Source of the DNA: Candidatus Rokuibacteriota bacterium | GTDB lineage: Bacteria > Methylomirabilota > Methylomirabilia > Rokubacteriales > CSP1-6 | Assembly: GCA_003221695.1 (NCBI GenBank) | Contig: QHSX01000042.1 | Location: 62,001-126,000, forward strand | Reading direction: 5' to 3' | DNA length: 64,000 nucleotides | Part shown: piece by piece, positions 1-64,000 of the stretch | How positions within the stretch are numbered: position 1 is the stretch's first letter | Layout: each line of letters opens with the position of its first letter | The notes under the pieces: generated by a model | Databases searched by the model: none | What the model was told of the DNA's origin: nothing | Seen by the model: the letters and a program-made list of their open reading frames with translations, nothing else | Position numbers and translations under genes: made by a program

Positions 1-6
1 ACGTGC

Positions 7-1293
7 ATGGCAACGATCCGACTCAGCCGTCGGATGTTTCTCAGAACCGCCGCGGCGGGCGCGGCCGTCGGCGGGGCGCCGCGCGCGCTCCGCGCCCGGC
101 CGACCACCTTCAAGGTCGGCGTCATCCATCCCGTGACGGGCCCGCTCGCCGAGCCGGGGCAGGCGTGCCGCCTCGGCGCTCAGCTGGCCACCGACGCGAT
201 CAACGCGGCGGGCGGCATCAAGTCGCTCGGCGGGATGAAGCTGGAGCTACTGTTGGGCGACACGCAGACGAAGCCCGACCTCGGACGCCTCGAAGCGGAG
301 CGCGTCGTCAACCAGGGCGCGCGGATGCTCATGGGCTCGTTCGACTCCGGCTCGACCGCGGCAATGGTGTCGGTCGCCCAGCAAAAGCGCGTGCCGTTCC
401 TCGTGGACATCGCGGCGGCCGACCCGATCACGGCCAACGTCGCGAAGGCGGTGAAGGAGGGAACGCAGAAGGTCCAGTACGTCTACCGGAACTTCCCGAC
501 CGGCTCGAGCTTTGGCCGCCTGGCCGTCCGGTACTTCGACGAGATCTTCGCGGCGGCGGGCGTCGCGCCGAAGCGGGTCGTGCTGATGTACACGAACGAC
601 CTCTTCGGCCAGAACCAGTCGAAGGGGTTCCTCGCCGCGCACAAGGCGGCGAGCCCGTCATGGCGGATCGTCGAGGTCATCCCCTGGCCGGAGCCGCCCT
701 CCAACCTCTCGACGGAGGTCTCGCGGGCGAAGGCGGCGAAGCCCGACGTCATCGCGCCGATCACCCGCCCGGCGAGTGCGCAGCTCCTGCTGCCCGAGCT
801 CCGAAAGCAGCGCGTCGAGGTCATGGGCATCGTCGGCCCCGGCAGCCCCGGGCTCTACGAGGCGGGCCAGCTCGCGGCGCTCCGGGAGGATCTCGAGTAC
901 GTGATGGACAACCTGCCGTCGTGGCCCAATTTTAGGAAATCGCGGACGCCGCAGGTGGCGGAGGAGTACCGCAAGCGATCCGGCGGCAAGACCTTCGACA
1001 CGAACGCCGTCGCGTCGTACGACGGGATCCGCATCATCGCCGATGTCCTCGAGCGGACGGGGCGCGAGGCGCTGCTGGACACGGACGGTCCGGAGGCGAT
1101 CGTGGAGGCGATGAAGAAGACCACCTTCAAGGACGTCCTCGCCGTGGCGGCGGGTCCGGTCGTCTTCGACGAGCTCGGCGATAACCCCAACGCTTCGACG
1201 GCGATGATCCAGATCCTCGGCCGCAAGCCGGTCGTCGTCTGGCCCAAAGACGCCGCGGTGCAGAAGTTCGTGTTCCCGCGGCCCAAGGCCTAG
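7..1293 (+). CDS. Branched-chain amino acid-type ABC transporter substrate-binding protein, Tat-exported
   Basis: The 428-residue product begins with a twin-arginine signal (SRRMFLRT at about residues 7-14, then an Ala-rich stretch). The mature part opens with FKVGVIHPVTGPLAEPG, the usual start of a Peripla_BP_6 (LivJ/LivK-type) binding protein. It should capture an amino acid or organic acid outside the membrane and hand it to a Liv permease. The ATG at position 7 is the first possible start in the window and leads straight into the signal, so it is probably the true one. No permease or intact ATPase lies downstream; what follows is the relic of a livF gene. The partners are therefore either upstream of the window or lost. 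Substrate unknown. Confidence 0.9.
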   Translation: MATIRLSRRMFLRTAAAGAAVGGAPRALRARPTTFKVGVIHPVTGPLAEPGQACRLGAQLATDAINAAGGIKSLGGMKLELLLGDTQTKPDLGRLEAERVVNQGARMLMGSFDSGSTAAMVSVAQQKRVPFLVDIAAADPITANVAKAVKEGTQKVQYVYRNFPTGSSFGRLAVRYFDEIFAAAGVAPKRVVLMYTNDLFGQNQSKGFLAAHKAASPSWRIVEVIPWPEPPSNLSTEVSRAKAAKPDVIAPITRPASAQLLLPELRKQRVEVMGIVGPGSPGLYEAGQLAALREDLEYVMDNLPSWPNFRKSRTPQVAEEYRKRSGGKTFDTNAVASYDGIRIIADVLERTGREALLDTDGPEAIVEAMKKTTFKDVLAVAAGPVVFDELGDNPNASTAMIQILGRKPVVVWPKDAAVQKFVFPRPKA

Positions 1294-1320
1294 GCCGGAC
1301 CTCACATTCCTGCTCGGGAC

Positions 1321-1445
1321 GGCGACATGCTCGCCGTGCGCGGCGTCTCGCTCGGGGTGCGCGCGAGCGAGATCGTCGTGCGAGATCGCCCGCGTGCCGG
1401 AGGGGTGCCACCTCGGTCCCCGCTGACCGTGCAGCGCGCGCCCGC
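1321..1445 (+). pseudogene. Relic of a livF-type ABC ATPase
   Basis: From the ATG at 1327 the reading MLAVRGVSLGVRASEIV matches the strand before the Walker A loop of LivF proteins. A few bases later another frame (about 1371-1412) gives EIARVPEGCHLGPR and then LTV, matching the LivF block 'GIA-VPEGR-LFPRMTV'. The Walker A region between these blocks is missing and the frame is broken. I read this as a livF gene reduced by internal deletion and frameshift. It lies just after a Liv-type binding protein, where an ATPase gene would be expected. The match is by eye to family consensus only. Confidence 0.5.
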
Positions 1446-1513
1446 TGGCCGATGCGCGGATCAAGCGCGCGCACGTCGGCCGCTGACTGACGGCCTGGAC
1501 CCCACGGACGGGG

Positions 1514-1547
1514 GTTGACCGGCACAGATTCTGGTCATATTCTGGTC
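1514..1547 (+). promoter_or_regulatory. Promoter and direct-repeat operator of the Phd/PIN pair
   Basis: TTGACC (1514-1519) and TATTCT (1538-1543) lie 18 bp apart. A 9-bp direct repeat ATTCTGGTC occurs at 1528-1536 and 1539-1547, straddling the -10 box. Antitoxins of this class usually repress their own operon, so the repeat is a good operator candidate. A strong ribosome site GAGGAGG follows at 1554-1560. Confidence 0.5.
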
Positions 1548-1565
1548 TGAATCGAGGAGGCGCCG

Positions 1566-1805
1566 ATGACACGCGTCGGGGTGTACGAGGCGAAGACCAA
1601 CCTTCCCAGACTGCTCAACCGGGTGGCGAAGGGGGCCCGCATCACGATCGTTCGGCACGGCGTCCCGGTGGCGGTCCTCGTGCCGGCAGACGACGGACGG
1701 ACCCGCCCGCTCGCTGACGTGATCGCGGACGTCCGCGCCTTCGGGAAGGGGCGTCGCCTCAGGGGGATCTCGGTGCGCGACGCCGTCGCCCACGGGCGCC
1801 GGTGA
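1566..1805 (+). CDS. Phd/YefM-family antitoxin
   Basis: This 79-residue protein has the Phd/YefM pattern: VYEAKTNLPRLLNRVAKG near the N-terminus and ITIVRHGVPVAVLVP in the middle, with a charged C-terminal tail that would bind the toxin. It would neutralise the downstream PIN nuclease and repress transcription. The ATG at 1566 follows GAGGAGG with normal spacing. Its stop overlaps the GTG start of the toxin gene by four bases, as is normal for such pairs. Confidence 0.88.
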   Translation: MTRVGVYEAKTNLPRLLNRVAKGARITIVRHGVPVAVLVPADDGRTRPLADVIADVRAFGKGRRLRGISVRDAVAHGRR

Positions 1806-2218
1806 GCCGGTTCGTCCTGGATTGCTCGATCGCCATCGCCTGGTGCTTCGAGAACCAGCGGGACCGCTACACCGACGCGGTCCTGGTGGCGCTGAAGGCG
1901 GACGAAGCCCTGGTGCCTGCCCTCTGGCCCCTTGAGATCGTGAACGTCCTCCTCGTCGCCGAACGACGGCGCCAGCTCCGGCATGCCGATGCGACGCGCT
2001 TCCTCGCACTGGTGTCTGAGCTGCCGATCGAGGTGGACCGCGCGCCGACGCTCCGCGAGGCGCGGGAGCTCTTGGCGCTCGGACGCGAGCAACGGTTGTC
2101 CGCGTACGATGCGGCGTATCTCTACCTCGCGACTCGCGAGCGGCTCCCGCTGGCGACCCGGGACGCGGCGTTTCGTGCGGCGATGCGCGCGACGGGCGTG
2201 ACCGCGTTCGCGCCGTAG
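1802..2218 (+). CDS. PIN-domain ribonuclease toxin (VapC-like)
   Basis: The 138-residue product is a complete PIN domain. The four acidic residues expected to bind metal are visible: D7 in FVLDCSI, E45 in WPLEIVNVL, D103 in LSAYDAAYL and D121 in LATRDAAF. VapC proteins cleave RNA, often tRNA, when freed from their antitoxin. The GTG start at 1802 overlaps the antitoxin stop. Nothing in the sequence suggests inactivation, so the module looks functional. Confidence 0.9.
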   Translation: MSRFVLDCSIAIAWCFENQRDRYTDAVLVALKADEALVPALWPLEIVNVLLVAERRRQLRHADATRFLALVSELPIEVDRAPTLREARELLALGREQRLSAYDAAYLYLATRERLPLATRDAAFRAAMRATGVTAFAP

Positions 2219-2236
2219 CGGACGCGCGCGCCGCGA

Positions 2237-2242
2237 TATACT
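2237..2242 (+). promoter_or_regulatory. Likely -10 element of trpD
   Basis: TATACT lies nine bases before the trpD ATG, so transcription would begin only two to four bases ahead of the start codon and give a nearly leaderless mRNA. No good -35 box is seen. GAGG at 2243-2246 could instead act as a ribosome site for a longer transcript. Confidence 0.35.
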
Positions 2243-2251
2243 GAGGCCCGC

Positions 2252-3322
2252 ATGACGAGCCCGATCATCACCGAGGCCGTCCGGACGCTGGTGGAGCGCC
2301 GGGATCTGACGCGCATCGAGGCCGCCGCCGCCATGGAGGCGATCATGTCGGGCGCGTCGACCAACGCGCAGATCGCCGCCTTCCTCACCGCGCTCCGGAT
2401 GAAGGGCGAGACCGTCGAGGAGCTGATCGGCTTCGCCCAGGTGATGCGCCAGAAGGTCGTGAAGATTCGCACGCGCCCCGAGGACGTGGCCGCCCTGACC
2501 GGCACCGACCGGGACATGCTGATCGACACGTGCGGCACGGGCGGTGACGCCGCGGGGACCTTCAACGTCTCCACCGCCACCGCCTTCGTCGTCGCTGGCG
2601 CGGGGCTCCGCGTCGCCAAGCACGGGAACCGCTCCGTGTCCTCCCTGTGCGGCTCGGCCGACGTGGTCGAGACGCTCGGCGTCAGCCTCGACCTCGCGCC
2701 GCTGAAGGTCGCGCGTTGCGTGGAGGAGGTCGGGATCGGGTTCCTCTACGCGCCGCTCCTCCACACGGCGATGAAGCACGTGATGGCCGCCCGGCGCGAG
2801 ATGGGCGTCCGCACGGTATTCAACATGCTCGGCCCCCTGACCAACCCGGCCGGCGCCAACGCCCAGGTGATCGGGGTCTACTCTCCCGCGCTCACCGAGC
2901 CGCTCGCGCGCGTCCTGGCCGAGCTCGGCACCCACCGGGCCTTCGTCGTTCACGGCGCGGACGGCCTCGACGAGATCTCGAACACCGGCGACAGCCGCAT
3001 CTCCGAGGTCCGCGAGGGCATGGTCCGCACCATCGCCGTGCGGCCGGAGGACTTCGGGGTCACGCGCGCGTCCATCGGTGACCTGCGCGGCGGCGATCGG
3101 GAGCAGAACGCCGAGATCATCCGGGCGATTCTCGCCGGCGAGCCGGGGCCGAAGCGCGACATCGTCCTCGTGAACGCCTCCGCCGCCCTCGTCGCCGGCG
3201 GTCGCGCGAAGGACTTCAAGGAGGGCGCTGAGCTGGCGGCCCGGTCGATCGACGCGGGCGCGGCGCGGCAGAAGCTGGAGCGCCTGGTCGCCCTCTCCCA
3301 AGAGCTCGCCCGGGAGAGCTGA
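2252..3322 (+). CDS. trpD: Anthranilate phosphoribosyltransferase
   Basis: TrpD joins anthranilate to PRPP, the second step of tryptophan synthesis in the cytoplasm. The 356-residue protein is full length. It shows the glycine-rich PRPP loop GTGGD at residues 95-99, the following TFNVST, and KHGNR at 123-127, all diagnostic of the family. The N-terminal helical domain with the repeated 'TNAQIAAFLTALRMKGET' pattern is also present. No other trp gene is in the window, so the gene stands apart from a trp operon. Other members of this nucleoside phosphorylase/TrpD fold are less likely because both PRPP motifs are canonical. Confidence 0.94.
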   Translation: MTSPIITEAVRTLVERRDLTRIEAAAAMEAIMSGASTNAQIAAFLTALRMKGETVEELIGFAQVMRQKVVKIRTRPEDVAALTGTDRDMLIDTCGTGGDAAGTFNVSTATAFVVAGAGLRVAKHGNRSVSSLCGSADVVETLGVSLDLAPLKVARCVEEVGIGFLYAPLLHTAMKHVMAARREMGVRTVFNMLGPLTNPAGANAQVIGVYSPALTEPLARVLAELGTHRAFVVHGADGLDEISNTGDSRISEVREGMVRTIAVRPEDFGVTRASIGDLRGGDREQNAEIIRAILAGEPGPKRDIVLVNASAALVAGGRAKDFKEGAELAARSIDAGAARQKLERLVALSQELARES

Positions 3323-3332
3323 GCGCGAGCCC

Positions 3333-3362
3333 TTGCGTCGGCCGGGCTACCAGCCCTAGAAT
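3333..3362 (+). promoter_or_regulatory. Possible promoter of the GntR-etf-icm operon
   Basis: TTGCGT (3333-3338) and TAGAAT (3357-3362) are 18 bp apart in the gap after trpD. A transcript from here would have a leader of roughly 120 bases containing the palindrome at 3450-3467. Confidence 0.35.
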
Positions 3363-3449
3363 AGGCCGTCGCGGCAGCGCTCAAGTCCCCGTCGGCGTTG
3401 GGTTTCGCGTCCTCCTGGTGTCGGTGCTCCCGCGATACGCTCGGCTCGA

Positions 3450-3467
3450 CGGTGTTCTAGAACACCG
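3450..3467. promoter_or_regulatory. Perfect 18-bp palindrome, likely operator of the GntR regulator
   Basis: CGGTGTTCTAGAACACCG is perfectly self-complementary and ends 25 bp before the regulator start codon at 3493. Its size and dyad symmetry suit a dimeric GntR/HutC-type repressor. It lies inside the longer open frame that begins at 3418, which argues that translation starts at 3493. Confidence 0.6.
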
Positions 3468-3492
3468 AGACGATTTCGACGACGAGGTCGGA

Positions 3493-4242
3493 ATGAACGG
3501 GAACGGACGGGTGAATGGCCGCCTGCCGCGCTACCACCAGATCGCCGAAGCGCTCCGCACGCGGATCCGCGAGGGCACGCTGCGTCCCGGGGCGCGGCTC
3601 GACACCCAGCGCCGGCTCGCGACGAGCTTCGGCGTGACGCTCATGACCCTCCGGCAAGCGCTGGAGCTGCTGGAGCGCGAGCACCTGATCTCGCGGCGCC
3701 ACGGCCTCGGGACGTTCGTGGCGGCGCCGTCGATCGACTACGACATCCTCCAGCTCCGCCGCTTCGCCGGGGACCTTTCGGCCAAGGGCGAGCACGTCGC
3801 GACGCGGCTCCTCACCACCCGATTCTCGCCTCCAGACCGCCGGGTCGGCGACGCGCTCAGCCTCGGGCCCGGCGAGCGGGTACTCGTGGTCGCGCGACTG
3901 CGCCTGGTCGACGGGCATCCGATGAGCCTGCAGCGCTCGTTCCTGCCCGCGCTGATCGGCGACGAAGTCGTCCGGGCGGACCTGACCCGCACGCCGCTCC
4001 ACCAGGTGCTCGAGCGCGCGCTCGGAATCGTCATCGGGCGCGCGCACGAGACCGTCTCGGCGGTTCGTCTGGGGCGGCCAGAGGCGCGCGAGCTCGGATG
4101 CTCGGCCGGGGCGCCCGCGTTCGAGTCCGAGCGCGTCTCCTTCGACGCGGCCGGCGCGCCCGTCGTCTTCGACCGCGTCTTCATCCCCGGCGACCGCTTC
4201 CGCATCACCCGGGACCTTCGGTACGAAGGAGCGGCTTCATGA
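3493..4242 (+). CDS. GntR-family regulator with UTRA effector domain (HutC/FarR subfamily)
   Basis: The 249-residue protein has an N-terminal winged helix (about residues 11-78: PRYHQIAEALRTRIREG, then FGVTLMTLRQALELLE as recognition region, ending GLGTFV). A UTRA ligand domain follows to the C-terminus (PMSLQRSFLP and AGAPVVFDRVFIPG are typical). I chose the ATG at 3493 over the GTG at 3418 because the homology begins there and a perfect palindrome sits in between. Its stop overlaps the etfB start as ATGA, so it is the first gene of the acyl-CoA operon and probably regulates it in response to an acyl-CoA or related acid. That effector is inference. Confidence 0.88.
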   Translation: MNGNGRVNGRLPRYHQIAEALRTRIREGTLRPGARLDTQRRLATSFGVTLMTLRQALELLEREHLISRRHGLGTFVAAPSIDYDILQLRRFAGDLSAKGEHVATRLLTTRFSPPDRRVGDALSLGPGERVLVVARLRLVDGHPMSLQRSFLPALIGDEVVRADLTRTPLHQVLERALGIVIGRAHETVSAVRLGRPEARELGCSAGAPAFESERVSFDAAGAPVVFDRVFIPGDRFRITRDLRYEGAAS

Positions 4243-5018
4243 GGATCCTCGTGGCCGTCAAACAGGTGCCCGACACGGCGACGCAGGTGAAGGTCTCGGC
4301 CGACCCGCGGGTGATCGACACCACGGGCATCACCTGGATCATCTCGCCGTACGACGAGTTCGCCGTCGAGGAAGCCCTCCGGATCAAGGAGAAGCGCGGG
4401 CAGGGCGAGGTCGTCGCGGTGTCCCTCGGTCCGGAGCGCGTCAAGGAGGCGCTGCGCGCCTGTCTCGCGATGGGCTGCGACCGCGCGATCCACTTGAACG
4501 ACCCCGCGTGGAGCGACGCCGACACGCTCGTCACGGCCAAGGCGCTCGCCGCCGTGGTCAGGCAGGAGGCGCCGCAGCTCCTCCTCTGCGGACGGCAGGC
4601 GATCGACGACGACATGGGGGCTGTCGCGGCCCAGCTCGCCGAGCTGCTCGGCTGGCCCTGCGCCTACTGGGTCATGGAGGAGGCGATCGACGCCGACACC
4701 AAGACGGTGCGGGCCGCACGCCAGGTCGAGGGCGGGCTCGAGGTCTTCGACCTGCCGCTGCCCGCCGTCCTCACGGCGCAGAAAGGGCTCAACGAGCCGA
4801 GGTACCCGACGCTCCGAGGCATCATGGGAGCGAAGAAGAAGGAGATCCGCGACGTGAAGGCGGCCGACCTCGGGTGGGCCCCGGAGCCGCCCCAGCTCTC
4901 CGTCGTCACGCTCGAGGCGCTCCCACCCCGTCCGCCCGGGCGCATCATCCAGGGCGACGTGCCGACGGCGGTGAAGGAGCTGGTCCGTTCGCTACGCGAA
5001 GAAGCCAAGGCGATCTGA
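4239..5018 (+). CDS. etfB: Electron transfer flavoprotein, beta subunit
   Basis: EtfB pairs with EtfA to carry electrons from acyl-CoA dehydrogenases to the membrane quinone pool. The 259-residue protein starts MRILVAVKQVPDT, contains CGRQAIDDDMG and a C-terminal KELVRSLREEAK tail, all typical. A longer open frame begins upstream, but the family N-terminus starts at the ATG at 4239, overlapping the regulator stop. EtfA follows after 12 bases and two acyl-CoA dehydrogenases lie downstream, which are its likely electron donors. Confidence 0.94.
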   Translation: MRILVAVKQVPDTATQVKVSADPRVIDTTGITWIISPYDEFAVEEALRIKEKRGQGEVVAVSLGPERVKEALRACLAMGCDRAIHLNDPAWSDADTLVTAKALAAVVRQEAPQLLLCGRQAIDDDMGAVAAQLAELLGWPCAYWVMEEAIDADTKTVRAARQVEGGLEVFDLPLPAVLTAQKGLNEPRYPTLRGIMGAKKKEIRDVKAADLGWAPEPPQLSVVTLEALPPRPPGRIIQGDVPTAVKELVRSLREEAKAI

Positions 5019-5030
5019 GGGACGGGGACC

Positions 5031-6011
5031 ATGCCGAACGCGTTCTGGTGCATCGTCGAGGATGACCGGCGGGGGACGCCGAAGAAGGTGATGGCCGAGG
5101 TCATCGGCGAGGCCGCGCGCGTCTCGAGTGGCCGGGCCGAGGCCGTGTGGCTCACCGACAAGGCGAGCGAGGCGGGCCTGACGCAGCTCGCCGAGTGGGG
5201 CGCGACGAAGGTCTGGCTCCTGGAGAACGGAGCGTTCGCGCCGTACCGGAGCGAGGTCTGGGTGGGCGCCGCGGCCGAGCTCGCGGCCAAGGAGCGGCCG
5301 AGGGCCATCTTTGCGCCGGTCACGAGCCGCGCGCGTGAGTTCGCCGCGCGGCTCGCCGCGCGGCTCGGCGTCGGGCTCGCCGCCGACTGTGTGGCGTTCG
5401 CCATGGACGGCGAGCGCCTCGTCGCGACGCGCCCCGTGTACGCGGGCAAGCTCCTGGCCAAGGTCGCGTGGGCGAAGACACCCTGGGTCGCGACGCTCCG
5501 ACCGAACGTCTTCCGCCCGGCCGACGGGGAACCCGGCCGGAAGGCGGCTGTCGAGCGTCCGTCGGGGCCGACCCCCGCCGCGCAGATGAAATTCGTCGAG
5601 CGGCGCGAAGAGGTCTCCACGGGGCTCCCCGAGCTGACCGAGGCCGAGATCGTGCTGTCGGGCGGCCGCGGCATGAAGGGGCCGGAGCACTACGTGATCC
5701 TCGAAGACATGGCGCGCGTGATCGGCGCCGCGGTCGGTGCCTCGCGCGCGGCCGTGGACGCGGGCTGGCGGCCGCACCGGTTCCAGATCGGTCAGACCGG
5801 CCGGACGATCTCGCCCAAGCTCTATATGGGCTTCGGCGTCTCGGGCGCGATCCAGCACCTGGCCGGGATGCGCACGTCGAAGGTGATCGTCGCCGTCAAC
5901 AAGGATCCCGAGGCGCCGATCTTCAGGATCGCCGACTACGGGATCGTCGCCGACCTGTTCGAGGTCGTGCCGGAGCTGACGAAGGAGTTCAAGAAGCTCC
6001 TCGAGAAATGA
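5031..6011 (+). CDS. etfA: Electron transfer flavoprotein, alpha subunit
   Basis: The 326-residue subunit binds FAD through its C-terminal domain. The signature [16 protein letters not shown] and the following [11 protein letters not shown] are present, then [12 protein letters not shown] and [15 protein letters not shown] as in most EtfA proteins. The N-terminal domain is of normal size. It lies between etfB and an acyl-CoA dehydrogenase gene that begins four bases after its stop, so the three form a functional set. Confidence 0.95.
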
Positions 6012-6015
6012 GCGC

Positions 6016-7160
6016 ATGAAACTCGACCCGACCGAAGAGCAGCAGATGATCCAGGCGATGGCGCGGGAGTTCGCCGAGACGGCGATCAGGCCCATCGCCG
6101 CCGAGATCGACCGGGAGGGCCGCTTCCCCCACGAGACGGTGAAGCGCATGGGCGAGCTCGGCCTCATGGGCATCGCGATCCCGGAGGACTGGGGAGGCAG
6201 CGGCGCCGACACCCTCGCCTACGTCCTGGCGCTCGAGGAGATCGCAAAGGCGTGCGGATCGCACGCGGCCATCATGTCGGTGAACAACTCGCTCTACTGC
6301 GATCCCGTCTATCGATTCGGCACCGACACGCAGCGCGAGCGGTTGCTCAAGCCCGCGGCCACGGGCCACGCCCTCGGCTGCTTCGCGTTGACCGAGCCCC
6401 AGGCGGGCTCGGACGCGCGCAACCAGCAGACCCTGGCCGCACGCGACGGCGACCACTACGTGCTGAACGGCCGCAAGCAGTTCGTCACCAACGGCCGCGA
6501 GGCCTCGTTCGCCCTCGTGTTCTGCGCGACCGACCGCGCCAAGGCGCACCACGGGATCACCGCCTTCGTGGTCGAGAAGGGGACGCCGGGCTTTCGCGTG
6601 CCCAGGACCGAGGACAAGCTGGGCATCCGCGCCTCCGACACCGCCGAGCTCATGTTCGAGGACTGTCGCGTGCCCGCCGCCAACCGGCTCGGCGAGGAGG
6701 GCATGGGGCTCAAGATCGCGCTGGCGACGCTGGACGGCGGACGGATCGGCATCGCCGCCCAGGCCGTCGGCCTGGCGGCCGGCGCCCTCGAGCGCGCGGT
6801 CGCCTACGCGCGCGAGCGGACGTCCTTCGGCGTGGCGATCGGCCAGCACCAGATGGTCCAGTGGATGCTCGCCGACATGGCGACCGCGACCGACGGCGCG
6901 CGGCTCCTCACGCTCCGCGCGGCCGGATTGAAAGATCAGGGGCGGCCCTACAGGACCGCGGCGGCGATGGCGAAGCTCTTCGCCGCCGAGACCGCGATGC
7001 GGGTGACGACCGACGCGGTCCAGATCCACGGCGGCTACGGCTTCATCAAGGAGTACGAGGTGGAACGCTACTTCCGTGACGCGAAGATCACCCAGATCTA
7101 CGAGGGCACCTCGCAGATCCAGAAGCTCGTGATCGCGCGCGCCGTGCTGGGAGGGACCGA

Positions 7161-7164
<4 letters not shown>
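6016..7164 (+). CDS. Acyl-CoA dehydrogenase, short-chain type
   Basis: This 382-residue flavoprotein introduces the alpha-beta double bond into an acyl-CoA and passes electrons to EtfAB. Family signatures are present: [20 protein letters not shown], and the C-terminal [20 protein letters not shown]. The catalytic base is the Glu of [10 protein letters not shown], at about residue 363, the position used by short-chain and butyryl-CoA dehydrogenases. Its stop overlaps the start of the mutase gene as ATGA. Butyryl- or isobutyryl-CoA are the likely substrates from context; chain length cannot be read from the sequence. Confidence 0.92.
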
Positions 7165-8810
<1,646 letters not shown>

Positions 8811-8824
8811 CCGTGAGGGAGGCC

Positions 8825-9895
8825 ATGAGCGAGCCGATCAGGATCACGCGTGCGGCGACGAAGAAGCCGAAGCCCAAAGACCGCGACCTGACCTTCGGGA
8901 CGGTGTTCACCGACCATCTGTTCGTGATGGACTTTCAGGAGGCGAAGGGCTGGTACGACCCGCGGATCGAGCCGTACGGGTCGCTCAGCCTCGATCCCGC
9001 CGCGGCGGTCCTCCACTATGCGCAGGCCGTCTTCGACGGGCTCAAGGCCTTCCGGGGTCGTGACGGTCGGGTCCGGCTCTTCCGGCCGCAGAAGCACGTC
9101 GAGCGGCTCAACCACTCCGCCCGGCGGATGTGCATCCCGCCGCTCGACCCCGAGCTGGCGCTCAAGGCGCTCGTCGAGCTCGTCGGCCTCGAGCGGGACT
9201 GGGTCCCGTCCACGGTGGGGACGTCGCTCTACATCCGGCCCACGATCATCGCCAACGAGCCGTTCCTCGGCGTGCGGCCGGCGAAGTCGTACATCTACTA
9301 CGTCATCCTGTCTCCGGTGGGCGCCTACTACCCGGAGGGAATGAATCCGGTGAAGATCCTCGTCGTCGACAGCTACGTCCGCGCCGTGGAGGGCGGCGTC
9401 GGCGGGGCGAAGACCGGGGTGAACTACGCCGCGAGCCTGTACGCAGCCGAGGAGGCCAAGCACGCGGGGTTCACGCAGGTGCTCTGGCTCGACGGGCGCG
9501 AGCGGAAGTACCTCGACGAGGTCGGCACGATGAACATCATGCTCAAGATCGGTGACGAGGTGATCACGCCGCCCCTGAGCCAGGGCACGATTCTGCCGGG
9601 CGTGACGCGCGACTCGGCGCTCACGCTCATGCGCGAGTGGGGGCTCCGCGTCTCCGAGCGCCAGATCTCGATCGCCGAGGTCGCGCGCGCCGCGCGCGAT
9701 GGGTCGCTCCAGGAGGTGTGGGGCACCGGGACGGCCGCCGTCATCTCGCCCGTCGGGGAACTCAGCCACGCGGGCGCGCGTATCGTCATCAACGGCGGGA
9801 AGATCGGTGAGCTGACCAAGAAGCTCTACGACGCGCTCGTCGGGATCCAGTACGCGACCGTACCCGACACCCACGGCTGGACGGTTCCCGTCTAG
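8825..9895 (+). CDS. ilvE: Branched-chain amino acid aminotransferase
   Basis: IlvE moves the amino group between branched-chain amino acids and 2-oxoglutarate, using PLP. The 356-residue class IV enzyme shows FRPQKHVERLNHSARR, YIRPTIIAN and the PLP lysine K196 in GGAKTGVNYAASL, followed by EVGTMNIM and LPGVTRDS. It is the longer, BCAT-like form. The ATG at 8825 is preferred to the GTG at 8813 because a GAGGGAGG ribosome site falls between them. Its place between the two mutase subunit genes fits a role in making isobutyryl-CoA precursors from valine. Confidence 0.93.
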   Translation: MSEPIRITRAATKKPKPKDRDLTFGTVFTDHLFVMDFQEAKGWYDPRIEPYGSLSLDPAAAVLHYAQAVFDGLKAFRGRDGRVRLFRPQKHVERLNHSARRMCIPPLDPELALKALVELVGLERDWVPSTVGTSLYIRPTIIANEPFLGVRPAKSYIYYVILSPVGAYYPEGMNPVKILVVDSYVRAVEGGVGGAKTGVNYAASLYAAEEAKHAGFTQVLWLDGRERKYLDEVGTMNIMLKIGDEVITPPLSQGTILPGVTRDSALTLMREWGLRVSERQISIAEVARAARDGSLQEVWGTGTAAVISPVGELSHAGARIVINGGKIGELTKKLYDALVGIQYATVPDTHGWTVPV

Positions 9896-9940
9896 TGCCG
9901 GGCCACCTGACTTCGCCATGCTTCGTTCTAGGAGGCCGCG

Positions 9941-10363
9941 ATGACCGACTGCGTCTTTTGCAAGATCCGCGACGGGCAGACCCCGGCGATGAAAGTGTTC
10001 GAGGACCAGCGGACGATCTGCATCATGGACATCAACCCGCTCACTCTGGGACACTGCCTCGTACTGTCCAAGGCGCACGCGGCGACGATCTATGACGCCG
10101 AGGTCGCCGACCTGCAGGCCGCGATCGTGACCGCCAAGCGTGTTGCCCTCGCCCTCAAGGCGTCGCTGGATCCGGAGGGCCTCAACGTGCTCCAGGCCAA
10201 CGGCCCCGCCGCCTTCCAGTCGGTGGCGCACTTCCACCTGCACCTGATCCCGCGCTGGATGCGCGACGGCAAGGGCTTCGACTGGAAGCTGGTGCCGGGC
10301 GACCGCGAGCAGATCATGAAGGCCGGCGAGAAGCTGCGCGCGGCCCTCACGACGCGCGCATGA
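9941..10363 (+). CDS. HIT-family nucleotide hydrolase
   Basis: The 140-residue protein carries the histidine triad HFHLHLIPR (H97, H99, H101) that gives the family its name, and an N-terminal CVFCKIRDG whose two cysteines often bind zinc in Hint-like members. HIT proteins hydrolyse nucleotide phosphoramidates or dinucleoside polyphosphates. AGGAGG stands five bases before the ATG. The stop overlaps the icmB start as ATGA, so the gene is co-translated with the mutase small subunit, although no functional link is known. Confidence 0.92.
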
Positions 10364-10767
10364 CCGCCGATCGGACCGTTCGCGTGGTCGTCGCCAAGCC
10401 GGGTCTCGACGGCCACGACCGGGGGGCCAAGATCGTCGCGCGGTCGTTGCGCGACGCAGGCTTCGAGGTGATCTACACGGGACTCCACCAGACACCCGAG
10501 CAGATCGTCGCCACGGCGATCCAGGAGGACGCGGACGCGATCGGGCTCAGCGTGCTCTCGGGCGCCCACAACTACCTCTTCAAGCGCGTCCTCGAGCTGC
10601 TCCGGGAGAAGGGCGCCGAGGACATCGTGGTGTTCGGCGGGGGGATCATCCCGCCGGAGGACATCGCCGCCCTCAAGACGATGGGCGTCAGGGAGATCTT
10701 CACGCCCGGCGCGTCGACCCAGGAGATCGTCCGCTTCGTCCGCGAGCACATCCGTGCGGCAGTCTGA
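10360..10767 (+). CDS. icmB: B12-binding small subunit of acyl-CoA mutase
   Basis: This 135-residue protein is a free-standing cobalamin-binding domain. The DxHxxG motif that supplies the lower cobalt ligand is DGHDRG (residues 17-22, His19), followed by [11 protein letters not shown] and [12 protein letters not shown], the other B12-contact loops. Its length fits IcmB and the small subunits of split mutases. It should form the active enzyme with the large subunit at 7161, although ilvE and a HIT gene lie between them. A dehydrogenase gene starts three bases after its stop. Confidence 0.92.
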
Positions 10768-10770
10768 GCC

Positions 10771-11916
10771 GTGGATTTCGAGCTGACCGACGACCAGAAG
10801 CGCATCCGCCGGGCCGCCCGTGAGTTCGCGGAGGGCGAGCTCGGGGACGCGATTGCGCCGTACGACGAGCGCCAGACGTTTCCGCACGAGATCGTCAAGA
10901 AGCTCGGGCCGCTCGGCTTCCTCGGGGTCCTCGTGCCCGACGAGTACGGTGGCGCGGGTCTCGACTACGTCTCGTACGCGCTGATCGTCGAGGAGCTCTG
11001 CCGCGGCGACGCGTCGGTCGGCATCACGATGTGGGCGCACAATTCACTCTGCACGAACCACATCACCGTCTTCGGCTCCGAGGCGCAGAAGCGACGGTAC
11101 CTGCCGCGCCTGGCCTCGGGCGACGTGCTCGGCGCGTGGGGGCTCACCGAGGCGGGCTCCGGCTCCGACGCGGCCGCCCTCCGGACGCGGGCCGAGTGGC
11201 GCGACGGCGAGTGGGTCCTGAACGGAAGCAAGGCCTTCATCACCAACGCGTCGGTCGGTGGGCTCGCCGTCGTGCTGGCGCGGACCGACCCCGAGCAGCG
11301 GTCGCGGTCCATCTCGGCGTTCATCCTCGAGCGCGGGACGCCCGGCTTCCGCGCGGGTCAGCCGTACCGGAAGCTCGGCCTGCACGCCTCGGACACCGCG
11401 GAGCTGATCCTCGAGGACGCCCGCGTCCCGGCCGCGGGCCTGCTCGGCGAGCGTGGGATGGGGTTCGTTCACGCGCTGCAGGTGCTCGAGGGAGGGCGCA
11501 TTGCGATGGCGGCGATGGGGGTCGGAATCGCCGAGGCGGCCCTCGGTCAATCCGTGAAGTACATGAACCAGCGGACCGCCTTCGGCCGGACGCTCGCGGA
11601 GTTCAACGGCCTCCAGGGGATGATCGCCGAGGTCGCCGCCGAGGTGGAGGTCGCGCGCCTCCTCACGCTGCGCGCGGCGTACCTGAAAGACACGGGACGG
11701 CCGGCGAGGCACGCGGCGGCGATGGCGAAGCTCTTCGCCTCCGAGACCGCGATGAAGGCCGCGAGCAAGGCCGTCCAGATCCACGGCGGCGCGGGCTACA
11801 TCACCGAGTTCCCCGTCGAGCGGATCTTCCGTGACGCCAAGCTCACCGAGATCGGCGAGGGGACGTCCGAGATCCAACGGCTGGTCATCGCGCGGGAGAT
11901 CCTCCAGCTCTCGTGA
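10771..11916 (+). CDS. Acyl-CoA dehydrogenase
   Basis: This second acyl-CoA dehydrogenase of the operon has 381 residues. It has [43 protein letters not shown] and the catalytic Glu in [10 protein letters not shown] (about residue 363). It resembles the enzyme at 6016 but is clearly a separate paralogue, perhaps for the branched substrate. The GTG start lies three bases after icmB. Its last bases overlap the GTG start of a transporter ATPase. Electrons would go to EtfAB from the same operon. Confidence 0.91.
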
Positions 11917-12692
11917 CCGCGCCCGCGCGGCTCATCGCCGTCGAGAGCGTCTCCAAGCGCTACGTGACCAGCTCGGGGCCCGTCGAGGCGCTCCACGACG
12001 TGTCGCTCACGGTGAGCGAGGGCGAGTTCTGCACGCTGATCGGCCCGTCGGGCTGCGGGAAGTCCACGCTCCTCGGCATGCTCGGCGGCCTCGTGTACCC
12101 GGAGAGCGGGCGCATCCTGGTCGATGCTCGGCCGGTCACTGGCCCCGACCCGGGCCGCGCCGCGACCGTGTTCCAGGACCCGGGCCTCTTTCCCTGGCGC
12201 ACGGTGCTCGAGAACGTGGAGTTCGGCCTCGAGCTCGCGGGCTCTGCGGCGGCGCGCCGGCGCTCGATCGCGACGGCGCTCCTCGGCCCGCTCGGCCTCA
12301 AGGGCTTCGCGGAGAAGTACCCACGTGAGCTCTCCGGGGGCATGAAGCAGCGCGTCGCGATCGGCCGCGCGCTCGCCATCGACGCGAAGATCCTCCTGAT
12401 GGACGAGCCGTTCGGTGCCCTCGACGAGCAGACGCGCGTGCTCATGGGCGAATGGCTCCTCGACATCTGGCGCCGGACACGCAAGACCGTGATCTTCGTG
12501 ACGCATAGCCTGCACGAGGCCCTCTTCCTCTCGACACGGATCGCCGTCATGACGGCGCGCCCCGGGCGGATCAAGTCGGTCCTGGAGCTTCCCATGGACT
12601 ACCCGCGCTCGATGGAGTCGCCCGAGCTCGTCGCGCTGCGCGCGAAGCTCTGGGGCGAGATCCGCGAGGAATCGCTCCGGGCGATGCAATGA
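11913..12692 (+). CDS. NitT/TauT-family ABC transporter ATPase
   Basis: The 259-residue ATPase has Walker [10 protein letters not shown] (44-52), a Q-loop in [13 protein letters not shown], signature LSGGMKQR and Walker [16 protein letters not shown], the pattern of the SsuB/TauB/NrtD family that powers uptake of sulfonates, nitrate, taurine or pyrimidine precursors. The GTG start overlaps the dehydrogenase stop. Two permease genes follow, but no binding protein is adjacent; an NMT1-like binding protein about 9 kb away on the other strand is one candidate partner. Confidence 0.92.
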
Positions 12693-12707
12693 CGCCGCAC
12701 GCTCCTC

Positions 12708-12745
12708 GCTCAGGCCACCCACGGAGTGCGCCGGCCTCGCGGCCC
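12708..12745 (+). repeat. Dispersed repeat X, copy 1, before a permease start
   Basis: This stretch begins GCTCAGGCCACCCAC and ends GGCCTCGCGGC. By eye 32 of 36 bases match the copy at 15649-15696 on the minus strand, and a third copy lies at 13538. It occupies most of the gap between the ATPase gene and the GTG start of the permease. Confidence 0.55.
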
Positions 12746-12753
12746 TCGTTACA

Positions 12754-13500
12754 GTGACCGTGCTGGCCGTCCGGGCGGGGCTGCTCCTGGTCGTCCTCGG
12801 CCTCTGGGAGACCGTCGGCCGCGCGTCGAATCCGCTCCTGGCGGTGCCGCCCTCGGCCGTCCTTCCCGCGCTGCGGGACCTCTTGCTCCTGCGCTCGTAT
12901 CCCGACCTGCCCGCCAACGTGCTCCTGACCCTGCGCGAGATCGCCGCCGCCTACGCCCTCGCCGTCGTCGCCGGGCTCGCCTGCGGCTTCGCGCTGGGCT
13001 TCCACTGGTTGATCGGTCGCGCCTGGGGCCCGATGCTCGCGGCGCTCTACGCGGTCCCGGCCGTCGTCTGGTACCCCTCGCTCATGCTCTTCTTCGGCCT
13101 CGACGCGGCGTCGAAGATCGCCTTCGGCTTCCTGCTCGGCTTCTTCCCCGTGACCCTCGCCGTGCTCGCGGGCATCCGCCAGGTGAATCCGCACCTCGTG
13201 ACGGTCGCGCGCGCCTACGGTGCCGGTTCGCTCACCGTGTTCGTGCGCGTCATGGTGCCGGCGATGCTCTTCACGCTCGTCGGCGGGCTCCGGACGGCGC
13301 TGGCGCTCGCGGTCGTCGGCGTGATCGTCGGCGAGGTCCTCGGGAGCAAGCGCGGGATGGGCGCGCTCATCAACCACGCGTACGGCCTGCTGCGGACGGC
13401 GGACTACGTCGCGCTCGTGCTCGTGACGCTCGCGCTCGTCGTGGGCTCGGACGTGGTCGCGAGCCTCGTCGAGCGCCGCGCGCGCCGTTGGAATGAATAG
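12754..13500 (+). CDS. NitT/TauT-family ABC transporter permease
   Basis: This 248-residue inner-membrane protein has about six hydrophobic segments and the ATPase-contact loop ARAYGAGSLTVFVRVMVP near residue 150, the EAA motif of this family. The GTG at 12754 has no strong ribosome site; repeat X lies just before it. With the permease at 13578 it would form the membrane channel of the transporter whose ATPase is at 11913. Confidence 0.9.
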   Translation: MTVLAVRAGLLLVVLGLWETVGRASNPLLAVPPSAVLPALRDLLLLRSYPDLPANVLLTLREIAAAYALAVVAGLACGFALGFHWLIGRAWGPMLAALYAVPAVVWYPSLMLFFGLDAASKIAFGFLLGFFPVTLAVLAGIRQVNPHLVTVARAYGAGSLTVFVRVMVPAMLFTLVGGLRTALALAVVGVIVGEVLGSKRGMGALINHAYGLLRTADYVALVLVTLALVVGSDVVASLVERRARRWNE

Positions 13501-13537
13501 CAGCATGGTGGACAGAGCCACGTCGTGCCCACGGCAC

Positions 13538-13617
13538 GCCACCCACGGAGTGTGCCGACCCCGTGGCCCCCGCTCCAATGGCTAGCAGTATGGCGGCCTC
13601 GCGGCCCCCGCTCCAAC
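13538..13617 (+). repeat. Dispersed repeat X, copy 2, with an internal partial duplication
   Basis: GCCACCCACGGAGTG at 13538 repeats copy 1. The segment CCCCCGCTCCAA occurs twice inside it (about 13566-13578 and 13604-13615). A further motif with AATG, TAGCAG and ATGG appears at 13492-13508 and 13576-13592. The start codons available to the next permease lie inside the element. Confidence 0.5.
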
Positions 13618-14354
13618 GTCGTGTTCGCGCGCTCCAACTCGCGACCGTCGGCGTGGCGCTCGCGGTGTGGGAGACCGCCGTGCGCGCGGGCTGGATCGAC
13701 CCGCTGTTCGTCCCGGCGCCGAGCGCCGTCGGCGCCGCGCTCGGGACGATGGGCGATACGGCGCTCGTGGCGCTCGGCGAGACGCTCTCCAAGACGGCGA
13801 TCGCCTACGTGCTCTCGGTGGCGCTGGGGCTCGCGGCGGGGCTCGTCGTGGGCTCGGTCCGTCTCCTGCGCGAGGTGCTGAACCCGTTCGTCATGGCGCT
13901 CTACTCGCTCCCGAAGATCCTCGTCCTGCCCTGGATCGTCCTGCTGCTCGGCTACGGCACGGCCCCGGCGATCTTCTACGGGACGATTCACGGCCTCTTC
14001 CCGGTCACGGTCCTCGTCATGGGCGCCGTGCGCGACGTGGACCGCACGCTCGTGACCGTGGCGCGCGCCTACGGCGCGACGACTTGGCAGCTCTACTGGA
14101 AGGTGCTGCTGCCCGCGATCGTCCCGTCGGTGGTCGCGGGCATGCGGCTCGGCATCGTCTTCTGCCTTCTCGGTGTGCTCGTCGTCGAGATGTTCGCAGG
14201 GGTGCGCGGGATGGGGTACGTCATGAGCTCGTTCGCCAACGGGTTCCGGGCGCCCGAGCTCTTTGCCGCGACGGCGCTCGTCTCGGCGGCCTCGATCGCG
14301 ATCGTGCTGGTGCTCGACCACGTCAACGAGCGCCTCTCGCACTGGCGGGGCTGA
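13578..14354 (+). CDS. NitT/TauT-family ABC transporter permease
   Basis: The second permease of the transporter has 258 residues, about six membrane spans and the EAA loop ARAYGATTWQLYWKVLLP. Possible starts are a GTG at 13563 and ATGs at 13578 and 13590. All lie in repeat X, and the first residues (MASSMAASRPPL) are low-complexity and repeat-derived. The conserved part begins at LQLATVGVALAVWETAVRAG, so the exact start is uncertain. Confidence 0.88.
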   Translation: MASSMAASRPPLQRRVRALQLATVGVALAVWETAVRAGWIDPLFVPAPSAVGAALGTMGDTALVALGETLSKTAIAYVLSVALGLAAGLVVGSVRLLREVLNPFVMALYSLPKILVLPWIVLLLGYGTAPAIFYGTIHGLFPVTVLVMGAVRDVDRTLVTVARAYGATTWQLYWKVLLPAIVPSVVAGMRLGIVFCLLGVLVVEMFAGVRGMGYVMSSFANGFRAPELFAATALVSAASIAIVLVLDHVNERLSHWRG

Positions 14355-14436
14355 GCGCTCGGCCCTCGCACGCCTCCGTCGGGCCTCGTCCCGCCCCTTC
14401 GACGACGCCTAAGGGTCCGCCGCGCGGACATTCAGG

Positions 14437-14585
14437 GTTTTACCGGCCATGATTTGCGGCACTTGCCTGGTTTTTCCTTCAATCAATGGTAGTTAGACTT
14501 CACGACATCGAGCCGTAAAAGTGACTGGAGCGGCGGCCGCAAGGCTCGCCGCCGTCGGGAGGCAGGGGCAAGGAGGGCAACGACG
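14437..14585 (+). other. Low-GC leader region before a small CxxC protein gene
   Basis: Bases 14437 to about 14520 are far richer in A and T than the rest of the window (T-runs, CAATCAATGG). Next comes a GGCGG/CCGCC stem around a CCGCAAGGCTCG loop (about 14531-14552) and then AAGGAGG ahead of the ATG at 14586. A promoter and a structured leader are likely. I looked for a known riboswitch pattern and could not support one. Confidence 0.35.
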
Positions 14586-14801
14586 ATGAGCGCGTCAGTC
14601 TCCGCTGAGATCGTCACCGTCTACCGCGCGCTGGACGGCGGCATCCACCACACGAGGTGCGGCCAGAGGATCATGCTGCACGGGCGGCGCGCGGACGAGT
14701 TGGACTTCTACTGCCTCACCTGCGCCGAGTCCGTGACGCTCCCGCTGTGCGTGATCGCGCGCATCCCGGTGGCGGACGAGCCGGCAGACCGCGCCGCCTG
14801 A
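14586..14801 (+). CDS. Small cysteine-containing protein of unknown function
   Basis: The 71-residue product is supported by a strong AAGGAGG ribosome site about nine bases before the ATG and by an AT-rich upstream region. It has a single cysteine in HHTRCGQR and a CxxC pair in DFYCLTCAES, plus one more Cys near LPLCVIARI. The spacing suggests a small zinc-ribbon-like fold. I do not recognise the family. It stands alone between two transporter clusters and ends 12 bases before the convergent Dpp permease gene. Confidence 0.65.
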   Translation: MSASVSAEIVTVYRALDGGIHHTRCGQRIMLHGRRADELDFYCLTCAESVTLPLCVIARIPVADEPADRAA

Positions 14802-14813
14802 GCGCGGCGGGCG

Positions 14814-15728
14814 CTACTCCCCGCGGAGCGTCGGGTCGAGGAGGTCCCGGAGCCAGTCGCCCGTGCGGCTCACCACGATCGAGGTGAGCATCAGCACGAG
14901 CCCAGGGAAGGTCGAGATCCACCACGCGGTGTCGAGATACTCGCGCCCCTCGTGGATCATCCCGCCCCACGAGGGCGTGGGCGGCTGGACGCCGAGCCCG
15001 AGAAAGGAGAGCGTCGCCTCGAGCACGATCGCTCGCGCCAGCTCGAGCGTGGCGACGACGACCAGCGACGAGAGCACGTTGGGGAGGATGTGGCACGCGA
15101 CCACGCGCCCTACGGATCCCCCGAGCGCGTGGATCGCCTCCACGAACTCGCGTGAGCGCAGGCCGAGCACCTGCGACCGGAGGAGTCGCGCGTAGGTGAC
15201 CCAACCCGAGAGACCGATCACGACGATCAGCGTCGGGAAGCTCGGCCCCAGCACCGCGATGATGCCGATGGCGAGCAGGATGAATGGGAAGGCGAGCTGC
15301 GCGTCGGCGAGCGTCATGATCACGCTGTCCGCGAGGCCGCCCCGGAAGCCCGCCGCGATCCCGAGTGTCGCACCGAGCGCGCCGCCCACCATCACCGCAG
15401 CGACGCCGACCACCAGCGAGACGCGCGCCCCGTAGATCACGCGCGAGAGGACGTCGCGACCGAGGTGGTCGGTGCCGAGGAATCGCGCACGCCCATCCGC
15501 CGCCTCGAGCGTGGGCCGGGTCAGCCGTTCGCGGAGCGCCTGACGCGTCGGATCGTGGGGCGCGAGCCATGGCGCGGCGACCGCGACCCCGCCCAGGACC
15601 AGGACGAACGCGAGACCCATCGTCGCCAGGCGCGCGGCGCGCCGGGATTTTGGAGCGGGCGCCGCGAGGCCGGACGACTCGGTGGGTGGCCTGAGCAAGC
15701 TGCTCGGGGCTCCGACCGTCATCCTCAT
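14814..15728 (-). CDS. dppC: Dipeptide/oligopeptide ABC transporter permease, DppC type
   Basis: The 304-residue permease has the DppC pattern: an N-terminal span, then HDPTRQALRERL and FLGTDHLGRDVLSRVIYGAR, and the EAA loop HALGGSVGRVVACHILPN. I start it at the ATG at 15728 because that ATG overlaps the stop of dppB as ATGA; the longer frame upstream lies inside dppB. The N-terminal cytoplasmic tail (LLRPPTESSGLAAPAPKS) is encoded by a copy of repeat X, so the repeat has become part of the protein. It works with the DppB and binding-protein genes upstream; no Dpp ATPases are in the window. Confidence 0.92.
   Translation of the reverse strand: MRMTVGAPSSLLRPPTESSGLAAPAPKSRRAARLATMGLAFVLVLGGVAVAAPWLAPHDPTRQALRERLTRPTLEAADGRARFLGTDHLGRDVLSRVIYGARVSLVVGVAAVMVGGALGATLGIAAGFRGGLADSVIMTLADAQLAFPFILLAIGIIAVLGPSFPTLIVVIGLSGWVTYARLLRSQVLGLRSREFVEAIHALGGSVGRVVACHILPNVLSSLVVVATLELARAIVLEATLSFLGLGVQPPTPSWGGMIHEGREYLDTAWWISTFPGLVLMLTSIVVSRTGDWLRDLLDPTLRGE
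15649..15696 (-). repeat. Dispersed repeat X, copy 3, inside the dppC N-terminus
   Basis: On the minus strand this segment reads GCTCAGGCCACCCAC then GGCCTCGCGGC and CCCGCTCCAA. It matches copies 1 and 2 in the same orientation relative to the gene. Here it lies after the start codon and is translated. Confidence 0.5.
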
Positions 15729-16603
15729 GGCCGAGCCCGGGGGTCGAGGACGCCGTAGAGCAGATCGATCACGAAGTTGATCACGATGAAGACGATCGCG
15801 GAGAGGAAGACCGCGCACTGCACGATCGGGTAGTCACGGTTGTAGATGGACTGGATGGCGAGGCGGCCGATCCCCGGCCAGGCGAAGACCGTCTCGGTGA
15901 CGACCGCGCCGCCGAGCAGCGTCCCGAGCTGAAGGCCCGTGATCGTCACGATCGGGAGCGCGGCGTTCTTGAGCGTGTGCTTGACGACCACGCGCCACTC
16001 CGCAACGCCCTTGGCCCGCGCCGTTCGGATGTAGTCGGCGCGCAGGACCTCGAGCACCGCCGAACGCGTCAGGCGCGCGATCGAGGCCATCGCGAAGGCG
16101 CCCAGCGTCAGCGCGGGCAGCGCGAGGTGCGTCCAGTCCCCCCGTCCACCCGTCGGGAAGAGATCGGCCTTGAGCGACAGGAGAAGGATGAAGAGGATCC
16201 CGAGGAAGAAGGTCGGTGCCGACTGCCCGACGAGCGCCACGCCCATGGCGATGTGGTCGATCGCCGAGTTGCGCTTGACGGCCGAGAGGAGCCCCACGGG
16301 CACCGCCACGAACGCCGCGAGCAGAAACGCGGTGAGCCCGAGCTCGGCCGTGGCGCCGAGGTAGCCCCGCACCACGGCGAACGCCGGCTCGCGGAAATGG
16401 ATCGAGCGCCCGAAGTCGCCGCGCAGGGCGTTGACCAGGAACACGCCGTACTGCACGGGCAGCGTCCGGTCCAGGCCGAGCTCGCGGCGCACGCGGAAGA
16501 TCTCGCTCCTCGGCGCGTCGGGGGGCAGGAGGAGGGGCACGGGGTCGCCGGAGAGGCGCATCACGACGAACACCACCGTCGAGACGAGCCAGACGGCGAT
16601 CAG
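15725..16603 (-). CDS. dppB: Dipeptide/oligopeptide ABC transporter permease, DppB type
   Basis: DppB features are clear: MRLSGDPVPLLLPPD, RRELGLDRTLPVQYG, the EAA loop RAKGVAEWRVVVKHTLKN and LDPRARP at the end. The 5' end is odd. Family homology (LLAPRLLRALIAVWLVSTVV) starts at about 16639, right after the stop of the binding-protein gene. Yet no ATG, GTG or TTG occurs in frame until a GTG at 16576, which would cut into the first membrane span. A CTG at 16603 keeps that span and is used here as the start; a sequencing or point change in a former start codon is also possible. Confidence 0.88.
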   Translation of the reverse strand: MIAVWLVSTVVFVVMRLSGDPVPLLLPPDAPRSEIFRVRRELGLDRTLPVQYGVFLVNALRGDFGRSIHFREPAFAVVRGYLGATAELGLTAFLLAAFVAVPVGLLSAVKRNSAIDHIAMGVALVGQSAPTFFLGILFILLLSLKADLFPTGGRGDWTHLALPALTLGAFAMASIARLTRSAVLEVLRADYIRTARAKGVAEWRVVVKHTLKNAALPIVTITGLQLGTLLGGAVVTETVFAWPGIGRLAIQSIYNRDYPIVQCAVFLSAIVFIVINFVIDLLYGVLDPRARP

Positions 16604-16640
16604 GGCCCGGAGGAGCCGTGGCGCGAGGAGGTGGAGGACG

Positions 16641-18188
16641 CTACGCGCGACGCAGTCTCAGGTTGAAGCGCCGGACCTCGAACTGCTGGTTCGGGTTCGG
16701 CGTCCACTCCACGTACTTCTGGAGGCCGTAATCCTCGTAGGGCTGGATCACGGGGATCCACGGCAGGTGCTCGAGGAAGATCTTCGTCATCTCCCGGTAG
16801 GCCTCGGCGCGGAACTTCTCATCCACGGAGAACCGCGCGGCCTCGCCGAGCTCGTCGAAGCGCGGATGACGCCAGTAGTCCTGGGGCCCGCCCGGGGAGA
16901 GGAGGCGCCACATCATGCCGTCGGGGTCGCCGAGGGTCGAGGTTGGGTCCGACCACCAGAGACCCTTGAAGCTCTTGTCGCGGTTCTTCTGGGCCCGGAC
17001 CGAGTACTCGAGCACCTCGACCTTCGCGTTGATGCCGACGTCGCGCCACATGCCCTGGATCGCTTCGGCCATCGGCTTGTCGTTGGCCGTATAGCCGACG
17101 GTCGTCTCGATGACGACCTCCTCGCCCCGGTACGCCCCCTTCCGGAGCCGCTCGCGCGCCTCGCCGGGGTGATAGGCGAGGGGTGCGAGCTTCGCGTCGA
17201 AGTGGTTGTCGCCCTTCGCGATCGGTCCGTTCGGACCGATGCCACGCCCACGCCAGAGCTCCTTCACGATCGCCTGGCGGTCGATGGCGAGCGACAGCGC
17301 CTGCTTCACGAGCGGGTTGTCGAGCGGTGGGCGTTTCGAGTTGACGGCCAGGACGTAGAGGCCCGCGTAGAGGGCGCCCTCGACCTTGGTCGAGGCGTTA
17401 CCGATGACCCGCTCCTCCTGGTCGGGCGCGAGCTGGGTGATCACGTCCACCTCGCCCTTGAGGAGCGACGCGACGCGGGGCGCCGTCTCCGGGATCGAAC
17501 GGAAGACGATCCGGTCGACGTCGATCCTGCCGCCCCAGTAGTCGGGGGTCGCCTCGAGGACGAGCTTGTCGTCCTTTGTCCACGAGACGAAGCGCACCGG
17601 CCCCGTGCCGACGGGCTTGGCGTTGAACTCGTCGTTGCCGACCTTCTCGACGTACTTCTGCGGGACGATCTGACCGCCGTAGAAGGCGAGCCGCGCGGGA
17701 AGGAGCGGGTCGGGCTTCTTGGTGTGGATGACGAGGGTGGCCGGGTCGGGCGTCTCGATGCGGTCGATCGTGGTGAACACGGTGCTCACGCGCGTGCCGA
17801 CCTTCGGGTCCCACGTGCGCGCGAGGCTGAACGCAGCATCGGCCGCGGTGAACGGGTCGCCGTTGTGCCACTTGACGCCTGGCCGGATCTTGAACGTCCA
17901 CTCCGTCTGCCCGTGGAGCTTCCACTCGGTCGCGAGTGCCGCGTGGAGCTTGCCGTCGGGACGGCGCGCGACCAGATTGTCGAAGAGGTTGAACGAGACG
18001 CGGATGTCGTTGGACGAGGTGCTGAAGTGGGGGTCGAACTTGGAGATGTCGCCCCCCTGGGCGACGACCAGGTCTCGCTTCTGCGTCGTCTGGGCTGAGG
18101 CGGGCGTGAGCGCTCCGGGCAGCGCTGTCGCAGCGCCGAGGGCCGCCGCCCCTGTGAGGAGCTCGCGTCGCGTGACTTGGACCATCAT
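16641..18188 (-). CDS. Family 5 extracellular solute-binding protein, DppA type
   Basis: The 515-residue lipid-free binding protein has a twin-arginine signal (TRRELLTGAAALGAATALPG, residues 6-25) and SBP_bac_5 signatures: the KFDPHFS and WTFKIRPGVKWHNGDPFTAA blocks, the EVDVITQLAPDQ region and LVKQALSLAIDRQAIV. Such proteins bind oligopeptides, nickel complexes or glutathione; the substrate cannot be assigned. It is the first gene of a minus-strand operon with dppB and dppC. The start is one of two adjacent ATGs at 18188 and 18185. Confidence 0.93.
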   Translation of the reverse strand: MMVQVTRRELLTGAAALGAATALPGALTPASAQTTQKRDLVVAQGGDISKFDPHFSTSSNDIRVSFNLFDNLVARRPDGKLHAALATEWKLHGQTEWTFKIRPGVKWHNGDPFTAADAAFSLARTWDPKVGTRVSTVFTTIDRIETPDPATLVIHTKKPDPLLPARLAFYGGQIVPQKYVEKVGNDEFNAKPVGTGPVRFVSWTKDDKLVLEATPDYWGGRIDVDRIVFRSIPETAPRVASLLKGEVDVITQLAPDQEERVIGNASTKVEGALYAGLYVLAVNSKRPPLDNPLVKQALSLAIDRQAIVKELWRGRGIGPNGPIAKGDNHFDAKLAPLAYHPGEARERLRKGAYRGEEVVIETTVGYTANDKPMAEAIQGMWRDVGINAKVEVLEYSVRAQKNRDKSFKGLWWSDPTSTLGDPDGMMWRLLSPGGPQDYWRHPRFDELGEAARFSVDEKFRAEAYREMTKIFLEHLPWIPVIQPYEDYGLQKYVEWTPNPNQQFEVRRFNLRLRRA

Positions 18189-18373
18189 GGCCTCCGGTGT
18201 GGCCTTCGGGGTGAAGGGTAAGCGGCACTATATACGGAAGTCGCCCTGATTGTCACGATGCGTCGGAGGAGCTTGGCCCGGAGGGCGAGCGGTAGCCCTG
18301 CGTCTCGAGGCCAGGCGTCCGTCGGGTGAATCCCGTATACATGTTGGGTAGAAGCCCTGAATCTAGCGCCAGT

Positions 18374-18411
18374 TTCCGGAACAGTGATTGTTTCCGGAAA
18401 TATTTCCGGAA
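18374..18411. promoter_or_regulatory. Three TTCCGGAA sites before the flavin oxidoreductase gene
   Basis: The palindrome TTCCGGAA occurs at 18374-18381, 18392-18399 and 18404-18411 (starts 18 and 12 bp apart) in the divergent gap between the Dpp operon and the oxidoreductase. A similar array lies at 24609-24651. The rest of the 284-bp gap shows no other feature I can support. Confidence 0.6.
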
Positions 18412-18472
18412 AAATATGACTCCCGGCTGGGTTGCGTCCCGTGCCGGGTTCTGCCACCATCGGCGCACCGCT

Positions 18473-19654
18473 ATGGCCACCGCTGACGTCGTTGTCGTCG
18501 GAGGAGGCGCCAACGGGACGAGCACGGCCTTCCACCTGACTCGGCTCGGCGTCAGGAATGTGGTCCTGCTCGAGCGCCATTGGTTAGCCGCGGGAGCGAC
18601 GGGCAAGTCGGGCTCGCTGGTCCGGATGCACTACACGAACGAGCACGAGTCGCGACTGGCGTTCGAGAGTCTGAAGGTCTTTCAGGGGTTCCACGCCGAG
18701 GTCGGGGGCGACTGCGGCTTCGAGCCCGTCGGCTTCGTGCAGCTCGTCGGGCGCAGTTACGCGGATCAGCTCCGCCGCAACGTGGCGATGCAGCAGCGGA
18801 TCGGGATCAAGACCGAGCTCGTTTCTCCCGAGGACCTCCCGCGCCTGCTCCCCGGCGTCACCATGGACGACGTCGGCGGCGCGGCGTGGGAGCCCGAGTC
18901 CGGCTACGCCGACCCGAATGCAACCGCCTTCGCGTTCGCGGCGGCCGCGGCGCGGGCGGGCGCGCGGATCGAGACCGGGCGCGAGGTGACGCGGGTCGTC
19001 GTCGAGGGGGGGCGCGTCGTCGCGGTCGAGACTCAGGGCGGCCGCATCGCCACGCCCGTCGTCGTGCTCGTCCCCGGCGCCTGGGCGCGTCCCCTCCTCG
19101 AGCCGCTCGGGCTCGACTTCGGCCTCCTGCCCTACCGGGTCCAGATCGCGATCTTCCGCTGGCCCCCGGGCATGGCGCGAGGCCATCCGGTCGTCATTGA
19201 CGCGGTCCACAAGTCCTGGATGCGCCCCGAGGGGAGCGCCGGGACGCTGATCGGCGTGGAGCTCGGCGCCGGCCACGCCGACCCCGACCGCTACAACGAG
19301 TCCGTCGACCCCGAGTACGTGGCTCACTGCCGCGAGAGGTTGTCCGCGCGCTTTCCCGCATTCGCGTCCGCCACGATGCGCGGCGGCTGGGCGGGAATGA
19401 TCATGATGAGCCCGGACGGCCGGCCCATCATCGACCGCATCCGGTCGATCGACGGGCTCTACGTGATGCTCGGCGACTCGGGCACGTCGTTCAAGACGTC
19501 GCCGGCGATCGGTCGGTGCCTGGCCGAGTGGATCGTCGAGGGCCGATCGCACACGGTGGACCTCACGCCGTTCCGCGCGACGCGCTTCGCCGAGGGCCAG
19601 CCCTGGATCGACGAGTCCAACTACGGCCGCGAGCGGCTGACGATCTCGCGCTGA
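18473..19654 (+). CDS. FAD-dependent amine/amino-acid oxidoreductase (DAO family)
   Basis: The 393-residue enzyme starts with the FAD-binding fold ADVVVVGGGANGTSTAFHL and has the DAO-family layout of sarcosine, glycine and D-amino-acid oxidases (an EPESGYADPNATAFAFAAAA block, then a C-terminal GDSGTSFKTSPAIGRCLAEW that closes over FAD). It would oxidise an N-methyl or amino group. The ATG at 18473 starts at the Rossmann strand; the longer frame upstream translates the regulatory repeats and is not credible. The gene is read away from the Dpp operon and may process an imported compound. The exact substrate is unknown. Confidence 0.9.
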   Translation: MATADVVVVGGGANGTSTAFHLTRLGVRNVVLLERHWLAAGATGKSGSLVRMHYTNEHESRLAFESLKVFQGFHAEVGGDCGFEPVGFVQLVGRSYADQLRRNVAMQQRIGIKTELVSPEDLPRLLPGVTMDDVGGAAWEPESGYADPNATAFAFAAAAARAGARIETGREVTRVVVEGGRVVAVETQGGRIATPVVVLVPGAWARPLLEPLGLDFGLLPYRVQIAIFRWPPGMARGHPVVIDAVHKSWMRPEGSAGTLIGVELGAGHADPDRYNESVDPEYVAHCRERLSARFPAFASATMRGGWAGMIMMSPDGRPIIDRIRSIDGLYVMLGDSGTSFKTSPAIGRCLAEWIVEGRSHTVDLTPFRATRFAEGQPWIDESNYGRERLTISR

Positions 19655-19799
19655 CTGGCGTGGGTAATGACGGTCTGGTACTCCCCTCATGGTGCTCGGG
19701 GAGCACGTGAGGCTGACGCCGTGGACGCGTGTATCGGATCACCGGCATTGACAGGCTGGCGCGCCGCCCGTTGAATGTCGGTTGGAGGTGTTGCAGGCA
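19655..19799 (+). promoter_or_regulatory. Promoter of the Uma2 gene and an upstream hairpin
   Basis: A perfect TTGACA at 19748-19753 is followed after 17 bp by TTGAAT at 19771-19776. Transcription would begin near 19783, leaving a short leader that carries GGAGGT at 19784-19789. Upstream, GTGCTC and GAGCAC around a GGG loop (about 19687-19701) form a hairpin that may end the previous transcript. Confidence 0.55.
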
Positions 19800-20363
19800 A
19801 TGTCGGTCGACCTCAACCGGCGGCGATTCACGGTCGACGAGTACCACCGGATGGGCGAGGCCGGGATCCTCGCTGAGCATGAGCCGGTCGAACTCATCGC
19901 CGGGGAGATCGTCGTGCGCGAGCCGATCGGCTCGCGGCACGCCGGTACGGTGAACCGGCTCACTCGTCTCTGGACGTCACGGCTGGGTGACCGCGCCATC
20001 GTCCAGATCCAGAACCCGATCGAGCTGCCGAAGGAGGACTCCGAGCCCCAGCCCGACGTGACGGTGCTGCGTCCGCGCGCGGACTTTTACACGGGGGCGC
20101 ATCCGGTGACCGCCGATGTCCTGCTCCTCATCGAAGTGTCCGACTCCACCCTGGCCGTGGACCGCCGGGTGAGGATGCCCCTCTACGCCCGCGCCGCCAT
20201 CCCCGAGGCCTGGATCCTGGATCTGACCGCGGACCGCGTGGAGGTCTACCGCGCGCCGACGGCAGACGGGTACGAGCGAGTCGTGACGCTCGAGCGCGGG
20301 CAACGGCTCGCGCCAGAGGCCTTCCCCGATCTGATAGTTACGGTCGAGGATTTACTCGGCTGA
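19800..20363 (+). CDS. Uma2-family putative restriction endonuclease-like protein
   Basis: This 187-residue protein belongs to the Uma2 (DUF820) family, whose fold is that of PD-(D/E)xK nucleases. Visible signatures are FTVDEYHRMGEAGIL, VELIAGEIVVREPIGSRH, the catalytic-type PDVTVL and LLIEVSDSTLAVD, and MPLYARAAIPEAWILDL. The biological role is not established for the family; the genes often occur in many copies. The ATG at 19800 has GGAGGT ten bases upstream and an almost consensus promoter, so the gene is its own transcription unit. Confidence 0.88.
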   Translation: MSVDLNRRRFTVDEYHRMGEAGILAEHEPVELIAGEIVVREPIGSRHAGTVNRLTRLWTSRLGDRAIVQIQNPIELPKEDSEPQPDVTVLRPRADFYTGAHPVTADVLLLIEVSDSTLAVDRRVRMPLYARAAIPEAWILDLTADRVEVYRAPTADGYERVVTLERGQRLAPEAFPDLIVTVEDLLG

Positions 20364-20468
20364 CTTTCCCCGAGGGGCGGGCGAAGCCCGCGCTCGAAAG
20401 GCAGTGAGACCAGTGCCGCGTGGTCCCGCGATCCCCGCCGAGCGTGCGGCGTCGGCGATGCCGGCGCG

Positions 20469-21812
20469 TCAGGCCGCGCCGGGCTGGGCGAGGTGGGTGC
20501 GGCGGACCCGGGCCTGCACGTCCTGGACGACGTTGCGCTCGAGCGTGATCTCGACCTCGTGGTGCTCGACGTCCCAGCGACTCACGGTCGAGAGCCACCC
20601 GAACCGGCGCCGCCGCTGGGGCACGACCTTGCGACCGCGGTAGACCAGGAGCCGGCGATCGGGCGCCAGCGGCTGCTCGTGCTCCTCGTGGTCGGCGCCG
20701 CAGAGGCGGATCACCTCCTCGTACGTGGTGGAGCCCGGCGCGATGCGCGCCAGCGTCTCGCGCGAGACCACGGTGCCGGTCTGCCGTTCCACGGGCACGC
20801 TGCGCGGGCTGATGTGGATCCGCCCCGAGAGCTTCCCGCCCACGCGCTTGACGAGCATCGTCAGCAGCGGGCCGGCCAGGTTGCCGAGCACGAAGAAGAG
20901 TGCGGCGAAGAGCACCGGCGCCCACGACTGCCACCCCGTGAAGTACCCGAACTGGACGGTGAGCACCTGCGGCGTGGCTCCCTGGGCATGCTCGAGGAAG
21001 GCCGAGACGACCTGGGTGGACTCGAGGACCTCGCTCATCCGGCGGGTGGCCGTGCCCGGGAAGACGTCCTGGATCTTGAGGTGCTCGGTGTGGGTGAAGT
21101 TAATGAGGAGCTGCGAGGGCTCGTCGGCGAGCCGGACGACGCGATCGCGGTTCTCGAGGTAGAGGGGGAAGAGCGCCCGCCCCCGCACGTCGTTGAAGGT
21201 CAGCGAGATCGTGTAACGGGGACCCCAGAAGACGTTCTCGACCCACGTGGCCGGTCGGGGTCGGACGAGTCGCGGCAGGCCCATCCCGAGGCGCATGAGC
21301 CACGTGCGGTTGGCGAGGAGCGGCGTCCACGGGATCCGCACGTACGTGGCGGGTGACGTGAGCCCCAGCGGGCCGCCCTGGCGCACGAACGACACGAAGG
21401 GCGCGCCGCCGGGGATGGGTTGCGGCGCGGCCTCCCGGCCCATCCGGTAGAGGCTCTGCGCGTGGAGTGGAAGCCGCCCGTCGCCGATCACGGAGTACCC
21501 GCGCGCCTCCACGTAGCGCGCAAGCTCCGGGTCGGGCGTGCCCCTGACGGTGAGCTCGTCGACCTCGTCGGGCCAGAGCAAGAAGAGATCCTGCTCGATG
21601 TCGGCGCCCGACTTGGTCGGCGGGATGACGAGGCTCCACAGGACGTCGACCGCCGTGGTGCCGAGCGCCGGCGTCACGGTCGCGCGCACGAACAGCGGCC
21701 CGATCGCGAAGTCGGGGTGTGATCGCGTTGCGAGAAACACCTGGGCGTCGACGGCGCCCGGGGTCGCCGCGAGCAGGAGCCCGGTGAGGACCCAGGCCTT
21801 AGATCGTGACAG
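20469..21812 (-). CDS. Exported, membrane-anchored protein of unknown function
   Basis: The frame gives 423 residues from the first GTG at 21740, but the sequence just upstream encodes a textbook signal peptide (SRSKAWVLTGLLLAATPGAV then DAQ) that is reached only from a CTG at 21812, overlapping the 3' end of the binding-protein gene by 14 bases. I use that start (447 residues). The rest is a large soluble region with beta-rich repeats (VENVFWGPRYTISLTF, VTPALGTTAVDVLWSLVIP). A single strong membrane span (SWAPVLFAALFFVLGNLAGP) sits about two thirds along, and a basic cytoplasmic tail follows containing IAPGSTTYEEVIRLCGAD, which resembles a BamE/SmpA-like motif. I do not recognise the family. 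Confidence 0.75.
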   Translation of the reverse strand: MSRSKAWVLTGLLLAATPGAVDAQVFLATRSHPDFAIGPLFVRATVTPALGTTAVDVLWSLVIPPTKSGADIEQDLFLLWPDEVDELTVRGTPDPELARYVEARGYSVIGDGRLPLHAQSLYRMGREAAPQPIPGGAPFVSFVRQGGPLGLTSPATYVRIPWTPLLANRTWLMRLGMGLPRLVRPRPATWVENVFWGPRYTISLTFNDVRGRALFPLYLENRDRVVRLADEPSQLLINFTHTEHLKIQDVFPGTATRRMSEVLESTQVVSAFLEHAQGATPQVLTVQFGYFTGWQSWAPVLFAALFFVLGNLAGPLLTMLVKRVGGKLSGRIHISPRSVPVERQTGTVVSRETLARIAPGSTTYEEVIRLCGADHEEHEQPLAPDRRLLVYRGRKVVPQRRRRFGWLSTVSRWDVEHHEVEITLERNVVQDVQARVRRTHLAQPGAA

Positions 21813-22773
21813 GCGTGAACTCTCGCGTGAAGTGCTCCTCGAGCGGCAGCTTCTTCTTGATGACGCCGTACTCGAGGAGCGTCCCCTGCATCACGGCGAG
21901 CGCCGCGACGTCGATGCGCCCGTCCACGGGGAGGAGCGGTCCCGAGATCTTGTGGGCGCGCAGCACCGCCTCGGGCGACCAGCCGAGCTTCTGCGCGCAG
22001 ATGAGGGCGGCCTCCCGCGGGCTCTCGCGCATGAGCTTGAGCGCGGTGAACAGCGCCCGCAGGCTCTTCCTGACCGGGTCGGCCTGGCTTCGGATGGTGT
22101 CCTCCGACGCGTACTGGATCTGGCTGATCCATTTTCCCGTGACCGCGTCGAAGCGGAGCAGCACCTTGGACTTGCCCTGGAGCTCGGTGACGGCGCCCCC
22201 GTCGCCCCAGACGTAGGCGGCGATCTCCCCCCGGGCCAGCGCCGCAAGCTGGGCGTCGAGGCCGCCCAGACCGACGATCTGCACGTCCTTGTCCGGGTCC
22301 CAGCCCTCCTTCTTCGCCAGCATGCGCGCGAAGATCCACGTCGTCGCGCCGACGCGCGTGACACCGATCGCGCGTCCCCGGAGGTCGGCGACGGCGTGGA
22401 CGTCGGTGCCGACGTTCAGGGTAAAGTGGTTGCCCTCGGTGTGCGTCGCGATCATCTTGATCGGCGAGCCCGCCTCCCGAAAGACGAGGATGTCGGTGCT
22501 CCCGGTGATTCCGACGAGGATGTCGCCGCCCATGACGGCCTTGAGGAGGTCGGGGCCGCCGCGGAAGGGGACGAACTCGGCCGCGAGGCCCTCCTTGGCG
22601 AAGAACCCGCGCTCGAGCGCCACGATGACCGGCCCCGCCATCGAATAGTCGCCAAGGACGGCCGTGCCGATCTTCACCGCGGTGGCCGCGCGCGCGAGCC
22701 GTGGCCCCAGGCCGATCGGGGCCGCCGCGAGCGTGGCGAGGAACCGGCGGCGGGAGATCGAGGTCGTGGCCAT
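21799..22773 (-). CDS. NMT1/SsuA-like ABC transporter substrate-binding protein
   Basis: The 324-residue protein has a twin-arginine signal (SRRRFLATLAAAP) and the two-lobed layout of NMT1/TauA/SsuA proteins: VALERGFFAKEGLAAEFVPF, VGITGSTDILVF, LRGRAIGVTRVGATTW. Such proteins bind sulfonates, thiamine precursors or aromatic acids for NitT/TauT transporters. I choose the ATG at 22773 because GGAGACC precedes it and the Tat signal follows. No permease is adjacent; the orphan ATPase and permeases at 11913-14354 lack a binding protein and might be its partners, which is inference. Confidence 0.9.
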   Translation of the reverse strand: MATTSISRRRFLATLAAAPIGLGPRLARAATAVKIGTAVLGDYSMAGPVIVALERGFFAKEGLAAEFVPFRGGPDLLKAVMGGDILVGITGSTDILVFREAGSPIKMIATHTEGNHFTLNVGTDVHAVADLRGRAIGVTRVGATTWIFARMLAKKEGWDPDKDVQIVGLGGLDAQLAALARGEIAAYVWGDGGAVTELQGKSKVLLRFDAVTGKWISQIQYASEDTIRSQADPVRKSLRALFTALKLMRESPREAALICAQKLGWSPEAVLRAHKISGPLLPVDGRIDVAALAVMQGTLLEYGVIKKKLPLEEHFTREFTPVTI

Positions 22774-22785
22774 GCGTCGGTCTCC

Positions 22786-22814
22786 TTGACTTTCGTGCGA
22801 GCCTTCCATACGTT
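22786..22814 (+). promoter_or_regulatory. Possible promoter of the crotonase pair
   Basis: TTGACT (22786-22791) and TACGTT (22809-22814) are 17 bp apart in the short gap between the divergent binding-protein and crotonase genes. The -10 box is weak. Confidence 0.4.
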
Positions 22815-22875
22815 AGGTCGCGCTGTCCATGGGTACCGCCTGCGTCGAACGCGCCGGCCGCGATCGTACATCGTC

Positions 22876-23682
22876 GTGAGCCGGTTTCACAATCCGGACG
22901 TTCCCGTCGCCTACACGGTCGAAGAGGGGATCGCCTGGATCACGTTGAATCGCCCCGCGGTGCTGAACGCGCTCGACACCGAGCTCGCCGCCGCGCTCGC
23001 CGATCACGCGGAGGCCGCGGCCGCCGATCCCGCTGTCGCGCTCGTCGTCGTCCGCGGGGCCGGCCGGGCGTTCTGCTCAGGCATGGATCGCACGGCGCTG
23101 GCCGCCCGAGAGATCGGCGAGACGTTCTACCGCCACTGGATCCGCGGGCTGAACCGCCTCGAAGACATGTCGAAGATCTCGATCGCGGTGCTGCACGGCT
23201 ACGCGATCGGCGGCGGTCTCCAGCTGGCGCTCGCCTGCGACCTGCGCCTCGCCGCCGCCGACGCCGTGCTCGGTCTCGGCGCGACACGGCACGGGCTCGT
23301 CCCCGACGGCGCCGTGCTCCGTCTCGCGCGCGTCGTCGGGCTTGGCCGGGCCAAGGAGCTCGCGCTCCTCAACGACGAGGTGGCCCCGGCGGAGGCGCGC
23401 GCCATCGGCCTCGTCAACTGGGTGTGCCCGGCCGCCGACCTCGACCGCACGCTGCAGTCCATCGTCTCGAAGGTGCGCGCCGCCTCGCCGACCGCGGCCG
23501 CGCACACGAAACGGCTCCTCCACGAGTCCTTCCATCGGGACCCGCGGGCCATGATCGAGGACGTCGTGAAGGCGCAGAACGAGTGCATGCATTCGTGGGA
23601 GATGGACGAGGCCAACCGGGCGTGGCGGGAGCGGCGAGAGGCGGTCTTCTACCCGCCGCGCCCTAGCGGAGGTCACCGGTGA
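22876..23682 (+). CDS. Crotonase-family protein lacking both hydratase glutamates
   Basis: The 268-residue protein has the enoyl-CoA hydratase/isomerase fold: [14 protein letters not shown], the oxyanion-hole strands AFCSGMD and [20 protein letters not shown], and [15 protein letters not shown]. In classical hydratases two glutamates (E144 and E164 of the rat enzyme) activate water. The matching positions here are Gln (Q116 in GGGLQLAL) and Ala (A136 in GLGATRHG), so it is probably not a hydratase. An Asp at 144 may serve in an isomerase, hydrolase or C-C lyase reaction. The GTG at 22876 begins the conserved region; the 714-residue frame around it is an artefact of GC-rich sequence. The stop overlaps the next crotonase start. 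Confidence 0.88.
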
Positions 23683-24479
23683 CGTACACGGACATCCTCT
23701 ACGAGAAGAAAGACGGCGTCGCCTGGATCACGATCAACCGCCCGGAGGTGCGTAACGCCTTCCGCACCAGGACCGTCGCCGAGCTCACCGACGCGTTCCT
23801 CGACGCGCGCTGGGACCGGTCCGTCGGCGTCGTCGTGCTCAGCGGAAGCGGCGACAAGGCGTTCTGCTCTGGCGGCGATCAGAAGGAGCGTGGGCAGGGT
23901 GGCTACGCGCCAGGCGTCGCAGGCACGGCGGACGCGCGCCCGATGGACGTGGAAGCGCTGCACAGCGCCATCCGCCACATCCCCAAGCCCGTCATCGCCA
24001 TGGTCAACGGCTTCGCCATCGGTGGCGGCCACGTCCTCCACGTCCTCTGCGACCTCTCGATCGCCTCGGACAACGCGGTCTTCGGCCAGACGGGGCCGCG
24101 CGTGGGGAGCGTCGACGCCGGCCACGGCACCGGCTACCTCGCCCGCGTCGTCGGTGAGAAGAAGGCGCGGGAGATCTGGTATCTCTGCCGTCAGTACTCG
24201 GCCGAGGAGGCGCTCGCGATGGGGCTCGTGAACAAGGTCGTGCCCCTCAAGGAGCTGCGCGCCGAGGTGGAAAAGTGGTGCGCCGAGCTGCTCGAGAAGA
24301 GCCCGACGGCGCTGGCGCTCGCCAAGCAATCGTTCAACGTCGACTCCGAGCAGCGCGCCGGCGTGGCGCAGTTCGCCCACACCGCGCTCAACCTCTACTA
24401 CCAGACCGAGGAGGCGATGGAGGGCCGGAACGCGTTCGTCGAGAAGCGTCCGGTCAACTTCAAGAAGTTCCGCCGGTAG
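23679..24479 (+). CDS. MenB/BadI-like crotonase (ring-forming or ring-opening acyl-CoA enzyme)
   Basis: This 266-residue protein is much closer to naphthoate synthase (MenB) and 2-ketocyclohexanecarboxyl-CoA hydrolase (BadI) than to ordinary hydratases: [56 protein letters not shown] and a C-terminal [10 protein letters not shown]. MenB makes the naphthoquinone ring; BadI opens a cyclohexane ring in benzoate and alicyclic acid breakdown. GSVD(A/P)[17 protein letters not shown] and SPTALA-AK-SFN fit BadI a little better, while FGQTGP and EGRNAF fit MenB. No other men genes are present, and a BadH-like dehydrogenase lies at 47381, so a BadI-like role is favoured but not proven. Confidence 0.85.
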
Positions 24480-24608
24480 TCCCCGTCCGCCCGGTCGTGG
24501 CCACGTTGCGATTGCGATCTGACCCTCTGCCCTCCTTTACGGGTAACTCCCTACCGGATATCAGGTGATTCCCCGATTCAAACATAGGGTGAAGTATTGG
24601 GAAATGGC

Positions 24609-24651
24609 TTCCGGAATGGTTCCGGAAACATTTCCGGAACCACTTCCGGCC
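24609..24651. promoter_or_regulatory. Helically phased TTCCGGAA array before the haloperoxidase gene
   Basis: TTCCGGAA occurs at 24609-24616, 24620-24627 and 24632-24639, with an imperfect fourth copy TTCCGGCC at 24644-24651. Starts are 11, 12 and 12 bp apart, about one DNA turn each. The array ends 19 bases before the ATG at 24671. Both this region and 18374-18411 also share an ACAT-GGGT-GAAG stretch just upstream. Confidence 0.6.
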
Positions 24652-24670
24652 TACCACGCGGAGCTGGACG

Positions 24671-26254
24671 ATGAGCAGAGAATTGAAGACCAGGCTCGTG
24701 CTCGCGGTGGTGCTCGCTTTGTTGCTCGGAATCGCCCGGAGCCCCACCGCGCAGGTGACTTCCATCACAGGGACGCTGGATTCGACCACCTCGAGCACGC
24801 CTCCGAGTCTTGCCTCGACGACCTCGAGTCTCGGGTTCTCCGGCGGTCTGAGGGACGCGTGGGGCCGGCTCTTCACGGCGCGGCAACCCTGTGCAGCGCC
24901 GAGCATGCCACCGAAGGTGGCCGACTCGGTCCGACGCTGGAATGCGATCACGAACAGCGCCAACGCGCTCGACCACACGCCGGTGGCGTCGGGCGAGAAC
25001 CGGGTCTTTGGGGAGCAATTAGGGCCGGGGCGAACGAGTCGGGCGTTCGCGATCATCCACATCGCGATCTTCGATGCGGTGAACGCGATCGCCGGCGGCT
25101 ACCAGAGCTACACGGGCCTTCCCCCTGCACCCCTCGGCACCTCCAAGGACGCCGCGATCGCCCAGGCGGCGCACGATGCGCTGGTCGCGCTCTTCCCTTC
25201 GCAGACGGCAAGCTTCGACTTGGAGCTCGCCGAAGACCTCAGCCAGATCCCGAATGGAGCCGCAAAGACCCAGGGAATCGATCTCGGGCACAGGGCCGCC
25301 GCCGCGATCCTCGCCCTCAGGGCCAACGATGGCTCGCAGCATGTCGAGCCTCGCGTCGGCGTCGATTTCATCACGAGTGACGAGGTGGGGAAGTGGCGCC
25401 AGGACCCGATCAGCCAAATCCCGCTCGCGCTGGGCGCATACTGGGGCACGGTCAAACCGTTCGTTCTGTGGTCGGCCGACCAGTTCCGGGTTCCGCCGCC
25501 ACCCGCTCTGGACAGCCTGGCGTATACGAACGCGTTCTACGAGGTGAAGCTCCTGGGCGGCGACGGGGTCGTCACACCGACAGTCCGAACCGAGGACCAG
25601 ACGATCACGGGGATCTACTGGGGCTACGACGGAACGCCGGGGTTGGGCACGCCACCGAGGCTGTACAACCAGATCACGGTGCACATCGCCGATCAGATGG
25701 GCTCCAACGCCGTCAAGCTTGCGCGGCTCTTGGCGCTGGTGAACGTGGCGATGGCCGACGAAGGGATTGCGACCTGGAAGGCGAAGTACGACTACCAGTT
25801 CTGGCGCCCGGTCACCGGCATCCGCGAGGCCGGCCCGACCGGCGCCGGCGACGGCAATCTGGCGACGCTCGGGGATCCGACCTTCAGGCCACTCGGGGCG
25901 CCGGCCAGCAATCTCGCCGGGCCGAACTTCACGCCGCCCTTCCCGGCCTATCCCTCCGGGCATGCCGGATTCGGGGCCGCTCTCTTCCAGATCTTGCGCA
26001 ACTTCTACCGGACCGACACCATCGCCTTCACCTTCGTGTCGGACGAATTCAACGGCATGACGCGCGACAACAAGGGCAACGTGCGCCCGCTCGTCCCGCG
26101 CAGCTTCTCGTCGCTCTCCGAGGCCGAGGAAGAGAACGGCCAGAGCCGCATCTACCTCGGTATCCACTGGGCCTTCGACAAGACCGAGGGTATCGCCCAC
26201 GGTCGGCGCGTGGCGGATTTCGTGTTCGCGAACGCTCTCGTGCCCGTGCCCTGA
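24671..26254 (+). CDS. Exported vanadium-dependent haloperoxidase/PAP2-superfamily protein
   Basis: The 527-residue protein has a signal peptide (KTRLVLAVVLALLLGIARSP) and then the vanadate-binding residues of vanadium chloroperoxidase with the right spacing: K372 and R379 in KAKYDYQFWRP, S429-G430-H431 in PSGHAG, and R493 and H499 in SRIYLGIHW. Members either oxidise halide with hydrogen peroxide outside the cell or act as acid phosphatases of the same fold. The FWRP-GIR segment and the long N-terminal helical region point to the haloperoxidase branch. Upstream lies an array of TTCCGGAA sites that may regulate it. It is not overlapped by neighbours. Confidence 0.88.
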   Translation: MSRELKTRLVLAVVLALLLGIARSPTAQVTSITGTLDSTTSSTPPSLASTTSSLGFSGGLRDAWGRLFTARQPCAAPSMPPKVADSVRRWNAITNSANALDHTPVASGENRVFGEQLGPGRTSRAFAIIHIAIFDAVNAIAGGYQSYTGLPPAPLGTSKDAAIAQAAHDALVALFPSQTASFDLELAEDLSQIPNGAAKTQGIDLGHRAAAAILALRANDGSQHVEPRVGVDFITSDEVGKWRQDPISQIPLALGAYWGTVKPFVLWSADQFRVPPPPALDSLAYTNAFYEVKLLGGDGVVTPTVRTEDQTITGIYWGYDGTPGLGTPPRLYNQITVHIADQMGSNAVKLARLLALVNVAMADEGIATWKAKYDYQFWRPVTGIREAGPTGAGDGNLATLGDPTFRPLGAPASNLAGPNFTPPFPAYPSGHAGFGAALFQILRNFYRTDTIAFTFVSDEFNGMTRDNKGNVRPLVPRSFSSLSEAEEENGQSRIYLGIHWAFDKTEGIAHGRRVADFVFANALVPVP

Positions 26255-26291
26255 CGAGATCCGCCGCATGATGCTGCCAGGGACGCGGGCG

Positions 26292-26311
26292 GGGGGCCCG
26301 TGGAGGCCCCC
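26292..26311 (+). terminator. GC hairpin after the haloperoxidase gene
   Basis: GGGGGCC and GGCCCCC pair across a CGTGGA loop, 38 bases after the stop codon. There is no T-run, so it may slow or protect the transcript end rather than act as a classical terminator. Confidence 0.4.
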
Positions 26312-26362
26312 ATCGATCCCCTAGTCCTCGCGCGTCGCTCCGGGTAAACTGCCGGCCGGCAC

Positions 26363-27757
26363 ATGACCGGACCGATCGCGCGCTACTTCCGCTTCGCCGA
26401 GCGCTCCACGGACCTCGCCACCGAGCTCCGCGCGGGCCTGACCACGTATATGGTCATGGCCTACATCGTCTTCGTGAACCCCAGCATCCTCGGGTACGTC
26501 GGCGTGCCCGGGCTCGAGGGCAAGGGGCTGCCGTTCGCCGCGACGCTGACCGTGACGTGCCTCACCGCGGGCGTGCTCTCGATCGCGATGGGGCTCGCCA
26601 GCAACTACCCGCTCGTGCTCGCGCCGGGGATGGGGCTCAACGCGGTCGTGGCCTTCGAGCTGGTGGCGGGACGCGGGCTCACGTGGCCGCAGGCGATGAC
26701 GGTGGTGTTCCTCGAGGGCGCGGCCATCACGCTCCTCGTGCTGACGCGGTTCCGCGAGGCCGTGATGGACGCGGTCCCGCTGGGGCTCAAGCGGGCGATC
26801 GGCGTGGGCATTGGTCTGTTCATCGCGTTCATCGGCTTCTTCACGTCGGGGTTCGTGGTGAAGCCCGCGTCGGGCCCGCTGCCGGTCGCCCTCGGCACCT
26901 TCGGCGGTCTGCCCAGCGTGGTGTTCGTCGTGGGCTTCATTCTGACTGCCTGGCTCATGGCGCGCCGCGTCCGAGGCGCGCTCCTGCTCGGGATCGTGCT
27001 CACCACGCTGCTCGCGATCGTCCTGAACGGCGTTCTCGCCTCCTGGACGGGCTTCCCGACGCCGGGCGCCGCTCGGATCCCGGCGGCGATCGTCCAGCCG
27101 CCGGACCTCTCGACCCTCGGCCGCCTCGACTTCGGCCTCGTCGCGAGACTCGGCGTGGTCAGCGCCGTTCTCGTGACTTTCTCGATCATGCTGAGCGACT
27201 TCTTCGACACGATGGGCACGATCATCGGCGTCGGCGGCAAGGCGGGCTTCCTCGACGCGCGCGGCCGGCTCCCCGGCGTCAACCGCGTACTGCTTGTGGA
27301 CTCGCTCGGCGCCGCGCTCGGCGGTCTCGCCAACGCGTCCAGCAACACGACCTACATCGAGTCCGCCGCGGGCGTCGCCGAAGGGGGTCGGACCGGCCTC
27401 CCGTCGGTCGTCGTGGGCGTCCTCTTCCTCCTGTCCATGTTCTTCTCGCCGCTCGCGGGTGTGATCCCCGCCCAGGCGACCGCGCCCGCGCTGATCATCG
27501 TCGGCTTCTTCATGATGACGATCGCGCGGGACATCCCCTGGGAGGACTACGAGGAGGCGATCCCCGCGTTCGTGACGATGCTGGCGATGCCGTTCACCTG
27601 GTCGATCACCAACGGAATCGGCGCGGGCTTCGTGACCTACAGCGCGATCAAGACGCTCAACGGCAAGGGACGGCAGGTCCACTGGATGGTTCACCTCGCG
27701 GCCGCGGCGTTCATCGTCTACTTCGGCCTGCCGCTCATCGAGCACGCGATGCAATAG
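26363..27757 (+). CDS. Purine permease, AzgA/NCS2-like
   Basis: The 464-residue inner-membrane protein has about 12-14 hydrophobic segments. It begins FAERSTDLATELRAGLTTYM, and includes MAYIVFVNPSIL, LVLAPGMGLNAVVAF and SDFFDTMGTIIGVGGKAGF, the hallmarks of the AzgA/GhxP family that imports adenine, guanine or hypoxanthine with protons. The substrate-contact segment NASSNTTYIESAAGVAEGGRTG is intact. The following MetX-like gene starts 10 bases later, so the two are probably co-transcribed, though no functional link is obvious. Confidence 0.93.
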   Translation: MTGPIARYFRFAERSTDLATELRAGLTTYMVMAYIVFVNPSILGYVGVPGLEGKGLPFAATLTVTCLTAGVLSIAMGLASNYPLVLAPGMGLNAVVAFELVAGRGLTWPQAMTVVFLEGAAITLLVLTRFREAVMDAVPLGLKRAIGVGIGLFIAFIGFFTSGFVVKPASGPLPVALGTFGGLPSVVFVVGFILTAWLMARRVRGALLLGIVLTTLLAIVLNGVLASWTGFPTPGAARIPAAIVQPPDLSTLGRLDFGLVARLGVVSAVLVTFSIMLSDFFDTMGTIIGVGGKAGFLDARGRLPGVNRVLLVDSLGAALGGLANASSNTTYIESAAGVAEGGRTGLPSVVVGVLFLLSMFFSPLAGVIPAQATAPALIIVGFFMMTIARDIPWEDYEEAIPAFVTMLAMPFTWSITNGIGAGFVTYSAIKTLNGKGRQVHWMVHLAAAAFIVYFGLPLIEHAMQ

Positions 27758-27766
27758 GAGACGGCA

Positions 27767-28945
27767 ATGAACCGACTGGTCGGCTGTCTGACGGCGCTCC
27801 TGCTGTTGGCGACGGCGCCCACGTGGGCGTACGACGGGATCGTCGAGAAGAAGACGTTCTCAATCGCCGCGTACACGACCGTGGGCGGTACCACGATCAA
27901 GAACGTCCGCGTCGGCTACGAGACGTACGGCACGCTCAACGCGGGGAAAGACAACGTGATCCTCGTCGCGCACTTCTATTCCGGCAACTCCCACGCCGCC
28001 GGCAGGTATACCGAGACCGACCCGACGCCGGGCTACTGGGACGCCGTCATCGGCTCCGGGAAGCCCGTGGACACGGACCGGTTCTTGGTCGTCAGCTCCG
28101 ACACCCTCGTCAATCTCAACGTGAAGGACCCCAAGACGATCACCACCGGGCCAGCCTCCATCAACCCGGACACCGGCCGGCCGTACGGGATGAGCTTCCC
28201 CATCGTGACGATGCGCGACTTCGTGAACGTTCAGAAGGCGCTCCTCGACTCGCTCGGCGTCAAGAAGCTCCACGCCGTGATGGGCGCGTCGATGGGCGCC
28301 ATCCAGAGTTTCGAGTGGGCGGCCGCCTACCCCGACGTGGTGGAGCGCATCGTCCCCGTGATCGGTGCCGCCGAGCTCAACGCCTACGGGATCGGGTGGT
28401 TGAACGTGTGGGCCGCGCCGATCATGCTCGATCCCCGGTGGAAGGGGGGCGACTACTACGGGAAGGAGGAGCCCGTCGAGGGGCTCGCGCTCGCGCTGAA
28501 AACGGTGACGCTCCACGCGCGCCACTACGGCTGGGCGTCGAGCGCGTTCGGACGGAAGTGGGCGGCCGCGGACCGAGACCCGGCGAAGAGCTGGGACAAC
28601 AAGTTCGCCATCGAGGAGACGCTGGACAAGATCGCCCTGGCGCGCGCCAGGGTCTCGGACGCGAACTCGTTCCTCTATCTCGCCAAGGCCAACCAGCTCT
28701 TCGTCACGGGACACCGAGGGTCCCTGGAGGAGGGACTGCGGGACGTCAGGGCGAAGGTGCTCCTCGTGCCCGCCAAGTCGGACTTGCTCCTGTTCCCTGA
28801 CTACTCCCGGCAGGTGGCAGAGATCCTCAAGAAGCAGGGGAAGCCGGTGCAGTACTTCGAGATCGAGGGCGAGGGCGGCCACCTCGATGGCGTGGTCTCG
28901 ATCGCCAAAGCGGGCGAGGTCATCCGCAAGTTCCTAAGCGAGTGA
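27767..28945 (+). CDS. Exported alpha/beta hydrolase of the MetX (homoserine acyltransferase) family
   Basis: The 392-residue protein has a signal peptide (MNRLVGCLTALLLLATAPTW, AYD) followed by an alpha/beta hydrolase domain of MetX type. The nucleophile Ser175 lies in VMGASMGAIQ, the acid in VPAKSDLLLFP, and the His in GEGGHLDGV. Cytoplasmic MetX enzymes acetylate homoserine. A signal peptide argues against that role here; exported MetX-like proteins are probably esterases or acyltransferases for other substrates. A ribosome site (GGAGACGGCA) precedes the ATG. The gene overlaps the following hydrolase start (GTGA). Confidence 0.87.
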   Translation: MNRLVGCLTALLLLATAPTWAYDGIVEKKTFSIAAYTTVGGTTIKNVRVGYETYGTLNAGKDNVILVAHFYSGNSHAAGRYTETDPTPGYWDAVIGSGKPVDTDRFLVVSSDTLVNLNVKDPKTITTGPASINPDTGRPYGMSFPIVTMRDFVNVQKALLDSLGVKKLHAVMGASMGAIQSFEWAAAYPDVVERIVPVIGAAELNAYGIGWLNVWAAPIMLDPRWKGGDYYGKEEPVEGLALALKTVTLHARHYGWASSAFGRKWAAADRDPAKSWDNKFAIEETLDKIALARARVSDANSFLYLAKANQLFVTGHRGSLEEGLRDVRAKVLLVPAKSDLLLFPDYSRQVAEILKKQGKPVQYFEIEGEGGHLDGVVSIAKAGEVIRKFLSE

Positions 28946-29919
28946 CCTCGGCGAGGCCGGGCGTGGCCCCGCACACGGTGCCGACCCGCTGGAAGCGCGG
29001 GATGATCGAGGTGGGGTCGCGGGTCTTCGCGTACGTCCAGGCGTCCGGGGTCGACCCGGCGGGCGACACCGGCGTCGCCAACGCGGGACTCATCCTCGGC
29101 CGCGAGGGGAACGTGCTCGTGGACGCCCTGATGGTGCCGTCCATGACGCGGCGGCTCGTCGCGGCGATCAAGAAGACGACGCGCAAGCCGATCGCGACGC
29201 TGATCAACACCCACCACCACCTCGACCACACCGGCGGCAACCGCTTCTTTCGGGGCGCGACCCGCATCGCCTCCGAGAAGTGTCGCGAGGCGCTCGTCCC
29301 GGGCTTTCCGCCCCTCCCGCTCCTGCAGCGCTTCATGCCGCGCTTCGCGCGCGAGTTTCCGTTGCTCGAGATGGCGCTGCCGACCGTGACCTTCAAGGAT
29401 CACCTCGTCGTCCACGACGGTGACCGCGAGATCCAGCTCTGGCACCCGGGGTTCGCGGCGCACACGGTCGGGGACACCGTCCTGTACCTGCCCCGGGAGC
29501 GGGTCCTGTTCGCGGGTGACATCGCCTTCTACTACGTGACCCCGCTCGCCTTCCAGGGCCACGTCGGCAACTGGATCAAGGCGGCCACGCGGCTCCTCGA
29601 GTACGACGCAGAGGTGATCGTGCCCGGCCACGGCCCCATCGGGGGCAAGACGGAGCTCACCTACATGCGCGACTACCTCGTGGCGATCCATCGGGAGGCG
29701 AAGAAGCGCTTCGACGCCGGCATGGACGCCGAGGACGCCGCGGCCGATATCAGGCTCGGCGTCTATGCCTCGTGGAGCGACGCCGAGCGCATCCTGCCGA
29801 ACGTGATGCGCTGCTACCAGGAGTTCAGGAACGAGCTCGACCTGCCCCTGGACCTCGGGCGCATGCTCGATGGCATGGAGCGGCTCCGCGGCCGGGCGAC
29901 CGACCACACGTGTCTGTGA
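28942..29919 (+). CDS. Metallo-beta-lactamase-fold hydrolase
   Basis: The 325-residue protein has the HxHxDH metal site in INTHHHLDHTGGNRF, the later His in HPGFAAHTVGDTV, the bridging Asp in LFAGDIAFYYV, and a final His in VPGHGPIGGK. These bind two metal ions in hydrolases acting on lactones, thioesters, phosphodiesters or sulfatases. No signal peptide is seen, although the preceding gene product is exported. It starts on a GTG that overlaps the previous stop. The actual substrate cannot be predicted. Confidence 0.9.
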   Translation: MTSARPGVAPHTVPTRWKRGMIEVGSRVFAYVQASGVDPAGDTGVANAGLILGREGNVLVDALMVPSMTRRLVAAIKKTTRKPIATLINTHHHLDHTGGNRFFRGATRIASEKCREALVPGFPPLPLLQRFMPRFAREFPLLEMALPTVTFKDHLVVHDGDREIQLWHPGFAAHTVGDTVLYLPRERVLFAGDIAFYYVTPLAFQGHVGNWIKAATRLLEYDAEVIVPGHGPIGGKTELTYMRDYLVAIHREAKKRFDAGMDAEDAAADIRLGVYASWSDAERILPNVMRCYQEFRNELDLPLDLGRMLDGMERLRGRATDHTCL

Positions 29920-30018
29920 ACCGGCCTCGGGCCTGCCCGATCGGGGGATCACCCGAACACGGATCGTGACGAGGAGCCGCGGGGCGCCGTAAGTTACCGT
30001 CATACCGATCTAAATGCC

Positions 30019-30047
30019 TTGACACCCGGTGGCCTCTTGGCTACACT
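30019..30047 (+). promoter_or_regulatory. Near-consensus sigma-70-type promoter of the Liv/ligase superoperon
   Basis: TTGACA (30019-30024), a 17-bp spacer and TACACT (30042-30047) form one of the best promoters in the window. Transcription would start near 30054. The GTG at 30029 that opens the longer frame lies inside this promoter and cannot be the start codon. The rest of the 190-bp gap after 29919 shows nothing else I can support. Confidence 0.65.
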
Positions 30048-30109
30048 CTCGCAACTCGAATCCCGCCTTCCTGAAGTGGGTTCACGACCCTCGGCGTCGA
30101 GGAGGCGAA

Positions 30110-32053
30110 TTGGACAGGCAGACGCTCGGGCTCGACCACGACACGTTTCCGAAGCTCGTCCGAGAGAACGCCGAGCGCTTCGGGCGCCGGGTCGCAATCC
30201 GCGAGAAAGACTACGGGATCTGGCAGTCCTACACCTGGCGCGACTACTTCGACCAGGCGCGGCTGATCGCCCTCGGCCTCGCGTCGCTCGGCTTCGCCCG
30301 GGGCGATAAGACCGCCGTCGTCGGCGACAACCGCCCGCAGCTCTACTGGAGCGTCATGGCCACCCAGGCCCTGGGTGGCGTGCCGGTCCCGATCTACCAG
30401 GACTCGGTCGAGAAGGAGATGCAGTACATCCTCGAGCACGCGGAGACCCGGTTCGCGGTCGTCGAGGACCAGGAGCAGGTGGACAAGCTGCTGCACGTCC
30501 GAGCCCAGTGCCCCCGGCTCGAGTGCATCATCTACGACGACCCGCGTGGGATGCGGAGCTACAGCGAGCCCGGCCTCATGAGCCTGGCCGAGCTCATGGA
30601 GCGCGGCCGAAAGTTCGAGGTCGGCCACCCGAGCCACTTCGACGAGGAGCTCGGCCGTGGCCGGGCGGACGACGTCGCGATCATCTGCTACACCTCGGGG
30701 ACCACCGGCGTCCCGAAAGGCGCGATGCTCTCCCATCGCAACCTCATGGTGACCGCGCGGAACGCCGCGGCGTTCGAGGGCCTCAAGAGCGACGAGGAGA
30801 TTCTGTCGTACCTGCCGATGGCGTGGGTGGGCGACCACATCTTCTCGTACGCGCAGTCCATCGTGACCGGATTCGCCATCAACTGCCCCGAGAGCGCCGC
30901 CACCGTCCTCCACGACCTGAAGGAGATCGGGCCAACCTACTTCTTCGCCCCGCCGCGGATCTGGGAGACCATCCTGACCAGCGTCATGGTCCGCGTCGAG
31001 GACTGCGCATGGCCCAAGCGCCGGCTGATCCACTTCTTCCTCAGGCTCGCCCAGGAAATCGAGCAGGCGCGGCTCCACCGCGCGCCCGTGCCGGCCGGGC
31101 GCCGGTTCCTCGCTCGGCTCGGGCGGCTGCTCGTGTACGACCCCCTCCGGGACAACCTCGGCATGCGGCGCCTCCGCCGCGCCTACACCGCCGGCGAGGC
31201 GATCGGCCCCGAGATCTTCGTCTTCTTCCGCGCGCTCGGCATCAACGTCAAGCAGATCTACGGCATGACCGAGGCGAGCGTGTTCATCACCGTTCAGAAG
31301 GACGGCGACGTGCGGCTCGACACGGTGGGGACGCCCATCCCGGGGGTCGAACTCCGGATCTCGCCCGAGGGCGAGGTGCTCTACCGGAGCCCCGGCGTCT
31401 TTCTGGGCTACTACAAGAACCCGGAGGCGACGCGCCAGACCCTCGAGGACGGCTGGGTGCGCTCGGGCGACGCGGGCCTCATCGACGGGGACGGCCACCT
31501 CAAGATCATCGACCGCGCCAAGGACGTGGGGCGTCTGGCCGACGGGACGCTCTTCGCGCCGAAGTACCTCGAGAACAAGCTCAAGTTCTCGCCGTACATC
31601 AAGGAGGCCGTGTGCGTCGGGCAGGACCGCGTGTACGTCGCCGCGCTGATCAACATCGATCTCGTCGCGGTCGGGAACTGGGCGGAACGCCGGAACATTG
31701 CATATACGAGCTACACGGACCTCTCCCAGAAGGGCGAGGTCTCTGACCTGATCCAGGCGGAGGTGGAGCGGGTCAACCGGAGCCTCGCCGAGGACGAGGT
31801 CCTGCGCGGGGCGCGGATCCGCAAGTTCCTGATCCTCCACAAGGAGCTGGACCCTGACGACGAGGAGATCACCCGGACGCGTAAGGTGCGGCGCGGGTAC
31901 ATCGCCCAGAAATACGCCCCGCTCATCGAGGCGCTCTACGGCGAGCGCGCGCACGTGGAGGTGGAGGCGAAGGTGACGTACGAGGACGGCCGGACCGGCA
32001 CGATCCGTGCCGACGTGAGGATCCATGACGCCGCCGGGCAGGGGGCCCGGTGA
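30110..32053 (+). CDS. Long-chain-type acyl-CoA synthetase (AMP-forming)
   Basis: The 647-residue enzyme activates a carboxylic acid to its CoA ester with ATP. Seen are the P-loop-like ICYTSGTTGVPKGAM, YLPMAWVGDHIFSYA, KQIYGMTEASVF, and the C-terminal WVRSGDAGLIDGDGHLKIID and DRAKDV motifs of long-chain (FadD15-like) synthetases. I choose the TTG at 30110: AGGAGG stands four bases before it, and the earlier in-frame GTG lies inside the promoter. Its gene overlaps livG by four bases and is the first gene of a Liv transporter module, so the ligase may activate the imported acid. A close paralogue sits at 37839. Confidence 0.92.
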   Translation: MDRQTLGLDHDTFPKLVRENAERFGRRVAIREKDYGIWQSYTWRDYFDQARLIALGLASLGFARGDKTAVVGDNRPQLYWSVMATQALGGVPVPIYQDSVEKEMQYILEHAETRFAVVEDQEQVDKLLHVRAQCPRLECIIYDDPRGMRSYSEPGLMSLAELMERGRKFEVGHPSHFDEELGRGRADDVAIICYTSGTTGVPKGAMLSHRNLMVTARNAAAFEGLKSDEEILSYLPMAWVGDHIFSYAQSIVTGFAINCPESAATVLHDLKEIGPTYFFAPPRIWETILTSVMVRVEDCAWPKRRLIHFFLRLAQEIEQARLHRAPVPAGRRFLARLGRLLVYDPLRDNLGMRRLRRAYTAGEAIGPEIFVFFRALGINVKQIYGMTEASVFITVQKDGDVRLDTVGTPIPGVELRISPEGEVLYRSPGVFLGYYKNPEATRQTLEDGWVRSGDAGLIDGDGHLKIIDRAKDVGRLADGTLFAPKYLENKLKFSPYIKEAVCVGQDRVYVAALINIDLVAVGNWAERRNIAYTSYTDLSQKGEVSDLIQAEVERVNRSLAEDEVLRGARIRKFLILHKELDPDDEEITRTRKVRRGYIAQKYAPLIEALYGERAHVEVEAKVTYEDGRTGTIRADVRIHDAAGQGAR

Positions 32054-32835
32054 CGGGGGCTGCCTCGGGGCCGCTCCTCGAGGTGCGGGGCGTCAGCGTC
32101 CGCTTCGGCGCGCTCGTCGCGCTGAGCAAGGTGAGCGTCGAGATCCGCCGCGGCGAGGTCCTCGCCATCATCGGTCCAAACGGCGCCGGCAAGACGACGC
32201 TGCTCAACGTGGTCAGCGGGTTCTACCACCCCTACGAGGGACGGATCGTTTTCGACGGCCGAGACCGGACGAACCTCGCGCCGCCCGACGTCGCCGTCCT
32301 CGGCATCGCCCGCACCTTCCAGAACGTGGCCCTGTTCAAGGGGATGAGCGTGCTCGACAACCTCATGACGGGACGGCTCCTCAAGACGCGGGGGAGCTTT
32401 CTGCTGGAGGCGCTCTACTGGGGTCCGGCTCGCCGTCAGGAACTCGAGCACCGGGCGTTCGTCGAGCGGATCATCGACTTTCTGGAGATCCAGCCGATCC
32501 GCAAGACGCCGGCCGGCCGGTTGCCCTACGGGTTGCAGAAGCGGGTGGAGCTCGGGCGCGCCCTCGCCGCCGAGCCCCAGCTCCTCCTGCTCGACGAGCC
32601 GATGGCCGGCATGAACGTCGAGGAGAAGGAGGACATGTGCCGCTTCATCCTCGACGTCAACGCGGAGTTCGACACGACGATCGCGCTCATCGAGCACGAC
32701 ATGGGCGTGGTCATGGACATCTCCGACCGCGTGGTGGTCCTCGACTACGGGCGCAAGATCGCCGACGGCCCGCCCGAGCAGGTCCGGAAGGACCCGGCGG
32801 TCCTCGACGCCTACCTCGGGGTGAGCCATGACTGA
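32050..32835 (+). CDS. livG: Branched-chain amino acid-type ABC transporter ATPase LivG (module A)
   Basis: The 261-residue ATPase has Walker A GPNGAGKTT (42-50), the LivG motif IARTFQNVALFKGMSVLDNL, a signature region in LPYGLQKRVELGRAL (diverged from LSGGQ) and Walker B LLLLDEPMAGMN. The GTG start overlaps the ligase stop and the end overlaps livH by eight bases. The ABC signature GLQKR is shared by the LivG of module B, marking the two as recent paralogues. Confidence 0.93.
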   Translation: MTGAASGPLLEVRGVSVRFGALVALSKVSVEIRRGEVLAIIGPNGAGKTTLLNVVSGFYHPYEGRIVFDGRDRTNLAPPDVAVLGIARTFQNVALFKGMSVLDNLMTGRLLKTRGSFLLEALYWGPARRQELEHRAFVERIIDFLEIQPIRKTPAGRLPYGLQKRVELGRALAAEPQLLLLDEPMAGMNVEEKEDMCRFILDVNAEFDTTIALIEHDMGVVMDISDRVVVLDYGRKIADGPPEQVRKDPAVLDAYLGVSHD

Positions 32836-33766
32836 GCTCCTCTACGGGGTCGCCGTCGCTCCGTTCAAGGACATGGTGGGCTCGCCGGCCTTCTTCGTGG
32901 AGGTGCTCACTGGCGGCGTCTTCGCCGGGCTCATGTACTCGCTCGTGGCGCTCGGCTTCGTGCTGATCTTCAAGGCCTCGGGGGTGTTCAATTTCGCCCA
33001 GGGTGCGATGGTCCTGTTCGCGGCGCTCACGCTGGTCGGCCTGCTGGAGCGGGGCGTGCCCGTCGTCGCGGCGCTCTTGGGGACGACCGCCGTGATGATC
33101 GCGCTCGCCTGGATCATCGAGCGCCTCGTGCTCCGCCCGCTCGTCAACCAGGAGCACATCATCCTGTTCATGGCGACGATCGGGCTGACCTTCTTCCTCG
33201 AGGGCTTCGGCGAGATGGTCTGGGGCGCCAACGTCAAGAAGCTCGACATCGGCATCCCCGACCGCTCGTTCATCGTCGCCGGGGTCCAGATCAACGAGCT
33301 CGAGCTGTCCGCGGCGGTGACGGCGGCGATCCTCGTCGCAGTGCTCGCGGTCTTCTTTCACCGCACGCGTGTGGGCCGGGCGCTCCGCGCCGTCGCCGAC
33401 GACCATGAGGCCGCGCTCTCGATCGGTATCCCGCTCAAGACGATCTGGATGATCGTCTGGTCCGTGGCGGGGATCGTCGCGATCGTCGCCGGGATCATGT
33501 GGGGCGCCAAGAGCGGCGTGCAGTTCAGCCTGTCGCTCGTGGCGCTCAAGGCGCTCCCCGTCCTCATCCTGGGCGGCTTCACCTCGGTGCCCGGCGCGGT
33601 CGTGGGCGGGCTGATCATCGGGGTCGGCGAGAAGGTGGGCGAAGTGTACTGGGGGCCGCTCGTCGGCGGCGCGATCGAGAACTGGTTCGCGTACGTGGTC
33701 GCGCTCGCGTTCCTCCTGGTCCGCCCGCAAGGCCTGTTCGGGGAACGGATCATCGAGAGGGTCTGA
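32828..33766 (+). CDS. livH: Liv-type ABC transporter permease LivH (module A)
   Basis: The 312-residue membrane protein has about eight hydrophobic segments and the LivH features SLVALGFVLIFKASGVFNFA, GRALRAVADDHEAA and LGGFTSVPGAVVGGL. With LivM it forms the channel. It has an N-terminal extension of about 20 residues (VAVAPFKDMVGSPAFF) that the module B LivH lacks. The gene overlaps livG and is followed after three bases by livM. Confidence 0.93.
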   Translation: MTELLYGVAVAPFKDMVGSPAFFVEVLTGGVFAGLMYSLVALGFVLIFKASGVFNFAQGAMVLFAALTLVGLLERGVPVVAALLGTTAVMIALAWIIERLVLRPLVNQEHIILFMATIGLTFFLEGFGEMVWGANVKKLDIGIPDRSFIVAGVQINELELSAAVTAAILVAVLAVFFHRTRVGRALRAVADDHEAALSIGIPLKTIWMIVWSVAGIVAIVAGIMWGAKSGVQFSLSLVALKALPVLILGGFTSVPGAVVGGLIIGVGEKVGEVYWGPLVGGAIENWFAYVVALAFLLVRPQGLFGERIIERV

Positions 33767-33769
33767 GGG

Positions 33770-34846
33770 GTGATCTACCGCGAAGCCGGCCAGTTCAAGA
33801 CCAGCTACGCCAGCGACCAGGCGATCTTCCCGATCGCGCAGGACCGCTGGTTCGTCGGTCTCGCCACGGTCGCCGCGTTCGTCGTGCCGCCGCTCGCGGC
33901 CAACGAGTACTGGCTCCAGGCGGTGCTGATCCCGTTCCTGATCTACTCGCTCGCGGCGATCGGGCTGAACCTCCTCACCGGGTACGCCGGACAGCTCTCG
34001 CTGGGCACCGGCGGGTTCATGGCCGTCGGGGCCTACGCGGCGTTCAAGCTGACGACCGCGTTCCCGCCGCTCAACATCATCGTCGTCTTCGTGCTCTCCG
34101 GGCTCGTCGCGGCGTCCGTCGGCCTCGTCTTCGGCATCCCGAGCCTCAGGATCAAGGGGTTCTACCTGGCCGTCGCGACGCTGGCCGCCCAGTTCTTCCT
34201 GGTGTGGCTCTTCAACAAGGTGCCGTGGTTCGTGAACTACGCCTCGTCGGGCACGATCACGGCGCCGAACCGGGCCGTGTTCGGGGTGATCCTCACCGGC
34301 CCGAACGCGACGGCGCCGGTGCGGTACGTGACCGCCCTCGCGCTGGTCGTCGTCTTCGCCCTCCTCGCCAAGAACCTGGTCCGCGGCCGGGTGGGCCGGT
34401 CGTGGATGGCGATCCGCGACCGGGACATCGCCGCGGAGATCATCGGCGTGCGGCCGCTCCGGACGAAGCTCCTCGCCTTCGGCATCAGCTCGTTCTACTG
34501 CGGGGTCGCCGGCGCGGAGCTCGTCTTCCTCTACTTCGGCAGCGCCGAGACGCTCGCCTTCGACGTGACGCTCTCCTTCCTCGTCCTGTTCATGGTGATC
34601 ATCGGCGGGCTCGGCTCCATCCTCGGGTCGTTCCTCGGCGCGGCCTTCATCGTCCTGGTGCCGATTCTCCTCACGAACGCGCCGCAGACCGTCGGCCTGC
34701 ACCTGCCGGTGGCACTGCAAAAGCAGATCGAGCTGATGGTGTTCGGCGGTCTCATCATCTTCTTCCTGATCGTGGAGCCGCTCGGGCTGGCGCGGCTCTG
34801 GCAGATCAGCAAGGAGAAACTGCGGCTCTGGCCGTTTCCCCACTAA
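33770..34846 (+). CDS. livM: Liv-type ABC transporter permease LivM (module A)
   Basis: The 358-residue permease has LNLLTGYAGQLSLGTGGFMA, RIKGFYLAVATLAAQF and RVGRSWMAIRDRDIAAEIIG, the standard LivM signatures. The GTG start gives MIYREAGQFKTSYASDQAIF, which closely parallels the N-terminus of the module B LivM and so supports this start. The product ends with a short cytoplasmic tail. Confidence 0.93.
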   Translation: MIYREAGQFKTSYASDQAIFPIAQDRWFVGLATVAAFVVPPLAANEYWLQAVLIPFLIYSLAAIGLNLLTGYAGQLSLGTGGFMAVGAYAAFKLTTAFPPLNIIVVFVLSGLVAASVGLVFGIPSLRIKGFYLAVATLAAQFFLVWLFNKVPWFVNYASSGTITAPNRAVFGVILTGPNATAPVRYVTALALVVVFALLAKNLVRGRVGRSWMAIRDRDIAAEIIGVRPLRTKLLAFGISSFYCGVAGAELVFLYFGSAETLAFDVTLSFLVLFMVIIGGLGSILGSFLGAAFIVLVPILLTNAPQTVGLHLPVALQKQIELMVFGGLIIFFLIVEPLGLARLWQISKEKLRLWPFPH

Positions 34847-34863
34847 CCCGAAGGAGGACGCGG

Positions 34864-36186
34864 ATGGACAGGAGAGGACTCGTGAGCGTGCTGCTCGCGG
34901 CGGCGATCGTGGGCGCGCCGGTGGCACCCGCCCTTGCGGCGGGGGAGGACTTCATCCCGCTGCTCGTCTACCGGACCGGCCCCTACGCGCCCAGCGGCAT
35001 CCCGATCGCCAACGGGTTCGTCGACTATTTCGCGCTCCTCAACGAGCGCGACGGCGGCATCAACGGTGTCAAGCTCGCCTGGGAGGAGTGCGAGACGCAG
35101 TACAAGACCGACCTGGGCGTCGAGTGTTACGAGAAGCTCAAGGGCAAGGGTGCGGCCGGTGCGCTGGTCGTGAACCCCTACAGCACGGGCATCACCTATC
35201 AGCTCATCCCGAAGGCGGCGGTGGACAAGGTGCCGATTCTGTCGATGGGCTACGGCATGAGCGCCTCGTCCGACGGCCGGTGGTTCCCGTGGGTGTTCAA
35301 CTTCCCCACCAACTACTGGAGCCAAGCCTCGGCCGTGGTCCGGTACATCGGCCACCAGGAGGGCGGGCTCGACAAGCTCAAGGGGAAGAAGATCGTCCAC
35401 ATCTACCACAACAGCCCCTACGGCAAGGAGGCCAACCCGACGCTCGATGAGCTGTCGAAGAAGTACCAGTTCGAGCTGACGCTGCTCGCCGTCGATCACC
35501 CGGGGCAGGAACAGGGGGCGACGTGGCTGCAGGTCCGCCGCATCAATCCTGACTGGATCTTCATGTCCGGCTGGGGCGTGATGAACCAGGTCGCCGTCAA
35601 GGAGGCCGCCTCCAAGGGATTCAAGATGGATCACTTCATCGGCAACTGGTGGTCGGCGAACGACGCCGACGTGATCCCCGCTGGCGACGGTGCCAAGGGC
35701 TACAAGGGCGCGACCTTCCACGCCCCGGGAACGAAGTTCAGGGTCCACGCGGACATCTTCAAAATCCTCTACGACAAGAACAAGGGCGCGGGCCGGCGCG
35801 AGGCCGTGGGCGAGGCCCTGTACAACCGTGGGATCGTCAACGCAATGTACACTGCCGAGGCGATTCGCACCGCGATGGGCAAGTTCGGCAACAAGCCGCT
35901 CACCAGCGAGCAGATGCGGTGGGGCCTCGAGCACCTCGACGTCACCGAGCAGCGTCTTGACCAGCTCGGCATGAAGGGCTTCACGCATCCGATCAGGGTC
36001 ACGTGCGAGGACCACGAGGGCAGCGGCCCCGTGCTGATCCAGCAGTGGGACGGCGCCAAATGGGAGATCGTGTCCGACTGGATGGCGCCGATGCGGGACG
36101 TCGTTCGTCCGAAGATCGAGGCGGCGGCCGTCGAGGAGGGCAAGAAGCTGGGCTATCCGATGCGGGATTGCTCCAAGGAGAAGTAG
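34864..36186 (+). CDS. Liv-type substrate-binding protein (module A)
   Basis: The 440-residue protein has a Sec signal peptide (VSVLLAAAIVGAPVAPALAA) and a Peripla_BP_6 body: LLVYRTGPYAPSGIPIANGF, INGVKLAWEECETQYKTDLG, GATWLQVRRINPDWIFMSGW. It is the outside receptor for module A. AAGGAGG at 34851-34857 lies seven bases before the ATG; the far longer open frame that covers it is a GC-driven artefact. It is larger than amino-acid receptors such as E. coli LivJ, like receptors for aromatic or aliphatic acids, but the ligand is not known. Confidence 0.93.
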   Translation: MDRRGLVSVLLAAAIVGAPVAPALAAGEDFIPLLVYRTGPYAPSGIPIANGFVDYFALLNERDGGINGVKLAWEECETQYKTDLGVECYEKLKGKGAAGALVVNPYSTGITYQLIPKAAVDKVPILSMGYGMSASSDGRWFPWVFNFPTNYWSQASAVVRYIGHQEGGLDKLKGKKIVHIYHNSPYGKEANPTLDELSKKYQFELTLLAVDHPGQEQGATWLQVRRINPDWIFMSGWGVMNQVAVKEAASKGFKMDHFIGNWWSANDADVIPAGDGAKGYKGATFHAPGTKFRVHADIFKILYDKNKGAGRREAVGEALYNRGIVNAMYTAEAIRTAMGKFGNKPLTSEQMRWGLEHLDVTEQRLDQLGMKGFTHPIRVTCEDHEGSGPVLIQQWDGAKWEIVSDWMAPMRDVVRPKIEAAAVEEGKKLGYPMRDCSKEK

Positions 36187-36192
36187 GAGCAC

Positions 36193-37017
36193 GTGAGCGC
36201 CGTGAGCGACGACGCCCGGCCCCTGCTGGCGGTCAACAGCATCGAGGTGATCTACGACCACGTGATCCTCGTGTTGAAAGGGGTGTCGCTGCGGGTCCCC
36301 GAGGGGGGCATCGTCGCCCTCCTCGGGGCCAATGGCGCCGGGAAGAGCACGACGCTGAAATCGATCTCCGGGTTACTCCGGACCGAGCGCGGCAACGTGA
36401 CGAAGGGCACGATCGAGTTCCGGGGGCAGCCGATCCACCGGAAGGACCCGGCCGAGGTCGTCAAGCGGGGCATCGTCCAGGTGATGGAGGGCCGGCACGT
36501 CTTCGAGCACCTCACCGTCGAGGAGAACCTCCTCACCGGCGGCTACACGCGGAAGAACGGCCACTCCGCGAGGGCGGACCTCGAGCTCGTGTATGGCTAC
36601 TTTCCGCGGCTGGCGGAGCGGCGCCAGGTGCGCGCCGGCTACGTCTCGGGCGGGGAGCAGCAGATGGTGGCGATCGGTCGCGCGCTCATGGCGCGCCCAC
36701 GGCTCATGCTCCTCGACGAGCCCTCGATGGGGCTCGCGCCGATCCTGGTGCAGGAGATCTTCGAGATCGTGAGCCGGATGAACCGCGAGGCGGGGGTGGC
36801 CGTCCTGCTCGCCGAGCAGAACGCCACGATGGCGCTCCGGTTCGCGCAGTACGGCTACGTGATGGAGAACGGGCGCATCGTCCTCGACGGCGACGCCCGG
36901 ACGATCGGCGAGAACGAGGATATCAAGGAGTTCTACCTGGGGCTCTCGGGCGTCGGGCAGCGGAAGAGCTACCGCGACGTCAAGCACTACCGCCGGCGGA
37001 AGAGATGGCTCTCGTGA
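36193..37017 (+). CDS. livF: Liv-type ABC transporter ATPase LivF (module A)
   Basis: The 274-residue ATPase has Walker A GANGAGKST, VQVMEGRHVFEHLTVEENL, the signature YVSGGEQQM and Walker B LMLLDEPSMGLAP. It extends about 20 residues past the usual LivF end with a strongly basic tail, RKSYRDVKHYRRRKRWLS. The module B LivF has nearly the same tail. The tail is unusual and must have been kept by selection or recent duplication. Confidence 0.93.
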   Translation: MSAVSDDARPLLAVNSIEVIYDHVILVLKGVSLRVPEGGIVALLGANGAGKSTTLKSISGLLRTERGNVTKGTIEFRGQPIHRKDPAEVVKRGIVQVMEGRHVFEHLTVEENLLTGGYTRKNGHSARADLELVYGYFPRLAERRQVRAGYVSGGEQQMVAIGRALMARPRLMLLDEPSMGLAPILVQEIFEIVSRMNREAGVAVLLAEQNATMALRFAQYGYVMENGRIVLDGDARTIGENEDIKEFYLGLSGVGQRKSYRDVKHYRRRKRWLS

Positions 37018-37051
37018 TCGCGCGCCTCGTGTTCGAGGCCCGCTGCGACGT

Positions 37052-37846
37052 ATGAGCGCGCTCGTCGAGATCCGGGACGTCTCGAAGGCGTTCGGCGGCG
37101 TGCAGGCCGTCACCAGGGTCAGCCTCGACGTCCAGAAGGGTGAGATCGTCTCGGTGATCGGGCCCAACGGCGCCGGGAAGACGACCGTGCTCAACATGAT
37201 CAGCGGCTTCTACCATCCCGACACGGGCCGGATCGCCCTCGAGGGGACGGACGTCACAGTCTTCGCGGCCCACCGTGTCGCCGCCATGGGCGTCGCGCGC
37301 ACCTTCCAGAACATCGCGCTGTTCCGGGGCATGACCGTGCTCGACAACCTGATGCTGGGCCGCCACGTCCACATGAAGGCCGGCGTGCTCAAGTCGTTCG
37401 TCTACTGGGGGCTGGCGCAGAAGGAGGAGGTGGCCCATCGCCGGCGCGTCGAGGACATCATCGACTTCCTCGGGATCCAGGACCTCCGCCGGCGGCCGAC
37501 GGGCTCGCTGGCCTACGGGCTGCAGAAGCGCGTGGAGCTGGGCAGGGCGCTCGCGCTCGACCCGAAGGTGCTCCTGCTCGACGAGCCGATGGGCGGCTGC
37601 AACCACGAGGAGAAGGAGGACATGGCGCGCTTCATCCTCGACGTCAACGAGGAGTGGTCCACGACCATCATCCTCATCGAGCACGACATGGGCGTGGTCA
37701 TGGACATCTCTGACCGCATCGCGGTGCTCGACATGGGCGCGAAGATCGCCGAGGGCACCCCGGCCGATGTGCGGACCGATCCACGCGTGATCAAGGCCTA
37801 CCTCGGCGAGACCCGGGGATCGCCCGACGGAGGGGGACGTGGCTGA
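37052..37846 (+). CDS. livG: Liv-type ABC transporter ATPase LivG (module B)
   Basis: The 264-residue ATPase opens the second module. It has Walker A GPNGAGKTT, VARTFQNIALFRGMTVLDNL, LAYGLQKRVELGRAL as the signature region, Walker B LLLLDEPMGGCN and the H-loop IEHDMGVVMD. It is clearly similar to the LivG at 32050. Its 3' end overlaps the GTG start of an acyl-CoA synthetase gene by eight bases. Confidence 0.93.
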   Translation: MSALVEIRDVSKAFGGVQAVTRVSLDVQKGEIVSVIGPNGAGKTTVLNMISGFYHPDTGRIALEGTDVTVFAAHRVAAMGVARTFQNIALFRGMTVLDNLMLGRHVHMKAGVLKSFVYWGLAQKEEVAHRRRVEDIIDFLGIQDLRRRPTGSLAYGLQKRVELGRALALDPKVLLLDEPMGGCNHEEKEDMARFILDVNEEWSTTIILIEHDMGVVMDISDRIAVLDMGAKIAEGTPADVRTDPRVIKAYLGETRGSPDGGGRG

Positions 37847-39755
37847 GCGCCTGACGCTTCCGCGGCTCTTGGTGAGGAACGCCCGCGACCTGCGCGAGCG
37901 CCCCGCGATCCGCGAGAAGGATAGAGGCATCTGGCAGACGTGGACGTGGGGACAGTACCACGGCGAGGTCCGGGACTTCGCGCTCGGTCTCGCCGCGCTC
38001 GGCTTCACCCGCGGCGAGCGCCTCGCGGTGATCGGCGACAACCGGCCGCGCCTGTACTGGGCCCAGCTCGCCGCGCAGGCGCTCGGCGGCGTCTCGGTCC
38101 CCGTCTACCAGGACTCGATCGCCCGGGAGCTCGCCTACGTCTGGAACCACGCGGAGTGCGTGATCATCGTCGCCGAGGACCAGGAGCAGGTGGACAAGGT
38201 CCTCGCGCTCCGGAACGAGCTGCCCGCGCTGCGTCTCGTCGTCTACGACGATCCGCGCGGGATGCTCCACTATCGCTACGACTGGCTCAGGTCGTTCCAG
38301 GAGGTGCAGGAGCTCGGCCGGACGTTCGGCCGGGAGCACCCGGGCCACTTCGAGGTCGAGGTCGAGCAAGGTCGGCCCGACGACGTCGCGTTCATCTGCT
38401 ATACCTCGGGGACCACGGGGAGCCCGAAGGGCGCGATGCTCACCCACGCGAATGCGGTCGTGACGGCCGAGGTCGCCGCCCGGGCCGAGGAGTTCCGCGT
38501 CGACGACGACTACCTCGCGTATCTGCCGATGGCGTGGGTGGGCGACGCGTTCTACACGCTCGTCATGAGCCTCTACATCGGCTTCGCGTGCAACTGCCCC
38601 GAGAGCCCGGAGACGGTCCAGCGCGACCTGCGCGAGCTCGGACCGACGCTCGTGCTCGCGCCGCCCCGCATCTGGGAGAACATGCTGACCGGGGTGCAGG
38701 TCAAGGCGGCCGACGCCCCAGGGGTCAAGCGCCGGATCTTCGAGCGCTTCTGCGCCGCGGCCGAGCGCGCCGAAATCTTGAAGTCGGACGGCAAGCCCCT
38801 GCCGCTCGGGCTGCGCCTCGCCGTGGCCCTCGGCGAGTTCTTCGTCTACGGGCCGGTCCGCGACCAGCTCGGCCTGCGTCGCGCGCGCTGGGCGCTGACC
38901 GGCGGCTCACCGCTCGGGCCCGACACGTTCCGGTTCTTCCGGGCGATCGGCGTGAACCTCAAGCAGGTGTACGGCTCCACCGAGACGACCGGCCTCGTCT
39001 CGCTCCAGCCGAGCGCCGAGGCCAACCCGACGACGGCCGGGCGCCCGTGCGCCGGCATCGACGTGCGGATCGCAGAGCGCGGGGAGGTGCTCGTCAAGAG
39101 CGCCGGGATCTTCAGGGGCTATCTCAAGAACGAGGAGGCGACCCGGGAAGTCATCGACGAGGACGGCTGGTTTCACACGGGCGATGCCGGGTTCATCGAT
39201 CCCCGCGGCCACCTCGTCATCATCGACCGGGCGAAGGACGTGGGCGCGCTCGTCGACGGCACGCCGTTCGCCCCCCAGTTCATCGAGAACAAGCTCAAGT
39301 TCAGCCCCTACATCCGCGAGGCGGTCGCCTTCGGTCACGCGCGCCCGTTCGTCGCGGCGATGATCGCGATCGACCCGAACACGGTCGGCAACTGGGCGGA
39401 GCGGCGCGGGCTCCCGTACACGAGCTACACGGACCTCTCCCAGAAGCCCGAGGTGCGCGAGCTGATCCGGGAGGAGGTCAGGAAGTGCAACGCCACGCTG
39501 CCCGACGTGACGAAGGTCCGGCGCTTCCTCCTGCTCACGAAGGACCTCGACGCTGACGACGCCGAGGTCACCCGCACGCGCAAGGTTCGCCGGGGGTACG
39601 TCGCCGAGAAGTACGCCACCGTGATCGACGCCTTCTACGGGGGGCGGGACGAGGTCGAGCTGACCACCACGATCACCTACGAGGACGGCCGGCAGGCCGC
39701 GCTCCGGTCGCTGGCCCGCGTCCAGGACGCGGAGGAGATCGCCGCGCATGGTTGA
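37839..39755 (+). CDS. Long-chain-type acyl-CoA synthetase (AMP-forming), module B
   Basis: The 638-residue enzyme is a paralogue of the synthetase at 30110: FICYTSGTTGSPKGAMLTHA, YLPMAWVGDAFYT, KQVYGSTETTGLV, WFHTGDAGFIDPRGHLVIID. It would activate an acid at its carboxyl group using ATP and CoA. The gene is embedded between livG and livH and overlaps both by eight bases, so it is translated together with the transporter. This argues that it acts on the imported compound. The start is the GTG at 37839, where the similarity to the paralogue begins (LTLPRLLVRNARDLRER). Confidence 0.92.
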   Translation: MAERLTLPRLLVRNARDLRERPAIREKDRGIWQTWTWGQYHGEVRDFALGLAALGFTRGERLAVIGDNRPRLYWAQLAAQALGGVSVPVYQDSIARELAYVWNHAECVIIVAEDQEQVDKVLALRNELPALRLVVYDDPRGMLHYRYDWLRSFQEVQELGRTFGREHPGHFEVEVEQGRPDDVAFICYTSGTTGSPKGAMLTHANAVVTAEVAARAEEFRVDDDYLAYLPMAWVGDAFYTLVMSLYIGFACNCPESPETVQRDLRELGPTLVLAPPRIWENMLTGVQVKAADAPGVKRRIFERFCAAAERAEILKSDGKPLPLGLRLAVALGEFFVYGPVRDQLGLRRARWALTGGSPLGPDTFRFFRAIGVNLKQVYGSTETTGLVSLQPSAEANPTTAGRPCAGIDVRIAERGEVLVKSAGIFRGYLKNEEATREVIDEDGWFHTGDAGFIDPRGHLVIIDRAKDVGALVDGTPFAPQFIENKLKFSPYIREAVAFGHARPFVAAMIAIDPNTVGNWAERRGLPYTSYTDLSQKPEVRELIREEVRKCNATLPDVTKVRRFLLLTKDLDADDAEVTRTRKVRRGYVAEKYATVIDAFYGGRDEVELTTTITYEDGRQAALRSLARVQDAEEIAAHG

Positions 39756-40641
39756 ATGGCAGTTCACCCTGCTCCTGCTCTCCAACGGCCTGCTCATCGG
39801 GCTCATGTACTCGCTGATCGCGCTGGGGTTCGTCCTCGTCTACAAGGCGACGGACGCGATCAACTTCGCGCAGGGCGAGTTCGTCATGATCGCGGGCTTT
39901 GTCGTCGCGGTCGCCCTCGGCGCGTACGGCGCGCCGCTGTGGCTGGCGGTCCCCCTGGGGCTCGCCGCCATGGTCGCGTTCGGCTTCGGCCTCGAGCGCG
40001 TGATGCTCCGGCGTCTCATCGGGCGCCCGATCATTGCCGTCGTCATGGCGACGATCGGCCTCGCGGCCATCCTGCGCGGCGTGGGGCCCCTCACGTGGGG
40101 CGCGGAGACGAAGCCGCTGGTGCTTCCGATCAGCGATGAGCCGTTCATCCTCGGGCCCCTCTTCGTCCCGCCGATCCAGCTCCTCGGCGCGTCGGTCAGC
40201 ATCGTCTTCCTCGGAGTCTTCGGCTGGTTTTTCCTGAAATCGCGGAAGGGGATCGCGATGCGCGCCATCGCTGACAGCCAGCAGGTCGCGATGGCGATGG
40301 GGATCAACGTCGAGCGCTACTTCGCGCTCGCGTGGGCGATGACGGGAGTCGTCTCGGCGCTGGGCGGGGTGATCTGGGGCAGCATGCTGGGCGTCGATGT
40401 GCACCTCTCGCTCGTCGGCTTCAAGGTCTTCCCGGTGGTGATCCTGGGCGGCCTCGACTCGATCCCGGGGGCGATCCTCGGTGGGCTGATCGTCGGCGTC
40501 GTGGAGAACGTGGCGGCGGGCTACGTCGATCCGTACGTCGGCGGCGGGACGAAGGACTTCGCGCCGTACGTGCTGATGATCCTGGCGCTCATGATCCGGC
40601 CGTACGGGATCTTCGGCAAGCGCATCATCGAGCGCGTATGA
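39748..40641 (+). CDS. livH: Liv-type ABC transporter permease LivH (module B)
   Basis: The 297-residue membrane protein shows LLIGLMYSLIALGFVLVYKA, NFAQGEFVMIAGF, RAIADSQQVAMAMGI and LGGLDSIPGAILGGLIVG. It overlaps the ligase gene and is followed, unusually for this dense operon, by a 196-bp gap that holds a long inverted repeat before livM. Confidence 0.93.
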   Translation: MVEWQFTLLLLSNGLLIGLMYSLIALGFVLVYKATDAINFAQGEFVMIAGFVVAVALGAYGAPLWLAVPLGLAAMVAFGFGLERVMLRRLIGRPIIAVVMATIGLAAILRGVGPLTWGAETKPLVLPISDEPFILGPLFVPPIQLLGASVSIVFLGVFGWFFLKSRKGIAMRAIADSQQVAMAMGINVERYFALAWAMTGVVSALGGVIWGSMLGVDVHLSLVGFKVFPVVILGGLDSIPGAILGGLIVGVVENVAAGYVDPYVGGGTKDFAPYVLMILALMIRPYGIFGKRIIERV

Positions 40642-40675
40642 GCGCCCCGTCCATCCGCCCGATCACGCAGGGGAA

Positions 40676-40805
40676 CCGGGGGGTGGGGGGTGGCTCGACC
40701 ACGCGGCGCGCGCGCGCATGGCCCGTCGCGGCTGGGCTCCATCCGGACGCGCCGCCTCCGCATGCGACGCGGCGGGAACGGGTCTCTCCACCCCCCACCC
40801 CCCGG
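40676..40805. repeat. Perfect 18-bp G-rich inverted repeat enclosing about 94 bp
   Basis: CCGGGGGGTGGGGGGTGG at 40676-40693 is the exact reverse complement of CCACCCCCCACCCCCCGG at 40788-40805. The left arm has G-runs able to form a G-quadruplex on the plus strand, the right arm on the minus strand. The enclosed bases are GC-rich and contain no plausible gene. The element fills the gap between livH and livM of module B and would form a strong RNA hairpin in the polycistronic message. Confidence 0.7.
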
Positions 40806-40837
40806 CACCCCTGCGCGTCGAGCGTCTGGAGTTGCCC

Positions 40838-41905
40838 ATGATCCATCGCGAGTGTGGGGTGCTCAAGACGACGTACGAGGCCGACATGGCCCTGTACCCA
40901 CTGCCCATCGCCCGCTGGACCGTCGCGGCGCTCGCCGTACTCTTCTTCCTCGTGCTGCCGTTCAGCGTCCACGAGTACTACCTGTCGATCGTCAATCTGA
41001 TCGCGATCGCCGTCGTGGGTGCGCTCGGGCTCAACATCCTCGTCGGCTCCACCGGCCAGATCTCCATCGGCCACGGAGCCTTCATGTCGGTCGGCGCCTA
41101 CACGGCCGCGAACTTCGCGGTCCGCCTCGGCGCGCCGTTCTGGCTCGCGCTCCCGCTCGGCGGCGCCATGGCCGCGCTCGTCGGCGCCGTCGTCGGCATC
41201 CCCTCACTCCGCATCAAAGGGCTCTACCTGGCGATCGCCACGCTCGCGGGCCAGCTCATCATCGAGTGGACCATCAACCACGTCACGTGGATCTCGGGCG
41301 GCGTCCAGGCGTCGATCGAGATGCCGCGCCCGGCGTTCCTCGGTGTCGAGATCGCGTCCCAGCGCGGGATGTATTTTTTCCTGATGTTCTTCGTCGTGCT
41401 CGCGGTCGTCGGCACCCTGAACCTGCTGCGGAGCCGGATCGGCCGGGCCTTCATCGCGATCCGCGATCACGACATCGCCGCGGAGATCATCGGGATCAAC
41501 ATCTTCCGCTACAAGCTCCTCGCGTTCGCGATCTCGTCGTTCTACGCGGGCGTGACGGGCGTCCTCTACACGTACTACCTGGGGATCGCGAACTACGAGC
41601 AGTTCCAGATCACGGTGTCGATCGACTACCTGGCCATGATCATCATCGGGGGCCTGGGCTCGGTGCTCGGCGCCATCTTCGGCGCGATCTTCGTGACGCT
41701 GCTGCCGATCGTCATCCGGTACGCCATGGAGGCGCTCGGCGGGCTGGTGTTCTCCCAGGCGTCGGTCCTCAACATCATCCCGAACCTCCGGCTCATCCTC
41801 TTCGGGACGCTGATCGTCTTTTTCCTGGTCGTCGAGCCGGAAGGGTTGAACCGCCTCTGGCGAAATATCCGGAACTACTTCCGGGTCTGGCCCTTCGCGT
41901 ACTGA
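40838..41905 (+). CDS. livM: Liv-type ABC transporter permease LivM (module B)
   Basis: The 355-residue permease has GLNILVGSTGQISIGHGAFM, RIKGLYLAIATLAGQLI and RIGRAFIAIRDHDIAAEIIG. I take the ATG at 40838 because it gives MIHRECGVLKTTYEADMALY, parallel to the module A LivM N-terminus. The longer frame from about 40718 would translate the inverted-repeat element. Confidence 0.92.
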   Translation: MIHRECGVLKTTYEADMALYPLPIARWTVAALAVLFFLVLPFSVHEYYLSIVNLIAIAVVGALGLNILVGSTGQISIGHGAFMSVGAYTAANFAVRLGAPFWLALPLGGAMAALVGAVVGIPSLRIKGLYLAIATLAGQLIIEWTINHVTWISGGVQASIEMPRPAFLGVEIASQRGMYFFLMFFVVLAVVGTLNLLRSRIGRAFIAIRDHDIAAEIIGINIFRYKLLAFAISSFYAGVTGVLYTYYLGIANYEQFQITVSIDYLAMIIIGGLGSVLGAIFGAIFVTLLPIVIRYAMEALGGLVFSQASVLNIIPNLRLILFGTLIVFFLVVEPEGLNRLWRNIRNYFRVWPFAY

Positions 41906-41930
41906 ACGCATGAGTGAAAGGAGACGAGCG

Positions 41931-43178
41931 ATGCGACGAAGCTTCCCGCTCTTGCTCGGACTGGCGGTCGCGGTCTGGACGACGCACGCGAGCGTGGCCC
42001 CCGCGGCGGCGAGCCACGAGATCGTGATGGGCTTCCTGTGTGACCGGACGGGGGCGACGCAGACGGTCGGCGTCAACATGTGCCCCGGAGCGCAGGACTA
42101 CGTCCGGCTCGTCAACGCGAAGGGCGGCGTCGAGGGACACCGGATCCGCCTGATCGAGATCGATCACGAGTACAAGGTGCCGCCCGCGGTGGAGGCGTAC
42201 GAGCGCTACAAGAAGGAGGGGGCCGTGGTGATCGCCGTCTACGGCACGCCCATCGTCTACGCGCTGACGCAGCGGCTGACGGAGGATCGGATCCCCGGCA
42301 CGACGCCCGGCTTCGGTCGGGGCGACGCTACGGACGGGACCCGCTACCCGTACATCTTCCCGATCGCGGCGACCTACTGGTCGCAGGGCGCGGCGGCCGT
42401 GGACTTCGCCAGGCAGCAGCTCGGCGGGCTCAAGGGCAAGAAGATCGCCTACCTCTTCTACGACAACCCGGCGGGCCGCGAGCCGATCCCGGTGGTCGAG
42501 GAGCTCTCGACGAAGGAGGGCTTTCAGCTCAAGACCTTCGCCGTCCCGCCGCCGGGCGTGGAGATGGGCGCGCAGGTGCTGGACATCGCCCAGCGCTACC
42601 ACGCGGACTTCGTGATCGCCCACCTCTTCGGACGGTCGCCGTCGGTGTCGATCAAGGAGCTCAAGCGCGTGGGGTATCCGCTCCGCAAGGTCGTGTCGTT
42701 CGTGTGGGGTTCGGCCGAGGCGGACGTCGAGGCCGCCGGCGGCTGGCCGGCCGCCGAGGGCTACCACGTCATGCAGTTCGCGGGCGTGGGCACGGACTAC
42801 CCCGTCCTGAACGAGATCCGCGAGATGTACAAGAAGGAGGGCCAGCCGGCGCCGAAGGAGATGACGTCGACGGTCTACTATAACCGCGGCGTCGTGTGGG
42901 CGGCGGTCCAGGTCGAGGCGGTTCGGAACGCGATCCGGGCCAAGCCCGACGGCCGGATCACGGGCGAGGACGTGAAGAAGGGGTTCGAGAAGATCGCAAA
43001 CTTCACGCTGGGCGGGCTCGTGCCGCCGCTCAAGATCACGCCGAACGATCACGAGGGCGGCGGGCTGGTCCAGATCTATCAGGTCAAGGGCGGGAAGTTC
43101 GCGAGAGAGACGGACTGGTTCAGCGCCTACAACGATGTGGTCGCCAAGCACATCAAGGAGGCGGGCGCGAAGAAGTAG
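41931..43178 (+). CDS. Liv-type substrate-binding protein, first of a tandem pair (module B)
   Basis: The 415-residue receptor has a Sec signal (MRRSFPLLLGLAVAVWTTHA, then PAAASHE) and begins EIVMGFLCDRTGATQTVGVN. AAAGGAGA at 41917-41924 supports the ATG at 41931 over the one at 41910. Characteristic stretches are YIFPIAATYWSQGAAAVDFA and ADFVIAHLFGRSPSVSIKEL, both repeated in the next gene. The pair is a clear tandem duplication. The binding motif CDRTGATQTVG is shared, so they probably take related ligands. Confidence 0.93.
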   Translation: MRRSFPLLLGLAVAVWTTHASVAPAAASHEIVMGFLCDRTGATQTVGVNMCPGAQDYVRLVNAKGGVEGHRIRLIEIDHEYKVPPAVEAYERYKKEGAVVIAVYGTPIVYALTQRLTEDRIPGTTPGFGRGDATDGTRYPYIFPIAATYWSQGAAAVDFARQQLGGLKGKKIAYLFYDNPAGREPIPVVEELSTKEGFQLKTFAVPPPGVEMGAQVLDIAQRYHADFVIAHLFGRSPSVSIKELKRVGYPLRKVVSFVWGSAEADVEAAGGWPAAEGYHVMQFAGVGTDYPVLNEIREMYKKEGQPAPKEMTSTVYYNRGVVWAAVQVEAVRNAIRAKPDGRITGEDVKKGFEKIANFTLGGLVPPLKITPNDHEGGGLVQIYQVKGGKFARETDWFSAYNDVVAKHIKEAGAKK

Positions 43179-43230
43179 CGGCGTGGACGGTCGTCGGCAG
43201 CGGTCGCGTCGACACGCGAGGAGGATGGCA

Positions 43231-44466
43231 ATGCGGCGATACTTTGGGATCTTCGCGGCGGTGGCCCTCGCCGTCGCACTCACGGCCGTGGGGCCCGCCC
43301 AGGCGGCCCACGAAATCGTCATCGGCTTCCAGTGCGACCGGACGGGGGCGACGCAGACGGTGGGCGTGGTGATCTGTCCCGGGTACCACGACTACATCCG
43401 CCTCGTGAACGAGCAGGGCGGCGTGATGGGGCACAGGCTCCGGGTCGACGAGGTCGATCACGAGTACAAAGTGCCGCCGGCCATGGAGTCGTACGAGCGC
43501 TTCAAGAAGGAGGGCGCGGTCGTCATCGGCGTCTACGGCACCCCGCAGATCTACGCGCTGACCCAGAAGCTGACGGAGGACCGGATCCCCGGCACCTCAC
43601 CCGGCTTCGGGAAGGCCGCCGCCGCCGACGGAAGCCGGTACCCCTACATCTTTCCGATCGCTGCGACGTACTGGTCGCAGGCCACCGCCGCCGTGAAGTT
43701 CGTCAAGGACCAGCTCAACGGCGGCCTCAAGGGCAAGAAGATCGCCTTCCTCTTCTTCGACAACCCGGCGGGCCGTGAGCCGATTCCGATCCTCGAGGAC
43801 CTCTCGGTCAAGGAGGGCTACCAGCTCAAGACCTTCGCCGTGCCACCGCCCGGCGTGGAGATGGGCGCGCAGGTGCTCGACATCGCCCAGCGCTACCGAG
43901 CGGACTTCGTGATCGCCCACCTCTTTGGACGGTCACCGTCGGTGTCGATCAAGGAGCTCAAGCGGGTCGGCTACCCGCTCCGAAAGGTCGTCTCGTTCGT
44001 CTGGGGGGCCGCCGAGGCCGATGTCGAGGCGGCCGGGGGCTACGCCCTCGCCGAGGGCTATTACGGGCTGCAGTTCGCCGGCGTGGGACAAGACTTCCCG
44101 GTCATCGCCGAGATCCGCGAGATGTACAGGAAGCAGGGCAAGGACGCCCCGAAGGAGATGGCGTCGACGGTGTACTACAACCGCGGTGTCCTGATCGGTG
44201 CGCTCCACGTGGAGGCCATCCGGAACGCCCTGAAGGCGCGTCCGGACGGCAAGATCACGGGCGAGGACGTGAAGCGAGGCTTCGAGCAGATCAAGGGCTT
44301 CACCCTCGGAGGCCTCGTGCCGCCGCTCGAGGTCACGGCCACCGACCACGAGGGCGGCGGCCTGGTGCAGGTCTGGCAGGTGCGCGGCGGCAAGTGGATG
44401 AGGGTCACGGACTGGTTCAAGGCGTATCCCGAGGTGGTGGCCAAGGCCGTCAAGGAGGCGAAGTAA
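43231..44466 (+). CDS. Liv-type substrate-binding protein, second of a tandem pair (module B)
   Basis: The 411-residue paralogue of the preceding receptor has a Sec signal (RYFGIFAAVALAVALTAVGP, AQAAHE) and the same core: IGFQCDRTGATQTVGVVICP, YIFPIAATYWSQATAAVKFV and RADFVIAHLFGRSPSVSIKE. AGGAGG at 43219-43224 lies directly against an ATG at 43225 but six bases before the ATG at 43231, so I choose the latter. Two receptors for one set of permeases should widen the range of ligands. Confidence 0.93.
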   Translation: MRRYFGIFAAVALAVALTAVGPAQAAHEIVIGFQCDRTGATQTVGVVICPGYHDYIRLVNEQGGVMGHRLRVDEVDHEYKVPPAMESYERFKKEGAVVIGVYGTPQIYALTQKLTEDRIPGTSPGFGKAAAADGSRYPYIFPIAATYWSQATAAVKFVKDQLNGGLKGKKIAFLFFDNPAGREPIPILEDLSVKEGYQLKTFAVPPPGVEMGAQVLDIAQRYRADFVIAHLFGRSPSVSIKELKRVGYPLRKVVSFVWGAAEADVEAAGGYALAEGYYGLQFAGVGQDFPVIAEIREMYRKQGKDAPKEMASTVYYNRGVLIGALHVEAIRNALKARPDGKITGEDVKRGFEQIKGFTLGGLVPPLEVTATDHEGGGLVQVWQVRGGKWMRVTDWFKAYPEVVAKAVKEAK

Positions 44467-44476
44467 CCGAGCCGCG

Positions 44477-45271
44477 ATGCTGAGCCTCAACAACGTCGAG
44501 GTCATCTACGACGGCGTGATCCTCGTGCTGAAGGGGGTGTCGCTCTCGGTCCGCGAGGGGGGGATCACGACCCTGCTCGGCGCCAACGGCGCCGGCAAGA
44601 CGACGACCCTCAAGGCGATCTCGGGACTCCTGCGCTCAGAGCGCGGCGAGGTCACGAAGGGCTCGATCGAGTTCAAGGGGGCGCGGATCGATCGTCTGGC
44701 GCCGCACGAAATCGTCGCGCGGGGGATCGTCCAGGTCTTCGAGGGGCGGCGCGTCTTCGAGCATCTGACGACGGAGGAGAACCTGGTCGCGGGAGCGCAC
44801 GTCCAGCCGGACCGCCGCAAGGTGCAGGAGGGGATCGCGCGCGTCTACGAGTACTTCCCGCGGCTCCGCGAGCGGCGCACGATCCAGTCGGGCTATCTCT
44901 CCGGCGGCGAGCAGCAGATGCTCGTCATCGGCCGGGCGCTCATGGCCAACCCGCAGGTGATGCTGCTCGACGAGCCCTCCCTCGGCCTCGCGCCGATGCT
45001 GGTCGAGGAGATCTTCGCCATCGTCCGGGAAATGAACCGCCGGGAAAAGCTGACCGTGCTCCTGGTGGAGCAGAACGCGGCGCTCGCGCTCCAGATCGCC
45101 GAGCAGGGCTACGTCATGGAGAACGGGCGCATCGTGCTCGACGGTCCGGCGGACGCGCTCAGGGAGAACGCGGATATCAAGGAGTTCTATCTGGGCCTCA
45201 CCGAAGTGGGTGCCCGGAAGTCGTACCGGGACGTGAAGCACTACAAACGCCGCAAACGGTGGCTCTCCTAG
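44477..45271 (+). CDS. livF: Liv-type ABC transporter ATPase LivF (module B)
   Basis: The 264-residue ATPase has Walker A GANGAGKTT, VQVFEGRRVFEHLTTEENL, the signature YLSGGEQQM, Walker B VMLLDEPSLGLAP and the basic tail RKSYRDVKHYKRRKRWLS. Only one residue of that tail differs from the module A LivF. It closes the second transporter module; the haemoglobin-like gene begins six bases later, with its ribosome site overlapping the livF stop. Confidence 0.93.
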   Translation: MLSLNNVEVIYDGVILVLKGVSLSVREGGITTLLGANGAGKTTTLKAISGLLRSERGEVTKGSIEFKGARIDRLAPHEIVARGIVQVFEGRRVFEHLTTEENLVAGAHVQPDRRKVQEGIARVYEYFPRLRERRTIQSGYLSGGEQQMLVIGRALMANPQVMLLDEPSLGLAPMLVEEIFAIVREMNRREKLTVLLVEQNAALALQIAEQGYVMENGRIVLDGPADALRENADIKEFYLGLTEVGARKSYRDVKHYKRRKRWLS

Positions 45272-45276
45272 GAGGG

Positions 45277-45726
45277 ATGAGACTGACACGGAGGTCCGGA
45301 GCACTCGTCGTGCTGCTGCTGTCGCTGGACTTCGTCGCCTGTGCCACCATGGGCGACCCTCCGCCCTCGCTCTACAAGCGGCTGGGAGGGCGTGACGGCA
45401 TCGCGCTGGTGGTCGACGACTTCGTCGCGAACATGGTCGCCGACCCTCGCGTGAACAATCGCTTCCAGGGCATGCCGCCCCCCGCGGTCTTCAAGCTCAG
45501 GTCGAACCTCGCCGACCAGATCTGCGACGCCACCGGCGGCCCCTGCTCCTACCTCGGGCGCGACATGAAGGCGACGCACCGAGGCATGCAGATCACCGAC
45601 GGCGAGTGGGACGCGACCGTCGAGAACCTGGTGCGGGCGCTCGACAAGCATCAGGTCGGCGCGAAGGAGAAGAGCGAGTTGCTCGGCCTGCTGGGCCCGA
45701 TGAAGGGCGAGATCGTCGGCCAGTGA
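45277..45726 (+). CDS. Group I truncated haemoglobin with a lipoprotein-type signal
   Basis: The 149-residue protein has a basic, hydrophobic N-terminus (RLTRRSGALVVLLLSLDFVA) ending in FVAC, a near-standard lipobox with Cys22. A truncated haemoglobin domain follows: LYKRLGGRDGIALVVDDFVA, DQICDATGGPCSYLGRDMK, and the haem-binding proximal His101 in KATHRGMQIT. It should bind oxygen or NO outside the cytoplasm. AGGAGGG directly before the ATG at 45277 overlaps the livF stop, so it is the last gene of the Liv operon. Exported truncated haemoglobins are uncommon, and its link to the transporter is unknown. Confidence 0.88.
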   Translation: MRLTRRSGALVVLLLSLDFVACATMGDPPPSLYKRLGGRDGIALVVDDFVANMVADPRVNNRFQGMPPPAVFKLRSNLADQICDATGGPCSYLGRDMKATHRGMQITDGEWDATVENLVRALDKHQVGAKEKSELLGLLGPMKGEIVGQ

Positions 45727-45752
45727 GCCGACCGCGTCGCGGGTGAGGTCGC

Positions 45753-45840
45753 GTGGCGGTGCGAGCCGCAGCCGCCGGCGAGGCGAGTCTATGAATGTGG
45801 CGGTGCGAGCCGCAGCCGCCGGCGAGGCGAGTCTATGAAC
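45753..45840 (+). repeat. Two 44-bp leader-type repeat units ending on a start codon
   Basis: Units at 45753-45796 and 45797-45840 are identical except for the last base. Read from the ATG at 45791 they encode the 15-residue frame MNVAVRAAAAGEASL, whose TGA overlaps the next ATG (45835) as ATGA. That second ATG is the start of the ligase gene. The unit belongs to the family also found at 55857, 57985 and 62469. Confidence 0.8.
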
Positions 45841-47358
45841 ATGCACGTGCACGGATTCACGGTCTACGACATGATCGCGCGCGGCGCGTTCGTGTACGGC
45901 GACGCGCCAGCCGTTCTCCACGGTGACCGGCAGCTGTCCTTCCGGGAGTTTCGGCGTCAGGTTGACGCGCTCGCCGGGGGGCTCGTGGCTCTGGGCATCG
46001 GCAAGGGGGACCGCATCTGCGTCCTGGCGCAGAACGACACCGCCTACCTCGAGCTATACGGCGCCTGCGCGCGGCAGGGCATCGTCGCCTACCCGATCAA
46101 CTGGCGGCTGACCGCGCAGGAAGTGGAGCTTGTGGTGGACCGCGCTGCGCCCCGGATGATGGTGGTCGACACCTCCACGCTCCCCGTGGTGGCCGGCTGG
46201 CCGAAGGAGAAGCCGTCGGTCGCGCACTGGTATCAGTTCGGCGAGGCCAGTGGGCCGGCCTTCAAGCCCTTCGCCGCGCTGTACCGAACGGCCAGCCCGC
46301 CGCCCAGGCCCGCGGTGTCGGCCGACGACCCGTTCGCGGTGATCTCGACCGCCGCCGTGGACGTGATCCCGCGTGGCGCGGTGCTCACTCACGCCAATAT
46401 GATCGCGGCCAACCTGACCGCCATGGCCTCGATCGGCTACACCGCGGCGGATCGCTACCTGCTGGCGCTGCCGCTATTCCACATCACCGCGCTGGGGGGG
46501 GCGATCGCCCACATGCACGCCGGCGCTGCCAGCGTGCTGGTGTCGCGGTTCGACGCCGAGGAGGCCGTCCGGCTGATTGATCGCCACGCCGTCACCCACG
46601 TCTCGGACTTTCCCCCCGTGCTGACCAATCTGCTGGATGCGGCCGAGAAGCTGGGCAGCCGGTTGCCCAGCCTGAAGCACGTCTCCGGCCTCGACGCGCC
46701 CCAGACCATCGAGCGCCTGCACGCGCAAACCCGGGCGCAGTTCTGGACTGGCTTCGGGCAGTCGGAAACCAGCGGGTTCGTCACCCTGCAACGCGTGCGG
46801 GACAAGCCCGGCGCCGCCGGCAAGCCCGTGCCCGTGTGCGACGTGAAGCTCGTGGATGACGACGACCGCGAGGTGGACGTCGGGACACCAGGGGAGATCG
46901 TCGTGCGCGGCCCGCTCGTGTTCCAGGGCTACTTCGACCAGGCGGACGTGACGGCCTACACCCTCCGCAACGGCTGGCACCACACCGGGGACGTGGGGCG
47001 GTTCGACGCCGACGGCTACCTCTACTACGTCAAGCGCAAGCCGGAGAAGGAGCTGATCAAGCCCGGCGGGGAGAACGTCTACCCGGCGGAGGTCGAGACG
47101 GTGATCATGCAACTCCCGGGCGTGCGCGGGGTGTGCGTGTACGGCATCCCCGACGCCAAGTGGGGCGAGGCGATCAAGGCCGTGGTCGAGGTGACGGACG
47201 GCCGGTACACCGCCCAGCAGGTGAGCGACTTCGTGGCGTCGAAGATCGCCCGCTTCAAGCGGCCTCATGCCGTGGCGTTCACCGACGCCCTCCCGCGCAC
47301 CGCGGAGGGCGTGGTCGACCGGGAGGCCGTGAAGGCCAAGTGGGGTCACGCGCGGTGA
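45835..47358 (+). CDS. AMP-dependent acyl-CoA synthetase
   Basis: The 507-residue ligase has GDRQLSFREFRRQVDALAGG, the adenylate motif region with AVDVIPRGAVLTHANMIA, FGQSETSGFVTLQ, HHTGDVGRFDADGYLYYVKR and the catalytic-lysine loop KELIKPGGENVYPAE. The P-loop is odd: the usual YTSGTTG-PKG is replaced by ISTAAVDVIPRGA, so the phosphate-binding residues are mostly missing. That may reduce or change activity. The ATG at 45835 lies in the last repeat unit; an ATG at 45841 is also possible. It precedes a BadH-like dehydrogenase and may serve an alicyclic or aliphatic acid pathway. Confidence 0.87.
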   Translation: MNMHVHGFTVYDMIARGAFVYGDAPAVLHGDRQLSFREFRRQVDALAGGLVALGIGKGDRICVLAQNDTAYLELYGACARQGIVAYPINWRLTAQEVELVVDRAAPRMMVVDTSTLPVVAGWPKEKPSVAHWYQFGEASGPAFKPFAALYRTASPPPRPAVSADDPFAVISTAAVDVIPRGAVLTHANMIAANLTAMASIGYTAADRYLLALPLFHITALGGAIAHMHAGAASVLVSRFDAEEAVRLIDRHAVTHVSDFPPVLTNLLDAAEKLGSRLPSLKHVSGLDAPQTIERLHAQTRAQFWTGFGQSETSGFVTLQRVRDKPGAAGKPVPVCDVKLVDDDDREVDVGTPGEIVVRGPLVFQGYFDQADVTAYTLRNGWHHTGDVGRFDADGYLYYVKRKPEKELIKPGGENVYPAEVETVIMQLPGVRGVCVYGIPDAKWGEAIKAVVEVTDGRYTAQQVSDFVASKIARFKRPHAVAFTDALPRTAEGVVDREAVKAKWGHAR

Positions 47359-47380
47359 GGATCTCCCCCCGGGGAAGCCG

Positions 47381-48136
47381 GTGAAGCTCCGCGACCGTGT
47401 GGCGATCGTCACCGGCGGGGCGAGCGGCATCGGGCGGGCGATCGCCAGCGCGCTCGCCCGTGAAGGCGCCCGCGTCGCGATCGCCGATCTGAACGAGGCG
47501 GGCGGCACCGAAGTCGCGCGGGGGATCGAGAAGGACGGGGGCGCGGCGGCCGCGTGGCGCGTGGACATCACCGACGCGGCCGCGGTCGCCGGCATGGTGG
47601 CGGCCGTGGTCGCGCGCTGGGGGACGGTTCACGTCCTCGTCAACAACGCCGGCTGGGACCGGCCGATGCCGTTCGTGGAGACGACACCCGAGTTCTGGGA
47701 CCGGATCCTCGCCCTCAACCTCCGCGGGCCGATCGCCTGCACCCACGCCGTCCTACCCCACATGATCCGGCAGGAGTACGGCAAGATCGTGTCGATCGCG
47801 TCCGACGCCGGCCGCGTGGGCTCGACGGGCGAGGCGGTCTACTCGGCCGCGAAGGGCGGGGTCATCGCGTTCACCAAGACGATCGCCCGCGAAGTGGCGC
47901 GCCACAGGGTCAACGTGAACTGCGTCTGTCCGGGCCCGTCGGAGACGCCGCTGTTCCAGCGGGAGTTTGTCGCCGAGAGCCCGAGGCTCGCCGAGAGCCT
48001 CAAGCGCGTGATCCCGTGGGGCCGGCTCGGGACGCCCGAGGACATTGCGCCCGCCGTGGTCTTCCTCGCCTCTGACGAGGCGGGCTTCGTCACCGGTCAG
48101 ACCCTCTCGGTGTCTGGCGGTCTCACGATGCTCTAG
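47381..48136 (+). CDS. Short-chain dehydrogenase/reductase, BadH-like
   Basis: The 251-residue SDR has the cofactor loop TGGASGIG (11-18), NNAG at 88-91 and the catalytic Tyr154 and Lys158 in GEAVYSAAKGG with Ser141. Stretches such as NNAGWDRPMPF, SIASDAGRVGSTGEAVY, CPGPSETPLF and GFVTGQTLSVSGGLTM resemble 2-hydroxycyclohexanecarboxyl-CoA dehydrogenase (BadH) more than generic FabG. BadH works just before BadI in cyclohexanecarboxylate breakdown, and a BadI-like crotonase lies at 23679. The assignment to that exact reaction is inference. Confidence 0.9.
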   Translation: MKLRDRVAIVTGGASGIGRAIASALAREGARVAIADLNEAGGTEVARGIEKDGGAAAAWRVDITDAAAVAGMVAAVVARWGTVHVLVNNAGWDRPMPFVETTPEFWDRILALNLRGPIACTHAVLPHMIRQEYGKIVSIASDAGRVGSTGEAVYSAAKGGVIAFTKTIAREVARHRVNVNCVCPGPSETPLFQREFVAESPRLAESLKRVIPWGRLGTPEDIAPAVVFLASDEAGFVTGQTLSVSGGLTML

Positions 48137-48162
48137 GAGCGGGTCGCGATGACTGTGTTCGA

Positions 48163-48225
48163 GCGCCGGCTTTGCCGGCGCAATCGGATTCTGGGGGTGG
48201 CTCGGAGGGGGCCATCGAGGCCCCC
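48163..48225 (+). terminator. Two GC hairpins between the SDR and PfkB genes
   Basis: GCGCCGGC-TTT-GCCGGCGC (48163-48181) is a perfect 8-bp stem. GGGGGCC and GGCCCCC around ATCGA (48207-48225) form a second stem followed by TT. The second resembles the hairpin at 26292. The TTG at 48172 lies in the loop of the first stem. Confidence 0.45.
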
Positions 48226-48243
48226 TTCGACTTAGGAGCGGTC

Positions 48244-49086
48244 CTGGCCGCGCCCGACTTCGTCGCCATCGGCCATGTCACGCTCGACCGTGTGGGCGAC
48301 CTCACCCGACCCGGTGGCGCCGCCCTCTACGGTGCGATCACGGCCCACCGGCTCGGCCTCTCCGTCGGCCTCCTGACGAGCCACGCCGACGATTTTCCTC
48401 TCGACGCGATCCCGTCGCAGATCGAGGTGATCACCCGCGAGGCGCGCCAGACGACCCGCTTCGAGCATCACTACGAGGCGGGCGCCCGCGTCTCCCGCGT
48501 CCGCGGCCGCGCGCTCCCGCTCACCACGGCGGACGTGCCTGAAGACTGGCGCGACGCGCCGCTGGTGCTCCTGGCGCCGGTGATCGACGAGGTGGATCCG
48601 CTGCTCGCCGCCGAGTTCACGGACGGCGCGGTCGGCGCCGCGGCGCAAGGCTGGCTCCGCGCGGTCGGCCGGGACGGCGCGGTCGGCCCGCGCGCGTGGG
48701 AGTCGTCGCGCCCACTCCTGGACAAGATCCAGGCGCTCTTCCTCTCGCGCGAGGACGTCCGCGGCCATGAGGCCGCCGTGGTCGAATGGCTCCAGTACGT
48801 CCCCCTCGGTGTCCTCACCGCCGACCGCGACGGCGCGCTGCTCTTCGTCAACGGCGACCGCTACGAGGTGCGGCCGCGACCCGCGGCGGAGTCGGACCCG
48901 ACCGGTGCCGGCGACGTCTTCGCCGCGACGTTTCTCGTCGAGTACCAGCGCGTGGGCGATCCCTGGCTCGCGGCGGCCGCGGCGGCGTGCGCGGGCTCGC
49001 TCTCCGTCGAGGGCGAGGGCTGGGCGACGGTGCCCGACCGCGGTCGCCTGGCGACGACGCTCAAGGAGTACGAGCGGAGCGGTTGA
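48244..49086 (+). CDS. PfkB-family carbohydrate kinase
   Basis: The product (about 280 residues) has the PfkB C-terminal signature [17 protein letters not shown] with the catalytic Asp in GAGD, and an N-terminal [11 protein letters not shown] and [16 protein letters not shown]. It phosphorylates a sugar or nucleoside with ATP; the substrate is unknown. The start is unusual. The only in-frame standard codon is the TTG at 48172, which lies in a hairpin loop. A CTG at 48244 has TAGGAG five bases upstream and is followed directly by the conserved region, so I prefer it. Transaldolase downstream would fit a sugar-phosphate role. Confidence 0.85.
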
Positions 49087-49112
49087 CACGCCTTCGGCAC
49101 GGGGACTAGGCT
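49083..49112 (+). promoter_or_regulatory. Promoter giving a leaderless mRNA for the cyclophilin-like gene
   Basis: TTGACA (49083-49088) overlaps the PfkB stop codon; TAGGCT (49107-49112) lies 18 bp downstream and six bases before the GTG start at 49119. Transcription would start on or next to the start codon. The -10 box is weak. Confidence 0.4.
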
Positions 49113-49118
49113 CTAGTC

Positions 49119-49499
49119 GTGGCGGCCGGTCGCGCGATCGTGATTGCAGCGGGAAAAGTGTCCGCCGAGGCCCAACTGAACGAGTCGAAGACGGCGAGCG
49201 CCATCTGGGACGCGCTCCCGATCGATGCCACGGGCGAGACGTGGGGCGACGAGATCTACTTCGACATCGGCCTCGCGGTCGGTCCCGAGTCGCCCAGGGA
49301 CGTCGTCGAGGTCGGCGACCTCGGTTACTGGCCGCCCGGGCACGCCTTCTGCGTCTTCTTCGGGCCGACACCGCTGAGCCGGGGCGCCGAGATCCGTCCC
49401 GCCAGCCCCGTGAACCTCGTCGGCCGGGTCGTCGGCGACGCCAAGGTGTTCAAGCGGGTGAGCGCCGGGACGCGCGTTACCCTCAGGAGGGCTCCATGA
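49119..49499 (+). CDS. Cyclophilin-like fold protein (DUF369/TM1367 family)
   Basis: The 126-residue protein matches the small cyclophilin-like family: [38 protein letters not shown], and [21 protein letters not shown], ending [12 protein letters not shown]. The function is not established; the classical prolyl-isomerase active residues are not conserved in the family. It may start on a leaderless transcript. The transaldolase start overlaps its 3' end by four bases. Confidence 0.88.
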
Positions 49500-50146
49500 A
49501 GATCTTCCTCGATACGGCGAGCGTCAGCGAGCTGAAGGAAGGCGTCGCGCTCGGCGTCGTCGACGGCGTCACGACCAACCCGTCGCTCATCGCCAAGGAG
49601 AAGCGGCCCTTCCGGCCGCTGGTCGAGGAGATCTGCGCGATCGTGCCGGGCGACGTGAGCCTCGAAGTGGTCGCCACCGATTTCGAGGGGATGGTGAAGG
49701 AAGGCGAGGAGCTGCATCACATCGCGCCCAACGTCGTCGTCAAGTGCCCGCTCACCAAGGACGGGCTGAAGGCGGTGAAGCACCTTACGGGCAAGGGGAT
49801 CCGCGTCAACCAGACGCTCTGCTTCTCGGCGACCCAGGCGCTGCTCTCGGCGAAGGCGGGCGCCTACTACATCAGCCCGTTCCTCGGGCGCCTGGACGAC
49901 ATCGCGCACGTCGGCATGGACCTCGTCCGCGACATCTGCGAGATCTACCGGGTCCAGGGGTTTACGACGCAGGTGCTCGCCGCGTCGATCCGCAACCCCC
50001 TCCACGTGGTGGACGCGGCCAAGGCAGGCGCGCACGTGGTGACGATGCCGTTCGCCGTGCTCGAGCAGCTCATGAAGCACCCGCTGACGGACCTCGGCCT
50101 CAAGAAGTTTCTCGACGACTGGGCCAAGCTCGGCGAGAAGATCTAG
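49496..50146 (+). CDS. tal: Transaldolase, small (TalC/FSA-like) type
   Basis: The 216-residue enzyme transfers a dihydroxyacetone unit between sugar phosphates in the pentose phosphate pathway. It has [29 protein letters not shown], the Schiff-base lysine K83 in [10 protein letters not shown], and [18 protein letters not shown] with GRLDDI. AGGAGG at 49485-49490 lies five bases before the ATG. Small enzymes of this type can instead be fructose-6-phosphate aldolases; residues seen here do not settle that. Confidence 0.93.
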
Positions 50147-50154
50147 CGCGACGG

Positions 50155-51108
50155 ATGGTCGCGCCCGCCGACGCGAGACTCGCCCGGCGGCTCGTCCTCG
50201 ACGAGCTGTTCGATCTGTCGCTCTACCGCGCGCTTCGCGACGTCGCCCCCGGCGACCTCCGCCGCGTCCTCGACGAGCTGATTCCCGTCGAGACGCGGCA
50301 TCACGCCTTCTGGCAGAAGTTCTTCGGTCTGGAGCTCGGCAGGCTCGACCTCGGGCGGCGGCTGAAGCTCGCGCTCATCGTGGGGGTGTGCCGCCTCGGT
50401 GGCGCGCCGGCGATCCATCTTGTTCTGGAGGCGATCGAGGTCCACGGCGTGCGCAAGTACCTGGCCATCTGGCACCGCTACGGCGAGGGGCCGCTGGGAG
50501 GGGCCGTGCGCGAGGTGCTCCGGGACGAGTTCGAGCACGAGGACCGGGTGGTGACGGGCGACGCCGAGCGTCGTATCAATCCGGAGCGCGTCCGATCCAT
50601 CTTTCTCGGTCTGAACGACGGCCTTGTCGAGATCCTCGGCGCCGTCAGCGGCTTCTTCGCAGCGTTCGGCGCGTCTCTGACCGTCCTGGTCGCCGGCCTC
50701 ACGGTGGCCGTCGCCGGCGCGCTCTCGATGGCCGCGAGCGCCTACGTCGCCGCCAGCTCCGAGTCGGAGGTGCGGGCGGCCGAGGTGGGGCGACGCCGGT
50801 TCCTGGGCGAGCGAGCGGCAGAGGATCCGGGCGAGAGCGCGCTCACGGCCGCGTTGATCGTCGGCGCGAGCTACTTCGCCGGCGCGCTCGTCCCGGTGCT
50901 GCCGGTCCTCGCCGGCGCGCGCACGGCGCTGCCCTCGGCCCTCACGGCCGGCACGGTGATCGTCGTGGTCTCGGCGCTCGTCGCCTTCCTCACGGGCATG
51001 GACGTGCGGCGGCGGGTCGCGACGAACGTGGTGATCACCGCCCTCGCCGTGCTCGCCACCTACGCGATCGGCCTCGCGGCGAACGCGCTGTTCGGGATCT
51101 CGGTCTGA
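50155..51108 (+). CDS. VIT1/CCC1-family membrane protein with an N-terminal ferritin-like domain
   Basis: The 317-residue protein has a helical N-terminal domain with acidic and His pairs (DELIPVETRHHAFWQKFF, VLRDEFEHEDRVV), the arrangement of a rubrerythrin-like iron site. A VIT1/CCC1 membrane domain follows (IFLGLNDGLVEILGAVSGFF, then three to four more spans). VIT1 proteins move iron or manganese into a compartment or out of the cytoplasm; the fused ferritin-like domain may feed the metal. The ATG at 50155 lies eight bases after the transaldolase stop. Confidence 0.88.
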   Translation: MVAPADARLARRLVLDELFDLSLYRALRDVAPGDLRRVLDELIPVETRHHAFWQKFFGLELGRLDLGRRLKLALIVGVCRLGGAPAIHLVLEAIEVHGVRKYLAIWHRYGEGPLGGAVREVLRDEFEHEDRVVTGDAERRINPERVRSIFLGLNDGLVEILGAVSGFFAAFGASLTVLVAGLTVAVAGALSMAASAYVAASSESEVRAAEVGRRRFLGERAAEDPGESALTAALIVGASYFAGALVPVLPVLAGARTALPSALTAGTVIVVVSALVAFLTGMDVRRRVATNVVITALAVLATYAIGLAANALFGISV

Positions 51109-51120
51109 GGAACGCCGAGG

Positions 51121-51582
51121 TCAGCGGCGCCGCAGGCGTGGATCGAAGCGGAAGGCCTCCGGATCGCCGACGCGGATGCGTTTGAAGTCGGGGTGGACGG
51201 GGTTGAGCACGTAGTTCAGCTCCTGGGGAATGACCGCCGAGGGCACGGCGAGTACCGGACTTTTCAGATCGCGCGCCCAGCGCGTTCCCAGTTCGGCGAG
51301 CGCCTCCGGTGGAGGGTATCTCCTCCAGTTCGCCGGCAGCCCGGACGCCGGCATCCGGAAGATCGTGAGCGTCTCAGGAATGTCGGCCGAGATCGCGACC
51401 AGGTCGGCGGGCGGCTCGGGCCGCTCGAGATTGACGAAGACCTCGAGGGCAGCCAGCGCCAGGCTCGCCGAGGTGTAGACGAGCGGGATGCCCGGCCGGC
51501 TCCAGCGCCCTCCGTAACGGCGGGCCCCTTCGCCGTCAAAGGCCGCGTGCCGGGCGCGCGTGATCCGCCAGACGCGGGTCAG
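51121..51582 (-). CDS. RES-domain toxin of an Xre/RES toxin-antitoxin pair
   Basis: Read from the antitoxin stop, the frame gives 153 residues with full RES-domain features: TRVWRITRARHAAFDGEGAR, RYGGRWSRPGIPLVYTS (Arg and Tyr of the active site), ALAALEVFVNL and the late VPSAVIPQELNYVLNP. RES toxins degrade NAD or modify proteins. No ATG, GTG or TTG exists in frame before MPASGL, deep inside the domain. A CTG at 51582-51580 overlaps the antitoxin TGA as CTGA, so the toxin most likely starts there by coupled translation. Confidence 0.82.
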   Translation of the reverse strand: MTRVWRITRARHAAFDGEGARRYGGRWSRPGIPLVYTSASLALAALEVFVNLERPEPPADLVAISADIPETLTIFRMPASGLPANWRRYPPPEALAELGTRWARDLKSPVLAVPSAVIPQELNYVLNPVHPDFKRIRVGDPEAFRFDPRLRRR

Positions 51583-52013
51583 CTGTAGACGCCGTGCTCG
51601 ATGCGACCGAGAATCCGCTCGACCTGCTGCGCCCCGAGGTCGGTATCGAGCAGATCGAGGGGGCTGACCGACCCGAGCGCCCGGACGGTTCCACGCAACC
51701 AGGCGCCCGCCCTCTCCTGACTGCCGAAGACATCTTCCGCCCTGGCCGCAACCCGGGCCAGGCGCAGGAGCCGGTCGGACTCACCCGCACTCAGCCGACG
51801 CGCCTTCTTCCGCCTGGCCAGCGTACGAGGTGGTAGGTGCAGGACTCGGACGAGGGTCTCGGGGGGAATTTCGAAGCGGGCCGCGATCGCCTCGAGAGCC
51901 GCGTATGGGAGGCCAGTTCGGGCCTTGTCGATGATCGACCCATACGTCGCCTGGCGCTCCCGGAACACGCCCTTGCCGCCCAGCGCCTGGATGAGCCGTC
52001 CGGTCGAGACCAC
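51579..52013 (-). CDS. Xre/ParS-type antitoxin (DUF2384)
   Basis: The 144-residue protein has an N-terminal helix-turn-helix-like region (SIIDKARTGLPYAALEAIAA) and the DUF2384 C-terminal block DRLLRLARVAARAEDVFGSQ, AGAWLRGTVRALGSVSPLDL, the mark of antitoxins paired with RES toxins. It would neutralise the toxin and repress the operon. GTG at 52013 follows AGGAGG with seven bases between. It is first in the pair and overlaps the toxin. Confidence 0.9.
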   Translation of the reverse strand: MVSTGRLIQALGGKGVFRERQATYGSIIDKARTGLPYAALEAIAARFEIPPETLVRVLHLPPRTLARRKKARRLSAGESDRLLRLARVAARAEDVFGSQERAGAWLRGTVRALGSVSPLDLLDTDLGAQQVERILGRIEHGVYS

Positions 52014-52040
52014 TCAGCAGCCTCCTGCAACTTGGCAGAC

Positions 52041-52070
52041 ATACTACGGCCATGCGGCATCGAAAATCAA
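52041..52070 (-). promoter_or_regulatory. Promoter of the Xre/RES pair
   Basis: On the minus strand TTGATT (52070-52065), an 18-bp spacer and TAGTAT (52046-52041) precede the antitoxin. The site is AT-rich compared with its surroundings. Confidence 0.45.
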
Positions 52071-52101
52071 CTGATCCGATCGTCTAGAACCTGGAGCTTG
52101 G

Positions 52102-52989
52102 CTAGAGCTTCGCGCGGACGTCGTGGGCGAAGCGTTCGTAGATCTCGTTCATGTCCGCGAGGTCGCGTACGCGCGATTCGAGGATGACGTGGCGCACGCC
52201 GAGCTCGGCGAGCGCGCGGATCTCGCGGACGAGGGCGCCGACGTCGTGTCGGGCGGGCAGGCCCAGGCGCGCGCTGAGCGTGAGCGACTTCAGCTCCCGT
52301 CCGGCCGCGCGGCACGCCGCCGCCAGCGCGGCGAGCCCGCCCTTCAGCTTCTCGGCGGTCGCGAACGCGGCGTGCCAGCCGTCCCCGAGCTCGGCCACGC
52401 GCCGGAGCGCGCGCGGTGTGTGACCGCCGATCCAGATGGGAATCGCCCCGCGCCGGGGCTTCGGGGCGAAGCCGAGCGGGGCGAAGGACACGAACTCGCC
52501 CCGGAAGCTCGGGCGCTCCTCCCGCCAGCACGTCTTCATGATACGGAGCGCCTCGTCGCTCCACGCGCCCCGCCGCGCGTAATCCACGCCGAAGATCTCG
52601 ATCTCCTCGCGCATCCAGCCGACGCCCGCCCCCAGGATGACGCGCCCCGGCGCCAGATGGTCGAGTGTCGCGAGCATCTTCGCCGCGAGCACGGGGTGGC
52701 GGTGCGGGAGCACCAGCACCGTCGTGCCGAGACGGATCCGCTCGGTCGCGCCGGCGACGAGGGCGAGCGCGGTGAGCGGCTCGAGGAAGGTGGCGGACGG
52801 CGGCAGGGGGAAGTCGCCCGTCTCGTTGTACGGGTACTTCGACGCGATGCTCCAGGGGATCACGACGTGGTCGCTCGCCCAGAGCGAGTCGTACCCGAGC
52901 GCTTCCATCCGACGCGCGAAAGCGAGCAGGGTCTCGCGCGTGGCGGCCGGGCCGTAGACGGGGAGGTGACAGCCGAATTCTAGAGTCAC
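52102..52989 (-). CDS. LLM-class (luciferase-like) F420/FMN-dependent oxidoreductase
   Basis: The 295-residue protein has the luciferase-like barrel: GCHLPVYGPAATRETLLAFA, LGYDSLWASDHVVIP, TERIRLGTTVLVLPHRHPV and LAPGRVILGAGVGWMREEIE, close to the F420-dependent group (TIGR03619-like). It would use reduced F420 or FMN to oxidise or reduce a small substrate that cannot be named. The GTG start lies just after the end of the upstream ligase gene, so the two form a minus-strand unit. Confidence 0.9.
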   Translation of the reverse strand: MTLEFGCHLPVYGPAATRETLLAFARRMEALGYDSLWASDHVVIPWSIASKYPYNETGDFPLPPSATFLEPLTALALVAGATERIRLGTTVLVLPHRHPVLAAKMLATLDHLAPGRVILGAGVGWMREEIEIFGVDYARRGAWSDEALRIMKTCWREERPSFRGEFVSFAPLGFAPKPRRGAIPIWIGGHTPRALRRVAELGDGWHAAFATAEKLKGGLAALAAACRAAGRELKSLTLSARLGLPARHDVGALVREIRALAELGVRHVILESRVRDLADMNEIYERFAHDVRAKL

Positions 52990-52998
52990 AGACTCCGC

Positions 52999-54639
52999 CT
53001 ACCTCGGGGGCGGCCTCCGATCGGTGCGCTCTGGGGTGCCGTACACGATCCGGTCCTGGAGCTCGCCGTGCTGGATCATCTGCGCGAGCCGCGAGCGCTG
53101 GATCTTGCCGCTGGAGGTCTTGGGCACGCTGCCCGCACGCACGAGCAGGACGCGCGCGGGCCGGTGGCCGCGCTGCTTGTGGACGCGGCTCACGATCTCG
53201 CGCACGAGGTCGTGGTACTCGTCGGGGGACGCGCTCTCGCTGCGCACCTCGGCGACGACGTGCAGGCGCTGGGTCCCGGCGCGCTCGCTCTCGATCCCCA
53301 CGGCGGCCGAGTATCGGACGCCGTCGACCAGGTCCACGACCTCCTCGACGTCGGCCGGGGGCACGTTCTCGCCCGCCAGGATGATCACGTCTTTCAGTCG
53401 GCCCGTGACGTAAAGGAATCCGTCCTTGTCTACGAGGCCGAGGTCACCCGTCAGCAGCCAGCCGTCCGGCGAGAGCACCTTCCGGGTGTCCTCGGGGTTG
53501 TTGTAGTAGCCGCGCATGACCCCGGGGCTCCGCACCGAGATCTCGCCCTCCTCGCCGGGTCCCAGCGGGACTTCGGCGCCAGCGCCGTCGGGGGCGAGGA
53601 TCCTCACGGAGACACCGGGGCAGGGCTGCCCCACCGAGAGGAACCTCCCGCTCGGATCGAGCCTGAGCGGCACCGCGCGCGGCCAGATCGCCACGGCGAG
53701 CGTCGCCTCCGCAAGACCGTAGCAGGGGGAGATGACGCGATCCAGGCCGAAGCGCGACTCGAAGGCCTCGACGGTGGACCGGCGCACCGTCTCGGCACCG
53801 GAGAGCGCTGCCCTGAGGCTCGTCAGGTCGAGCCCGGTGATGTCCCGGACATGGCGCAGGCAGTTCCGATACCCGAAATCGGGCGAGACCGTGAACGTGG
53901 CGCGCACCTCGGTGCAGACCTCGAGCCACTGACGCGGGTTGCGAAGGTCCGGGGGCAGGAGCCAGATCGGCGTCCGCGTGAGCGGCGGCGTGAAGGCGCA
54001 GCCGATGAGCCCCATGTCGTGGTAGAGCGGCAGCCACGAGACGACGCGGTCCTCGGCGGTGAGCCCGGCGGCCTCGGCCATGAACTTGATGGTCGACACG
54101 ACGTTCCGGTGGGTGAGCATGACGCCGCGCGGATGCCCCGTGCTGCCCGACGTGTACTGGAGGAACGCGAGATCCTCTGGGTCGGGCTCGGCGTGCACGG
54201 GTGGGGGCGCGTCGGCGTCGAGGTCGGGCGGCTCGAGGACCGCGCGCACGCCGGGCGCCAGCGCGGCGGACTCGTCCACGCCCTTGCGGAACCAGCCGAT
54301 CGTCGCCACCGCCGCCGCCTCGCAGTCGTTGAAGATCCGTGCGGTCGCCTCCACGCTGAGCGTCGGGTAGAGCGGCACGGGCACCACGCCGATCCGAAGC
54401 GCTCCGAAGAAGGCGAAGAAGAACTCGGCGCAGGTCGGGTAGATGAGCGCGAGCGTGTCCCTCGGGCGGAGGCCGCCGCGGGCAAGTCCGGCGGCGTAGC
54501 GCGCGCTGGTATCCCAGAGCCGCCCGTACGTCACCGTCTCTCCGTAGAGGTGGAAGTACGGCGCGTCGGGCGTGAGCGCGGCGCGCCGGCGCATCATTTC
54601 GGTGAGCGTCGGCGCCGCGTCCACCTCCTGATCGGCCAT
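52999..54639 (-). CDS. Acyl-AMP ligase-like enzyme (fatty acyl-AMP ligase/AMP-binding)
   Basis: The 546-residue enzyme has LQYTSGSTGHPRGVMLTHRN, SWLPLYHDMGLIG, SGAETVRRSTVEAF, CYGLAEATLAVAIW and a C-terminal GRLKDVIILAGENVPPADVE and TSSGKIQRSRL. LPLYHDMGLIG and YGLAEATLAV are typical of fatty acyl-AMP ligases, which load acyl-AMP onto carrier proteins. No carrier protein or polyketide gene is nearby. The ATG at 54639 starts the conserved part; TAGAAT ten bases upstream suggests a very short leader. A longer frame upstream belongs to the YbaK gene in another frame. Confidence 0.88.
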   Translation of the reverse strand: MADQEVDAAPTLTEMMRRRAALTPDAPYFHLYGETVTYGRLWDTSARYAAGLARGGLRPRDTLALIYPTCAEFFFAFFGALRIGVVPVPLYPTLSVEATARIFNDCEAAAVATIGWFRKGVDESAALAPGVRAVLEPPDLDADAPPPVHAEPDPEDLAFLQYTSGSTGHPRGVMLTHRNVVSTIKFMAEAAGLTAEDRVVSWLPLYHDMGLIGCAFTPPLTRTPIWLLPPDLRNPRQWLEVCTEVRATFTVSPDFGYRNCLRHVRDITGLDLTSLRAALSGAETVRRSTVEAFESRFGLDRVISPCYGLAEATLAVAIWPRAVPLRLDPSGRFLSVGQPCPGVSVRILAPDGAGAEVPLGPGEEGEISVRSPGVMRGYYNNPEDTRKVLSPDGWLLTGDLGLVDKDGFLYVTGRLKDVIILAGENVPPADVEEVVDLVDGVRYSAAVGIESERAGTQRLHVVAEVRSESASPDEYHDLVREIVSRVHKQRGHRPARVLLVRAGSVPKTSSGKIQRSRLAQMIQHGELQDRIVYGTPERTDRRPPPR

Positions 54640-54677
54640 CACGACGGGTATTCTACTCCGACACCCCGCGGCGAACG

Positions 54678-55148
54678 CTACGCTCGGATGCGCGCCACGC
54701 GACCGCCCGTCATCCGCACGAGGTCTCCGGGGGACAGCCTGAACACGGTCTTGGGGTGGCCCGCCGCCGCCCAGATCTCGTGCCACTGGAGGAGGTCCTC
54801 GTCGATCACGGTGGTGAGCGGCCCGGTCGACCCGACGGGCGCGACGCCGCCGATCGCGAACCCCGTGCGGGCGCGGACGAACGCGGCGTCCGCCTTCTCG
54901 ACCGGCTCGTCGACGAGCGCCGCGACGCTCGCCTCGTCCACGCGGTTCGCTCCGCTCGCCGTGACGAGGACCGCGCGGTCGGTGCGCCGGCCCCGGAAGA
55001 CCAGCGACTTCACGATCTGGTCCACGCGGCAGCCGAGCGCCTTGGCCGCGTCGGCCGCCGTCCGCGCCGACGCGTCCAGATCGACGACGCGGTGACCGCC
55101 GCCGAGCGCCGCCAGCGTCTCCTGAACGCGCTCGAGGCTTGGCTTCAC
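54678..55148 (-). CDS. YbaK/EbsC-family aminoacyl-tRNA deacylase
   Basis: The 156-residue protein is a YbaK domain: VKSLVFRGRRTDRAVLVTAS, the FVRARTGFAIGGVAPVG block with the substrate-binding GGxxPxG, and HPKTVFRLSPGDLVRMTG. Such proteins remove wrongly attached amino acids, for example Cys from tRNA-Pro. The GTG start at 55148 overlaps the PIG-L stop (GTGA), so it is translated with that gene. K47 in the IVKSLVF motif matches the key lysine of the family. Confidence 0.9.
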   Translation of the reverse strand: MKPSLERVQETLAALGGGHRVVDLDASARTAADAAKALGCRVDQIVKSLVFRGRRTDRAVLVTASGANRVDEASVAALVDEPVEKADAAFVRARTGFAIGGVAPVGSTGPLTTVIDEDLLQWHEIWAAAGHPKTVFRLSPGDLVRMTGGRVARIRA

Positions 55149-55840
55149 GGAATGACGATGTGGTCGAATGCCTCCGCGTACGCGCAGCCCTTGGCCTGCC
55201 CGAGCTGTCGCGCGCGGTCCCGCACCCGCGCCTCCACGGCGGCAAAGTCCTTGAACTGGCTCGCGTGGCAGGCGAGCGCGCGGAGCTTCAGGTCCATCGT
55301 GTCGGAGACGTCGACGACGACCTGGGGATCCTGCCACTGCATCACGTACACCTCGCGGACCTTGTGGGGCTCGAAGGTGGGCATGAGCTCCGGGAACGCC
55401 ATGTGGTCGCGGGCGAGGGGATAGATGCAGTCGAGGGTGACGCCCCCGACGATCCGGTGGTCGCGGTGGGAGGCTCCCAGGAGGTACGTGCGGTGCGGGT
55501 TCTGGCAGACGACGAGGTCGGGACGCCACGCGCGGATCATGCGCGAGACGTCGCGCCGCAGGTCACGCGTGTCCTCGACCTCGCCGTCCGGGTAGCCGAG
55601 GAACTCCACCCGCTCGACGCCGAGCGTGCGCGCCGCGTTGCGCTGCTCCTCCTCGCGGATCCGGGCGAGCCGCTCCGGCGTCATCGACCGATCGCTCGAG
55701 CCCTTGTTTCCGTTGGTGACGATGACGTACGTGACCTCGCGGCCCTCCTTGACCATCTTCGCGACGGTGCCGCCCGCGCCGAACTCCGAGTCATCCGGGT
55801 GTGCGGTCACGACCATCACGCGCTCAATCTTGTCGGCCAT
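55145..55840 (-). CDS. PIG-L/LmbE-family N-acetylglucosaminyl-type deacetylase
   Basis: The 231-residue hydrolase has the zinc motif AHPDDSEFGAGG (13-24) and the third ligand in LLGASHRDHRIVGG. It would deacetylate an amino sugar or a conjugate, as in bacillithiol, mycothiol or lincomycin pathways; no such pathway genes lie near. GAGGAGG five bases before the ATG at 55840 is a strong ribosome site. Upstream, for about 430 bases, lies only an array of leader-like repeats oriented towards this gene. Confidence 0.92.
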   Translation of the reverse strand: MADKIERVMVVTAHPDDSEFGAGGTVAKMVKEGREVTYVIVTNGNKGSSDRSMTPERLARIREEEQRNAARTLGVERVEFLGYPDGEVEDTRDLRRDVSRMIRAWRPDLVVCQNPHRTYLLGASHRDHRIVGGVTLDCIYPLARDHMAFPELMPTFEPHKVREVYVMQWQDPQVVVDVSDTMDLKLRALACHASQFKDFAAVEARVRDRARQLGQAKGCAYAEAFDHIVIP

Positions 55841-55856
55841 CGAGCCTCCTCGTTCC

Positions 55857-56285
55857 TTCGGCTGCGGCTCGCACTGCCAGGTTCACAGACTCGCCTCGCC
55901 TTCGGCTGCGGCTCGCACTGCCACGTTCACAGACTCGCCTCGCGGCGCGCGTCGCCGAGCCTCCGCGGGCGCCGCTCGGCTCGCACTGCCAGGTTCACAG
56001 ACTCGCCTCGCGGCGCGCGTCGCCGAGCCTCCGCGGGCGCCGCTCGGCTCGCACTGCCAGGTTCACAGACTCGCCTCGCGGCGCGCGTCGCCGAGCCTCC
56101 GCAGCCGCCGCTCGGCTCGCACTGCCAGGTTCACAGACTCGCCTCGCCTCCGGCTGCGGCTCGCACTGCCAGGTTCACAGACTCGCCTCGCGGCGCGCGT
56201 CGCCGAGCCTCCGCGGGCGCCGCTCGGCTCGCACTGCCAGGTTCACAGACTCGCCTCGCCTCCGGCTGCGGCTCGCACTGCCACC
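55857..56285 (-). repeat. Tandem leader-type repeats, 44- and 68-bp units, facing the PIG-L gene
   Basis: GTGAAC (minus strand) begins at 56246, 56178, 56134, 56066, 55998, 55930 and 55886, with spacings of 68, 44, 68, 68, 68 and 44. Short units encode 15-codon frames (MNLAVRAAAEGEASL-like) and long ones 23-codon frames with eight extra codons. Every stop overlaps the next start as GTGA. A partial unit lies at 56247-56285. The last unit fades into the ribosome site of the PIG-L gene. This array accounts for most of the 512-bp gene-free stretch 55841-56352. Confidence 0.85.
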
Positions 56286-56340
56286 GCCGTTTGGATCCTC
56301 GTGCTCAGGATACCGATTCCGAGGGCGTCGCGCGACCGGC

Positions 56341-56346
56341 TATAAT
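56341..56346 (+). promoter_or_regulatory. Consensus -10 box, leaderless start for the membrane protein gene
   Basis: TATAAT ends six bases before the ATG at 56353, so transcription would begin at or next to the start codon. No convincing -35 box is seen. Confidence 0.45.
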
Positions 56347-56352
56347 CGCACG

Positions 56353-58026
56353 ATGCCCGAGACCGCCGCCGGTCGAGTAGGGGTCGTCGTCCTGCTCGTG
56401 CTCCTCGCCGCGGTGGTCGTCGTACCGCTGCTTCCCGGCGATCCCGGCGCGGTCCGGCTGGCGGGCGTCGCCGTGCTCTGGTGGTTCGCCGCGGGCGCCG
56501 CGCCGGTCGTCGCCACCCTGACGGCCTGTGCCCTGTTCAGGCCACGCGGGAGCGTTGCGGCCGCGCGCGCCAACCCGACCGCCTCCCTCCGCGCCGTCGC
56601 GACGTGGGCGTCGCCCGTTGTGCTCACTGCCGTCGCCGCCTGCGTGTTTGCCGGGGCGCCCGAGGCGCCCATCCTGGTCCTCACCGTGGCCGTTGCGCCG
56701 CTCCTCGCGCTGCTCGCCCCCTCCGCCGACCCCGCGCCGTCGCTCAACCGGGTCGCCGGGCTCGCCGCTGGGGCCGCCGTCGGGCTCGTGCTATGGGCGA
56801 ATCTCGGCGTAGTCGCCGACCTCGCGCGCCTCGCGGGCGTCCCGCGCCACGCGGCACTCACGCTCTCGGCCGCGGCCGCGTTCTTCGGCGTGGGGTGGCG
56901 CGCGGCGCGCCGACCCGGCGGTGCGGTCATCCTCGCCGGCCTGGTGGGCGTCGTGCTTCCCCTCGTCGTGATCGGCGCCACGGTCGCCATCCCACCATGG
57001 ACCGCGTGGAGCCGCACGGCCTCACGAGCCGCGCTCACCTTCGGCGAGGGAAGCGTCTGGGTCACCGACGGACGTCGCCTGGAGCGGTCGGCGACCCTCG
57101 TTTTCACCGAGCCCCACCGCGTCACCGCGCTGAGTCCCGGTACGTATCGGGTGATCGAAGAGGTCGTCGAGAGGGACGCGCCGCGGACCGTCACGCGTGA
57201 GTGGTACCTCGCGGCGGGGGACGCGCTCACGCTGCGTCCGGGCGACCGGCTGGTCCTCGAGGCGGGCACGCAGGTCCGCTTCGAGAGGGGCAAGCGCGTA
57301 CCCAACAGCGCCGCGTCGGGCGTCGCCTGGGCCGAGCCGTCCGAGCGGCGCTCGCTCGGCACGGCGGCCCACGCGCTGGGCGTCGTGCTGACACTCGTCG
57401 GCGGCAGCCTCGCCCTGCTCCCGCGGCCGCGCGGACTCACATGGCGCCGCACCGTTGCCGGGTCCGTGCTCCTCCCGGGGCTGACGCTCGCCGCGGTCTC
57501 CTGGGGCGCGTACGGTGTGTACGCCGCGCCGGAACTCGCCCTCGGCGCGGCGCCGGCGACCGGGCTCGTGGAGCTGTCCGCGCTGGTCCTCCCGGCGCCG
57601 GTGGGTGGCGCCCTCGTCGCGACGAGTATCTTCGCCCTGCTCCTCCTCTTCGTCGCGACGGCCCTGGCGCTGCGGGGGGTCATCGCGACGCACGCCAAGC
57701 CGGAGAACGCGGACATCGCCTGGGGCGGCCTCGTGGTGGTCGCCGCCGTCGCGGGGCTTTGGCCTGCAGACCCGTGGCGCACCTGGCTCGCCGGCTGTGG
57801 CCTCGCCGCCGCGGCGGTCGCCGCCCCGCGACTCGCCGGTGGGGACGCGCGCTCCAGCCTCGTGGGCTCGCTCGCCGGCGCCGCGGCGTTCGTCGGCCTC
57901 ACGGCCGTCGGTGACCGGCTGCCGGCCTGGGCCGGCTCCGTGGCTGCGTACCCCGCGCTCCTCGCGGCACCGCTGGCGTGGATGGCCGTGCGAGCCGAGA
58001 CCGTCCGACGGGCGAGGCGAGTCTGA
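56353..58026 (+). CDS. Multi-span membrane protein of unknown function
   Basis: The 557-residue protein has about six N-terminal hydrophobic segments (residues 10-215). A soluble beta-rich region of some 120 residues follows ([60 protein letters not shown]), and then at least six more spans. The composition is very rich in Ala, Val and Leu. I do not recognise the family. The last residues ([14 protein letters not shown]) are encoded by a copy of the leader-type repeat, which therefore forms the C-terminus. A TATAAT six bases before the ATG suggests a leaderless message. Confidence 0.75.
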
Positions 58027-58086
58027 GATGAGCGGGCCGTGCGAGCCGAGACCGTGCGACGGGCGAGGCGAGTCTGAGATGAGCCT
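57985..58086 (+). repeat. Two 51-bp variant repeat units overlapping the end of a gene
   Basis: Units at 57985-58035 and 58036-58086 share the GTGCGAGCCG and GGCGAGGCGAGTCTG blocks of the 44-bp family but differ in the middle. The first unit encodes the C-terminus and stop of the membrane protein. The clearest difference inside the coding part is GTC versus GTG, both Val. The remainder of the gap to uvrA holds a palindrome and a weak promoter. Confidence 0.7.
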
Positions 58087-58148
58087 GAGTGAGCCCGCGC
58101 AACGATTCGCTGGCGAGGCCGCCGCGTGTGATCGGTGGGGGGTGTCGG

Positions 58149-58211
58149 GGGGAGCGGCGCCGCTCCCCACGACGTTGATGGGTTGCCGGGGCCCCGCGAG
58201 GCTGACACAAT
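58149..58211 (+). promoter_or_regulatory. Perfect palindrome and possible promoter before uvrA
   Basis: GGGGAGCGGCGCCGCTCCCC (58149-58168) is a perfect 20-bp palindrome. TTGCCG (58183-58188) and CACAAT (58206-58211) lie 17 bp apart and 11 bases before the uvrA ATG. The palindrome may be an operator or a transcript-end hairpin; no LexA-type box was recognised. Confidence 0.35.
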
Positions 58212-58222
58212 AGGTCTGCGAC

Positions 58223-61027
<2,805 letters not shown>

Positions 61028-61032
61028 GCGGC

Positions 61033-62466
61033 GTGCGGCGGACCAGGATCGTCTGTACCCTCGGTCCCGCCAGCCAGAGCCGCGCCGAGCTCGACCGCCT
61101 GGTCGCCGCGGGCATGGACGTCGCCCGCGTGAACTTCTCCCACGGCACCCACGCCGAGCACGCCGAGGTCATCCGGCTGGTCCGCGAGGGCGAGGCCCGC
61201 TGGGGCCGGCCGATCGCGATCCTTCAAGATTTGCAGGGGCCGAAGATCCGCCTCGGCACCTTCGGGCCCGCGGGCGGCGCGCGGGTCGACCTCGAGCCCG
61301 GCCAGTCGTTCGCGCTCTGCGCGAAGCCCGTGGTGGGCACCGCGGAGCGCGCGTCGCTGAACCACCCCGAGTACCTCGCGAACGTCAGCCCGGGCGACCA
61401 GATCTGGATGGACGACGGCATGATCCAGCTCCAGGTGGAAGAGGCATCGCCGGAGGAGGTGCGCTGCCGGGTCGTCGTGGGGGGGCGCATCAGCGATCAC
61501 AAGGGGATCTCGCTCCCGCATGTGCCGCTCCCGGTTTCGTGCCTCACCGACAAGGACCGCGAGGACCTCCGCTTCGGCCTCGAGCACGCCGTCGACTTCG
61601 TCGCCGTCTCGTTCGTACGATCGGCGGCCGACGTCGGGGAGGTGCGGGACTTCCTGCGCGAGCTCGGTGCCGACGTGCCGATCGTCGCCAAGCTCGAGCG
61701 CCACGAGGGCATCCTGAACCTCCCGGACATCCTGCCCTCGGTCGAGGCGGTCATGGTGGCGCGCGGCGACCTCGGTGTCGACGTGCCGCTCGAGGACGTG
61801 CCCCATCTGCAGAAGGAGATCGTCCGGCAGGCGCGGGAGGCGGGCGTGCCGGTCATCGTGGCGACGCAGATGCTCGAGTCAATGGTCACCCACCTCCGGC
61901 CGACGCGCGCGGAGGTCTCGGACGTCTCGACGGCCATCTTCGACGGCGCCGACGCGATCATGCTCTCCGCCGAGACGGCCACGGGCCGGTACCCGGCGGA
62001 GGCGGTCGAGGTGATGGCCCGCATTGCCGAACGGGCCGAGCGGGCCGTCCTCGTGGACGAGACGCGCCGGCGGCGCCAGGAGCGAGTCGGCGTCGGGTTC
62101 TCCGAGGCGATCTCCACCGCGGCCTCCGCGGCCGCGCACGCGCTCGGGGCGCGCGCGATCGTCGCGTTCACGGAATCGGGCGCCTCCGCGCGCCTCATCT
62201 CCCAGGCACGTCCGGACGTGCCGATCATCGCGCTGACGCCGTTCGTCGAGGTCCAGCGGCGGCTCGCCCTGTGGTGGGGCGTGTCCTCGCGGCTCATCCG
62301 CAAGGTTCAGACGACCGACGAGATGATCGAGGAGGTCGAGGCGACGCTCCTTGGCGACGGGGCGGTCGGGCCTGGCGACGTCCTCGTCATCATCTCCGGC
62401 TCGCCCATGTGGGTGTCGGGAACGACGAACCTCCTGAAGCTCCACCGCGTGGGCGAGCGTCGCTGA
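61033..62466 (+). CDS. pyk: Pyruvate kinase
   Basis: The 477-residue enzyme makes pyruvate and ATP from phosphoenolpyruvate. Visible are RTRIVCTLGPASQSRAEL, GMDVARVNFSHGTH, ILQDLQGPKIRLG, the active-site block VPIVAKLERHEGILNLPDIL, MVARGDLGVDVP, ATQMLESMV and SAETATGRYP. The B domain and the C-terminal regulatory domain (ARAIVAFTESGASARLISQA) are both present. It starts on a GTG five bases after the uvrA stop. The leader-type repeat array begins two bases after its own stop. Confidence 0.95.
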   Translation: MRRTRIVCTLGPASQSRAELDRLVAAGMDVARVNFSHGTHAEHAEVIRLVREGEARWGRPIAILQDLQGPKIRLGTFGPAGGARVDLEPGQSFALCAKPVVGTAERASLNHPEYLANVSPGDQIWMDDGMIQLQVEEASPEEVRCRVVVGGRISDHKGISLPHVPLPVSCLTDKDREDLRFGLEHAVDFVAVSFVRSAADVGEVRDFLRELGADVPIVAKLERHEGILNLPDILPSVEAVMVARGDLGVDVPLEDVPHLQKEIVRQAREAGVPVIVATQMLESMVTHLRPTRAEVSDVSTAIFDGADAIMLSAETATGRYPAEAVEVMARIAERAERAVLVDETRRRRQERVGVGFSEAISTAASAAAHALGARAIVAFTESGASARLISQARPDVPIIALTPFVEVQRRLALWWGVSSRLIRKVQTTDEMIEEVEATLLGDGAVGPGDVLVIISGSPMWVSGTTNLLKLHRVGERR

Positions 62467-62468
62467 GG

Positions 62469-62776
62469 GTGGCGGTGCGAGCCGCAGCCGGAGGCGAGGC
62501 GAGTCTGTGAACGTGGCGGTGCGAGCCGCAGCCGGAGGCGAGGCGAGCCTGTGAACGTGGCGGTGCGAGCCGCGGCCGGAGGCGAGGCGAGCCTGTGAAC
62601 GTGGCGGTGCGAGCCGCGGCCGGAGGCGAGGCGAGCCTGTGAACGTGGCGGTGCGAGCCGCAGCCGGAGGCGAGGCGAGTCTGTGAACGTGGCGGTGCGA
62701 GCCGCAGCCGGAGGCGAGGCGAGTCTGTGAACGTGGCGGTGCGAGCCGCAGCCGGAGGCGAGGCGAGCCTGTGAAT
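62469..62776 (+). repeat. Seven tandem 44-bp leader-type repeat units
   Basis: Units begin at 62469, 62513, 62557, 62601, 62645, 62689 and 62733, exactly 44 bp apart with no spacers. From each GTGAAC the frame reads MNVAVRAAAGGEASL and ends in a TGA that overlaps the next GTG as GTGA. Differences between units are GCA/GCG, AGT/AGC and AAC/AAT, all synonymous in this frame. The last GTG (62771) is the start of the sensor gene. The array accounts for the 304 bases between pyk and that gene. Confidence 0.88.
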
Positions 62777-64000
62777 GCGGCCGTGCAGCGCCCGGGCCTC
62801 GCACGCGTCGCCCCGGTGCTCGTGGGACTCCTGGTGGTCTGGGTGGCGGGCGGGCTCTGGCTCGCGCGGCGCGGGGCGGAGCGGCACGAGGTCGTCGTGG
62901 CCGACACGGTCGCCGCCGTCCGCGCGCTCGTCGACGCCGCCGCGCGTGAGCTGCGCCGCGAGGCCGCGCTGCTCGCCAAGGATCCGGCCATCGTGGAGGG
63001 CGCGCTCAAGCACGACTGGGCGACGCTGGCGCGCGGCGCCTCGCCGAGGATGCTCGCGCTCACGCTGGAGCGGGTCGCCGACCTCCTCTGTGTCGTGGAC
63101 GCGACCGGCGCGCTGCTCGTCCAGGTGCCGGCGACGCCGCGGGTGGAGGGCCTTGCCCTTCCGCGGCCCGCCGAGGCCGTCACGCGTGTCGCCGTCGTGA
63201 ACAACCGCGCCTATCTCGTGGGGCTGGCGCCGCTGCCTGCCGGGATGGTCGTGGTCGGCCGACGCGTCGAGTCGCTCGCGCGGGTTCTCGACGGGCTGCC
63301 GTCACGACCCGCCGTGGTGGTGCTGGTGGAGGACCTGGCCGTCGGCGGGACGCTGCCCGGCGTGCCGCCGCGGGGCTGGCGGGACGCGGCGCGTGGTCGA
63401 CGCGTCACGGTCGACGGCCAGTCGTGGCTCGCGCGGCCGCTCGACGACACGGCGGGCGAGAGTCTCTGGGCGCTGGTCCCCGAGGGGGCCCGGCGCGTCG
63501 CGGAGCGACGGTTCTGGTTCGCCTGGGCGCTCTCGCTCGTCGCCGCGACGGGCGTCGCGCTGGTCGCGGGCGCTGTTGTCGCGCGCACGGCGCGAGCCGA
63601 GCCCGCGTGGCCGAGTCGGGCCGTCGGCGCGGGGGCCGCGGAGTCGGCGAGTGTCGGAGCGGGGGCCGGGTGGTCGGCGCCCACCATGGGTGGCCCGACA
63701 AAGGAGCGGGATGGCTCCGACACGCTCGAGGCGCTCCGCGCCGTCGCGGTCGCGACGGGCAACGGTGACGATCTCGTGGCCACCGCCGAGCGCACGCTCG
63801 AGGTCGTCTGCGGCGTCGCGCGGACGGCGTTTGGCGGCCTCTTCCGGCTCGACCCCGTGTCGCAGACGCTCGTGCTCGTCGCCCACCGAGGCTTCTCGCC
63901 CGAGGACGTCGCCGTGCTGCGCGTGCGCCCGCTCGACGCGAGCCACGTCGGCGAGGCGGTGCGCGCGGGTCACCTCATCCTGACCGACCTGACGCGGTCG
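62771..64000 (+). CDS. Membrane sensor with GAF domain, cut by the window end
   Basis: The visible 410 residues are open to the window edge. A membrane span at about 14-32 (APVLVGLLVVWVAGGLWLA), an extracytoplasmic sensor region to about 247 and a second span at about 249-271 are followed by a linker. A GAF domain begins near 320 (TLEVVCGVARTAFGGLFRLD, LVLVAHRGFSPEDV). A kinase, guanylate cyclase or GGDEF output would be expected beyond the window. The GTG start is in the last repeat unit, and the first residues (MNAAVQRP) resemble the repeat peptide MNVAVRAA, as if the gene start came from an extra, decayed unit. Confidence 0.8.
   Translation, partial: MNAAVQRPGLARVAPVLVGLLVVWVAGGLWLARRGAERHEVVVADTVAAVRALVDAAARELRREAALLAKDPAIVEGALKHDWATLARGASPRMLALTLERVADLLCVVDATGALLVQVPATPRVEGLALPRPAEAVTRVAVVNNRAYLVGLAPLPAGMVVVGRRVESLARVLDGLPSRPAVVVLVEDLAVGGTLPGVPPRGWRDAARGRRVTVDGQSWLARPLDDTAGESLWALVPEGARRVAERRFWFAWALSLVAATGVALVAGAVVARTARAEPAWPSRAVGAGAAESASVGAGAGWSAPTMGGPTKERDGSDTLEALRAVAVATGNGDDLVATAERTLEVVCGVARTAFGGLFRLDPVSQTLVLVAHRGFSPEDVAVLRVRPLDASHVGEAVRAGHLILTDLTRS

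Follow-up and report, generated by a model that had tools for sequence, protein, structure and literature searches.

Within a liv operon of the window (the whole stretch of 64,000 nt analysed here, to which positions refer unless a locus is named), a livH-type and a livM-type permease gene, both matching PF02653 (BPD_transp_2), flank a gap that holds a palindromic element (Table 1). By crude gene calls this is the only long gap in the operon, as the first-pass annotation had described it, and in the list of open reading frames the livM frame stays open upstream as far as an ATG at 40718, within the element. The two 18-base arms of that annotation, said to enclose about 94 bases, proved exact: the perfect portion of the left arm reads CCGGGGGGTGGGGGGTGG, its reverse complement forms the perfect portion of the right arm, and the spacer measures 94 nt. 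The gap contains no longer perfect inverted repeat, and the maximum in mononucleotide shuffles (n=200) was 13 nt; a repeat finder lengthens the arms to 35 nt, with a complementarity of 86%. The very stable stem expected between livH and livM was recovered as a predicted fold, since the RNA of positions 40642-40838 folds at -129 kcal/mol (z -4.84) and none of 200 dinucleotide shuffles equalled it.

The idea that the arms could form G-quadruplexes fared worse, as neither window arm matches four runs of three or more G with loops of 1-7 nt. Across the family described below, the canonical motif occurs in 29 of 166 left arms vs 15 of 166 after arm shuffling, and conserved G-quadruplexes were rejected.

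Table 1. Element and neighbouring genes in the livH-livM region of the window
Feature	Position	Strand	Remarks
livH-type permease, upstream neighbour	39748..40641	+	PF02653; stop TGA
livH-livM gap with element	40642..40837	+	livH stop codon to inferred livM start, 196 nt
Left quasi-palindrome arm	40666..40700	+	35 nt; perfect 18-nt portion 40676-40693
Conserved core GACCACGCGG...GGCTGGGCTCCA...GGGAACGGGTC	40697..40784	+	88 nt; opposite orientation in the G001 ortholog
Right quasi-palindrome arm	40781..40815	+	35 nt; perfect 18-nt portion 40788-40805
livM-type permease, downstream neighbour	40838..41905	+	PF02653; start inferred from homology

A dispersed family of nested palindromes

Further places similar to the element turned up when its DNA was searched for in the own genome (4.6 Mb, 109 contigs). 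A covariance model built from 52 copies and applied at E <=0.001, which scored a restricted number of candidates in each genome, found 9 copies in the own genome, which answers the earlier call for further copies; 21, 5 and 16 were found in three genomes of the same genus, 33 in G010, 34 in G016 and at least 70 in G024, and the model contributed a single weak match in G005. The DNA search identified 18 carriers among 60 genomes, own genome counted, three of them (G018, G025 and G035) on the strength of single weak matches. All carriers fall in one family, of which 36 genomes were searched, and none was found among the other 24. An exact pattern recovered at least 98 stretches from GTDB contigs and, among the matches listed, 96 of 98 were titled Rokubacteria; the remaining two, titled Chloroflexi and Actinobacteria, come from the soil series that also yielded many Rokubacteria, and our guess is that they are misbinned contigs. 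The element has no match in plasmids, phages, E. coli genomes or IMG/VR, and by the blastn search of E. coli genomes (word 11, E 1e-5) the element is not an E. coli REP or ERIC by sequence. We found no open-licence paper combining 'Rokubacteria' with 'miniature inverted-repeat', and judged by their titles none of those combining 'Rokubacteria' with 'palindromic' concerns such an element.

The core, from GACCACGCGG to GGGAACGGGTC with the middle block GCGGCTGGGCTCCA, measures 85-90 nt in 88 copies, a range that was imposed. The arms of about 35 nt vary in sequence from copy to copy and keep their complementarity: in 103 copies, 32-nt arms compared after reverse complementation agreed at 0.86 within a copy vs 0.66 between copies, and the excess fades past about 40 nt from the core. 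Cells of the stem with a double change numbered 77, vs 31.3 +- 4.7 in shuffles, and the five column pairs that covary most strongly in 129 copies are stem pairs. According to the first-pass annotation, the same arms at random intergenic sites would weigh against a function in the operon; the element does recur at unrelated intergenic sites, but an exact arm of the form G5+TG5+ is present in only 1 of 170 copies. Insertion into existing terminator hairpins was considered because the arms differ between copies, and it was rejected as a general rule, the empty folP, liv and L033 sites being too short for such arms.

When the outer flanks were printed, a second, outer repeat was seen, CTAGTGT(T/C)CCGTC..GAAGTCATG. 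It was scored over 25 nt, with up to 7 substitutions allowed, in 170 copies, which are the core-HMM finds in fetched loci and represent each genome partially (e.g. 14 of the 70 of G024). Both sides carry it in 33 copies, one side in 19 and neither in 118; shuffled flanks matched in 2 of 340 cases, and at least one of the one-sided hits resembles chance. Copies with outer repeats on both sides, here called full-length, span 213-263 bp (median 259 bp). As a genome pattern with up to 3 mismatches, the outer repeat was found in 10 of 15 carrier genomes, with 0 hits for the reversed control and none in the own genome. The window copy displays the inner unit, core and arms, only: a substitution-only test allowing up to 7 substitutions detected no outer repeat within 130 nt on either side of it, nor at the other 8 own-genome copies, and the single own-genome hit, near L004, lies 129 nt away with 7 mismatches. 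By eye, G024 contains a second shell type. Locus L359 was tried as a core-less MITE and rejected, as it is an internal deletion derivative.

Two further observations were made along the way. At L043 (core 1008-1101, minus strand) an arm mirrors the end of the upstream gene, including its stop codon (AGCGTAGC / GCTACGCT), as if arms were growing outward through copying of the flank. Elsewhere in the window, positions 48154-48230 (+) hold two GC-rich hairpins linked by an invariant-looking CGCAATC stretch; this unit resembles a recurrent double hairpin of terminator type, and similar units adjoin the element copies L002, L016, L017 and L046.

Insertion sites and orientation

The outer ends read CTAG in 49 of 66 cases, and the CTAG of 32 outer-repeat ends (85 in all) incorporates the TAG stop codon of the neighbouring gene. 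This tetranucleotide is strongly avoided in the window, with 18 occurrences vs 178 expected from base composition, of which genes contain 2, TAG stops account for 7 and intergenic DNA holds 9. At the L327 site of G015 the element-free flank ends in CTAG; the opposite flank is not colinear. By crude gene calls, 66 of the 170 copies lie between tandem genes on the strand of the core and 32 between tandem genes on the other strand (p 0.0008), 45 are placed between convergent and 5 between divergent genes, 7 overlap a gene and 15 are at contig ends; the strand bias is apparent only in this count, an earlier one of 88 copies having given 34 and 25. The frequent coincidence of CTAG ends with the TAG stop of the neighbour would explain why copies stand mostly behind genes. 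CTAG targeting is sufficient for the preference for gene 3' ends, and leaves the excess on the gene strand unexplained. From the CTAG ends and outer terminal repeats we infer a MITE whose targeting resembles that of IS630 or IS5. The window copy bears no sign of CTAG insertion, as the gene upstream of it ends in TGA and no outer repeat accompanies it.

Some copies reach into genes. One lies in frame, inside the coding sequence and without outer repeat, in a folP-like gene (PF00809; L005:998-2023, +) of G000 and G001. At this site the loop is short in six relatives, and G002, G006 and G010 have loops as well. An ImuB/DinB-type gene (PF00817) is likewise overlapped by a copy (L008; L284:6727-6812).

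Comparing orthologous operons, as had been advised, was informative. The livH-livM gap is element-free in 6 of the 9 relatives examined, measuring 6, 16, 18, 46, 46 and 48 nt (the 16-nt gap is that of G010, which at about 60% protein identity is perhaps not orthologous), and in the sole same-genus ortholog, that of G001, with a gap of again 196 nt, the core is inverted. These results lend no support to the view that the element sets Liv subunit ratios by built-in processing or attenuation. The G001 core aligns to that of the window with a local score of 168 antiparallel and 26 parallel, the window core against its own reverse complement scoring 34. The two other element-bearing gaps, of 235 nt in G028 and 459 nt in G020, hold elements built in the same way around a different class of core (CGACCACGCAAATC...ACGGGTCTC; L128, L129), present in G020 as two copies in opposite orientations; in this class the best two matches of the covariance model were weak (E 0.0087 and 0.047). 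The L033 site is empty in G000, filled in G001 and occupied in G003 by a truncated copy with a similar left arm and the opposite core.

Inversion is a recurrent feature of the family. Homologous flanks on both sides define 30 pairs among the fetched copies, of which 18 share their orientation and 12 are inverted, 16 further pairs with a single homologous flank having been left out; grouped by site, 13 of 24 orthologous sites are concordant and 11, the livH-livM site among them, show an inversion. Each of the 12 inverted pairs scores at least 3 times as high antiparallel as parallel; as the assemblies are MAGs, misassembly could account for some of the inversions. Judged by their cores, inverted partners are closely related, with a mean normalised rank of 0.18 against a null of 0.47 +- 0.06 (0/500). 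Their distal arms agree at 0.65 vs 0.61 +- 0.07 for random arms, and reach a local score of 43.5 vs 31.9 +- 11.3, by either measure above the 95% point in 1 of 12 pairs; in same-orientation pairs, many of them from closer relatives, the agreement is 0.75.

How such inverted orthologs arise can be read in several ways. They might stem from independent insertion at a preferred site, from excision and reinsertion by the transposase, or from recombination between copies, with no flipping between the arms. The distal arms, barely exceeding random, agree with this, as do the dissimilar cores in two same-orientation pairs (L004/L039 and L051/L103), the L320/L335 pair, in which an entire 261-bp element is inverted together with its outer repeats, and the other core class in the liv gaps of G020 and G028. 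We are nevertheless doubtful of this reading, because inverted partners are mutually near by core, similar left arms accompany opposite cores at the L033 site, and core orientation varies relative to the shell (among 33 full-length copies, 16 have one orientation, 10 have the opposite one and 7 are unclear). Whole-unit transposition cannot be the source of both core orientations within a shell; recombination between copies could. It is also conceivable, though we think it unlikely, that the inner unit of core and arms is an element of its own, whose asymmetric invariant blocks are read by some factor, which moves or exchanges between sites independently of the CTAG shell and is actively inverted; the two shell types and the G020/G028 core class would then be carriers or branches of one superfamily.

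Regulatory readings and candidate movers

A selected structured RNA or cis-regulatory element, e.g. a signal for processing or attenuation that affects neighbouring genes such as livM, would agree with the conservation of blocks in the core and its almost constant length, with the strongly covarying stem and with the position in transcribed 3' regions. The bias of tandem copies towards the gene strand also agrees with it, and is unexpected for a pure passenger. Even so, we regard such a signal as quite improbable, given that no consistent covarying helix was found within the core in 129 copies, that Rfam covariance models run over 40300-41200 gave 0 matches up to E 1, that the neighbouring genes are unrelated to each other, and that orientation flips at nearly half of the orthologous sites and liv operons without the element exist.

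REPs are palindromic, mostly intergenic and located at gene 3' ends, and the element resembles them in these respects; mobilisation as a REPIN by a RAYT (Y1) enzyme, or as a retroelement by a reverse transcriptase, is nonetheless extremely improbable, since both movers are mostly absent from carriers (Y1_Tnp in 1 of 18, as two fragments in G033, and RVT_1 in 5 of 18, neither in the own genome) and full-length copies end in terminal repeats with CTAG.

No autonomous partner was found through the outer-repeat pattern and the loci opened. The 30 loci with this pattern include one long pair, L353:1501-2873 (G015:C35:6151-7523), of 1373 bp, which encloses an IS110-type transposase (PF01548, PF02371) that splits the core of the element; we take this for an IS110 that inserted later, and an RNA-guided IS110 recombinase may target the element. 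Paired copies were also tried as composite transposons and rejected: metallo-beta-lactamase, amidohydrolase and weak Sdh_cyt type genes lie between those of L278, and no predicted gene lies between those of L279 and L280. Next to the single outer-repeat hits L345, L348, L350 and L366 there are genes of DUF1326, MacB/FtsX and ABC, glycosyltransferase and mandelate-racemase types, and no transposase.

Proposed origin and comparison with known systems

We propose that the window feature is probably one copy of a dispersed, non-coding, palindromic MITE-like family of Rokubacteria whose core occurs in either orientation. The family fits a MITE in being small, non-coding and dispersed and in having terminal inverted repeats. 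Of the roles put forward in the first-pass annotation, that of a small mobile element is the one that agrees with the dispersed copies in the own genome and the many in relatives, with element-free sites, and with full-length forms that have terminal inverted repeats and CTAG ends. A dispersed family, with a core that is often opposite at the same site in relatives, has the look of a genome passenger and not of a switch built into the operon. As a MITE-like family of Rokubacteria with a nested palindrome it is new; as regards the Liv operon it is ordinary, its effect on livH-livM being probably an incidental, very stable mRNA hairpin.

In the scheme that we favour for this MITE-like family, an IS630-type (TA in CTAG) or IS5-type (CTAG) transposase would have moved the full-length form, which would land at gene 3' ends because CTAG is rare in genes and yet present at stop codons. 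Copies like that of the window may have lost their outer repeats, or their inner unit may have its own means of moving. The hairpin would then evolve in situ through template switching, or short-arm recombination, between the arms, which may keep the arms matched and occasionally invert the core. Template switching between arms appears to us the simplest cause of the inversion, a preference that derives from arm homogenisation and spacer inversion both resulting from it in the published account (PMC8604942).

Sister species that carry this small palindrome at a shared site, some in one orientation and some in the other, provide a natural inversion set in which the rate and mechanism of flipping and of arm homogenisation are measurable in bacteria. 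CTAG targets at stop codons account for hairpins behind Rokubacterial genes with no need to invoke regulation, and a word of caution follows for metagenome-derived genomes, where a strongly covarying stem alone is not evidence of a regulatory RNA.

Comparable systems are described in the literature, and the likenesses below are to those descriptions. The Correia repeat enclosed element, a MITE of Neisseria, is small and non-coding, with terminal inverted repeats, a conserved core and a high copy number; its mRNA stem is cleaved by RNase III, and inversion has been reported (PMC10969869). The Rokubacterial family resembles it in its size, lack of coding capacity, terminal inverted repeats, conserved core and inversion, and differs in belonging to another phylum, in its CTAG targets at stop codons, in its two nested palindromes and in a core that flips within the shell. 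The Rickettsia palindromic elements (RPE) are palindromes of about 150 bp, some of which are in frame inside genes (PMC10969869); by description the folP copy is similar, whereas Rokubacterial copies overlap a predicted gene in just 7 of 170 cases, the rest being intergenic or at contig ends.

As regards targeting, MITEPsy1, of 100 nt and perhaps IS5-like, is described as inserting at CTAG or YTAA with duplication of the target (PMC3189936), and IS630 is described as preferring the TA within CTAG. The CTAG ends of the Rokubacterial element recall both, although the published terminal repeat of MITEPsy1 is unlike the Rokubacterial one, and filled sites cannot separate a TA duplication from a CTAG duplication. 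As regards inversion, template switching in yeast has been described as homogenising the arms of inverted repeats with inversion of the spacer, in coding genes and with inverted spacers of 2-5 bp (PMC8604942). Homogenised arms and an inverted spacer are likewise found in the Rokubacterial element, in which, in contrast to the yeast cases as there described, the core is about 90 nt long and belongs to a dispersed bacterial family.

Follow-up and report, generated by a model that had tools for sequence, protein, structure and literature searches.

A short tandem repeat (array 1 in Table 1) separates a globin-like gene from a ligase gene in the 64,000 nt stretch analysed here (the window), and its last unit runs into the ligase start codon. 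This raises the question of how a repeat comes to end exactly on a gene start, and how much of that start it brings with it. The first-pass annotation of the window proposed that the repeat inserts at gene starts or replaces them, carrying its own initiation site.

Read directly from the sequence, the two units of array 1 have the endings CTATGAAT (ATG 45791) and CTATGAAC (ATG 45835). As had been suggested, the ligase start codon lies at the end of the second unit: ATG 45835 opens a 507-aa frame encoding an AMP-binding ligase, and overlaps the mini-ORF stop (TGA 45836–45838). The same arrangement is found at 62771, where the seventh unit of array 2 ends in a GTG that opens the downstream frame; the first mini-ORF of this array begins with CTG 62463, which overlaps the stop codon of pyruvate kinase. 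TRF detected array 1 at 45753–45839 (100% matches) and array 2 at 62469–62786 (97% matches). Read from one start, a unit forms a 15-codon frame (44 = 3 × 15 − 1) whose TGA and the following NTG share a 4-nt overlap (NTGA), and every 44-nt unit boundary carries this NTGA. A GAGG lies 7 nt 5′ of each NTG and is a putative ribosome-binding motif; a search of this MAG for a 16S gene, for an anti-Shine-Dalgarno check, found none.

Table 1. Repeat arrays and neighbouring features in window coordinates.
Feature	Position	Strand	Description and basis
Globin gene, bacterial-like	45259–45726	+	Upstream of ligase; PF01152
Array 1	45753–45838	+	Two 44-bp units between globin-like gene and ligase; direct sequence reading
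Mini-ORF of array 1, MNVAVRAAAAGEASL then stop	45791–45838	+	Direct sequence reading
GAGGCGAGTCTATG	45824–45837	+	Shine-Dalgarno-like GAGG, 7-nt spacer, start codon ATG 45835–45837
AMP-binding acyl-CoA synthetase/ligase	45835–47358	+	Pfam PF00501, PF13193; start inside last unit
Array 3	55868–56291	-	Mixed 44- and 68-bp units
Array 4	57981–58090	+	Two 51-bp variant units at 3′ end of upstream ORF, not at uvrA start
Pyruvate kinase	61033–62466	+	PF00224, PF02887; its TGA forms the left-hand junction with array 2
Array 2	62463–62773	+	Seven 44-bp units; last ends in GTG 62771
Uncharacterised gene opened by last unit of array 2	62771–64000	+	Runs past window end

Copies of the repeat are scattered through the genome, and the family they form is restricted to a single family of the soil bacteria Candidatus Rokubacteria. 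An 81-nt repeat query matched the window's own genome 74 times, and the named matches to the exact pattern across 84,980 species' genomes were all Candidatus Rokubacteria records. By BLAST (E ≤ 1e-8), the repeat occurs in 39 of 57 genomes of the host's family and in none of 38 elsewhere in the phylum. Three genomes (G011, G031 and G080) gave 72–123 first-look candidates each and few strong matches; these candidates probably belong to a subfamily of the repeat that has diverged. A literature search on Rokubacteria repeats returned nothing relevant.

Variants share common ends (GTGCGAGCCG...CGAGGCGAGYCTRTGA) and have different interiors, with forms of 44, 50, 53 and 68 nt as well as nested ones. 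Unit lengths are mostly 41–74 nt, and copy number varies between arrays. At four loci (L025, L031, L035 and L045), type A units are nested in a longer hairpin variant with outer ends CGCGGGGC...GGGGCCCCGCCGTCCGAGGCGAG. The sequences are high in GC, making open frames common by chance; with that background, the core frame agrees with the TGA in 172 of 198 elements, and a premature stop occurs in only one. This frame test is driven by the 44-nt class. A strict 3n+2 length, considered as proof of frame selection, found partial support, as just 8 of the 19 distinct lengths are in frame. RNA structure was rejected as a conserved feature: the main 44-nt type folds no more strongly than chance (z 0.20), and only the type C variants stand out, with strong hairpins (z −2.96).

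Placement relative to genes was assessed at 91 array ends from many species, using the stretches around the repeats. A same-strand coding sequence lies directly 3′ of 88 of them. In 58 of the 91, the downstream coding frame (counted at ORFs of at least 100 codons) begins with the last NTGA, compared with 28% for ordinary NTGA sites in the same sequences. At 13 further array ends the mini-ORF finishes in another NTGA, which opens a frame of 162–512 codons, while about 20 of the 91 are neither clearly at a gene start nor chained to one. The coincidence of the repeat with gene starts is not due to chance, given the 74 matches in the genome, the shared strand at 88 of 91 ends and the in-frame opening at 58 of 91 against 28%. 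On the left side, a long upstream ORF has its stop no more than 160 nt from the core in 80 of 88 cases, most commonly as a TGA 11 nt before the core, and 46 of the left starts share bases with a stop. About a dozen arrays have TAG as their left end, with the nearest long-frame stop 2 nt before the core; here the element may supply the upstream stop. The gene start is not reached by two of the four window arrays: the last unit of array 3 is truncated just 5′ of where a minus-strand gene has its native ribosome-binding site, and array 4 lies as given in Table 1. The units of array 4 carry TCTGAGATGAG ends in place of TCTRTGA.

Insertion exactly at gene starts, as proposed, is borne out by empty sites in relatives at four junctions (hisB-hisH, trpE-trpG, globin-ligase and pyruvate kinase-62771). 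At the globin-ligase junction the site is empty in orthologues L059 and L061, and the globin stop directly overlaps the ligase start in species that lack the repeat (G006 and G018). The nearest ligase orthologue (G001, 90% identity) starts MNMDVHGF and has only an inverted element upstream. This element (L058) is of the hairpin type (C) and lies contrary to the usual orientation. At the pyruvate kinase-62771 junction, the array is present in two species, both of genus g1, and absent in 22 others; without it, the start of the downstream gene directly overlaps the pyruvate kinase stop. Among 30 hisB-hisH loci, nine carry the element, one a remnant, and seven have a direct GTGA overlap with a long open frame at the left. 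Spacers resembling GTGAGCCCATGA at this junction in G001–G003 (L088–L090) look like a leftover of the right end of the element. The trpE-trpG junction shows a direct NTGA overlap in 23 relatives (21 ATGA, 2 GTGA), and an element (one filled site) or in-frame remnant (one) is seen only in the two species of genus g13. The remnant (L200, G015) has ATGA and GTGA starts 23 nt apart, and an internal deletion leaves its mini-ORF in frame. We take the filled junctions to be insertions; precise loss may account for some of the empty ones.

The same junctions indicate how much of the gene start is foreign. In genus g13 trpG starts with GTG, and with ATG in most relatives; the gene at 62771 starts with GTG here and with CTG in its nearest relatives. 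At both genes the repeat therefore seems to provide the base with which the start codon begins, but it adds no coding sequence to the gene downstream. The idea that it carries its own initiation site thus holds in part, for the GAGG 7 nt before the NTG and apparently for that first base, but not for any first codons.

A resemblance had also been pointed out between the first codons of the two genes (MNMHV and MNAAV) and those of the repeat peptide (MNVAV). It is partly native, as relatives without the repeat begin L/MSAAVRRPG at the 62771 gene. Left and right copies of the target start can be recognised at some elements. In trpG of G033 these are ATGATCCTGGTC and GTGATCCTGGTC, and in hisH of G020 they match across 16 nt with one change. 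Across 57 arrays, the left head fits the start of its own gene better than those of other genes (0 of 20,000 permutations; 46 of 20,000 without hisH); many copies show little or no duplication of the target. The better explanation of the resemblance is that the first codons of the target were copied into the head of the repeat, with the native similarity at 62771 (...SAAVRRPG) contributing.

We consider the repeat likely to be a small mobile element, non-autonomous and directed at the NTGA stop/start overlap of co-directional neighbours, and its mini-ORF likely to keep these genes coupled. On insertion into such an overlap, the target start would be left in two copies, one on the left (NTGA and about 4–12 nt) and one on the right, on either side of a core some 34 nt long (GTGCGAGCCGCAG...GGCGAGGCGAGYCT). 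A mini-ORF of about 13–17 codons, longer in variants, would begin with the left copy; its TGA would overlap the right copy, which would continue to serve as the start codon of the downstream gene. Having finished the upstream gene, a ribosome could reinitiate first at the mini-ORF and then at the gene that follows, assisted by the GAGG 7 nt 5′, and the insertion would therefore be tolerated within operons. Arrays would arise later by tandem growth. The anatomy, the coincidence with gene starts, the empty sites, the conservation of protein starts and the phylogenetic spread are seen in the sequences themselves; mobility as the cause, translational coupling and ribosome binding are inferred from them. 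No mobilising enzyme was found, and no transposase could be tied to the repeat. Y1/RAYT (PF01797) was rejected as the mobiliser, being missing from this genome and its genus (none in G000–G003); it is present in 11 of 56 genomes of the host's family.

A selected regulatory leader, in which the mini-ORF array tunes downstream translation and selection adjusts the number of copies, is an unlikely alternative. It would fit the variable copy number, the well-spaced GAGG in every unit, and the higher mRNA that accompanied longer upstream repeat arrays at M. tuberculosis fpg1 (PMC2734929), but close relatives differ in presence or absence at a given junction, the downstream genes are unrelated, and the peptide head changes by locus. 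Far less probable still is that the repeat brings a start codon and first codons that replace those of the gene. The start-codon first bases at trpG and 62771, unlike those of relatives, are what such replacement would leave, yet the orthologue comparison that the first-pass annotation had set as a refuting check found the same N-termini without the repeat: HisH keeps MIA-DYGRGN almost throughout, TrpG keeps MILVIDNYDSF, and the 62771 product is alike. With the ligase N-terminus of G001 also nearly identical where only an inverted element is present, the strong form of replacement is refuted.

It is equally improbable that the repeat is a non-coding, REP-like hairpin spread by a Y1 (TnpA-REP) transposase, its location at start codons being a by-product of intergenic position. 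The strong folding of type C and the several left ends that read GTAG would suit a hairpin of this kind, but the main 44-nt type is unstructured beyond chance and the transposase is missing from the host genome and genus; the fixed orientation and exact NTGA position, both already observed, are unexpected for such an element and would refute it. The mobile-element reading can tentatively be taken further: the repeat may possibly belong to a second class of mobile repeats that target start codons, one of independent evolutionary origin, with a mobilisation system that recognises the TGA in stop/start overlaps, duplicates the target and supplies a ribosome-binding motif and the initial base of the start codon. 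If that were true, the element could spread through operons almost cost-free. More generally, the many filled and empty junctions offer a natural experiment on translational coupling that survives insertions, and on movement without a known transposase. Gene callers may misplace starts, or score mini-ORFs as genes, at repeat sites.

Among known systems, REP/BIME elements are likewise short, dispersed and non-autonomous, and hairpins are shared by some variants. The main Rokubacteria type differs in having no conserved hairpin, this being limited to type C, and in its strict orientation, its start-codon placement and a host genome and genus without the Y1 (TnpA-REP, RAYT) transposase. The enterobacterial RU-1/2/3 are also small mobile intergenic sequences with open frames; in the abstract that describes them (PMC2759123), they are longer (103–168 bp) and MITE-like, and placement at a stop/start overlap is absent from it.

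The closest likeness is to the mycobacterial MIRUs, which were reportedly described by Supply et al. in 1997. Both repeats are short (MIRUs 40–100 bp), interspersed, often tandem and located between genes, with varying copy number. In a 2025 review, MIRUs are presented as repeats that are apparently mobile and whose insertion at start codons couples an internal ORF to the gene at −4 spacing (PMC12548453); the corresponding 4-nt overlap with the downstream gene is seen here at 58 of 91 array ends directly and at 13 by chaining. In M. tuberculosis, a repeat array ends at the fpg1 start codon (PMC2734929). A 77-nt class I MIRU, its length likewise 3n+2, is described as a 5′ UTR (PMC2734929, PMC4128351). 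The repeat region at the rnc-fpg1 junction is missing in related species, and presence or absence at orthologous junctions is shown by the Rokubacteria repeat as well. The hosts differ, Rokubacteria being an unrelated phylum to which the exact pattern was limited among the 84,980 species' genomes. The Rokubacteria repeat seems to work like a MIRU but is not classed as one, its host being different and the likeness being drawn from descriptions; it suggests that the operon-spreading route of the mycobacterial type exists in an unrelated phylum too. To that picture the Rokubacteria repeat adds several filled and empty junctions across genera, heads that copy the target, and a changed first base of the start codon.

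Follow-up and report, generated by a model that had tools for sequence, protein, structure and literature searches.

A dispersed palindromic repeat of Rokubacteria with a phased stop/start overlap at operon junctions

Results

Arrays of chained mini-ORFs in the window

Within the window, the whole 64,000-nucleotide stretch of Rokubacteria DNA that we analysed, a forward-strand pyruvate kinase gene (pyk, 61033–62466; Pfam PF00224, E 2.9e-111, and PF02887) terminates in a TGA at 62464–62466 and is followed on the same strand by a gene that starts with GTG at 62771 and continues beyond the window edge at 64000. The gap between the pyk stop and this gene is occupied by a 44-bp array, which Tandem Repeats Finder places at 62469–62786 with 7.2 copies and a 97% match. 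An earlier note on this DNA had described a chain of seven 44-bp units joined by stop/start overlaps, and our reading of the sequence confirms it: seven chained mini-ORFs span 62469–62774 on the forward strand, and the TGA of each overlaps the next GTG. Mini-ORF 1 (62469–62510), which encodes VAVRAAAGGEASL, opens at a GTG 2 nt past the pyk stop and closes with a TGA at 62508–62510. It has 13 codons, so the 15 codons per unit claimed in that note hold for units 2–7 and not for the first. Mini-ORFs 2 (62507–62554, with a GTGA overlap at both ends), 3 (62551–62598), 4 (62595–62642), 5 (62639–62686), 6 (62683–62730), and 7 (62727–62774) each encode VNVAVRAAAGGEASL in 15 codons. The last TGA in the chain (62772–62774) overlaps the start codon of the downstream gene (62771–62773), and the 3′ arm of the last unit (62760–62770, GAGGCGAGCCT) supplies a Shine-Dalgarno-like GAGG with a 7-nt spacer to that start.

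The downstream gene has no Pfam match in the part that lies inside the window (its first 409 residues), and its orthologues in the relatives G002 and G003 comprise 2234–2394 codons. It has a membrane segment near the N-terminus and numerous recurring sensor-like stretches; 30-bp imperfect repeats at 63613–63679 encode a GSVGAGS-like linker past the second membrane segment.

Three further arrays lie in the window, which contains 14 matches to the pattern GTGCGAGCCGN{0,25}GGCGAGYCT compared to 0.00 in 100 shuffles, a count that is not due to chance. The same organization had been claimed for positions 45753 and 55857. It is borne out at the former, where a forward-strand array (45753–45839) consists of two 44-bp units whose mini-ORFs (45753–45794 and 45791–45838) are connected by ATGA joints and end in an ATGA at the start (45835) of an AMP-binding enzyme gene. 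At the latter, the claim stands in part. The reverse-strand array at 55857–56283 belongs to the same family and has frame-keeping spacings, with mixed 44- and 68-bp units, each 2 modulo 3, but the final unit is incomplete and the PIG-L-family gene that it precedes has an ATG at 55840 with its own GAGGAGG. This array sits between divergent genes and, because the neighboring gene is divergent, no upstream gene could feed it. The fourth array (57984–58084, forward strand) comprises two 51-bp units of the same repeat family that do not keep phase and do not abut a start codon, the nearby uvrA start being at 58223; its units instead form the last codons and stop of the ORF at 56353–58026. Since the orthologous site in G002 lacks these units, the repeat probably replaced the C-terminus of the encoded protein, as judged from this sequence comparison. 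The G001 orthologue of the 45753 junction (near position 17000 of L153) carries one related copy in the opposite orientation beside the gene's own ATG; a copy so oriented cannot act as a relay for ribosomes.

The arrays belong to a dispersed repeat family

To our knowledge, Rokubacteria are an abundant soil lineage with no described repeat biology. We searched the window's own genome (G000; 4.6 Mb in 109 contigs) and other assemblies for the repeat. A covariance model derived from 17 hairpin-rich copies yields 103 matches in the own genome, detects the repeat in 49 of the 57 genomes of the same family, and has no match in any of the 20 genomes searched outside that Rokubacteria family. Counts of the 17-mer GCGAGGCGAGYCTRTGA are 72 in the own genome and 65 in G001, against none for the reversed control in either; 31 of 195 genomes carry it, all of one taxonomic family. 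The array therefore belongs to a dispersed repeat family that is confined, as far as searched, to one family of Rokubacteria. Among GTDB contigs the exact pattern matches 19 from Rokuibacteriota and one from outside; the latter (L036, labelled Phycisphaerales) has the searched pattern only, without GAGGCGAG or the remaining arms, and was taken as a chance match.

We gathered copies from 1.21 Mb of own-genome sequence and a further 0.74 Mb from relatives. The own-genome statistics refer to 20-kb pieces, most of them picked because they hold copies, and gene starts were called with a simple, purpose-written gene finder. The repeats sit mainly at the junction between the stop of one gene and the start of the next.

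Fixed arms flank an interchangeable hairpin

Each copy follows the layout RTGGYM-GTRCGA-GCC-(GCA or GA)-variable hairpin-GA-GGC-GAGYCT-RTGA, in which fixed GCGA-GCC and GGC-GAGYC arms flank an interchangeable hairpin to form a palindromic core. The 3′ side of the core contains GAGG, a Shine-Dalgarno match, followed after 7 nt by the RTGA stop/start overlap. The earlier note's statement that there is no conserved palindrome is thus incorrect, since a variable hairpin enclosed by fixed arms is present in every copy. The hairpin takes the form GCC-GNA-GGC in the 44-bp units; elsewhere we find GGCCGT-NCG-ACGGCC, GGACG...CGTCC with a GGGGC/GCCCC stem, and a 36-nt GCGGCG...CGCCGC. In the 17 aligned copies, three apical pairs vary on both sides, and 87% of cells are paired versus 24–40% for slid partners. 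The 3′ arm, GAGG included, is paired in the hairpin predicted for the longer variants. The 44-nt unit itself folds no better than its own shuffles (z about +0.4 to −0.5), whether as RNA or as DNA, so folding energy was dropped as evidence of structure in favor of the comparative evidence, and the hairpin of this commonest unit is suggested by its longer relatives. Thirteen distinct copies are nested, with one type located within the loop of another, as expected of something that inserts.

Rfam covariance models have no match in the window at gathering score (the best, on the array, has E 0.71), and a known RNA family was ruled out accordingly. We rejected a function of the peptide as the central idea, since the GNA loop places its variable base at a second codon position, where the residue changes freely among G, A, E, and V.

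A second subfamily, GTGCGAAGCC (GTGCGAAGCCGCAG-palindrome-CGAGGCGAGCCTG), has a 28-nt core and is mostly antisense to its flanking genes and out of phase (for example L093 at G000:C6:54831, L078 at C15:130281, and L102 at C52:94510). It may act at 3′ ends.

Orientation and reading frame are kept at gene starts

In 74 of 80 arrays, main-type copies have the orientation of the gene that follows (p 5e-16). RTGA is present in 125 of the 138 copies that precede a co-directional start, and 117 of their 138 mini-ORFs end exactly at it, compared to 2 of 20 for copies in the opposite orientation; counted per array, an in-frame end at RTGA is found in 53/70 versus 1/13 (Fisher p 5e-6). The distance from the 5′ to the 3′ core is 0 modulo 3 in 121 of the 138 copies (58 of 72 distinct cores), even though it ranges from 15 to 60 nt. 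Among tandem spacings, 51 of 60 (array, length) cases are 2 modulo 3. Many distinct copies are related by descent, so these large counts are not independent, and the cautious test is the one that counts each spacing length once, in which 10 of 15 are 2 modulo 3 (p 0.0085). Unit spacings of 32, 41, 44, 50, 53, 56, 65, 68, 74, and 110 share this phase; viewing the family as a 44-bp repeat, as the earlier note did, was therefore too narrow.

The 2-modulo-3 period also extends beyond the species from which the rule was found. At 20 held-out loci from other species of the family, 20 of 22 near-start co-directional copies are in frame with their stop at RTGA, versus none of the four copies located elsewhere; these loci were picked with a pattern that contains RTGA, which partly selects for the position of the stop and leaves frame and orientation unselected. 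That note had set against its own proposal the prospect of copies scattered in random orientation and phase relative to genes. What we observe instead is a unit that recurs genome-wide in the orientation of the downstream gene and often abuts its start codon (exactly at the called start in 25 of 70 near-start arrays); copies with no start downstream of them are for the most part out of phase.

We also asked how many arrays provide an unbroken chain of frames from an entry start to the gene start. Such a chain exists in 51 of 70 arrays, compared to 28 and 26 of 70 when one base per unit is removed or added, respectively. Inserting one base in the last unit only leaves 40 of 70 still 'reaching' the gene start, a figure that probably arises largely because the shift fuses the mini-ORF to the gene. 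A version of the test that allowed entry from the upstream gene's stop only gave 33 of 54 versus 14 and 8 of 54; it was replaced with the version that accepts any in-frame start because the old gene start is the entry point at several loci. Exceptions comprise 17 of the 70 near-start arrays, in which at least one unit is out of phase, and 19 of 70 that lack a complete chain. At L189 (G051:C69:6573-6863), units of 69, 73, and 74 bp include roughly 20 nt from the start of the downstream gene itself; here phase is mixed, and the frames end at a TAA located 8 nt beyond the next ATG.

Insertion into formerly empty, tight junctions

Orthologous junctions were compared in three species of the same genus. 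Where a junction is empty it is tight, with genes that often overlap, and where it is filled the local stop/start is repeated. The pyk junction has no array in G002 and G003 (CGCTGA-8 nt-GTGCG), seven units in the own genome, and, in G001, three units on one contig (L154, G001:C23) and two on another (L153, G001:C288). At G000:C6:51321 and C14:27917, the 4-nt ATGA gene overlaps of G002/G003 are replaced in the filled state by an RTGA on both sides of the units. The empty hisH junction of G001 (orthologous to C101:75783) reads TGAGCCCATGATCGCC and has a single ATGATCG; in the own genome GTGATCG stands ahead of the units and GTGATCGCC comes after them, so that the array has the start region on either side. 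In the lpd case (C66), the first mini-ORF begins at the former ATGGCC start, and GTGAAAGTCGAC is where the gene now restarts. RTGGTA or ATGGCS occurs once in the empty relative and on both sides of the insertion at C28:70057 and C14:58266. Flanking duplications are clear at the pyk junction, C101:75783, C28:70057, and C14:58266, and are absent or ambiguous at C91:81632 and C10:115196.

The linkers between units are local in origin. They match the start of the local downstream gene with an identity of 0.62 versus 0.38 for shuffled loci (positions 5–10; 0 of 5000 shuffles reach this value), which indicates that a tandem unit consists of the repeat plus the local start and that each mini-peptide takes its first residues from the gene. 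The MNVAV stretch, likewise, is similar to the opening codons of the downstream gene at the site and does not belong to the repeat. Linkers inside one array are nearly identical to each other and like the adjacent gene; with no unique spacers present, CRISPR was rejected, and the earlier note's exclusion of CRISPR for want of spacers is borne out.

Some junctions are occupied in several species. An mlaE/mlaF-like (permease/ATPase) junction is filled in seven (G000, G001, G002, G003, G007, G020, and G051; loci L166, L233, L234, L255, L175, L188, and G000:C14:35866) with differing hairpin types and linkers, and the hisH start is occupied repeatedly (G000, G014, and G041). The mlaE/mlaF-like and hisH names derive from sequence motifs rather than profile searches.

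Discussion

A repeat that may preserve translational coupling

Reinitiation after termination requires a stop and a start that overlap or almost touch, and in published reporter work it depends strongly on distance: it is nearly lost at about 20 nt, and a separation of 38 nt costs 80–100% in three E. coli gene pairs (PMC10666635). An insert of 40–300 bp should consequently uncouple two genes unless it is itself translated and left by a similar joint. In our best reading, to which we assign a probability of roughly 0.6, the Rokubacteria element is an interspersed palindromic repeat across which translational coupling is preserved by termination-reinitiation. Having settled mainly in operon stop/start junctions, each copy would function as a portable stop-and-restart cassette. 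An open frame would enter it from the junction start codon or, at a small number of loci, directly from the upstream gene, cross the hairpin, and stop at a TGA overlapped by a fresh start codon that has GAGG 7 nt ahead of it. As insertion would repeat the local junction sequence, the downstream gene would retain its start and first codons. Tandem arrays would then be copies of the repeat plus local junction, along which a ribosome could pass, by termination-reinitiation, from each unit to the next as far as the gene. In the longer variants, a ribosome arriving from upstream would open the paired GAGG arm, the classical setting for coupling. The sequences themselves establish the layout, orientation, and reading frame of the copies, their insertion into tight junctions that were once empty, and the local source of the linkers. 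We infer that ribosomes travel the chain, that selection for coupling keeps the frame, and by what route the repeat moves. On the simplest view, the repeat spreads and is kept where coupling stays unbroken. The broader proposition of a self-propagating DNA repeat that is transparent to translation, with its own frame, stop, Shine-Dalgarno sequence, and phased restart, and that piles up in operon junctions, we regard as evenly poised.

Several features of the repeat could also be accommodated without a relay. It might simply deliver a ready-made ribosome-binding site, with de novo initiation at the last unit and mini-ORFs as a by-product. The GAGG positioned 7 nt before RTG in every unit, the arrays that abut a called start exactly (25 of 70), and the 55857–56283 array, which lies in a divergent region with no same-strand upstream gene, are all consistent with this. 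It leaves unexplained, however, the phase of core lengths and tandem spacings and the TGA in RTGA, and free initiation would be hindered where the GAGG arm is paired in the predicted hairpin of the longer variants; we therefore consider it unlikely. Somewhat less likely still is a purely selfish palindrome that inserts into RTGG sequences, which are frequent at start codons, with founder lengths that happened to be multiples of three and a phase that was inherited. Of 62 distinct near-start flanks, 48 do have RTGG ahead of the first unit, RTGGTA/ATGGCS is duplicated around the C28:70057 and C14:58266 insertions, and the hairpin classes are few enough for phase to be a founder effect. Against this, length classes and linkers (9, 12, or 15 nt) differ by threes far beyond expectation, copies away from starts are mostly out of phase, and the pattern is repeated in held-out species.

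A protein-binding RNA, to which conserved arms with an exchangeable loop would be suited, has a precedent in the forward preference and tandem sets of TAACTGA-like repeats just upstream of starts (PMC4679880). It offers no role for the phase rule, has no candidate protein, and would have to serve unrelated downstream genes, and we consider it very improbable. Retention of coupling by termination-reinitiation remains the reading that we prefer.

Relation to known systems

Mobile bypassing elements of yeast mitochondria are short, GC-rich hairpin inserts that are tolerated because the ribosome skips them; unlike these, the Rokubacteria insert would be translated, with a stop and a restart. Rickettsia palindromic elements are inserted in frame into coding sequences. 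Whereas they add a peptide within one protein, the Rokubacteria insert ends one frame and restarts the next. The joint between its units is the same as that of ATGA- or GTGA-overlap gene pairs coupled by termination-reinitiation (PMC6728339, PMC10666635), but in those pairs it connects two genes, and here it is built into a dispersed repeat, with as many as seven in succession. The TAACTGA heptamers of Beggiatoaceae are forward tandem repeats that mostly end beside a start codon and contain stop codons in their forward reading, and for which a post-transcriptional role has been proposed (PMC4679880). The Rokubacteria repeat similarly forms forward tandem units that end at a start codon. The heptamers differ in having a 7-nt unit, no hairpin, and rarely a ribosome-binding site, compared to units of 32–110 nt with GAGG, a stop/start overlap, and a phase kept modulo 3.

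REP/BIME elements share a number of properties with the Rokubacteria repeat: both are short, imperfect palindromes present in tens to hundreds of copies, mostly intergenic with some inside genes, single or tandem, and species-restricted (PMC3733652). The Rokubacteria repeat is distinguished from them by its fixed orientation to the next start, its kept frame, and its RTGA end, and it has no constant GTAG or CGTC end tag; the tetranucleotide whose last base is the G of GTRCG has the form GYMG, in which Y and M vary and GTAG is one of several forms. The RAYT/IS200 transposase (Y1_Tnp, PF01797) has no match in the own genome, with control genomes positive. It is found in 11 of the 57 family genomes and in none of the three richest in copies (G000, G001, and G020), and was rejected as the driver since PF01797 shows no link with copy number over these 57 genomes. 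In the openly licensed PMC literature that we searched, we found no description of a dispersed repeat with a phased stop/restart joint, nor of such repeats in Rokubacteria.

The phased stop/restart design may let insertions spread through operons without breaking them. If the relay is true, it would represent a third way to tolerate operon insertions, besides splicing (introns, inteins) and ribosome bypassing, and would offer a natural series of as many as seven reinitiation joints, a direct test of how many restarts a bacterial ribosome can manage before it falls off. A regulatory use of unit number is possible: the variation at the pyk junction among relatives (7, 3, 2, and 0 units) could tune operon expression ratios. 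The two versions of this junction in G001 have different cores, pointing to either a strain mixture or recent unit turnover.
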